From Gammaproteobacteria bacterium (GTDB lineage Bacteria > Pseudomonadota > Gammaproteobacteria > Ga0077536): 33,031 bases of DNA. Positions 1-33,031 of the stretch are shown piece after piece; the first letter of the stretch is position 1; every line of letters begins with the position of its first letter. The DNA lies in assembly GCA_016874535.1 (NCBI GenBank), contig VGUA01000023.1, forward strand, positions 1 to 33,031, given 5' to 3'. The notes under the pieces were generated by a model. It saw only the letters and a program-made list of their open reading frames with translations. It did no database searches and was not told where the DNA came from. Made by a program: the position numbers and the translations under genes.

Positions 1-1
1 T

Positions 2-1696
2 CACCAGAATGTGCTGAAAGGTGACATCCCGGTGCGCGAGCTGGGCGATGACATCTTCATCAATGTGGGCGCAGTGGTGGATGGTCTGGCTGAATTCCGC
101 GAAGTGCCCATTCCGGTCAATCCAACCATCGCTTTCCGCGACACCGCCACCGACGCCTTTGGTGATCCCACCCAGAATCTGCAGGCCGCCACGGTGCTGC
201 TCAATCTGTCGCTCACCAAGGGCAACACCACCTACATGCCACCGGAGCTCGAGCTGCGACTGGCGCCGGTCTTCAATTACAACCGTGCCGAAGTGCGCGA
301 GGCGGGCGTGCTCAGGGCAGATCCGTTGGCCTGTGGTGATTTTGAGCAGTTGGGAGATGTCTTCAATGGTTCGCCGGATTCAACCGAGCCCGGCTTCGGT
401 CTCGACGTGCCGGGCGACGACGGTCTCTTCTCCTCGCCTCCGCCGGTGGCAGAGGTGCAGGATCTCGAGCCTGTGGCGCCGCTGGAGGTCTATCGCCAGC
501 GCGACCACTGCACCAGACATGATTCCTTCGCAGGCATCCAGGAATTCTTTCTCGACTATCACCTGCGGGATGTCTCGCCGCGTTATGACTTCGACAGCAT
601 CCGGGTGGGGATTCAGCCCTTCACCAACGATTTCCGCGGCTTCCTGTTTCAGGATCTGGCCTTTGGTGTGCGCCTGTTCGGTAACCGTGACAACAATCAC
701 TGGCAATACAACCTCGCCTGGTTCCGCCGTATCGAGAAGGACACCAACAGCGGCCTGAACGACATCACCCGTGCGCTGCGCGACGACGATACCTTCCTGT
801 TCAATGTCTACCGACAGGACTTCCCGCTGGTGGGCTTCACTTCCGAGCTCAGCGTCGCGCACAACCGCAACAACGAAGATCACCAGTACCAGGACACCAA
901 TGATTTCGTCGTCCGGCCAGCGATAGTCGGTGCCGCGGCCCAGAATCCCGAGCCCTATCAGGTGACCTATCTCGGCTATTCCGGGGATGGGCATCTGCGC
1001 GCGCTGTGGCCGGAAGGCCGACTCAATCTGACCACCACCACCTATGTGGCGTTGGGCACCCATGACTACAACCCGATTGCGGGCGCAAGCCAGGACGTGC
1101 AGGCCTTCTTTCATGCCAGCGAGCTATCGCGTGACTTCAGCTGGATACGTGTGCGCGGCAGTGTGCTCTATGCCAGTGGTGACAGCGATCCGCTGGATGA
1201 AGATGCCACCGGCTTTGACGCCATTTTCGAGAATCCATTGTTCGCGGGCGCAGACACCAGCTACTGGGTGCGGCAGGGCATTCCTCTGGTTGGCGGTGGG
1301 GCTGTGGCTTTGTCAGGGCGCAACGGCGTGCTGGCCGATCTGCGCTCGACGAAAGAGCAGGGCCAATCCAACTTCGTCAACCCGGGCCTGTCCCTGCTCG
1401 GCGTGGGGGGAGACTTCGACCTCGCGCCCCAGGTGAGGCTGGTCGCAAACGTCAATCATCTGCGCTTTGCAGAGACCGAGACCCTGGAATTCCTGCGGGC
1501 ACAGGAACTGCGCGACAAGGAAATAGGCTTCGATCTCTCGGCCGGGATCCAGTGGCGGCCCTATTTCAACCAGAACATGGTCATCAATGCCTCGGGCGCA
1601 GTCCTGCTCGCCGGTCGTGGGTTGCGTGATCTCTATGGCGGCCAGCGCCATAACACCCTCTATTCGACATTCGTCAATGCGCTCTTCACGTTCTGA
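2..1696 (+). CDS. Outer-membrane beta-barrel protein, 5' end outside the window
   Basis: The frame is open from base 2 and ends in TGA, giving 564 visible residues; the true start lies upstream. The internal GTG at 11 is not a convincing start because coding continues before it. The protein alternates polar and aromatic residues in many short strands and ends in Phe-Thr-Phe, a typical C-terminal signature of outer-membrane barrels recognised by the BAM machinery. There is no heme motif and no recognisable TonB plug. The decaheme gene starts inside its last 20 bases, so the two are probably co-translated. By analogy with porin-cytochrome conduits (MtrB/MtrC, Geobacter Omb/Omc), I infer that it forms a sheath or anchor for the downstream cytochromes. 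I do not recognise a named family, and a simple porin remains possible. Confidence 0.7.
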   Translation, partial: HQNVLKGDIPVRELGDDIFINVGAVVDGLAEFREVPIPVNPTIAFRDTATDAFGDPTQNLQAATVLLNLSLTKGNTTYMPPELELRLAPVFNYNRAEVREAGVLRADPLACGDFEQLGDVFNGSPDSTEPGFGLDVPGDDGLFSSPPPVAEVQDLEPVAPLEVYRQRDHCTRHDSFAGIQEFFLDYHLRDVSPRYDFDSIRVGIQPFTNDFRGFLFQDLAFGVRLFGNRDNNHWQYNLAWFRRIEKDTNSGLNDITRALRDDDTFLFNVYRQDFPLVGFTSELSVAHNRNNEDHQYQDTNDFVVRPAIVGAAAQNPEPYQVTYLGYSGDGHLRALWPEGRLNLTTTTYVALGTHDYNPIAGASQDVQAFFHASELSRDFSWIRVRGSVLYASGDSDPLDEDATGFDAIFENPLFAGADTSYWVRQGIPLVGGGAVALSGRNGVLADLRSTKEQGQSNFVNPGLSLLGVGGDFDLAPQVRLVANVNHLRFAETETLEFLRAQELRDKEIGFDLSAGIQWRPYFNQNMVINASGAVLLAGRGLRDLYGGQRHNTLYSTFVNALFTF

Positions 1697-4600
1697 ACCC
1701 GGGCGCGGCGGCGCAAAACTTACTTTGCAGTTGATGTTGGTACTGCTGACCTTGCTGGGCCTTGCGGCAGACACTGCCGTGGCCTCGGAAGCAGCTCTGG
1801 TGGAGCGCGAGTACGTGATGGCACCGCCCGCTCCCAAATCCCAGTCGCAGGACGCCGCACTGGAGAAATCCACCGGCTGCATGAGCTGCCATCGCGAGAC
1901 GGATCAGCACACCATGCATGCCAACCCTGCCGTGGTGCTTGGTTGCACGGATTGTCATGGCGGTGACGCCTCGGTCGTGCATCAGGACGGCAGCGGTCGG
2001 GAATCACTGAAGAATCCGGACTATCGCGCAGCCATGGAACGGGCGCATGTGCTGCCACGCAATCCGGGGCTATGGAAAAATTCGGCAAACCCCGAGGGCA
2101 GCTACGCCCATCTCAACCGGGAACACGGGGCATTCGTGCGCTTCATCAACCCGGGAGATCTGCGCGTTGCGCGCGAAGCCTGCGGCGCCTGCCACCTGCC
2201 GATCATCGAGTCCCAGGAACGCAGCCTCATGAGCACCTCCGCGATGCTGTGGGGTGGAGCGGCCTACAACAATGGAATCCTGCCCTTCAAACGCTATCTG
2301 CTGGGCGAGTTCTACTCCGAGGATGGCACGGGGTCTGCCGTGCTGAATCCCGTGAGGCCGGAAGATCCCTTCATGGTGAACAAGGGGGTGCTCGACCGCC
2401 TCTACCCCTTGCCGGCGTGGGAGACGGTGCCGCCTGCCGATATCTTCCGGGTGTTCGAGCGTGGCGGACGCGTCATCAACAGTATCTTTCCCGAGCTCGG
2501 CATCCCCAACAACACGGGGCAGTTGCAGCGTCTGGACGAACCGGGTCGGCCGGATTTCAAGCAGAGCAACCGGGGCCCGGGTACCGGACTCCGGGTGGCC
2601 ATTCCGATCCTCAATCTCACCAAGACACGCCTGAACGACCCGCATCTGTGGTTCCTCGGGACCAATGACAATCCGGGGGATTACCGCTCCTCCGGCTGCA
2701 CGGCTTGCCACGTGGTCTATGCGAACGACCGGGAGCCCGGCCACAGTGGCCCCTATGCGGCCTACGGCAATACCGGCAAGAGCCAGACGCGCGATCCAAC
2801 GATTCCCAAGGATCGTTCGGGCCATCCCTTGCGCCACGCTTTCACCCGGGCAATTCCCTCTTCCCAGTGCATGGTCTGCCACATGCACCAGCCGAACATC
2901 TACGTGAATTCGTTCTACGGGTACATGCAATACGACTACGAGCCCGATGCGGCCCGTCTTTTCCCTCCTGAGCAGCACTATCCGTCGGATGAGGAGATTC
3001 ATGAGGTCAACCAGCGCAACCCGGAAGAAGCAGTCATCCGCGGCAACTGGCGTGACCGCGATTTCCTCAAGGATCTCTGGCTGCGCAATGACGAAATGAA
3101 GCACACCCAGTTCGCCGACTATCACGGTCACGGCTGGGTGTTCCGTGCCGTACACAAGCGCAACCGCAAGGGGCAGCTGCTGGATGCGGAAAACCGCGTG
3201 GTGGCGGATGAAGATCCCGACAAATTCAAGAAGACCGTGCACATGGCCTCCATTCACCTGGACAAGGGCATGCACTGCGTGGACTGCCATTTCTCCCAAG
3301 ACATGCACGGCAACGGGCATATCTATGGCGAGGTCGCGGCGGCGATCGAAATCGACTGCGCGGATTGTCATGGCACGGCCCGCAACTACCCCACCTTGCA
3401 TACCAGTGGACCCGCTGCCCAGCCCGGTGGCCGTGATCTCTCCCTGTTGCGTACCCAGGACGGCCGCCCGCGTTTCGAATGGCGTGAGGGCAAGCTGTAC
3501 CAGCGCGCGGCGCTCGACCCGAACAAGGAATGGGAAGTCTCGCTGGTCAAGGATTCGGTGAACCCGGCCCATCCCGACTACAACGGCAAGGCCGCCCGGG
3601 CCAAGCTGATGGCCGCCGGTGAGGCAGGTCGGTCGGGGAAATGGGGTGAAGGGGCCGCGGCGCTCGCCCATGACAATGAAAAGATGACCTGCTACACCTG
3701 TCATACCAGCTGGACCACCAGCTGCGCGGGATGTCATCTACCGATTCAGGCCAACCGCAAGACCGAACGCAATCATTATGAAGGCAAGGCCACCCGCAAC
3801 TACGCCACCTACAACGTGCAGGTGGCGCGGGATGATGTGTTCCAGCTCGGTGTACATGGGCCGGTGAAGCGCAGCCGTATCGCGCCTTTCCGCTCCAGCT
3901 CGGCGCTGGTGCTTTCGTCCCAGAACGCGAACCGCGAGCGCATCTATTACCAGCAGCCCCCGATCTCGGCGAGTGGCTTCTCCAGTCAGGCCTTTGCTCC
4001 GCACTACGCGCACACGGAGCGCAAGACCGAAACCAAGACCTGTTCGGACTGCCATGTCTCGGCCGCAAATGACAACAATGCCATCATGGCGCAGCTGCTG
4101 CTGCAGGGGACGAACTTCGTGAATTTCATCGGGCGCTATGCCTGGGTCGGCTCGGAGGAGCACGTGGAGGCGGTGGGCGTCACCGAATGGGATGAACCGC
4201 AGGCGGTGATCGGCTCCTATCTCCAGAAATACGCCTATCCTGACTGGTATGCGGCACACCAGAAGAACAACCGGGAGATCATGGACATGCCTCACCGGGA
4301 AGCTGCCAATCATCACGGCACGCCGGATGCGGCGCGCTGTCTGCAGATGCGGGGCGAATACCTGTTCGTGGCTGAAGGACGCGGCGGCTTGAGGGTTTAT
4401 GACATTGCCGCCAATGCCAACAAAGGAGTCAGCCAGCGCATCATCACCGCACCCTTCTCACCGCTGGGGCACGATACGCACGTGAAGAGCCGCAACGCGA
4501 CCTGCGTTGCCCTACCCACCAATCAGCCGATTGCACCAGAGCGCAATCAGGGTGAGCTCATGCGCGTCACCAATGAGGAGCAGGCGTTCCATCCGCTGTA

Positions 4601-5519
4601 CCACTACGCCTATCTCGTGGATGCCGAGGAAGGCCTGATTCTGGTCAATGTGGATACCTTGGTGGATGGCGAGGCGCGCAACAATTTCCTCGAACGGGCG
4701 CTGACCTGGAATCCCGATGGTCGTCTGGATGGTGCCCGTCACATCGTGGTGGCCGGTAGCCATGCCTACATCACCACCCCGCGCGGGGTGGAAATCATCT
4801 CTCTCGATGATCCGCTCAATCCCGAGCTTCTCGCCTCCATTGACATGCCGGACGCTCGCGCGAGTGCGCTGCAGTTCCGCTATCTGTACGTGACGGATGC
4901 GCAGGGCCTGCGCGTGGTGGATGTGACCCATCCCGGGCAACCCGTGGTGCTGCCCACGATCATCCCACTCGCGGACGCGCAGCGAGTCTATCTCGCCCGC
5001 ACCTATGCTTATGTGGCGGCGGGTGCGGAGGGTCTCGCGATCGTTGATATCGAACGGGCCGATACGCCCAAGCTCTTCCGCATGTTCGATGCCGAGGGTC
5101 AGCTGAACGATGCGCGCGATGTGGTGGTGGGGAGCACGAATGCCTCGCTCTTCGCCTATGTCGCCGACGGCCGGAATGGACTCAAGGTCATCCAGCTCAC
5201 CTCGCCCGAAAGCCAGCCCGGCTTCTATGGATTCTCTCCGGAGCCGCGACCGGAGCTCATCGCCACCCGACGGACCCAATCGCCAGCGCTGGCCCTGTCC
5301 AAGGGACTGGATCGTGACCGGGCGGTGGACGAGACGGGTCACCAGATTGCCATCATCGGGCGCATCGGCGCGCGTCCTTTCAACAAGGCGGAGATGGAAA
5401 AGCTCTACCTCACACCCGAGGGTCAGCCTTGGGAGGTCACGTACGAGGTGCGTCAGGAAGATTATCTGCCGCAGGTCGGCACCACGCGCGCCCCGGAGGC
5501 ATCGCATGCCACGCCTTGA
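1677..5519 (+). CDS. Decaheme c-type cytochrome with C-terminal LVIVD-repeat propeller
   Basis: This is a 1280-residue exported protein. The chosen ATG gives a basic n-region and a hydrophobic stretch ending near Ala-Val-Ala-Ser, a plausible Sec signal peptide; no strong ribosome site precedes it, and ATG 1734 is an alternative. Ten CXXCH heme-attachment motifs begin at about residues 68, 90, 169, 341, 398, 534, 561, 672, 683 and 789. The stretch from roughly 875 to 1235 has no heme motif. It carries repeated blade-like units such as YVTDAQGLRVVDV and YVAAGAEGLAIVDI, the pattern of LVIVD repeats that are predicted to form a beta-propeller. The gene overlaps both neighbours. I infer a periplasmic or surface electron carrier whose propeller binds a partner or substrate. 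An enzymatic multiheme reductase cannot be excluded. Confidence 0.85.
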   Translation: MRSSRSEPGRGGAKLTLQLMLVLLTLLGLAADTAVASEAALVEREYVMAPPAPKSQSQDAALEKSTGCMSCHRETDQHTMHANPAVVLGCTDCHGGDASVVHQDGSGRESLKNPDYRAAMERAHVLPRNPGLWKNSANPEGSYAHLNREHGAFVRFINPGDLRVAREACGACHLPIIESQERSLMSTSAMLWGGAAYNNGILPFKRYLLGEFYSEDGTGSAVLNPVRPEDPFMVNKGVLDRLYPLPAWETVPPADIFRVFERGGRVINSIFPELGIPNNTGQLQRLDEPGRPDFKQSNRGPGTGLRVAIPILNLTKTRLNDPHLWFLGTNDNPGDYRSSGCTACHVVYANDREPGHSGPYAAYGNTGKSQTRDPTIPKDRSGHPLRHAFTRAIPSSQCMVCHMHQPNIYVNSFYGYMQYDYEPDAARLFPPEQHYPSDEEIHEVNQRNPEEAVIRGNWRDRDFLKDLWLRNDEMKHTQFADYHGHGWVFRAVHKRNRKGQLLDAENRVVADEDPDKFKKTVHMASIHLDKGMHCVDCHFSQDMHGNGHIYGEVAAAIEIDCADCHGTARNYPTLHTSGPAAQPGGRDLSLLRTQDGRPRFEWREGKLYQRAALDPNKEWEVSLVKDSVNPAHPDYNGKAARAKLMAAGEAGRSGKWGEGAAALAHDNEKMTCYTCHTSWTTSCAGCHLPIQANRKTERNHYEGKATRNYATYNVQVARDDVFQLGVHGPVKRSRIAPFRSSSALVLSSQNANRERIYYQQPPISASGFSSQAFAPHYAHTERKTETKTCSDCHVSAANDNNAIMAQLLLQGTNFVNFIGRYAWVGSEEHVEAVGVTEWDEPQAVIGSYLQKYAYPDWYAAHQKNNREIMDMPHREAANHHGTPDAARCLQMRGEYLFVAEGRGGLRVYDIAANANKGVSQRIITAPFSPLGHDTHVKSRNATCVALPTNQPIAPERNQGELMRVTNEEQAFHPLYHYAYLVDAEEGLILVNVDTLVDGEARNNFLERALTWNPDGRLDGARHIVVAGSHAYITTPRGVEIISLDDPLNPELLASIDMPDARASALQFRYLYVTDAQGLRVVDVTHPGQPVVLPTIIPLADAQRVYLARTYAYVAAGAEGLAIVDIERADTPKLFRMFDAEGQLNDARDVVVGSTNASLFAYVADGRNGLKVIQLTSPESQPGFYGFSPEPRPELIATRRTQSPALALSKGLDRDRAVDETGHQIAIIGRIGARPFNKAEMEKLYLTPEGQPWEVTYEVRQEDYLPQVGTTRAPEASHATP

Positions 5520-6858
5520 GTTCACACCCATGCGCAGTCACATTGGTTTGTCCCTCGCACTGCTGATGGTGGTGGGCGTTGTCTTCGCGGCGCCGTTGCC
5601 AAACCAGTCTCCCCATCGCACCGAGGGTACCGTCAACTGCGCGAGCAGCACCTGCCATGGTTCCATCACGCCGCTCGAAGGCAGCGATGTATTGCAGAAC
5701 GAATACACCACCTGGTTGCGGCTCGACAGACATACCCAGGCTTACGCGGTCCTGCTCAATGAACGTTCGCGCAGTATCGCGCGCAAGCTGGGCCTGAAAA
5801 CGCCGGCACACGCCACCCAGATCTGTCTCGACTGCCACAGCCACGCTCCCGGACCGGCGCGTCGCGGCAAGCGCCATGTGCTTGGCGAGGGCGTGGGCTG
5901 CGAGGGCTGTCATGGCCCCGCCGAGAAATGGCTGGCAGGACATGTCGAAGACGGCGCGAGCCATGCGCGCAATCTCGCACAGGGTTTGTATCCCACGGAG
6001 CGACCGGCGGCGCAGGCGCGACTCTGCCTGTCCTGTCATTTCGGGGATGACAGCCGCTTCGTCAGTCATCGACTGATGGGCGCGGGCCATCCACGCCTGT
6101 CCTTCGAAGTGAAAACCTTCACCAGTCTGGAGCCTGCTCATTTCCGGGTGGACGCGGATTACCGCAAGCGCAAGGGCACCCATGAGGGACTCAAGGTCTG
6201 GTCAGTCGGTCAGGCAGTGGCGGTGATCCATCTGCTGGAAACCCTCACCGACCCAAAGCGTGGTCGCCAGGGACCTTTCCCCGAACTGGTGCTCTTTGAT
6301 TGCCACAGTTGTCATCACCCCATGAGCGAGCAGCGCTGGAGCCCGCGCCTCGGCGTTGGGCCGGGAGTGATTAGGCTGAATGACAGCAATCTCCTGATGT
6401 TGCGCGCCATCGTCCGGGCCCTCATGCCACAAGACTCGGCGGGCTTTGATGCCGAGGTCCATGCCCTGCATCTCGCCGTGGCGACCGGTGAAGCGCCTCC
6501 TGGCAAGGATTATCTGGACCTTGCGCATGCCCTCACTCGCCGGGTGGAGTCACTGATACCCGGTCTCGAGCGTCACAGCTACGATGCCGAGGTGATGCGG
6601 CGCATCCTCGTGGCCTTGGTCGAGGAATCACGGCAGTCGAGCTTTGCCGACTATGCGGGCGCGGAACAGGCTTACATGGCGATCACGAGCCTGGTGAACG
6701 ATCTGGTGCCGCGTGGGATGAAAGTGGACAAGACCGCACTGCGCAGCGCCATGAATCGCCTGCTCGATGCCTTGGCGAACGACGAGCACTACCAGCCGGC
6801 AGTCTTCCAGGCGGCGCTTGAAGAACTCCGTGCAAGGCTGCAACCCGCAGCCCGATGA
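5506..6858 (+). CDS. Pentaheme c-type cytochrome, cytochrome c554-like
   Basis: This 450-residue protein has a signal peptide (hydrophobic core LSLALLMVVGVVFA). The ATG at 5506 is preceded by GGAGG at six bases and lies 14 bases inside the decaheme gene, which suggests translational coupling. Four CXXCH motifs begin at about residues 107, 132, 174 and 266. A fifth site near residue 45 has the wider spacing Cys-X4-Cys-His. The CASSTCHG context and the CEGCHGPAE segment resemble the cytochrome c554/multiheme group. The C-terminal 150 residues have no heme motif and look helical. I infer a periplasmic electron shuttle between the inner-membrane or cytoplasmic reductase side and the decaheme protein. 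The CX4CH site may need a dedicated heme lyase or may be unoccupied. Confidence 0.8.
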   Translation: MPRLEFTPMRSHIGLSLALLMVVGVVFAAPLPNQSPHRTEGTVNCASSTCHGSITPLEGSDVLQNEYTTWLRLDRHTQAYAVLLNERSRSIARKLGLKTPAHATQICLDCHSHAPGPARRGKRHVLGEGVGCEGCHGPAEKWLAGHVEDGASHARNLAQGLYPTERPAAQARLCLSCHFGDDSRFVSHRLMGAGHPRLSFEVKTFTSLEPAHFRVDADYRKRKGTHEGLKVWSVGQAVAVIHLLETLTDPKRGRQGPFPELVLFDCHSCHHPMSEQRWSPRLGVGPGVIRLNDSNLLMLRAIVRALMPQDSAGFDAEVHALHLAVATGEAPPGKDYLDLAHALTRRVESLIPGLERHSYDAEVMRRILVALVEESRQSSFADYAGAEQAYMAITSLVNDLVPRGMKVDKTALRSAMNRLLDALANDEHYQPAVFQAALEELRARLQPAAR

Positions 6859-6880
6859 CAAGGGAAGAGGAACTCCAGCC

Positions 6881-9331
6881 ATGGGCATGATGTTCGAGCA
6901 GGTGGCCGCCGACTACGACATCGTCATCGTCGGCTCGGGACCTGCCGGGCTCGCGGCAGCGTCACGGGCGGCCGAGCGCGGCAACCGGCATGTGCTGCTG
7001 GAGGCCGAGCACCATGCTGCGGATACCATCTACCAGTACCAGAAGGGCAAGCACGTGATGGCTGAGCCCGGGTATCTGCCTCTGCGCAGCGGGCTGGCGT
7101 TTGCAGAGGGTCGTCGGGAGGAGATCCTGTTCGCCTGGGATGAGGCGATTCTGCGGCAGGGAATCAACATCGCCTACGGACACAAGGTGAGCGCCATCAA
7201 GCGTGCCGGGCCGGACGCGGCCTTCGAGGTGGACTGCGAGAACGGCAAGCGCTTCACCGCCCGCACGGTGGTGCTCGGCATCGGCTTGCAGGGCAATCCG
7301 CGCAAACTGGGAGTGCCGGGCGAAGATGATCCGCGAGTCCAGTACACGCTTGCGGATCCGGAGGCTTTCAAGGGCGAGGCTGTGGTGGTGGTTGGGGCTG
7401 GAGATGCAGGCATCGAGAACGCCTGTGCGCTGGCGGCCCGCAATGAAGTCCACCTCATGAACCGTTCCGAGGAGTTCACGCGCTGCAAGGACGGCAACCG
7501 CAAGCTGGTGAACTCTGCTGAGAAGGCCGGGCGCGTGCGGGTCTGGCATTCCTCATTTCCCGAGCGGCTGGAAGCAACGCCGGATGGGCGCTTGGCCTAT
7601 GTGTTCAATACCAAGGATGGGCAGCACAACCTCCCGTGCGACCGCGTGATCGCCCGACTCGGCGCCATCCCGCCACGCAAGCTGGTGGAGAGCTTCGGTG
7701 TCATCTTTCCAAATCCGAATCCGGAGGCCATCCCGGATCTGAGCGAGACTTACGAATCCAACGTCCCGGGGCTGTTCATCGTCGGTGCCTTGGGTGGTTG
7801 TCCACTCATCAAGCAGGCGATGAACCAAGGCTACGAGGTGGTGGAAACCATCAACGGCAGCCCGGTCGAGCCTGCAGATGAACCGCTGATCCGCGAGCGT
7901 CTCCAAGCCTGGATGGCGCTGGCCGAGCCGTTCCCCGGCGCGGCTCCGCTGGCGTCAAGTCCCGTCAAGGTGGGGGAAGTGATCGAGCGTATCCGGAGCC
8001 TGTCGCCGTTCCTGGCGGACATCACTCCGCTACAGATGCGCGAACTGCTGCTCGAATCCACCCTGCATGTCCATGGTCGGGGAAGCACGGTCTTTGCAGA
8101 AGGGGATTACACCAACACCTTCTTCACCGTACTCCGGGGTAACGCATGGGTCCTCGCATTCACCTTGGGTCCTGGCAGTTTCTTCGGGGAAATGGGCCTC
8201 ATCTCGGGGCGCCGTCGCACGGCCACTGTCAGCGCCACGCCCGGCTGCGTGCTCATGGAGACCCCGCGCCGGACCATCCTCAAGCTCATCGCCTCTTCCG
8301 CAGGCGTCGCGCGACGCATCGATCAGGCGTTCCTTGGCAACGCGGTGCGCCACTACTTCGGCAAAGCCATGAGCGCCGAAGCGCTTGCCAACCTCATCGG
8401 CGAAGGAGTCCCCGTGCGCCGCTTTCAGGCAGGCCAAATCCTCTTCAAGGAAGGCGATGAAGCCGATGGGCTTTATCTCATCCGGCGGGGTTCAGTGGCG
8501 GTTACCCGCGGTAGCGGCGAGCGGGCTCAGGTGATGAGTCACATGGGGGCTGGAGAATATTTCGGCGAGATGGCCTTGCTCACGGAGGCTCCGCGCTCGG
8601 CAACGGTCACAGCCACCGTCCTGACTGAAGTACTGGTGCTGGAGGCGGCGCGCCTCAAGGCCGAGGTCGCGCACAACGAAGCCTTGCGCAAGTCCCTGCA
8701 GGAAATGCTGCTGGACCGCGTGCGCATGGATGCGATGCGTCAGGAGCAGGTCGATGACGAGCACTCCGCCATCGCGCACTTCTTCATGCGCCAAGGGGCC
8801 GGCGAGGCCTCCAACATGCTCGTCATTGACGAGACCCTCTGCATCCAGTGCAACAACTGCGAGATCGCTTGCGCGGAGTCTCACCAGGGAGTGTCGCGCT
8901 TGCGCCGCGAGACAGGCCCGACGTTCGCCCATCTGCACATCGCGGAGGCCTGTCGGCATTGTGAGCAGCCCTACTGCATGAAGGATTGTCCGCCTGACGC
9001 CATCAGCCGCAGTGCGAGTGGCGAAGTCTTCATCTCAGATGCCTGCATCGGATGCGGCAATTGCGAGAGCAACTGCCCGTACGGCGCGGTCACCATGACG
9101 CCCCGCAAGCCTGCCAAGTGGGGTGGGGGATGGCTCTGGTTGCTGTTCGGTCTTGGCAAGGCGCCGGGCAATCGCGCCCCGGAATACGATCCCGAGGCGC
9201 GCAAGGTTGCTGCCAAATGCGATCTCTGCCGGGACTTGAAGGGCGGACCGCGCTGCGTGAGTTCCTGCCCGACGGGCGCTGCCCAGCGGGTGTCGGCGAA
9301 AACCTTGTTCGAGACCTTGGGCAAGGCATGA
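6881..9331 (+). CDS. Fused FAD/NAD(P)H reductase, two cNMP-binding domains and 4x[4Fe-4S] ferredoxin
   Basis: This 816-residue protein has no signal peptide, so it is probably cytoplasmic. Residues 1 to about 335 are a thioredoxin-reductase-like flavoprotein with the FAD motif GSGPAG (18-23) and the NAD(P)H motif GAGDAG (172-177). The redox CXXC normally found just before the second motif is absent. Two cyclic-nucleotide-binding folds follow, at about 365-475 (FGEMG at 435) and 490-610 (FGEM at 561). The C-terminal part from about 650 is a DmsB/HycB-like ferredoxin with 16 cysteines in four sets starting at 654, 691, 722 and 780. NAD(P)H electrons would pass through FAD to the iron-sulfur chain. 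I infer that the cytochromes of the same operon are the eventual acceptors, although a membrane step is not encoded here. Confidence 0.88.
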   Translation: MGMMFEQVAADYDIVIVGSGPAGLAAASRAAERGNRHVLLEAEHHAADTIYQYQKGKHVMAEPGYLPLRSGLAFAEGRREEILFAWDEAILRQGINIAYGHKVSAIKRAGPDAAFEVDCENGKRFTARTVVLGIGLQGNPRKLGVPGEDDPRVQYTLADPEAFKGEAVVVVGAGDAGIENACALAARNEVHLMNRSEEFTRCKDGNRKLVNSAEKAGRVRVWHSSFPERLEATPDGRLAYVFNTKDGQHNLPCDRVIARLGAIPPRKLVESFGVIFPNPNPEAIPDLSETYESNVPGLFIVGALGGCPLIKQAMNQGYEVVETINGSPVEPADEPLIRERLQAWMALAEPFPGAAPLASSPVKVGEVIERIRSLSPFLADITPLQMRELLLESTLHVHGRGSTVFAEGDYTNTFFTVLRGNAWVLAFTLGPGSFFGEMGLISGRRRTATVSATPGCVLMETPRRTILKLIASSAGVARRIDQAFLGNAVRHYFGKAMSAEALANLIGEGVPVRRFQAGQILFKEGDEADGLYLIRRGSVAVTRGSGERAQVMSHMGAGEYFGEMALLTEAPRSATVTATVLTEVLVLEAARLKAEVAHNEALRKSLQEMLLDRVRMDAMRQEQVDDEHSAIAHFFMRQGAGEASNMLVIDETLCIQCNNCEIACAESHQGVSRLRRETGPTFAHLHIAEACRHCEQPYCMKDCPPDAISRSASGEVFISDACIGCGNCESNCPYGAVTMTPRKPAKWGGGWLWLLFGLGKAPGNRAPEYDPEARKVAAKCDLCRDLKGGPRCVSSCPTGAAQRVSAKTLFETLGKA

Positions 9332-9336
9332 AGGTC

Positions 9337-9373
9337 AAAAGTGCGCCACGGCCTGCGCCGACATCACTTTTTT
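9337..9373 (+). terminator. Rho-independent terminator after the redox operon
   Basis: Arms AAAAGTG (9337-9343) and CACTTTT (9365-9371) are exactly complementary and enclose a second small stem, CGGC/GCCG (9349-9352 with 9357-9360). The right arm runs into six consecutive T. It lies six bases after the reductase stop codon, so it probably ends the cytochrome/reductase transcript and separates it from the aromatic genes. Confidence 0.65.
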
Positions 9374-9403
9374 CGGATTCCATAGTGCCACCGGGAGAAC
9401 ATC

Positions 9404-9865
9404 ATGATTCCACCACGCGTGAATCTGGACATCGTAAGTGAACGCATCGGTCCCTACGCCGAACAGGATCAGACGCGCGAAGAGCGCTTTGCCATCTACC
9501 GGGAGCTCATAGGCTTCGTGCCCCCGCGCAAAGAGGCGCGCATCAACGTGACCGGGGCACTGGACCCCACGCTGCTCGAACTGCAGGAGCAGATGCGCGC
9601 GCATGCCATGTACCCCAAGTGCTTCGATGTGAAGACCTGCCAGCTCATGCTGTTTGGCATGCTATTGATGGATCTCAACGACGCCGCTGTCCTGCACGCC
9701 ATTGCCGCCCGCGGTGCAGGCGCGACCTGGGACGAGTTGCAGGCAACGATCGGTCTCGCTTTCCTGTTCCGAGGGCTGTCCGCCGCCAATCGTGGTGCCG
9801 AGATACTGGCCCATGTCGCCAAGCGCGAAGCGGAGGAGGAGGCTGGGGCAAATGCCGGAGCCTGA
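9404..9865 (+). CDS. Carboxymuconolactone decarboxylase (AhpD-like) family protein
   Basis: This 153-residue protein starts at an ATG preceded by GGGAGA. The helical central part, with the segment AAVLHAIAARGAGATWDELQ, resembles the CMD/AhpD fold, in which a His-containing helix is followed by a glycine turn and a second helix. The CXXC pair of AhpD-type peroxidase relatives is missing from this helix; the only nearby cysteines are spaced wider and sit upstream. That favours a decarboxylase-like or non-redox role. The last 14 bases overlap the start of the dioxygenase gene, so the two are probably translated together and act in one ring-cleavage pathway. The substrate is unknown and the family assignment is moderate. 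Confidence 0.6.
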   Translation: MIPPRVNLDIVSERIGPYAEQDQTREERFAIYRELIGFVPPRKEARINVTGALDPTLLELQEQMRAHAMYPKCFDVKTCQLMLFGMLLMDLNDAAVLHAIAARGAGATWDELQATIGLAFLFRGLSAANRGAEILAHVAKREAEEEAGANAGA

Positions 9866-10733
9866 GGCATCTGCGACCAAAGGGGGTGTCATTGCGAGCG
9901 CCATCGTGGCGCACGTGCCGACCCTCGGAGTGCCCGCCAACACTCCCGCCTATCAGCAGACTCTCGTTAATGCCGAGCGCAGCATCGGCGCCGCCTTGCG
10001 CACCACTCTCAGGCCCGATGTGTGGGTGATTCTCTCCAGTCATTGGGTTGCCACCTTTGACTGGCCGGTGACATGCCAGGCACGGCATCGGGGCCATTGT
10101 GTGGCCAGCGAGGCACCGCAACTCATGCCGGGCAGCCCTTATGATTATCCGGGTGACCCGGAGCTTGGCGCAGCCTTGGTCGATGCATTCAATGCCGGAG
10201 GGGTGCCTTCGGTGCGCAACGAGTCCAGCCATTTTGTCTGGGACTATGGGACGTTCGTGCCCCTCATGCATCTGGACCCCGATGCGGAGATTCCGGTTGT
10301 GGTGCTGCCCTCGGTCCTGCAGGCCACCATCCACGAGTGCCTTGAGGCCGGATCGCTGGTACACGCGACTGCGCAACGCCTGGGCCGACGGGCGGTTTTC
10401 CTCGCGAGCACAGCCCTCAGCCATGTCCTTGTGCGTGGTCGCGAGCATAGGCCGACACCGGAACGTGTTGAGGCTGACCAGCGTTTTCTCGTGCAGTTGG
10501 AGGCAGGAGACATCAAAACCTCAATCACCGGTTTCGACGCTTACAGAAAGTTGTCCGGACTCGAAATGGGCGGGCGACCCTTGGCCACGATGCTGGGCGT
10601 GACTCGGGCCATGGCGACGGCTGGTGGACCACTCAAGGGGCGGCAGTACGGCGATTATGCCCAGTCATCCGGTAGTGGCAATGTGGTGATGGCACTGGCA
10701 CCTGCACCAACGCTCGCGCGATTGACGAACTGA
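9852..10733 (+). CDS. Class III extradiol ring-cleavage dioxygenase, LigB family
   Basis: This 293-residue protein starts at the ATG behind a clear GGAGGAGG ribosome site. It shows the LigB-type iron site: His near 21 (VAHVPTLG), His near 64 (SSHW) and a plausible Glu near 238 (LEMGGRPLATMLG). A catalytic-type His lies near 190 (TALSH). Family members cleave catecholic rings such as protocatechuate, gallate, 3-O-methylgallate or homoprotocatechuate with Fe(II) and O2. The adjacent 4-hydroxybenzoate hydroxylase remnant would yield protocatechuate, so meta cleavage of protocatechuate or a methoxylated analogue is a reasonable inference. No LigA-like small subunit is nearby, which favours a single-subunit enzyme. 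Confidence 0.8.
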   Translation: MPEPEASATKGGVIASAIVAHVPTLGVPANTPAYQQTLVNAERSIGAALRTTLRPDVWVILSSHWVATFDWPVTCQARHRGHCVASEAPQLMPGSPYDYPGDPELGAALVDAFNAGGVPSVRNESSHFVWDYGTFVPLMHLDPDAEIPVVVLPSVLQATIHECLEAGSLVHATAQRLGRRAVFLASTALSHVLVRGREHRPTPERVEADQRFLVQLEAGDIKTSITGFDAYRKLSGLEMGGRPLATMLGVTRAMATAGGPLKGRQYGDYAQSSGSGNVVMALAPAPTLARLTN

Positions 10734-10767
10734 GTCGGCGCCGGCAACCCGCCTGAGCAGGCAGTAG

Positions 10768-11964
<1,197 letters not shown>

Positions 11965-11995
11965 GCGCAGCCCTACCTGAGGCTCGCGGCGATTC

Positions 11996-12277
11996 TCAAT
12001 ACCGGTTGATGTCCGGCGTCTGGTCGAGATAACGCCTGATCAGGCGGCGCAGGGGCAGGATGAGGCTCACACCGAGCGCAGCAAAGATGACTGCCTGCCA
12101 GAGGGAATCCTCCGGCAGCAGGGAAAGGCCGGCGGCACCCGCCACCAGAAACGCCGCTGCCGAAAAGGACAGGAAGAACCCTCCAACCGCCATCACTTCG
12201 GCAATCAGCAACAGCACCCCCAGCACCGCCCACGCCAGCGCATGGTTGTTGGCCAGCAGTTCCTGAAGTTCGCTCAT
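11996..12277 (-). CDS. NfeD-like small membrane protein
   Basis: This 93-residue protein has hydrophobic segments at about 13-30, 36-55 and 62-76, with a short basic tail containing RRLIRRYLDQ. It overlaps the end of the upstream SPFH gene by four bases (ATGA), the classic arrangement of the stomatin/NfeD pair. NfeD proteins partner SPFH proteins in membrane microdomains and in membrane-protein quality control. The soluble OB-fold domain of longer NfeD proteins is absent, so this is the short form. It converges with pobA across 31 bases. Confidence 0.75.
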   Translation of the reverse strand: MSELQELLANNHALAWAVLGVLLLIAEVMAVGGFFLSFSAAAFLVAGAAGLSLLPEDSLWQAVIFAALGVSLILPLRRLIRRYLDQTPDINRY

Positions 12278-13137
12278 TTCTGCTTCAGCGCTTCCATCAG
12301 CACCGTAAGGCTGCCGAGGGTACGGGTGATGTCGCTCGGGATGACGATGAGCTTGGCATTGGGACTTTGCGCGAGCTCACTGATGCCGTGAATCTGCTGC
12401 TTGAGGATCTCGAAGTCGACCGCCGGCTGGCCATTTTCCTGAATGGCCCTGCCCACCGTCGTGGTGGCGAAGGCCTCGGCCTCGGCCAGCACACGCCGGG
12501 CTTCTGCCTGTTTCTGTGCGGTGTAGAGCTCGGCATCGGCCTTCAGCTGCTGGGCCTGGCGATCGCCCTCGGCCTTGGTGACCGCTGCGCGACGCTCCCG
12601 CTCGGCATTCAGCTGCTGCTGCATGGCCGATCGCGTGGCGGGGTCGACCTGTACATCCAGGATTTCAGTCCGGGTGATTTCGATGCCCCACACGCCGCAG
12701 GCTTCGGTGAGCGAATCCTTGATGCGATCATTGATGTATTCGCGCTTCGCCTGCACATCATCGAATTCCATCTGGCCACCGGTGGAACGCACGATGCTAG
12801 TGACGGTGGTCATCACCGCCTCATTGATATCGGTAATGCGGTAAACCGATTTGGCGGCATCGGTGACCCGAAAGAAGACCGCCGTGGTGAGCTGGATCTC
12901 TACGTTGTCCTTGGTGATGACGCTGATCTGCTGCGGCTCGAGCTGGCGCTCGAGAATGCTCACGCGCGCTGCGACGCGATTGAGAATGGGCGTCACAAAG
13001 TTCAGACCGGCCCCGAGCGTCTTCACATACTTGCCGAATTGCTCGATCACGTAGACCTGCGACTGCGGGACAATCTTGATGCCCATGAGGGCAATCAGGA
13101 GGAGAAAGATCACGATGCTCAGCAGCAGATAACTCAT
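12274..13137 (-). CDS. SPFH/Band 7 (stomatin-like) membrane protein
   Basis: This 287-residue protein has an N-terminal membrane anchor (LLLSIVIFLLLIALMGI) and then a Band 7 domain with IVPQSQVYVIEQFGKY, the usual family opening. A long coiled-coil-like stretch rich in Glu, Ala and Arg follows from about 190 to 235, and the C-terminus carries the ILKQQIHGISELAQS helix. The ATG at 13137 follows AGGAGA at seven bases, so the longer upstream reading frame is not the start. Such proteins oligomerise on the inner membrane, scaffold microdomains and often regulate FtsH-type proteolysis. It is closest in architecture to QmcA/paraslipin. The coupled NfeD gene downstream supports the call. Confidence 0.9.
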   Translation of the reverse strand: MSYLLLSIVIFLLLIALMGIKIVPQSQVYVIEQFGKYVKTLGAGLNFVTPILNRVAARVSILERQLEPQQISVITKDNVEIQLTTAVFFRVTDAAKSVYRITDINEAVMTTVTSIVRSTGGQMEFDDVQAKREYINDRIKDSLTEACGVWGIEITRTEILDVQVDPATRSAMQQQLNAERERRAAVTKAEGDRQAQQLKADAELYTAQKQAEARRVLAEAEAFATTTVGRAIQENGQPAVDFEILKQQIHGISELAQSPNAKLIVIPSDITRTLGSLTVLMEALKQK

Positions 13138-13283
13138 CAGCGTTCTCCTTGGTAACAAGCAATGTCCCCGGCGGCAGCCTGCCCTGCCGGAGGGTGAAGC
13201 CTTTGCACCGGCACGCGCCATCGGGGATGGCGTTAGCACCGGTGCAGCTTCCCCCGTTCAGGCAGGGCAGTCCGTGGCGAACC

Positions 13284-14501
13284 TCAACCCGCCAGCGTCT
13301 GCTGGATGGTGAGCTTGCCGAGCTGCGACATGTGCACTTCATCCGGACCATCAGCCAGACGGATGCTGCGCGCATAGGAGAAGATCTCCGGCAGCGGGGT
13401 ATCTTGGCAAACGCCCATGCCACCATGCGACTGCATCGCACGGTCTGCCACGGTCTGGCACATCAGGGGCACGGTCACCTTGATCATCGCGATGGCGTCC
13501 TTGGCCGACTTGTTGCCTTCCTTGTCCAGACGGTCGGCCGCCCACAGGGTAAGCAGGCGGGCCTGCTGGATTTCGCAACGCGACTTGGCGATGTCCTGGC
13601 GGATGCTGGACTGATCAGACAGCTTCTTGCCGAAGGCGACCCGACTTTCGACGCGGTGGCACATGATGTCGAGGGCGCGCTGAGCGGCGCCGATGAGACG
13701 CATGCAGTGGTGGATGCGGCCTGGCCCCAGGCGACCCTGCGCAATCTCGAAGCCACGTCCTTCGCCGAGCAGAAGATTCTCCACCGGCACCCGTACATTG
13801 GTCAGACGCACTTCGCCATGGCCATGCGGGGAATGCAGATCATTCATTACGCGCAAGGGACGCAAGATCTCGAAGCCCGGCGTCCCAGCCGGCACCAGCA
13901 CCACGGATTGCTGGATGTGGCGGGAGGCCTTGGGGTCTGTCTTGCCCATGAGGATGTAGATCTTGTTGCGTGGGTCGAACACGCAGGAGCTCCACCACTT
14001 GCGGCCATTGATCACATACTCGTTGCCGTCGCGCGTGATCGACGTCTCCACATTGGTGGCGTCGGACGAGGCCACCTGCGGTTCGGTCATCAGATAGGAC
14101 GAGCGGATTTCGCCGTTGAGCAGGGGTTCCAGCCAGCGCTTCTTCTGCTCCGGGGTGCCGTAACGGGCCAGCACCTCCATGTTGCCGGTGTCCGGCGCGC
14201 TGCAATTGAAGATCTCGCTGGCCCAGTGCACCCGACCCATCTCCTCGGAGAGCGGGGCGTATTCGAGATTGGTCAGGCCGGGGCTGTACTCATGGTATTC
14301 GTGGGGCAGGAAGAGATTCCACAACCCCATGGCCTTGGCTTTCTGCTTCAGGGTTTCGATCTGCGGCGGAACGACCCAGAGATTCTTGGGGTCGTGGGTG
14401 AAATTGAAGATTTCGTCCTCTATCGGATAGACATGCTCCTTCATGAAGGCGCGGACCTGATCACGAAGCTGGCGACTCTTTTCACTGATGCTGAAATCCA
14501 T
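13284..14501 (-). CDS. Acyl-CoA dehydrogenase family protein (paralogue 1)
   Basis: This 405-residue flavoenzyme has the full acyl-CoA dehydrogenase layout: a helical N-domain, a beta-domain with [13 protein letters not shown], and a C-terminal helical domain with [20 protein letters not shown] and the HGGMG loop. Where classical enzymes have the Glu-Gly-Thr catalytic base, this one has Asp-Gly-Pro (DGPDEVH, Asp near 384), as in the ACAD10/ACAD11 group. It should oxidise an acyl-CoA with FAD and pass electrons to ETF; the chain length or modification is unknown. The ATG starts the usual family N-terminus. A close paralogue lies 1.6 kb away on the other strand, with a methyltransferase-type gene between them. 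Confidence 0.88.
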
Positions 14502-14657
14502 GGCGCTCCCCTGGCGTGTTGTGTTGGCTTTTGGTCCCGGAAGTCTAGCAGGGGCGCGGGGTTTCTGGCGTTTCTGGCATACTCGACCCTGCATTCCGAG
14601 TGACGACCTCCACGCGACATGGGCACCGGGACGCCACACGCAGACAGGGAAGAAGAG

Positions 14658-16013
14658 ATGACAGGTGCCGGGGACAACATCGAAAGCCGCGTCAAGGCCG
14701 TACTCGCAGGGGAGACGGATCACCAGCGCTGGGCCAATCCCGAGAATCTGGAAGCCAGCTGGGAGCCACGCTCGCGCTTCGCGGCCCAGCTCATCGGACG
14801 CAGTTCCACGGTGCTGGACCTCGGCTGCGGCCGCATGCTCATCGAAAAATACCTGCGCCCCGGCTGCACCTATCTGCCGGCCGATGTGGCGCGCCGGGAT
14901 GCGCGTACGCTGCACTGCGACATCAATCGCGGGGAATTGCCGCCCCAAGTCGAGGACGTGGATGTCGTGCTCATGCTGGGCGTCATCGAGTACATCTTCG
15001 ACCTGCCCGCACTCTTTTCGCGGCTGGCGCGCGGCCGGGGCCGGGTGATGGTGACCTACTGCGACCCTGAGACCAGCCGCTTCGCAAGCTTCGATCAGCG
15101 CGCGGCACTGGGCTGGGTGAACGCGCTGTCCCGCACCGAGCTCAAGTCGCTGTTTGCCGCAGCCGGCCTTCGGCTTCTGGCCGAGGATCAGGTGGACAGC
15201 CTGCAGTGGATCTACACGCTCTCTACACCAGCTTACGCGGTGACCCCGCGGCGCGTGGCAGTGCTGAGCTATGCCAACGCAGGCAATTTTGGGGACAGGC
15301 TGGGCATGCACGTGCTGTCTTCGATCATGCCGGCAAATGCCTCGGTCGAGTTTCTCAATTTCCGTCCCTGGCAAGCGCCGGAAGAAGATCCCGATATCCT
15401 GGTGCTCGGTATCGGCAATTCGATGTTCGGGCCGCTGCTGGACGATAACCTCTTCAAGCTTATCGAGCGCTCCGACAAGACGATCGGCATCTTCGGTACC
15501 CAGTATCGCCAGGAGTATCCGGCGGCGCGCATGCAGCAACTGATCTCCGCGCTCGATGTGTGGTTCGCACGGCACGAGGTCGATCTCGATCTGTACGCAG
15601 TGCCGGAGACCCGCTGCGAGCATCTGGGGGACTGGCTCATCAGTGCGTTCATGATGACCAACCCGGTCAAGGACGAAGCGGTCCTTAAGGTGGGCGATGA
15701 GGTGAAGAAGAATCTGCCGCTGGACCGCATCATCACGCAGATCCAGCAATATCGACGGGTCTTCTCCACCCGCATGCACCCTTTGCTGTGCGCTCTGACC
15801 AGCGCCGAGCAGGTGGCCTATGTGGAGTAGCGGGAGTCGGGCTCCGGACAGGTCTCGGGGAAATTCGAATCCATGCTGCTCGATATCTTCGGCCGCACAT
15901 ATCCCGAAAATCGTTTGTGGACGGTGGATCGCTCTGCCGTCATCCGGTATCGCGATCAGGTGCGGCGCAAGCTGACCGACCTCGAAACCACCTTGGGCGC
16001 GCTGTTGGCCTGA
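14658..16013 (+). pseudogene. Methyltransferase-polysaccharide pyruvyltransferase fusion gene, interrupted by one in-frame TAG
   Basis: The intact frame would give about 451 residues. The N-terminal part (about 20-180) is a class I SAM-dependent methyltransferase-like domain with motif VLDLGCG. From about 190 there is a pyruvyltransferase-like domain with [13 protein letters not shown] near its start and [19 protein letters not shown] near the end. TAG at 15828-15830 stops it right after YVE, but 60 further codons continue in frame with plausible domain text ([26 protein letters not shown]) before TGA at 16011. A CAG-to-TAG change would restore it. The truncated 390-residue product might keep part of its activity. 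The ATG at 14658 follows GGGAAGAAG; ATG 14619 is an alternative. Transfer of pyruvate to a surface glycan is inferred. Confidence 0.7.
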
Positions 16014-16095
16014 AGCCCTTCTGCAAGCGGGTAGCGGCAGGGTCGGGCAGCGCCCACAGTCCGGGGGGTGCCGAAGAGGGCTTTTTCTGCCTATA

Positions 16096-16113
16096 GTCGG
16101 GGCTTTCCCCGGC
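16096..16113 (+). promoter_or_regulatory. Small stem-loop just upstream of an acyl-CoA dehydrogenase gene
   Basis: Arms GTCGGGG and CCCCGGC form a seven-pair stem (one G-U) around a CTTT loop, ending 16 bases before the ATG at 16130. TATAGT at 16092-16097 overlaps its left edge and could be a -10 element. It may be a leader structure affecting translation or a terminator remnant for the preceding gene; the sequence alone does not decide. Confidence 0.25.
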
Positions 16114-16129
16114 TTTGAGTGAAAAGACC

Positions 16130-17347
16130 ATGAGCAGCGCCAACACCTCCTCCCGTCACCAGGACCTCGCCCAGCTGAGAGCCCAGTTGCTGGCTTTCAT
16201 GGACAAGTACATCTACCCCAACGAGAAGCGCTACCAGGAACAGCTCCATGGCATGGCGAACCGCTTTGCCACCGTGCCGCTGATGGAGGAACTCAAGGCC
16301 AAGGCCAAGGATGAGGGGCTGTGGAATCTCTTCATGCCCTATGACCATGGCGGACTGAAGAACGAGGACTATGCCCCGCTGGCCGAAATCATGGGCCGCG
16401 TGCTGTGGAGTCCGGAAGTCTTCAACTGCAATGCGCCAGATACCGGCAACATGGAAGTCTTCATGAAATACGGGAATGAGGCGCAGAAACAGCAATGGCT
16501 GGAGCCTCTGCTGAACGGCGAGATCCGCTCCTCCTACGCGATGACCGAGCCGGATGTGGCGTCTTCCGATGCCACGAACGTCCAGACTTCCATCCTCCGC
16601 GACGGCGATCACTACGTGATCAACGGCAAGAAGTGGTTCATCACCAATGCCATGTACGAGCGCACCAAGATTCTCATCGTGATGGGCAAGTCGGACCCCG
16701 ACAACCCGAACCGTCACCTGCAGCAGAGCCAGATTCTGATACCCAAGGACACCCCGGGCGTGAAGCTGGTTCGACCGCTCACCACCTTCGGCTACGACGA
16801 TGCCCCCCAGGGGCATGCCGAAGTGCATTTCGAGAACGTGCGCGTGCCGAAGGAGAACATTCTGCTCGGGGAGGGCCGCGGTTTCGAAATTGCGCAGGGG
16901 CGTCTTGGGCCGGGACGTATCCATCATTGCATGCGTCTCATCGGTGCCGCACAGCGTGCACTGGAATTCGCCTGCAAGCGTGCGGTGTCGCGCAGCACTT
17001 TCGGCCGCAAGCTGGCCGAGCACCAGTCGGTGCGCGAGGAGATCGCGCGCAGCTTCTGCGACATCGAACAGGCCCGTCTGCTCACCTTGGCCACTGCGCG
17101 GCGCATGGATGAGGTGGGCCCCAAGGATGCCCGCGACATGATCGCCGCCGCCAAGATCACCGTGCCGCTGATGGCGCAGAACGTGATCGACCGCTGCATG
17201 CAGATCCATGGCGCAGGCGGTTTTACGGAGGACTACTTCATGGCGGAAGCCTTCAGCTATGCCCGCTGGTGTCGCCAGGCCGACGGCCCGGACCAGGTGC
17301 ACATGATGGCGCTGGGCAAGGACCTCATCGCCCGCCACGGATCCTGA
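16130..17347 (+). CDS. Acyl-CoA dehydrogenase family protein (paralogue 2)
   Basis: This protein of 405 residues, the same length as the paralogue at 13284-14501, shares long stretches with it, for example [20 protein letters not shown] and [14 protein letters not shown]. It keeps the nucleotide/FAD contact segment [13 protein letters not shown]. It has the same Asp-Gly-Pro in place of the catalytic Glu-Gly-Thr (DGPDQVH, Asp near 385). The ATG at 16130 was chosen over a TTG five codons upstream. It probably oxidises a related acyl-CoA and donates electrons to ETF. A strong hairpin follows the stop. The divergence between the two copies, greatest in the N-terminal 60 residues and in the region after MTEP, suggests different substrates rather than a recent duplication. 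Confidence 0.88.
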
Positions 17348-17356
17348 GTCGCACAT

Positions 17357-17379
17357 GGGGCTCGCGCGGCGCGAGCCCC
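17357..17379 (+). terminator. Perfect 10-bp stem-loop after the acyl-CoA dehydrogenase gene
   Basis: GGGGCTCGCG and CGCGAGCCCC are exact complements around a three-base loop, nine bases past the stop codon. There is no T-tract, so it may act as an mRNA 3' stabiliser or a weak terminator rather than a canonical one. Confidence 0.5.
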
Positions 17380-17427
17380 ACTCCAGTTCGCTTCCCACCG
17401 GAGAGGGAACAGTTCAGGGGTTTCAGG

Positions 17428-17772
17428 ATGACCGGCAGAATCCGCAGACGCCTCATTGCCGAGCGGCTGGATGCCTTGCCTCGGCGCGGACCCGTGATAT
17501 GCCCGCTGTGCGCGAGGCCCGTGCCTCAGTCCCTGCAGGACGCTCACCATCTCGTGCCGCGCTCACACGGCGGCAAGCACACCGAGGTTCTGCATCGAAT
17601 CTGTCACCAGCAGATTCACGCCTTGCTCACGGAGGTCGAGCTCGCGAAGCACTACCACACCATCGAAGCCTTGCTTGCCCACCCCGGCATTGCCTCTTTC
17701 GTGGCGTGGGTCCGCACCAAGCCAGAAGGCTTCTTTGGTCGCACGCGCAAGAGTCAGCGCTTGCGCGGTTAG
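17428..17772 (+). CDS. Small HNH-type nuclease-like protein
   Basis: This 114-residue protein shows the zinc/HNH pattern: CPLC near 25, AHHLVPRSHGG with the paired histidines, then HRICHQQIH with a further Cys and two His. This beta-beta-alpha metal fold is shared by many free-standing HNH proteins whose biological role is unknown. The ATG at 17428 begins the family-like MTGRIRRRLIAERLD. It stops at TAG 17770-17772, and its last four bases overlap the stop of the convergent nitroreductase gene: TTAG serves as the end of both. A DNA nicking or repair role is possible but not shown. Confidence 0.7.
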   Translation: MTGRIRRRLIAERLDALPRRGPVICPLCARPVPQSLQDAHHLVPRSHGGKHTEVLHRICHQQIHALLTEVELAKHYHTIEALLAHPGIASFVAWVRTKPEGFFGRTRKSQRLRG

Positions 17773-18443
17773 CTCTCCGGCTCGGCGAGACCCGGCCGGG
17801 TTCCGCCCCAGCGATTGAAATGAGTTTTGAGGCGCGCCGGGGTGCGGGTCACGGGACCAAACTTTCCAGTGGGAAAACCGATGGGAATCACCGACACCAC
17901 GCCCCAGCCTTCCGGAATGCCGAAGTACTCGTGCAGTTCCGGCTCGAACATCTGATGCATGGTGGTGAGACTCGCTCCCAGTCCGAGCGCGCGGCAGGCG
18001 AGCAGAATGTTCTGCACGCAAGGGTAGATGGAACCGTAGGATGGCGGCGCCAGCCCCTTGCGGGCTTCAGCCGGCACGGAGAACGGCCAGTCGCGCTGTC
18101 CCATGCAGAGCAGCAGCACCGGTACCTCGTGCATATGTTCGGCAAGATGCACGGCGGCGCGGGTAACCCGCCCCATCGGCGACGACCAGTCCATCGTTGC
18201 CAAGGCATCGGCAAAGCGATTCTTCAACCAGTAGTCGTATTTCTCTGCGAAAAAAGCCTTGGCTGCCGGATCGGTAACCACCAGGAAGGACCAGCGCTGG
18301 AGATTCTGTCCACTGGGTGCACAGACCCCGGCCTCGAGAACCTTGTTGATGAGTTCTTCGGGCACGGGATCAGGCTTGAGGCGGCGCATGGCCCGCATGG
18401 TGTGCATCACCTCGAACACATCGGGGGCCGGGTCGCTGGGCAT
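17769..18443 (-). CDS. Nitroreductase family FMN oxidoreductase
   Basis: This 224-residue protein opens with the hallmark FMN-binding text MRAMRRLKPDPVPEELINKVL and APSGQNLQRW, and has the LGLGASLTTMH segment of the C-terminal half. Family members are dimeric NAD(P)H-dependent reductases of nitroaromatics, quinones or enones. The ATG at 18443 is chosen because GGAG sits seven bases before it, inside the slightly longer TTG-started frame. It follows the membrane/AraC fusion gene by 12 bases and is probably co-transcribed with it. Its stop overlaps the end of the convergent HNH gene. The physiological substrate is unknown. Confidence 0.87.
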   Translation of the reverse strand: MPSDPAPDVFEVMHTMRAMRRLKPDPVPEELINKVLEAGVCAPSGQNLQRWSFLVVTDPAAKAFFAEKYDYWLKNRFADALATMDWSSPMGRVTRAAVHLAEHMHEVPVLLLCMGQRDWPFSVPAEARKGLAPPSYGSIYPCVQNILLACRALGLGASLTTMHQMFEPELHEYFGIPEGWGVVSVIPIGFPTGKFGPVTRTPARLKTHFNRWGGTRPGLAEPES

Positions 18444-18455
18444 CTGCTGCTCCAA

Positions 18456-18935
18456 TCAGTGAAGTAAATGTCGGGACTGTCGCGCGAGGACGTCCGGGGT
18501 GAGGCCATGTTCAGCGACGAAAGCCCGACTGAAGGTGGCGGTATTCTTGAAACCGAAGCGCTGTGCCGTTTCCAGCAAGGAAACCTCTGGCCCGCAGGAC
18601 TCCAGGTGTTGACGAGCCTCCTGCAGCCTCAAGTGTCGGATCCATTGCACAGGTGTGCGGTCGTCGGCCTGGATGGCGGCCGTGAGGTGCTGCTCCTGTG
18701 CCGGCGTGCGATAGCCCACCACGCCACCAACCGTTGTCATGACGAGGCCCATCACCAGGAACGGGATGGCAAGACCTCGGGAAAATCCCGATTGCCCGTC
18801 GGTGATCAGCCACCCAGCGAAGACGAGGGAAAGCAGGCCAAGCGGCAGGATGAAGACGAGGGCCTCGATTTTCTCGCCCTCGAAATAAGCCGAGAGGGCG
18901 CCGAGGAGGGTTTGCAGGGAGTGTGCATCGTGCAT
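18456..18935 (-). CDS. Two-helix membrane protein fused to the C-terminal half of an AraC DNA-binding domain
   Basis: This 159-residue protein is chimeric. Residues 1-80 carry two hydrophobic segments (about 24-45 and 54-75) typical of small uncharacterised inner-membrane proteins with the GEKIEALVFILP opening. From about 92 the text becomes the distal part of an AraC/XylS domain: DDRTPVQWIRHLRLQEARQHL is the linker helix, and VSLLETAQRFGFKNTATFSRAF with HGLTP is the second helix-turn-helix. The first helix-turn-helix is missing. GGAG precedes the ATG. It could be a membrane-tethered regulator of the adjacent nitroreductase, or the product of a deletion that joined two neighbouring genes. I favour the deletion origin, and function is uncertain. 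Confidence 0.6.
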   Translation of the reverse strand: MHDAHSLQTLLGALSAYFEGEKIEALVFILPLGLLSLVFAGWLITDGQSGFSRGLAIPFLVMGLVMTTVGGVVGYRTPAQEQHLTAAIQADDRTPVQWIRHLRLQEARQHLESCGPEVSLLETAQRFGFKNTATFSRAFVAEHGLTPDVLARQSRHLLH

Positions 18936-19101
18936 GTCGGGGACTCCAATGGGTGTCCGGTGAGCATGCCATGCGGCGGCTTCAATGAGCCACTGTGGAA
19001 GTGTGGCGGCAGGACCGTCTCTGTCGCGATCAGATAATCAGAGGTCGCCGGGTGACCCGGTGGCGGAGGATGTGCCACCGAGCTCCCCGAGCTGGCAGGA
19101 A

Positions 19102-19680
19102 TTACGGCGCGACGGCTTCCAGCGCGATATCGATGCGCAACTCGTCACTCACGTAGGGCGCATGCTTGTCCGCCTTGAAGTCCGAGCGCTTGATCATGGT
19201 GTGCGCATTGGCGCCGATGGCAGGCTTCTTCTGCATCGGGTGCGGCATGGCCTGGAAAGAGGTCACGGTCAAGGTCACAGGCTTGCTGATGCCCTTGATG
19301 GTGAGCGTGCCTTCGATGCTCTGCGGCTTGTCGCCGTCGAACACCACCTTGCTGGACTTGAAAGTTGCGGTCGGGAACTGCTTGGTGTCGAGGAAATCAG
19401 CGCCCTGGATGTGGTCATTGAAATCCGCAAACCCGGTGTTCACCGAGGTCATGTCGATGGTGATGTCGACTTCGGCGGTTTTCGCCTCGGCGTCGTACAC
19501 CACTGTGCCGTTGGTCTTGCTGAAGCTGCTCAGCTGTGTCGAATAGCCGAGATGCGAGTAGGAAAAGCGGGGGTAGGTGTGGCTTTCATCCACGTTGTAG
19601 GTCACAGGGGCAGCATTGGCGCTGCCCACGATGGAAGCGGCGAGGGTGGCGGCAAGCGTGAGGTGCGAACGGTATTTCAT
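19102..19680 (-). CDS. YceI family periplasmic protein
   Basis: This 192-residue protein has a signal peptide (MKYRSHLTLAATLAASIVG, cleavage after SANA). The mature part begins YNVDESHTYPRFSYSHLG, the usual start of the YceI lipocalin-like barrel. It continues with IDMTSVNTG, the FLDTKQFPTATF strand pair, the GTLTIKGISKPVTL segment and a final IDIALEAVA. YceI proteins bind isoprenoid quinones or fatty-acid derivatives in the periplasm. AGGAGT lies before the ATG. It follows the DODA-type dioxygenase gene by 28 bases and is likely transcribed with it. Confidence 0.9.
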   Translation of the reverse strand: MKYRSHLTLAATLAASIVGSANAAPVTYNVDESHTYPRFSYSHLGYSTQLSSFSKTNGTVVYDAEAKTAEVDITIDMTSVNTGFADFNDHIQGADFLDTKQFPTATFKSSKVVFDGDKPQSIEGTLTIKGISKPVTLTVTSFQAMPHPMQKKPAIGANAHTMIKRSDFKADKHAPYVSDELRIDIALEAVAP

Positions 19681-19708
19681 ATCGACTCCTTGGTGTGAAC
19701 GGGAAACA

Positions 19709-20497
19709 TCAGTGAAAAACATAGCCATCCATCGCGATCACGTGATCGCTGATGCCACGGTAGAAAGCCTCTCCGCGGAGCTGCGGCCCGGCGGCGCCTA
19801 GCGCGGTGAACAGAGGCAGCAGGTGTTCGTCGCGCGGGTGTGCGCGCACCCCATTGGGTTGCTGTGCGCGATAGTCGAGCAGCGCATCGATCCGGCCCTC
19901 GCCAACCTGCTCGCATACCCAGTCCGCGAATTGCTGGACGTAAGGGGGTGAGGGGAGATTCTGCCGGCTGGCCGTCTGCCAGTCGCGCAGATTGTGGGTG
20001 ATGTTACCGGGGCACAGGAGCAAGAAGCCCTGTTCGACCAGTGGCGCGAGCGCCTGACCCACGTGATGGGCATGCCGGGGCCCCAGGTGGTGCTGGATCG
20101 AAAGCGGGACGATGGGTACTTCGGCGTCCGGGAACATGTGGCGCAAGGGTACCCAGGCCCCGTGGTCGAGACCGCGTCCTGAGTCCGCGGTCGCCGGCAC
20201 ACCGGCCTCCACCAGCGCACTCACCACTTGCTGCGCAGCCTCGGGGCAGCCCGTTGCCGGATATTGCAGGGTGTAGAGGCGTGGGTCGAAACCGCCAAAG
20301 TCATGAATGGTTTCCAGATGCCTCGCCGCGCCGACCACGGGCGCCTCGGTTTCCCAGTGCGGGCTCACCACCACGATGGCGCGCGGAGTCTCCAGTTGTT
20401 CCACCAAGGCGGAGAGCGCTGCGCCCGCAGCGCCGGGCCGCAAGGCGAACATGGGTGAACCATGGGGGACGAAAAGGACAGGGTGGCGGGCGTTCAT
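19709..20497 (-). CDS. DODA-type extradiol dioxygenase (YgiD-like)
   Basis: This 262-residue protein has metal-binding histidines in VPHGSP (His12), SPHWE (His47) and NITHNL (His168), and a further conserved His in GLDHGAWVPL (His112). This is the pattern of LigB-superfamily 4,5-DOPA dioxygenases such as E. coli YgiD. Such enzymes cleave catechol rings using Fe(II) or sometimes Zn(II). It is a distinct subfamily from the LigB-type enzyme at 9852-10733. It is tandem with the YceI gene downstream and 46 bases from the aminotransferase gene upstream. The native substrate is not predictable. Confidence 0.88.
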   Translation of the reverse strand: MNARHPVLFVPHGSPMFALRPGAAGAALSALVEQLETPRAIVVVSPHWETEAPVVGAARHLETIHDFGGFDPRLYTLQYPATGCPEAAQQVVSALVEAGVPATADSGRGLDHGAWVPLRHMFPDAEVPIVPLSIQHHLGPRHAHHVGQALAPLVEQGFLLLCPGNITHNLRDWQTASRQNLPSPPYVQQFADWVCEQVGEGRIDALLDYRAQQPNGVRAHPRDEHLLPLFTALGAAGPQLRGEAFYRGISDHVIAMDGYVFH

Positions 20498-20543
20498 GAG
20501 CCGAAACTCTAGGGCCGTTCGAGGTTCAATGATACAGCCGCGC

Positions 20544-21902
20544 TCACAGGCCGAGGTTCCACCCCTCGCTTGCCATCTCGCTCAGTGTGCCTTCAAGGGC
20601 ACTGCCCAGTGCTTCTACATGGCTCGCCGTCATGGGCGTGGACAATGCGCCCATCCCACGTACCGAGATATGAATACTTCGATTGCTCAAGCCCAGGCAC
20701 GTAAGGAGTTTCAAAGTCTGGTCAGCGGATTCCACCGCACGCGCGTCCCTGAGCGCAGCGCGGGTCCAGTGGATCTGGAACAGCGAGCCTGAGCCGGATA
20801 CCTGCGCCGCCGGTGCATGTTTCTGCAGGATTATGCGCAAGGTCTCGCGGGTCGCCTCGCCCAGTGAGTTGAGGGATTCAATGGAGGCGGCATCCAGCAG
20901 GCGCATGGCGGTAAGCCCTGCAGTCACCGAAATCGCATTGGCACTGAAGGTGCCGAGATTGGCCGTGGTGCCGCCGAGCTCAGGCTCGTTAAAGCAGCGC
21001 ATGAATTCCCGCTTCCCGCCGACTGCCCCGATGGGAAAGCCGCCGCCAATGATCTTGGCCATGGTGGTGAGGTCCGGATCCAGCTGGTAGAGGCTCTGGC
21101 CCCCCCCATAGGCCTGTCGCAGTGTGATCACTTCATCGCAAATGAGCGCGATGCCAGCTCGCCGGGTCTCCTCGCGCAATACCATGAGGAATTCCGGCTC
21201 CGCCGGAATGATGCCGCCCGCACCCAGCATGGGCTCGACGATGATGGCCGCGAGCTCATGCCCGTGACGCCGCACGGCCTCCACCAACGCCTCGGGTGAG
21301 TTATAGCGCATGAGCACCACATCATCACAGGCGGCACGTGGTACGCCTGCGAAATCCGGGTGTGGAAAGGAAACCCGCACCGGATCATCAATCGAAGGCA
21401 AGTGGTGACCGCCCACCAGCATGAAATCCGAGGAGCCGTGATAGCCCCCCTCAAAGCGTCCGATACGGTCGCGGCCCGTGACGGCGCGTGCCGCACGCAG
21501 AGCCACCATCACGGCTTCGCTACCTGAATTGTTGAACACCACCTGCTCCACAGATGGCACCCGCTCGCACAGCAGGGCAGCCAAGGCTTCCTCATCTACG
21601 GACGGTGAGGAGTACGCCGTGCCCGTCGGCAGGCGGGCCATCACCGCAGCGGTGATCTCGGGATGGGCATGGCCATGAATCATCGCCGTGTAGTTGCCGT
21701 GAAAGTCGATGCGGCGATTACCATCGAGATCCGTGGTGTATGCCCCCTCGCCCTTGACGGTGTAGAACGGGAAAGGAGCGTGGCGCAGCAAGGCCCGCGA
21801 GGTGCCGGTGGGCACATGCGCGCGGGCCCGCTCCGCGTGGCGTCGTGAATTCCCGTTGGCCTCAACATAACGGCGGTAGATTGCCGAGTCGGTCACGTTC
21901 AT
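20544..21902 (-). CDS. Class III PLP aminotransferase, glutamate-1-semialdehyde aminomutase-like
   Basis: This 452-residue protein has fold-type I PLP features: NNSGSEAVMVALRAAR for cofactor phosphate binding, ICDEVIT as the PLP-ring Asp loop, and the Schiff-base Lys283 in TMAKIIGGGFPIGA. It resembles the HemL-like branch, but HemL is usually shorter and part of heme synthesis. The catabolic context here (amidase, dehydrogenase, monooxygenase transcribed divergently) suggests an aminotransferase or aminomutase acting on an amine or beta-amino acid. The ATG at 21902 begins a helical N-terminus. The gene is divergent from the HigBA module, with 133 bases between the starts. Confidence 0.85.
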   Translation of the reverse strand: MNVTDSAIYRRYVEANGNSRRHAERARAHVPTGTSRALLRHAPFPFYTVKGEGAYTTDLDGNRRIDFHGNYTAMIHGHAHPEITAAVMARLPTGTAYSSPSVDEEALAALLCERVPSVEQVVFNNSGSEAVMVALRAARAVTGRDRIGRFEGGYHGSSDFMLVGGHHLPSIDDPVRVSFPHPDFAGVPRAACDDVVLMRYNSPEALVEAVRRHGHELAAIIVEPMLGAGGIIPAEPEFLMVLREETRRAGIALICDEVITLRQAYGGGQSLYQLDPDLTTMAKIIGGGFPIGAVGGKREFMRCFNEPELGGTTANLGTFSANAISVTAGLTAMRLLDAASIESLNSLGEATRETLRIILQKHAPAAQVSGSGSLFQIHWTRAALRDARAVESADQTLKLLTCLGLSNRSIHISVRGMGALSTPMTASHVEALGSALEGTLSEMASEGWNLGL

Positions 21903-22006
21903 GGTGGGTGCGTCCTGTGTGCTTGTGTACGCCGGGGCCAGCGAATTCTACGCAAGAGTGAGCGACTGCCGGAGGGGCGGCTCATCGGCGATAAGCACGC
22001 TGGACG

Positions 22007-22029
22007 ATACTAACACTTAGCGATAGTAT
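22007..22029 (+). promoter_or_regulatory. Inverted repeat, likely HigA operator overlapping the higBA promoter
   Basis: ATACTA (22007-22012) and TAGTAT (22024-22029) are perfect complements separated by 11 bases, ending seven bases before the toxin ATG. Either arm also resembles a -10 box. The position is as expected for an antitoxin-binding operator that autoregulates a toxin-antitoxin operon. The very short leader implies near-leaderless toxin mRNA if the right arm is the -10. Confidence 0.5.
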
Positions 22030-22035
22030 TCTGAA

Positions 22036-22332
22036 ATGGCCATCGAGTCCTTTCGCTGCCGCGAAACCCAGAATCTGTTTCTGGGAAAGCGTGTCGCCCG
22101 TTTTCGGAATATCGAGGCTTCAGCAATGCGCAAGCTGGCGATGCTTCATCGGGTTGTCAACGTCAAGGAGCTCGGTATTCCCCCCAGCAATCGGCTGGAG
22201 GCCCTGAAGGGCGATAGGAAAGGCCAGTGGAGTGTGAGAATCAATGACCAATGGCGCCTATGCTTCCGGTTTTCATCCGGGCGGGCGCTGGACGTCGAAA
22301 TCGTTGACTATCACAGAAAGAGAATCCCGTGA
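22036..22332 (+). CDS. higB: RelE-superfamily toxin, HigB type
   Basis: This 98-residue protein has the HigB/RelE profile: SFRCRETQNLFLGKR at the N-terminus, LEALKGDRKGQWSVRINDQWRL in the middle and VEIVDYH near the C-terminus. HigB toxins cleave mRNA in the translating ribosome. As in higBA loci, the toxin precedes the antitoxin. Its TGA overlaps the antitoxin GTG start by four bases, which couples their translation. No clear ribosome site precedes the ATG. The module lies between two divergent catabolic units, consistent with insertion by horizontal transfer. Confidence 0.88.
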   Translation: MAIESFRCRETQNLFLGKRVARFRNIEASAMRKLAMLHRVVNVKELGIPPSNRLEALKGDRKGQWSVRINDQWRLCFRFSSGRALDVEIVDYHRKRIP

Positions 22333-22622
22333 GAAAAGTACCCTACCCCAAGCCCGGCGAGATTCTGCTCCATGAGTTCCTGGAGCCGTTGGGGCTCTCG
22401 GCCTATCGTCTGGCGAAGGACATAGGCGTACCGCAGATGCGTATCAGCGAAGTGATTGCAGGCAAGCGGGCAATCACAGTCGATACGGGCCTGCGACTTT
22501 CGCGTTACTTCGGGCTGAATGATGGATTCTGGACAGGGCTTCAGCTCGACTATGAGGCGGCTGTCGCCAAGGAAGCCCTGGCTGACACGTTGGCGAAGAT
22601 CAAGCCGTTGAGAGCGGCCTAG
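22329..22622 (+). CDS. higA: HigA family antitoxin, XRE-type DNA-binding protein
   Basis: This 97-residue protein starts at GTG within the end of higB. It opens with PKPGEILLHEFLEPLGLSAY, the HigA hallmark, followed by a helix-turn-helix (RLAKDIGVPQMRISEVIAGKRAIT) and the LRLSRYFGLNDGFWTGLQ helix. It neutralises HigB and should repress its own operon through the inverted repeat at 22007-22029. It ends in TAG, one of few TAG stops in the window. The amidase gene starts five bases later, so readthrough transcription from the toxin-antitoxin promoter into the amidase operon is likely. Confidence 0.9.
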   Translation: MRKVPYPKPGEILLHEFLEPLGLSAYRLAKDIGVPQMRISEVIAGKRAITVDTGLRLSRYFGLNDGFWTGLQLDYEAAVAKEALADTLAKIKPLRAA

Positions 22623-22627
22623 CAAAA

Positions 22628-24082
22628 ATGCCTCGAGCAGCTACAGGTCGAGAAGCCGGGGTTGCTGATCCCATCGGCGAAGGCGCGCTGGCGCTCTCCC
22701 ACCGGCTGCGCAGCCGCGAACTGTCCTGTCGCGAGTTGATGGCGCTGACGCTCGATCGCATCGCGGCCCGGGACCAGAACTTCAACGCCATTCCCATCCT
22801 CGCGGAGCGGGAAGCACTGATGGCCGAGGCGGCAGTGTGTGATGAAGAGATCGCACGTGGCCACTGGCGCGGTTGGCTGCACGGCATTCCCCAAGCGATC
22901 AAGGATCTCGCCCATGCCAAGGGCCTGCGCACCACCTGGGGCTCGCCGCTCTTCGCGGATTGCGTCGCCACCGAAGATTCGATTCATGTGGCCCGCATGC
23001 GCGCGGCAGGCGCCATCATCATCGGCAAGACCAACACGCCTGAATTTGGTCTTGGGTCCCATACCTACAACGCTCTACATGGCCTGACGCGCAACGCACA
23101 TGATCCTGCACTCTCCGCGGGAGGCTCCTCAGGTGGCGCCGCAGTGGCCTTGGCACGCGGCTTTCTTGCTGTTGCCGATGGCTCGGACATGGGCGGATCC
23201 CTGCGCAATCCCGCGGGCTGGAATGGCGTGTTCGGCTTCAGGCCAAGCTTCGGCCGCGTGCCGCAGACCGTGGCTGACGAGGCCTATCTCGGCCAGCTCA
23301 CGACGGATGGCCCCATGGGAGTCACCATTGCCGATGTGGCTCAGCTGCTCGCCACCCAGGCGGGATATCACCCCGCCGCACCACTCTCCCTTTCGGATGA
23401 TCCCACGCTCGGCGAAATCGCCATCGAGCGCGGCAAAGGGCTGCGCATCGGCTGGCTCGGCGACTACAACGGCCACTGCGCAACCGAGCCGGGGGTGCTC
23501 GCCCTGTGCGAGCAGGCTTTGCGGCATTTCGAAAATCTGGGCGCGACGGTCGAATCCGTGCGGATACCTTTCGATCTGGAACGGCTCTGGCAGGCTTTCT
23601 GCACACTACGGCAGTTTGGTATCACGGGACGACTGGGCGCGATATTCAGGGATCCGGTGCGGCGTGAGTTCATGAAGCCTGAGCTGCAATGGGAGATCTC
23701 CCAAGGCTCGGCACTGCCTGCAGACAGCGTCTACCGGGCCAGTTGCGAGCGCACCGCGTGGGCGCGCGTCATTACCGGTCTGTTCCAGCAATACGATGTG
23801 CTTGCGCTGCCGTCGGCCCAGGTTTTCGCCTTCCCGGCTGAATGGCACTGGCCCCGCGAGATCGCCGGTCGTGCGATGGACACCTACCATCGCTGGATGG
23901 AGATAGTTGCCGGCCCCTCCATGGCGGGTGGCCCCGTATGCGTGGTGCCGGCAGGCAGGGACGCGCAGGGGCGACACATGGGCTTGCAGCTCTGGGGTCC
24001 TGCACGCGCCGACGCCGCCGTGCTCAGTGCGGCAGCGGCTTACGAGCAGGCGGCGCGCCCGGTGTGCCTCAAGCTCGGTTAA
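22628..24082 (+). CDS. Amidase signature family hydrolase
   Basis: This 484-residue protein carries the complete Ser-cisSer-Lys triad: Lys92 in PQAIKDL, cis-Ser167 in SAGGSSGG and nucleophile Ser191 in MGGSLRNPAGWNG. The 24-residue spacing of the two serines matches the family. The enzyme hydrolyses an amide to a carboxylate; GatA is excluded by context because no gatC or gatB is nearby. No strong ribosome site precedes the ATG, which lies five bases after higA. It heads a run of four co-directional genes and probably supplies the first or an intermediate hydrolysis of a nitrogenous compound. Confidence 0.9.
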   Translation: MPRAATGREAGVADPIGEGALALSHRLRSRELSCRELMALTLDRIAARDQNFNAIPILAEREALMAEAAVCDEEIARGHWRGWLHGIPQAIKDLAHAKGLRTTWGSPLFADCVATEDSIHVARMRAAGAIIIGKTNTPEFGLGSHTYNALHGLTRNAHDPALSAGGSSGGAAVALARGFLAVADGSDMGGSLRNPAGWNGVFGFRPSFGRVPQTVADEAYLGQLTTDGPMGVTIADVAQLLATQAGYHPAAPLSLSDDPTLGEIAIERGKGLRIGWLGDYNGHCATEPGVLALCEQALRHFENLGATVESVRIPFDLERLWQAFCTLRQFGITGRLGAIFRDPVRREFMKPELQWEISQGSALPADSVYRASCERTAWARVITGLFQQYDVLALPSAQVFAFPAEWHWPREIAGRAMDTYHRWMEIVAGPSMAGGPVCVVPAGRDAQGRHMGLQLWGPARADAAVLSAAAAYEQAARPVCLKLG

Positions 24083-24094
24083 GGAGCATCAGTA

Positions 24095-25009
24095 ATGCAG
24101 CAACAGCCCGCAGCGGGGCCCGTGGTTGGATGGATCGGTGGCGGTCGCATGGGCGCGCCCATGGCCGGATTCATTCTGAAGGCCGGTTACCCGATGCTTG
24201 CCTGGTCCCCGAGCCCCGCAAGCCGCCGGAAGCTCGCGGCGCTGGGAGCGCGCGAGGTGGCGTCGGTCGCCGCGTGCGCGGCATCCGTCGATGTTGTGTT
24301 TTCCTGCATCACGGATGACGACGCGCTCCGCTCTGTCGCTCTTGGATCACAAGGTGTGCTCGCTCATCTCAAGGCCGGCGGCATCTATGTGGACACGAGT
24401 ACGGTTTCGGTGGAAGCCTCTGCCGAAGTTGCCGAGGCAGCGCAGGCCGCAGGTATCGCCTATCTGCGCATGCCCATCTCGGGCAATGCCGCGTCCGCTG
24501 CCTCCGGCAATGTCACCGCCCTGGTGTCCGGCCCGGAAGAGGCCTGGAACACGCTGCGGCCCGTGGTCGAAAGCTTCAGTAGCGCGCAGATTTATCTGGG
24601 CGGCGCGGAAGAAGCCCGCCTCATGAAGCTGGTGGTGAATGCGCTCGTCATCAATTTCGCGCAGGCCATGGCGGAGGCTCTCACCTTGGGCCGCAAAGGC
24701 GGGCTCGAATGGTCGCTGATGCTGGACACGCTGGCGCAGAGCACCTTGTCCTCGCCCTGGCTCAAGGGGAAGGCGGCACTCATGAAATCGCGAGATTTCT
24801 CACCCACCATGACCGGGCGCCTCATCCTCAAGGATGTGGATCTCATGCTTTCGGCCGCCCGCAGCTCCGAGGTCTCCATGCCATTGACTGCCATGACCAG
24901 ACAGATTCTGCAGATGATGGTGGGGGAGGGCCACGGTGATGAAGATTACATGGCCTTGATCAAGCTGGCAGAGCGTCAGGCGGGTCTCGACAGCGACCGC
25001 GTGACCTGA
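24095..25009 (+). CDS. Beta-hydroxyacid dehydrogenase (3-hydroxyisobutyrate dehydrogenase family)
   Basis: This 304-residue protein has the nucleotide-binding motif WIGGGRMGAPMAG at the N-terminus, the substrate loop RMPISGNAASAASGNVTALV near 128-148 and the catalytic-type Lys178 in MKLVVNAL. The usual Asp at the start of the substrate loop is Met here, which hints at a different substrate from 3-hydroxyisobutyrate or tartronate semialdehyde. AAGGAG precedes the ATG. It is flanked by the amidase (12-base gap) and FAD monooxygenase (10-base gap), so all three share a transcript. The function is an NAD(P)-dependent oxidation or reduction of an unknown hydroxyacid. Confidence 0.88.
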   Translation: MQQQPAAGPVVGWIGGGRMGAPMAGFILKAGYPMLAWSPSPASRRKLAALGAREVASVAACAASVDVVFSCITDDDALRSVALGSQGVLAHLKAGGIYVDTSTVSVEASAEVAEAAQAAGIAYLRMPISGNAASAASGNVTALVSGPEEAWNTLRPVVESFSSAQIYLGGAEEARLMKLVVNALVINFAQAMAEALTLGRKGGLEWSLMLDTLAQSTLSSPWLKGKAALMKSRDFSPTMTGRLILKDVDLMLSAARSSEVSMPLTAMTRQILQMMVGEGHGDEDYMALIKLAERQAGLDSDRVT

Positions 25010-25019
25010 AGGCGCCCGC

Positions 25020-26276
25020 ATGTCTGCCTCTTCGCGCGAGACGCGCATCCTGATCATCGGCGGCTCACTCGCTGGCCTCACCTTGGGTAATGTCCTGCAT
25101 CGTGCAGGATTCGATGTCCACGTCTTCGAGCGCACGCCCGGCCAGATGGAGGGGCGTGGTGCAGGAATCACCATGCTGCCCGGACTGATCGAAGGCCTGC
25201 AGGGCGCCGGCGTGCAGGCAACGGAATCCATGTTGGGTGTACATCTGCCTGCACGTATTGCCATCGGCCAGAACGGGGAGATTCTCGCCGAACGCGACTT
25301 TCCGCAGACCATGACCACCTGGAAGCGACTCTACGATGCGCTGCGCGCCGTGTTTCCCGAGGAACGCTATCACGATGGCAGGACCGTGCAGCGCGTCGAG
25401 CAGGATGCAGGCAAAGTCACTGCCTTATTCACTGACGGGACTTCACTGCAAGGCGCACTTCTCGTGGCAGCCGATGGCCTGCGCTCGGCCGTGCGCGCGC
25501 AGCTGATGCCGGAAGTGCAGCCCGTGTATCCCGATTACATCGCGTGGCGGTGCCTGGCGGATGAAAACGCACTCTCTGCGGCCACCCATGCGACGCTTTT
25601 CAATCGTTATGCGGTGTGGTTTGCGCCCGGGCAACAAGGGATAGGCTACGCCGTGCCGGGGCCAGATCACGCGGTGGCGCCCGGCAAGCGTCAGTACAAC
25701 ATGGTGTGGTATCGGCCCGTGCCTGAAACAGGCCTCGTGCGCCTGCTCACGGATGACGCGGGGCACTACCATCCCAATGGCATACCGCCCACGGCGCTAG
25801 CGCGTGAGGTGCTGGCAGAGATGTTGGCCACGGCGACGCGCATATTGCCGCCACAGATTGCAGAAGTGGTACGGGTAGCCCGTATGCGTTTTTTCCAGCC
25901 TATTCTTGATCTGGAGTCACCGCGCCTCGTGCATGGGCGCGTCGTGATCATCGGGGATGCGGCATTCACCGCACGACCACACGTGGCTGCAGGCGTGCCC
26001 AAGACCACGGGTGACGCGCTGGCGCTCGCCCATGCCATTCAGGCAGGTGAGGGGGACTATCCCGCGTGCCTGCAGCTGTTCGAGGATTTGCGGCTCAGGG
26101 TGGGACGCACCATGGTCGGCCGCGGACAATACCTGGGTGCCTACATGCAAGCGCAGCTAGGCCCGGAATCTGGACGACAGGCAGCGGAGGCTGCACGCAA
26201 TCCGGAGCGCGTGATGCTGGAAACCGCGGCACCTTTCGACTACGGCGAAGGGCGGGTCGCCGCGCACGGGAATTGA
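25020..26276 (+). CDS. FAD-dependent monooxygenase, 2,6-dihydroxypyridine hydroxylase-like
   Basis: This 418-residue class A flavoprotein monooxygenase has an N-terminal FAD motif IIGGSLAGLTLGNVL, the middle VAADGLRSAVR motif that contacts FAD and NAD(P)H, and the C-terminal GDAAFTARPHVAAGVPK segment. The RPHVAAG form of the last motif is characteristic of the 2,6-dihydroxypyridine 3-monooxygenase group rather than of PobA-type enzymes. It would hydroxylate an aromatic or N-heterocyclic ring using NAD(P)H and O2. With the neighbouring amidase and dehydrogenase this suggests catabolism of an N-containing ring, but the substrate is not established. Confidence 0.85.
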   Translation: MSASSRETRILIIGGSLAGLTLGNVLHRAGFDVHVFERTPGQMEGRGAGITMLPGLIEGLQGAGVQATESMLGVHLPARIAIGQNGEILAERDFPQTMTTWKRLYDALRAVFPEERYHDGRTVQRVEQDAGKVTALFTDGTSLQGALLVAADGLRSAVRAQLMPEVQPVYPDYIAWRCLADENALSAATHATLFNRYAVWFAPGQQGIGYAVPGPDHAVAPGKRQYNMVWYRPVPETGLVRLLTDDAGHYHPNGIPPTALAREVLAEMLATATRILPPQIAEVVRVARMRFFQPILDLESPRLVHGRVVIIGDAAFTARPHVAAGVPKTTGDALALAHAIQAGEGDYPACLQLFEDLRLRVGRTMVGRGQYLGAYMQAQLGPESGRQAAEAARNPERVMLETAAPFDYGEGRVAAHGN

Positions 26277-26334
26277 TCGTCCTTGGAACCCGAGCCTAGA
26301 CTTTATTCACTCGTTCAAGAGCCGCAGGCCACCC

Positions 26335-27219
26335 ATGACCCAATACCGCAATCCCGAGGCCATCGTCGAAACCGCATGGCTGGAGGCGCATCTCGCGGAT
26401 CCCGCGCTCCGCATCTTCGATTGCACCGTGCACCTCTTGTATGACGAAGCACCACCCGGCCAACCCTACAAGGTCAAGAGCGGACATGAGGACTATGACC
26501 GCGGACATATTCCCGGCGCGGACTTCCTCGATCTGCAGGGCGAACTCTCGGAAAGCGCCTCGCCCTGGAACTTCACCCTGCCTTTAGCCGAGCACTTTGC
26601 GGCAGCCATGGAGCGCCATGGCGTAGGGGAGGGCACACGGGTCATCCTCTATTCTTCTTCCAGCCCTCAGTGGGCCACGCGCATCTGGTGGATGCTGCGC
26701 GCCTTCGGTTTCGACAATGCAGCCCTGCTCAATGGTGGATTCCAGAAGTGGAAGGCCGAGGGACGCGCGCTGTCGACCGCCCCACCGCCCACGCGCCCGC
26801 CTGCCAGATTCACCCCTGCCCCGCGCGCAGGACTCTTCACGGGCAAGGAGGAAGTGCTGTCTGCCATCGGTGCGCCGGGGATCTGGACCCTCAACGCGCT
26901 GCCTCCGGAACTGCATCGCGGAGAAAACGCCCGCTATGGCCGACCGGGCAGAATCCCCGGCAGCGTGAACGTGCCCGCTGGCCATCTGCTCGATCCTGCA
27001 ACGAATACCTTCCGCCCCGCCGGTGAAGTCGCCGAGCTTTTCCAGGTGACCGGCATCAAGGACAAGGCAGTCAAGGTCATCATCTATTGCGGCGGGGGAA
27101 TCGCCGCCACGCTCGACGCATTCCTGCTGCATCAACTCGGCTACGAGAATGTCACCGTCTATGACAACTCCATGAGCCAATGGGCCAAGGATGAATCCCT
27201 GCCCATGGAGGCCGGTTGA
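26335..27219 (+). CDS. Two-domain sulfurtransferase (rhodanese/3-mercaptopyruvate type)
   Basis: This 294-residue protein has two rhodanese domains. The N-terminal one lacks a catalytic Cys but keeps the HIPGADFLDLQ signature. The C-terminal one has active-site Cys252 in the loop CGGGIAAT, closer to the mercaptopyruvate type (CG[S/T]GVTA) than to thiosulfate:cyanide rhodaneses (CRKGVT). GRIPGSVNVPAG is the second-domain signature. The enzyme would move sulfane sulfur from 3-mercaptopyruvate or thiosulfate to an acceptor. It lies 58 bases after the monooxygenase gene and may have its own promoter. Its stop is 13 bases from that of the convergent hydrolase gene. Confidence 0.9.
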   Translation: MTQYRNPEAIVETAWLEAHLADPALRIFDCTVHLLYDEAPPGQPYKVKSGHEDYDRGHIPGADFLDLQGELSESASPWNFTLPLAEHFAAAMERHGVGEGTRVILYSSSSPQWATRIWWMLRAFGFDNAALLNGGFQKWKAEGRALSTAPPPTRPPARFTPAPRAGLFTGKEEVLSAIGAPGIWTLNALPPELHRGENARYGRPGRIPGSVNVPAGHLLDPATNTFRPAGEVAELFQVTGIKDKAVKVIIYCGGGIAATLDAFLLHQLGYENVTVYDNSMSQWAKDESLPMEAG

Positions 27220-27232
27220 GGGACTGGCGCGA

Positions 27233-28207
27233 TTACTGGCCGGGAGTCTGTGGGGGATCGAACGGCCTTTCGAGGAGGCCTCGTGCCCGCAACCACGCCT
27301 CCAGCAAGTCCGGCCAGGCGTCCAGCGCAGGTTCGCCCAGGCCCAGCGCGCTGCCATGGGGCCCCTCAGCAAAGAGATGCATTTCCACCGGCACCTTGGC
27401 CTCCACCAACCTGGAGTAAAAGCTCACGCTGCCTTCCACGGGCGCCAGTAGATCATTGGTGGTGTGATAGATGAACGCAGGTGGGGTGGCGGCACCCACG
27501 TGCTCGATCGGTGAGAACTGCGTGAACGACTCGCAGTGGGCAGCATCGAATTTTAGCTCCTCGCAGTAGGAGATCCTGTCCGCAGGAGTCTTGTCCCGCA
27601 TCGCATTCAGCCAGGGATAACCCAGCACCATGAAATCCGGGCGGCTGCTGACCCGCTCGATGGGATCACTGGCTTTGGGGTTTCCATGATCGAACACAGT
27701 CCCCGCGGTGGCCGTGAGATGACCGCCGGCAGAAAACCCAACCATGCCTATCCTGTCGGGCAGCAGACCGAACTCATCGGCTCGCGCCCGCAGAAACCGA
27801 ATCGCGCGTTGCGCATCGAGAAGGGGCGTGGGGTAGGGATAAGTCTTGCCGTACCGGTAGCGCAGCACGAAGGCTGACATGCCGCGGGCGGCGAACCAGT
27901 CCGCCACCTGACGGCCTTCGAGATTGGACCACAAGCTCACATACGCGCCGCCCGGCGCGACGATAACGGCTAAACCATTGGCCGTGCTGTGATGGGGCTT
28001 GAACCAGGTGAGCGTGGGGATATCCAGTTCCCCTTGGCCCTCTGCATCAGGTGCGTCGCCCTCCCATAGCCGGTAGATGGCTGTCGCCATGAACCGGTCT
28101 TCCTGCATCAGGCCAGGCGCGGTGGCAGTCAGCGAGGGCTGCGCCACCTCCGCAGGAGCTGTTACCCCGACCACAAGCAGGCTCGCAAACAGCGGGATTC
28201 TCTTCAT
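27233..28207 (-). CDS. Exported alpha/beta hydrolase
   Basis: This 324-residue protein begins MKRIPLFASLLVVGVTAPAEVA, a probable signal peptide. It has the oxyanion region VIVAPGGAYVSLW, the nucleophile elbow GFSAGGH (Ser159) and a late catalytic His in EGPHGSALG. This is the BD-FAE/carboxylesterase-like branch, often acting as acetylxylan or other small-ester esterases and sometimes linked to polysaccharide use. The start was set at the ATG giving a signal peptide. It is the last of three minus-strand genes (carotenoid oxygenase, DUF1330 protein, hydrolase) with short gaps. The ester substrate is unknown. Confidence 0.85.
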   Translation of the reverse strand: MKRIPLFASLLVVGVTAPAEVAQPSLTATAPGLMQEDRFMATAIYRLWEGDAPDAEGQGELDIPTLTWFKPHHSTANGLAVIVAPGGAYVSLWSNLEGRQVADWFAARGMSAFVLRYRYGKTYPYPTPLLDAQRAIRFLRARADEFGLLPDRIGMVGFSAGGHLTATAGTVFDHGNPKASDPIERVSSRPDFMVLGYPWLNAMRDKTPADRISYCEELKFDAAHCESFTQFSPIEHVGAATPPAFIYHTTNDLLAPVEGSVSFYSRLVEAKVPVEMHLFAEGPHGSALGLGEPALDAWPDLLEAWLRARGLLERPFDPPQTPGQ

Positions 28208-28235
28208 GATGCGCGCCTGCTTGGGTGGCAAAGCT

Positions 28236-28526
28236 TCAAACGCCTTCCACGACCCTGAGATCGCGGGTGACGCCGTCCCCGAGCGCAGCGAGTGCTGCCT
28301 GATACCCCGGGCTGTCGTGGCAGGCAACAGCTTTTTCGAGGGATTCGAATTCCACGATCACCGTGCGCTGCAGGACGCCGGCTTCATAGGCCTTCGCCGC
28401 CATGCCCCTTGCGATGAATTTGCCACCCGCCTCCTGCACCGCGGGCAGGGCAAGCTTGGCATAGGCCGCCAGTTTGTTTTCGTCGTGAACCGCATGATAG
28501 GCGCTGATCCAGTAGGCTTTGGGCAT
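28236..28526 (-). CDS. DUF1330 domain protein
   Basis: This small ferredoxin-like-fold protein of 96 residues belongs to the dimeric alpha-beta barrel group: MPKAYWISAYHAVHD at the start, GGKFIARG in the middle, VIVEFESLEKAVACHDSPGYQ near the end. Members are related to monooxygenase-like and EthD-like dimeric proteins, but no reaction is established for DUF1330. GGGGAG precedes the ATG at 28526, which fixes the start. It lies between the carotenoid oxygenase and hydrolase genes in the same direction, so a role in the same pathway is likely. Confidence 0.88.
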   Translation of the reverse strand: MPKAYWISAYHAVHDENKLAAYAKLALPAVQEAGGKFIARGMAAKAYEAGVLQRTVIVEFESLEKAVACHDSPGYQAALAALGDGVTRDLRVVEGV

Positions 28527-28641
28527 GACCCGACTCCCCTCTTTGTGCTTGATGAAGAGGGGCAAGCATAGCGGGCTGTAGCCGGGGAGCGAAGGCTGGC
28601 GTGAGCAAAATGTCCCCGCCAAGTCTCTGCGCAGGCTCGAC

Positions 28642-30087
28642 TCAGGGGCTCACGGGATCCGGCAGCCAGTTGCCATGAAAGCCGGGCGGGATGCGATGCG
28701 GAAGATGAACACAGGCCACCGGTGGTGCGCTCATGTCCGCCGCGTCAAGGATTACGAGCGCGCTCGTCTCTGCAGCGGTATTGATGACATAGCCCATCAG
28801 CCAGCCATCACCTTCGCCGGCATCGCGGCTGCGCGGAACAAATACAAATTCACCGCGGACGTGGCCAGGCCCAAAGTCATGGGACGTGCGGGTGCCGGCA
28901 AGAAGATCGTGGCGATAGAGAGGCGCCTCGCCGAGAAAATCCTCGGGCGGCGTGGTCGGTAGTCCCATGGACCAGGCATAGCGATATGGCTGGCCCAGGA
29001 AACGCTCGTCCATGCGCGGGAACTCCTGAGGCGTGGCATCCAAGGTCTGTCGCTCGACGCGGCGGGTGGCAGGATCGATCGTCCAGCGTTCCAGACCCAG
29101 CGGGCGACCGTTGGGGCCATCATTGCCTTGCGCGAACATGGTCTCATGCACCACCGCATCGACGATCACCTTGCCATCCGTGGTATCGAAGGCATTTGCG
29201 GTATGAAACACATAGCAAGGTGGGACATCGCACCACACGATATCCGCAGCCTTGCCCTCCCTGGGCAATAGCCCGACGCGTGCCCGATGTTCAGGATTCC
29301 AAGCATATGGAAAGCGCTCCCCCGCAATCTGCGCAGTCATCGAAAAAGTCACGGGCAGGTCAAACACCAGCACGTGGCGCGCAGTGATTGCGCACTCATG
29401 GATGGAGGGGCCATGGCTCACTGGTATAGGCTCCTCCCGCAAAACCTTTCCGCTGGGGGACACCACGACATGCCAGGCGGTGTCATGCACCATCGCATCA
29501 TAGGTAATCGCGTGGAGTTCCCCGGTCACAGGATCTTCGTGCGGATGCGCGCTGAACGGCGCATGCAAGGTGCCGCCGAAATCGGTGTAGGCAACCGTGT
29601 CGAGCGTGTCGTCCAGTTCGGCGGGCAGGGAGCCCGCCTCCACCATGGCCAGGGTCCTCCCCGCAAGCTGGATGACGTTGGTGTTGACGAGGTCACTGGG
29701 TCCGCGTCGCGGGCCGGGCGCGGCGGCAGGGCCGCCTTGTGCTGCCAGCACATGGCTGCGGATGTACCGATTGCGATACCACAGGGCTTTGCCGCCCTGC
29801 AGCCTGATGCCGTGTGCCATGCCATCGCCCAGGAACCAGTGGTGCCCACGTGGATCCGGCCGGAAAGGGTTGGGGCCGATGCGCACATAGCGGCCCGAGA
29901 GCTCCGGGGGAATGGTGCCGGTCACATCGAGGTCTAGCAGGGTCAGCTCCTCGCGCATGGGCGCGTGGATGCCGTTTAGAAACGGGTGGCGTTCGCCAGG
30001 GTCCTGTCGGTCGCGGTTGAAATTGGCCAGCGCGATGACGCCTTTCGTCACCGCGCGTCGAATCACGGACTCGAGCGCGCTTGTCAT
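28642..30087 (-). CDS. Carotenoid/stilbene cleavage oxygenase (RPE65 family)
   Basis: This 481-residue protein shows the four iron-binding histidines of the family: His181 in [12 protein letters not shown], His230 in SIHECAIT, His295 in VFHTANAFD and His471 in GFHGNW. The N-terminus carries [13 protein letters not shown] and the [13 protein letters not shown] signature. The enzyme cleaves an alkene with Fe(II) and O2. Bacterial members act on apocarotenoids or on lignostilbene/resveratrol-like substrates, and sequence alone does not separate these. The aromatic catabolic genes elsewhere in the window make a stilbene substrate plausible. It is the first gene of a three-gene minus-strand unit and is divergent from the cyclase gene. 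Confidence 0.9.
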
Positions 30088-30240
30088 GGGCTGGGCCTCT
30101 GGTTAGTGTCCCCGACGCCAATATACCCCAGTGCGGCGCCGACTCACGCTGATTCGGTGAACTCCATGCCCGGTCATCGCCGGTCCTGGCCAGGCACCCG
30201 GAGGTTGAGCCTGCGCCAACGCCCTGAACGGAGATCCCGG

Positions 30241-31044
30241 ATGCCACGCCGCTTCGTCGATCTGTCCATCTACCTCGAGAACGATGTCCTGAGCGACCCG
30301 CCGGCTTTCGCGCCGAAAATCCAGTATTTCACGCATCAGGACTCGTTCGTGCAGATCGCGCCCTTCTTTCCCGGGCTGCGCAAGGAAGACCTGCCGGACG
30401 GCGAGGGCTGGGCGGTGGAGATGGTGCAGCTCAGCACGCACAACGGCACTCATCTCGACGCCCCTTATCACTTCCACAGCACGATGGATGCAGCGCAGGG
30501 TGACAGGAAGCCTGCCATTGCCATCGACGAGGTACCGCTGGAATGGTGCTTTCAGCCCGGCGTGAAGCTTGATTTCAGACATTTCGGGGATGGCTACGTG
30601 GTGACGGCGGAGGATGTGGAGGCCGAGTTGAAGCGCATCGGGCACACGCTGCAGCCGCTGGAGATAGTTGTCGTCAACACTCGGGCGGGCATGCGCTACG
30701 GGCAGCCGGACTACGTAAGTTCAGGCTGCGGAATGGGCTATGCGGCCACGCGATATCTGCTTGACCGCGGTGTGCGCCTCACGGGCACGGATGCGTGGAG
30801 CTGGGATGCGCCGTTCGTGCACACCGCCGAGAAGTACCGCGAGACGGGAGATGCGTCACTGATCTGGGAAGGCCACAAGGCGGGCCGTGACATTGGCTAT
30901 TGTCATCTTGAGAAGCTGCACAACCTGGAAGCACTGCCGGCAGATGGGTTCTACATCAGCTGTTTCCCGCACAAGATTCGCGGCGCTTCCGCGGGATGGA
31001 CGCGCGCGGTGGCCATCTTTGATGACGCCTTGATGGCGACTTGA
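30241..31044 (+). CDS. Metal-dependent cyclase/kynurenine formamidase family hydrolase
   Basis: This 267-residue protein has the family metal motif HNGTHLDAPYHFH (His67, His71, Asp73, His77) and a second region with GTDAWSWDAPF. Family members hydrolyse formamides (KynB), isatin or cyclic amides, usually with Zn or Mn. The ATG at 30241 begins the typical MPRRFVDLSIYLEND opening, and upstream codons are not conserved-looking. It is divergent from the carotenoid oxygenase gene across 153 bases, which should hold promoters for both, and ends at a terminator-like hairpin. The substrate is unknown; a role in aromatic or N-heterocycle degradation is inferred. Confidence 0.88.
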   Translation: MPRRFVDLSIYLENDVLSDPPAFAPKIQYFTHQDSFVQIAPFFPGLRKEDLPDGEGWAVEMVQLSTHNGTHLDAPYHFHSTMDAAQGDRKPAIAIDEVPLEWCFQPGVKLDFRHFGDGYVVTAEDVEAELKRIGHTLQPLEIVVVNTRAGMRYGQPDYVSSGCGMGYAATRYLLDRGVRLTGTDAWSWDAPFVHTAEKYRETGDASLIWEGHKAGRDIGYCHLEKLHNLEALPADGFYISCFPHKIRGASAGWTRAVAIFDDALMAT

Positions 31045-31077
31045 GAACAGACAACGCAGGAGAGCGCGCTGCGCCGG

Positions 31078-31117
31078 CTGAGCCGTGGAGGGCTTGCGCC
31101 ACTCCCGCGCGGCTCAG
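31078..31117. terminator. Hairpin between convergent genes
   Basis: CTGAGCCG (31078-31085) and CGGCTCAG (31110-31117) are exact complements, with an inner GGAG/CTCC pair (31087-31090 with 31102-31105). It separates the cyclase gene from the convergent outer-membrane channel gene and overlaps the latter's stop codon. No clear T-tract follows on either strand, so bidirectional termination is plausible but unproven. Confidence 0.45.
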
Positions 31118-32451
31118 TAGAAGTAATACACCGCCACTTCGAGGATGTGATAGTTCTCATCGTCGCCGATGGCCTCAATCGCCCCCTCGCCGGGGAACAT
31201 CACCGCCACGGCACCCGTCACAAATACCAGTGAGTTGGCCCACCAGTCGGCATACACGTTGATCTCGTCGCTGAAAGCACGGTCGCTGACGGGTGCGCCA
31301 AAGTAATTCGACTCCGCCAGATGGAACGAGCCGCCGATCGCACCTACCACGAGGTTGTCACGCGGGGTGGCGGCAAGATGCACCAGATGATTGCGTTGGT
31401 TGTTGTTGAACAGCAGCCAGCCGCCGGTGACCTCGCCCTGAAACCACGTGCCCCAGCCGCGTACATCGTTGCCATAGAAGAGCGGGTCGTAGTCCGCACG
31501 CACGTTGTCTGCAGGATCTCCATCGCCCGAGAAATACGCATAGCGATAGCTGAGGCGCGGGGACCACGGAAGATCGAAGTGATAGATCGTTTCCGCATAC
31601 CACGCGCTGGACTCAAAGGCACCAAAGCGACCTTCCCCACGCTGCTGCGTGGCCTCACCCCACAGGGCCACCTGTGGCGCAAATGGCCGGCGGTAGTCGT
31701 TGATGCGCACTGAGGACACATCCATGCCGTGCCGCGCGAGGAAAGTGGTGGGCGAGTCGGCGTCCAGAATGTGGAAATGGAGCAGGCCTGCATGACCCTG
31801 CTTCTCGAAATGGTATTCGAGATTGGCACCGGCGAATGCCGGTTCGTCGTTGTCCGGATCCGCTTCCAGGAAGAACAGATCAGCATGCACCGCGCGATAG
31901 TCGATCCGGGCCAGCAAGGTGCGTTGGAAAGCCTGGCGTGGCACCAGCCACACGCCTCCATCGTCGCCGGCATCGACGTTGCCGTCATCGATGATGAAGC
32001 CGTCGCCAATGTTGAGCGCCTGCCGCCCCACGGAGAGGTCGATCACGGGCAGCGACGTATCGTCCGCCGAATCACCCGAGCGCCAGCCGACAACCAAGGT
32101 CTCGACATCCCAACTACCGTCCCCACCCGTGGTGAACCCGGTGGGGTCCCCATCCCCGAACGTGATGGTGCCAACCGCTGAGACCTCGCCGTACCATTGG
32201 CCGGCAGTACCCTTGACGATGGGCTGCACGAACATCTCGCCCCAGGTCGGGTCGCCGTCAAAGGTGCCGGTGTTGCGATCGAATCGCCCGCGCCCGAGAT
32301 TGGCGCCATCCATCGTGACCCCGACCGTGGCCGCATTGACCCGCGCGGTGATCTCACTGTCGGGGCTGGGCGCATGGCGCCATTCCGCCTCTGCACATGG
32401 CAGTGCCAAGGCACCGGCCAGTGTCATGCAAAAAGAACGAAGGTCTCGCAC
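31114..32451 (-). CDS. Alginate-export-type outer-membrane channel
   Basis: This 445-residue protein starts at GTG 32451, chosen because it gives a full signal peptide (basic RDLR, hydrophobic core, cleavage near CAEA) and has AGGAG ten bases upstream; ATG 32427 is the alternative. It shows repeated amphipathic strands, the segment DLSVGRQALNIGDGFIIDDG and a C-terminal YYFY ending, the pattern of AlgE-like alginate-export barrels. The AlgE biosynthetic genes are absent, and many proteins of this family are general porins for organic solutes. I infer uptake or export of the compounds handled by neighbouring catabolic genes. Confidence 0.8.
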   Translation of the reverse strand: MRDLRSFCMTLAGALALPCAEAEWRHAPSPDSEITARVNAATVGVTMDGANLGRGRFDRNTGTFDGDPTWGEMFVQPIVKGTAGQWYGEVSAVGTITFGDGDPTGFTTGGDGSWDVETLVVGWRSGDSADDTSLPVIDLSVGRQALNIGDGFIIDDGNVDAGDDGGVWLVPRQAFQRTLLARIDYRAVHADLFFLEADPDNDEPAFAGANLEYHFEKQGHAGLLHFHILDADSPTTFLARHGMDVSSVRINDYRRPFAPQVALWGEATQQRGEGRFGAFESSAWYAETIYHFDLPWSPRLSYRYAYFSGDGDPADNVRADYDPLFYGNDVRGWGTWFQGEVTGGWLLFNNNQRNHLVHLAATPRDNLVVGAIGGSFHLAESNYFGAPVSDRAFSDEINVYADWWANSLVFVTGAVAVMFPGEGAIEAIGDDENYHILEVAVYYFY

Positions 32452-33031
32452 GCTGCGGAAGCTCCTGTTTCGTTCCGATCTGTGCACCCGCCGTGAGTGC
32501 ACGGCGAGATCTGTGGAAGGGACAATGAGGCCTCTGGCCTGCTGGGTTATGGGGGGGCTGAGGCTTTCCGGCGGCAGAGCATAGCGCGTCCGAACGGCAT
32601 TTGGTTGACACGCGGTCGGGAATTGGGGCTCCATGCGAACCAATCAAAAATCCTACCCTTTGGGCGTGGGGCCTGTCGTCGAGCGAGTCCATCCACTGTC
32701 CACTCGCCGGCGCCGACTGGAAGCTTCACAGCCAAGCGAGCGCACACCAACTACGAGCGGGCCAAGTCCTCCAGAGCTGGCGGCAACCTGTTCGATGGGA
32801 CTATTTCCCCTGTCGCAGGCACGTTCACGTTCAACACAACCCTGTGTGGCGGGACCGTCACTTTTGCTGAAAGAACCTACGCCTACACTTCAGCGAGTAG
32901 CGGCGCGAAGTTGACTTTCATTTATTGGACAAGCGGTGCGAGATTAGAGATCTTCAACTTCGTCCTAGATAAGGCTTAGTCAATGGGATGCGCACCTTCC
33001 ACCCTCATCGCGTCTAGGACCGGTGCGTCCT
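32452..33031. other. Region without a confident gene; possible gene remnant
   Basis: This stretch should contain the promoter of the minus-strand channel gene. A plus-strand frame opened by GTG 32497 runs to TAG 32977. Its first half looks like noise, but the end (about 32796-32976) reads as a beta-rich tail with GTISPVAGTFTFNTT and SGARLEIFNFVLD, has visibly lower G+C than the rest of the window and remains open past the TAG to the window end. It could be the 3' part of a decayed or imported gene. I recognise no family. Confidence 0.3.

Follow-up and report, generated by a model that had tools for sequence, protein, structure and literature searches.

A gene in the 33,031-nt contig VGUA01000023.1 of a gammaproteobacterium (the whole of this stretch is called the window below) joins, in one protein, ten CXXCH motifs and a region of LVIVD repeats. 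The question it raises is where in the cell envelope such a protein works and with which partners it would exchange electrons. The reading that we favour, and to which we give roughly one chance in two, is that seven genes encode a trans-envelope electron chain of which this protein is the last subunit on the outer side, docked at the outer membrane by its propeller. The features on which the argument is built are the following.

Positions 2..1696, + strand: predicted outer-membrane barrel, C-terminal 564 residues, its N-terminus being cut by the contig start.
Positions 1677..5519, + strand: decaheme-propeller cytochrome, 1280 aa, with a hydrophobic signal segment at residues 19-37.
Positions 1788..4121, + strand: cytochrome region of that protein (about residues 38-815), with ten CXXCH and 13 of 16 further conserved His.
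Positions 4131..5312, + strand: propeller of the same protein (residues 819-1212), predicted as seven-bladed from PF08309, the structure model and the fold match.
Positions 5506..6858 (start at 5506 or 5530), + strand: pentaheme cytochrome, cytochrome c554-like, with a hydrophobic N-terminus.
Positions 6881..9331, + strand: predicted cytoplasmic oxidoreductase with an FAD/NAD(P)H domain, two cNMP-binding domains and an Fe-S region.

The decaheme-propeller frame is already open from an upstream ATG at 1587. Its CXXCH motifs start at residues 68, 90, 169, 341, 398, 534, 561, 672, 683 and 789, all within the first 800 residues as a preliminary description of the sequence had stated; 5000 shuffles of the protein gave on average 0.0154 motif, with a maximum of 2. 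Multiple CXXCH behind an export signal identify the protein, at the level of sequence, as a multiheme c-type cytochrome, to which the hemes would be covalently attached, and the Cytochrome_C7 profile was just above its cut-off (25.9 versus 24.8 bits). The family is represented at no fewer than 585 genome loci. Among the best 80 of these at least 585, homologues keeping both halves proved to be common, and exactly ten CXXCH were found in the matched region of all 80; since it consists of the best matches, this set is biased towards close relatives. Identity to the window protein was 59-90% for 7 homologues and 62-93% for 79. Conservation of His (threshold of at least 95%) and Cys was read over 80 aligned sequences, i.e. 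79 of the 80 homologues plus the window protein (alignment A2, L058 omitted). A search of PDB sequences returned no solved relative at E 0.01, and a check for viral origin gave 12 stretches fitting a pattern, none of them a relative.

The C-terminal part is predicted to be an LVIVD propeller. The PF08309 repeat family matched at 53.8 bits (cut-off 20.2, E 1.2e-14), with one stretch significant alone, and a simple pattern picked out five blade-like repeats where at least four had been claimed. The structure model, covering residues 58-1256, had a mean pLDDT of 77.9 and a pTM of 0.84; pLDDT was mostly above 90 in the propeller, with a dip near model positions 861-873. Its best PDB match was the YVTN propeller 1l0q_A (Z 29.2, rmsd 2.2, 275 residues), over model positions 762-1155, that is residues 819-1212; the alternative outcome envisaged at the outset, a repeat region that does not form a propeller, was thus not what the prediction gave. 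The list of fold matches also has three designed proteins titled 7-bladed, and as Foldseek returned an eight-bladed design too, seven is the likeliest number of blades rather than a measured one. Cys888 and Cys943 of the propeller are invariant over the 80 aligned sequences. Whole-model searches returned almost only propellers and hardly probed the cytochrome half, so we do not propose that the latter has a new fold. Among the Foldseek matches, found from the propeller, cytochrome cd1 nitrite reductase likewise combines a c-type heme domain with a propeller, but its propeller holds the d1 heme. For LVIVD repeats themselves a propeller was predicted in the title of a 2007 paper (reference in PMC4758615). 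Surface proteins with such repeats occur in archaea and bacteria (PMC2447325), and one pfam08309 protein of Methanosarcina barkeri was more expressed during direct interspecies electron transfer (PMC6315138); they have the repeat family in common with the decaheme-propeller, and the passages describing them mention no multiheme half.

A decaheme cytochrome encoded next to a barrel brings to mind MtrCAB, MtoAB and PioAB, in which a barrel gene likewise lies beside multiheme cytochromes. MtrC and OmcA have two pentaheme and two barrel-like domains, and the MtrB/PioB barrel has about 26 strands. The window protein could then be an MtrC/OmcA-type lipoprotein cytochrome of the outer surface with an added domain, a reading that we consider very improbable despite the ten heme motifs, the adjoining barrel and the match of PF22113, an MtrC/MtrF domain family, to the neighbouring inner decaheme (not to this protein) in Sphingobium. 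Its CXXCH are irregularly spaced (22, 79, 172, 57, 136, 27, 111, 11 and 106 residues) and not arranged as two clusters of five, in agreement with the difference from MtrC/OmcA first noted, and the MtrC/OmcA family models of Pfam and NCBIfam did not match it at E 0.1. No Cys precedes the first heme motif, so there is no lipobox, the protein is not an MtrC-like surface lipoprotein and its anchoring at the surface is unsupported. Among 79 homologues, 4 show a loose lipobox pattern, which on visual inspection lies before or within the signal core, and none has a credible lipobox. For these reasons (no family match, no lipobox, different spacing), together with a partner barrel predicted to have 18 strands and not 26, we rejected the MtrC/OmcA variant. 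One point of the preliminary interpretation is supported: decaheme and propeller share a single chain, which sets the protein apart from MtrC/OmcA. The implied placing at the cell surface is unsupported, the protein having a hydrophobic signal segment but no lipobox, and its barrel neighbour a sister predicted as AlgE-like.

That barrel could be pieced together from two contigs. The window part corresponds to residues 197-762 of an intact 762-aa sister protein (89%), and the missing N-terminal part lies on another contig of the same genome (G000:C96, locus L025, 1-596, minus strand), where it corresponds to residues 15-200 (76%). No Pfam or NCBIfam family matched the window barrel at E 0.1. 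An AlphaFold2 model of the sister (pTM 0.70) has 18 long strands, counted from the listed elements, and its best PDB match was AlgE (Z 27.4, rmsd 3.1, 363 residues), followed closely by OccK-type channels. As the AlgE sequence family did not match, the likeness is one of shape only, and the protein is best described as a predicted AlgE-like 18-stranded pore. The barrel alignment (A4) contained 64 of 70 barrel ORFs, L032, L058, L059, L064, L077 and L084 being omitted.

Around the decaheme-propeller gene a set of seven recurs: a flavin/cNMP/Fe-S oxidoreductase (the flavo-FeS protein below), an inner-membrane protein, an anchored decaheme, an HbpS-like protein, the barrel, the decaheme-propeller and the pentaheme. 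In the window's genome it is divided between two contigs. Neighbours were counted by tblastn at those 38 of the 80 loci whose flanks reach 9 kb or more on each side, a selection by flank length. The barrel and the HbpS gene were found at all 38, the inner-membrane protein, the inner decaheme and the flavo-FeS protein each at 36, and the pentaheme was recognised at 25. With E 1e-100 as threshold, a sample of 398 genomes from the window's phylum contained 11 with the decaheme-propeller (the window's own genome included), all 11 belonging to the 21 that have the inner-membrane protein at E 1e-6; one further genome (G190) shows the inner decaheme, the HbpS gene and the barrel up to its contig end. 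Carriers include named cultured strains (among the cultured carriers are Parahaliea, Haliea, Steroidobacter and Sphingobium), and sphingomonad plasmids also have the gene; for the plasmid copies listed, the annotation goes no further than hypothetical protein or multiheme c-type cytochrome.

The pentaheme has four CXXCH and one CX4CH, a pattern kept in 43 of 43 homologous ORFs above 380 aa, and matches PF13435 (34 bits, cut-off 20.8). The flavo-FeS protein, which has no hydrophobic segment, matches Pyr_redox_3, cNMP_binding (two stretches) and Fer4 families including PF13247 (36.2 bits, cut-off 26.2); the 16 Cys of its last 165 residues are spaced as would fit four [4Fe-4S] clusters. Two genomes, both from a single other genus, encode it as one chain with the inner-membrane protein. 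The inner decaheme has ten motifs in 54 of 57 ORFs and nine in the other 3; PF22113 scored 38.5 bits against a cut-off of 30 in Sphingobium and was below cut-off in two others. An FHA domain, looked for in three inner decahemes, was above cut-off in that of locus L022, below it in Sphingobium and absent from the window genome. PF03928, the HbpS-like family, is present in the window genome and in Sphingobium, not in the homologue of L022.

The inner-membrane protein provides a link with described systems. It carries two WX3HX13H motifs in 60 of 61 homologues and SGXXG also in 60 of 61, and both signatures are present in the copy of the window's genome. He et al. (2017), in the passages on PCC3 and PCC4, took a protein with these signatures to be a b-type membrane protein that binds two hemes (PMC5566968). 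PCC3 and PCC4 are like the present set in having a porin, multiheme cytochromes, such a membrane protein and an adjoining PF13247 Fe-S protein, but PCC4 is described there with cytochromes of 4, 5 and 10 hemes (PMC5566968) and the cytochromes here have 10, 10 and 5. Identity with PCC4 was rejected on account of this different cytochrome set. Judged from sequence, the inner-membrane signature would be the known part, and the cytochrome set, the HbpS-like protein and the propeller on one decaheme the differing part. Another locus, L143, is a 9126-base contig with a tetraheme, a cNMP/Fer4 protein, a membrane protein and a ten-heme cytochrome related to the decaheme-propeller; its content resembles the PCC4 description and we would guess that it is PCC4. 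Its first gene did not match the barrel, and the 11 decaheme-propeller carriers counted above among 398 genomes do not include the genome of L143.

Taken in order, the chain would most likely run as follows. NAD(P)H would deliver electrons to the cytoplasmic flavin/[4Fe-4S] protein, and the two putative b-hemes of the inner-membrane protein would carry them across that membrane. The periplasmic decaheme with its membrane anchor and the pentaheme would come next, and the decaheme-propeller would take over at the outer membrane, with a substrate at or beyond it. There the ten hemes would serve as wire and as terminal redox surface, and the propeller would fasten the subunit to a partner, the likeliest being one of two gene neighbours, the AlgE-like barrel or the HbpS-like protein. 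Such a docking role is plausible, and the gene neighbourhood makes a partner a likelier target than the mineral mentioned in the preliminary description. The reading is supported by the ten CXXCH kept in 80 of 80 homologues and the conserved neighbourhood, by the WX3HX13H/SGXXG protein and its fusion to the flavo-FeS protein, and by the precedent of Geobacter ExtB, a barrel for which 18 transmembrane segments are predicted and which belongs to a conduit backed by genetic evidence (PMC6148476, passages on ExtB). Several observations go against it. An 18-strand AlgE-like barrel is perhaps narrow for a multiheme plug; the inner-membrane module is missing within the flanks of 2 of the 38 well-flanked loci and a recognised pentaheme from 13; and for the membrane protein of the window's genome a simple hydropathy scan showed four peaks, two of them overlapping, and not five clear helices, the number expected from PCC4. 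The cNMP domains, with FHA domains and phosphatase neighbours elsewhere, would likewise be compatible with a role in regulation or stress.

Electrons might also flow the other way, from a donor outside the cell (Fe(II), Mn(II) or reduced humics, for instance) through the decaheme-propeller, to end in the quinone pool or, energetically uphill, on NAD(P)+. For PCC3 and PCC4, which have the same inner-membrane signature, He et al. suggest that electrons flow inward (PMC5566968, same passages), and the hosts can use oxygen, a heme-copper oxidase being found in all 16 carriers searched. Photosynthetic reaction-centre genes are present in 5 of these 16, the window genome included, but are no general companion: they occur in 4 of 11 carriers versus 31 of 398 genomes (p 0.007, or 0.03 without the window genome, relatedness ignored) and, within the family, in 2 of 7 carriers versus 6 of 36 genomes (p 0.33). 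The link to phototrophy is weak. The NAD(P)H site of the flavo-FeS partner should, moreover, energetically favour outward flow. An inward conduit as a whole appears rather unlikely to us, and as to direction taken alone, outward seems somewhat more probable than inward.

A different role is suggested by the pore. The decaheme-propeller could be a periplasmic terminal reductase or oxidase beneath it, acting on a small molecule or polymer that passes through the AlgE-like barrel, with the propeller and the HbpS-like protein handling the substrate. The want of a credible lipobox among the homologues, the shape of the barrel and the HbpS-like gene at 38 of 38 well-flanked loci would suit this reading, as would a remote similarity to ExtM: NF040943 is the best named family match (E 2.7e-21), at 75.5 bits versus an equivalog cut-off of 800. 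ExtM, of 12 hemes and 68 kDa, belongs to the Geobacter cluster extHIJKLMNOPQS, in which normal reduction of selenite and tellurite depends on the porin ExtI (PMC5877670, passages on this cluster). Neither PDB sequences nor open-licence papers gave a homologue with a known soluble substrate, the finding that would have spoken against the preliminary interpretation; yet this remote relative does lie in a cluster needed for reduction of soluble selenite and tellurite. The ext cluster also resembles the present set by its porin, several multiheme cytochromes, b-type cytochrome and Fe-S subunit, but Rieske and bc-type partners stand in place of the flavo-FeS protein (PMC5877670). No catalytic heme or substrate site was found in the protein, and a conserved ten-heme chain would exceed what a soluble substrate needs; we hold such a periplasmic enzyme to be fairly improbable.

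Propellers are also formed by the NHL repeats of UetHI. In the Uet complex these two proteins are encoded with an undecaheme and a barrel, but the repeats are on separate proteins, the comparison being one of descriptions (PMC10734462). The passages of that paper on iron oxidisers place under 'Other' a cluster 403 decaheme labelled 'Forkhead-associated protein' in Gallionellaceae, found in 27 of 87 iron-oxidiser genomes (PMC10734462); by description alone this ten-heme protein resembles the inner decaheme, but those passages mention no propeller or barrel partner. In open-licence PubMed Central text (supplements excluded) no description of the decaheme-propeller system was found, nor any paper joining the LVIVD repeat and a multiheme cytochrome: the passages seen for LVIVD with cytochrome do not bear on a cytochrome, those for decaheme, beta-propeller and porin concern FoxY where they speak of a propeller, and HbpS with multiheme, or Sphingobium with multiheme and outer membrane, gave nothing. 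A further lead, by description only, is the Occ cluster (cited in PMC13264449) of Candidatus Dechloromonas occultata, a reportedly manganese-reducing betaproteobacterium said to have a large multiheme cytochrome.

The more ambitious version of our preferred reading, still tentative and on balance doubtful, is that of an undescribed and widespread pathway in proteobacteria that use oxygen, cNMP-gated and in some lineages gated by FHA/phosphorylation, which would bring NAD(P)H electrons to a propeller-docked decaheme at an AlgE-like pore. If a trans-envelope chain of this kind is real, respiratory electrons would have a route to the outer membrane different from the MtrAB-type wire-in-barrel, and what the oxygen-respiring carriers reduce or oxidise there would become testable: cultured strains offer a way to express and mutate the decaheme with its propeller and its conserved partner set.

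The gene at 1677-5519 (+ strand) encodes a product of 1280 residues, for which the preliminary description proposed a decaheme cytochrome joined to an LVIVD propeller. Both halves are borne out: ten CXXCH motifs lie between residues 68 and 789 (shuffled versions of the same protein average 0.015), the LVIVD repeat region scores above the Pfam cut-off, and an AlphaFold2 model built from an 80-sequence alignment (pLDDT 77.9, pTM 0.84, residues 819-1212 mostly above 90) matches best, at Z 29.2 across 275 residues, the YVTN propeller from a surface-layer protein of an archaeon, designed seven-bladed propellers also ranking high. Across the 80 aligned sequences, propeller cysteines 888 and 943 are invariant, consistent with their forming a disulfide if the protein is exported. 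Sixteen histidines besides those of the motifs are conserved at 95% or more; judging from the alignment, they would be enough in number for one second ligand per heme.

A scan of species genomes gave at least 585 loci with a relative, the best 80 of which were retained as the locus set. These 80 span Alpha-, Beta- and Gammaproteobacteria and include, as titled in the records, Haliea, Parahaliea, Steroidobacter, Limnobacter, Duganella, Stagnimonas and Nitrosomonas; all 80 have ten CXXCH motifs. Three (L029, L053 and L055) are metagenome bins titled Klebsiella pneumoniae or Bordetella parapertussis, and the L029 title, at least, looks wrong. Of 398 genomes drawn evenly from the phylum, 11 are carriers at E 1e-100 (window genome counted in); in the window's family, carriers number 7 of 36 genomes. 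Seventeen plasmid records match, 13 of them, all sphingomonad, over at least 80% of the protein at 54-59% identity.

A recurring set of genes surrounds the 80 loci, coding for a flavin/cNMP/Fe-S protein, an inner-membrane protein, a second, membrane-anchored (inner) decaheme, an HbpS-like protein, a barrel, the decaheme-propeller and a pentaheme. Where both flanks reach 9 kb or more (38 loci), HbpS and barrel genes are always present; genes for the flavo-FeS protein, the membrane protein and the inner decaheme are found in 36 loci each and that for the pentaheme in 25. At L077 and L086, HbpS, barrel and decaheme-propeller alone are seen. The seven genes are consecutive in the sister genome. 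Contig ends interrupt the barrel gene of the window genome: the piece on contig C96 aligns with residues 15-200 of the intact sister barrel and is followed by HbpS, inner decaheme and membrane protein, and the piece in the window, which is contig C23 in full, aligns with residues 197-762.

Eighteen long strands are predicted for the sister barrel, with AlgE as best structural match and OccK-type channels next; an N-terminal SH3-like domain scores slightly below cut-off (22.7 against 24.1 bits). MtrB, the sheath of MtrA, has 26 strands. For ExtB, part of a genetically supported Geobacter conduit, 18 transmembrane segments are predicted (PMC6148476), so that 18 strands are compatible with a conduit. 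The decaheme-propeller has no lipobox, and no credible one was seen in its homologues; given this and the barrel prediction, it may sit on either side of the outer membrane or plug the barrel, and a terminal reductase that works in the periplasm beneath the pore is a serious alternative. ExtM, its nearest named family in a profile search, is part of a Geobacter cluster with a porin described as necessary for selenite and tellurite to be reduced normally (PMC5877670).

Besides FAD and NAD(P)H domains, the flavo-FeS protein has a pair of cNMP-binding domains, and 16 of its cysteines have a spacing that suits four [4Fe-4S] clusters; no hydrophobic segment was found in it. Two genomes, both from one other genus, encode it as a fusion with the membrane protein (L141 9850-13206, 1118 aa; L144 3052-6423, 1123 aa), which argues for direct electron exchange between them. 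The gene after each fusion codes for a cytochrome bearing nine CXXCH motifs and one CX4CH motif; barrel or decaheme-propeller was not recognised within the stretches examined. The membrane protein, present in 11/11 sampled carriers, has two WX3HX13H motifs in 60 of 61 homologues (L102 lacks one strict copy yet keeps two HX13H) and SGXXG likewise in 60 (L030 alone lacks a strict copy). He et al. describe the same signature in membrane proteins of the putative porin-cytochrome clusters PCC3 and PCC4, with five helices and two proposed b-hemes (PMC5566968); hydropathy scanning of the window genome's protein gave four peaks, two of which overlap. The inner decaheme has a single hydrophobic segment (residues 31-49). 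From these observations we infer an order and direction of flow in which electrons would pass from NAD(P)H to flavin, Fe-S, b-hemes, anchored decaheme, pentaheme and decaheme-propeller.

A heme-copper oxidase was found in all 16 carriers searched, so the host bacteria can probably use oxygen. The window genome, which has this oxidase, also carries two photosynthetic reaction-centre genes (PF00124; contig C15, 12263-13950) and could thus belong to an aerobic anoxygenic phototroph.

By similarity to the L019 genes, a PP2C-type phosphatase and a separate FHA protein are nearby at 12 of the 80 loci each; in L019 itself (3621-7619), the genes adjoining the pentaheme gene were assigned by visual inspection to a PP2C-type phosphatase and FHA-type proteins. 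In Sphingobium sp. TomMM7A, the cluster's two parts flank a gene whose annotation reads cAMP phosphodiesterase CpdA. Taken with the cNMP domains, and with the FHA domain that some inner decahemes have, these neighbours suggest gating by second messenger and phosphorylation.

In the window, a pobA-like 4-hydroxybenzoate 3-monooxygenase gene, adjoining a LigB-type dioxygenase gene (9702-10733), is in two pieces (10774-11532 and 11605-11964, + strand) covering profile positions 4-251 and 276-391 in different frames, hence an apparent frameshift. The genes immediately upstream of the Sphingobium herbicidovorans cluster (L012 1494-9647) code for a secretion protein of the ShlB type and for a hypothetical protein of 2092 aa, which may form a two-partner secretion pair; in TomMM7A (L014) the genes are arranged similarly.

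No published description of the system was found in a search of open-licence PubMed Central text; a forkhead-associated protein with ten hemes has previously been catalogued in Gallionellaceae (PMC10734462). The membrane-protein signature and a PF13247 protein also occur in PCC4, but the cytochromes reported for PCC4 have 4, 5 and 10 hemes (PMC5566968), and identity with it was rejected on this ground. L143 resembles a PCC4-like module; its 9126-base contig has no decaheme-propeller and its genome is absent from the carriers. The inner decaheme is weakly similar to DmsE/MtrA-type decahemes (27.9 bits, cut-off 192.2), and its Sphingobium counterpart exceeds the cut-off of the MtrC/MtrF domain family; parts of the set are thus distant kin of known conduit cytochromes. 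We therefore assign the system to the putative porin-cytochrome systems as a new variant, set apart from PCC4 as described.
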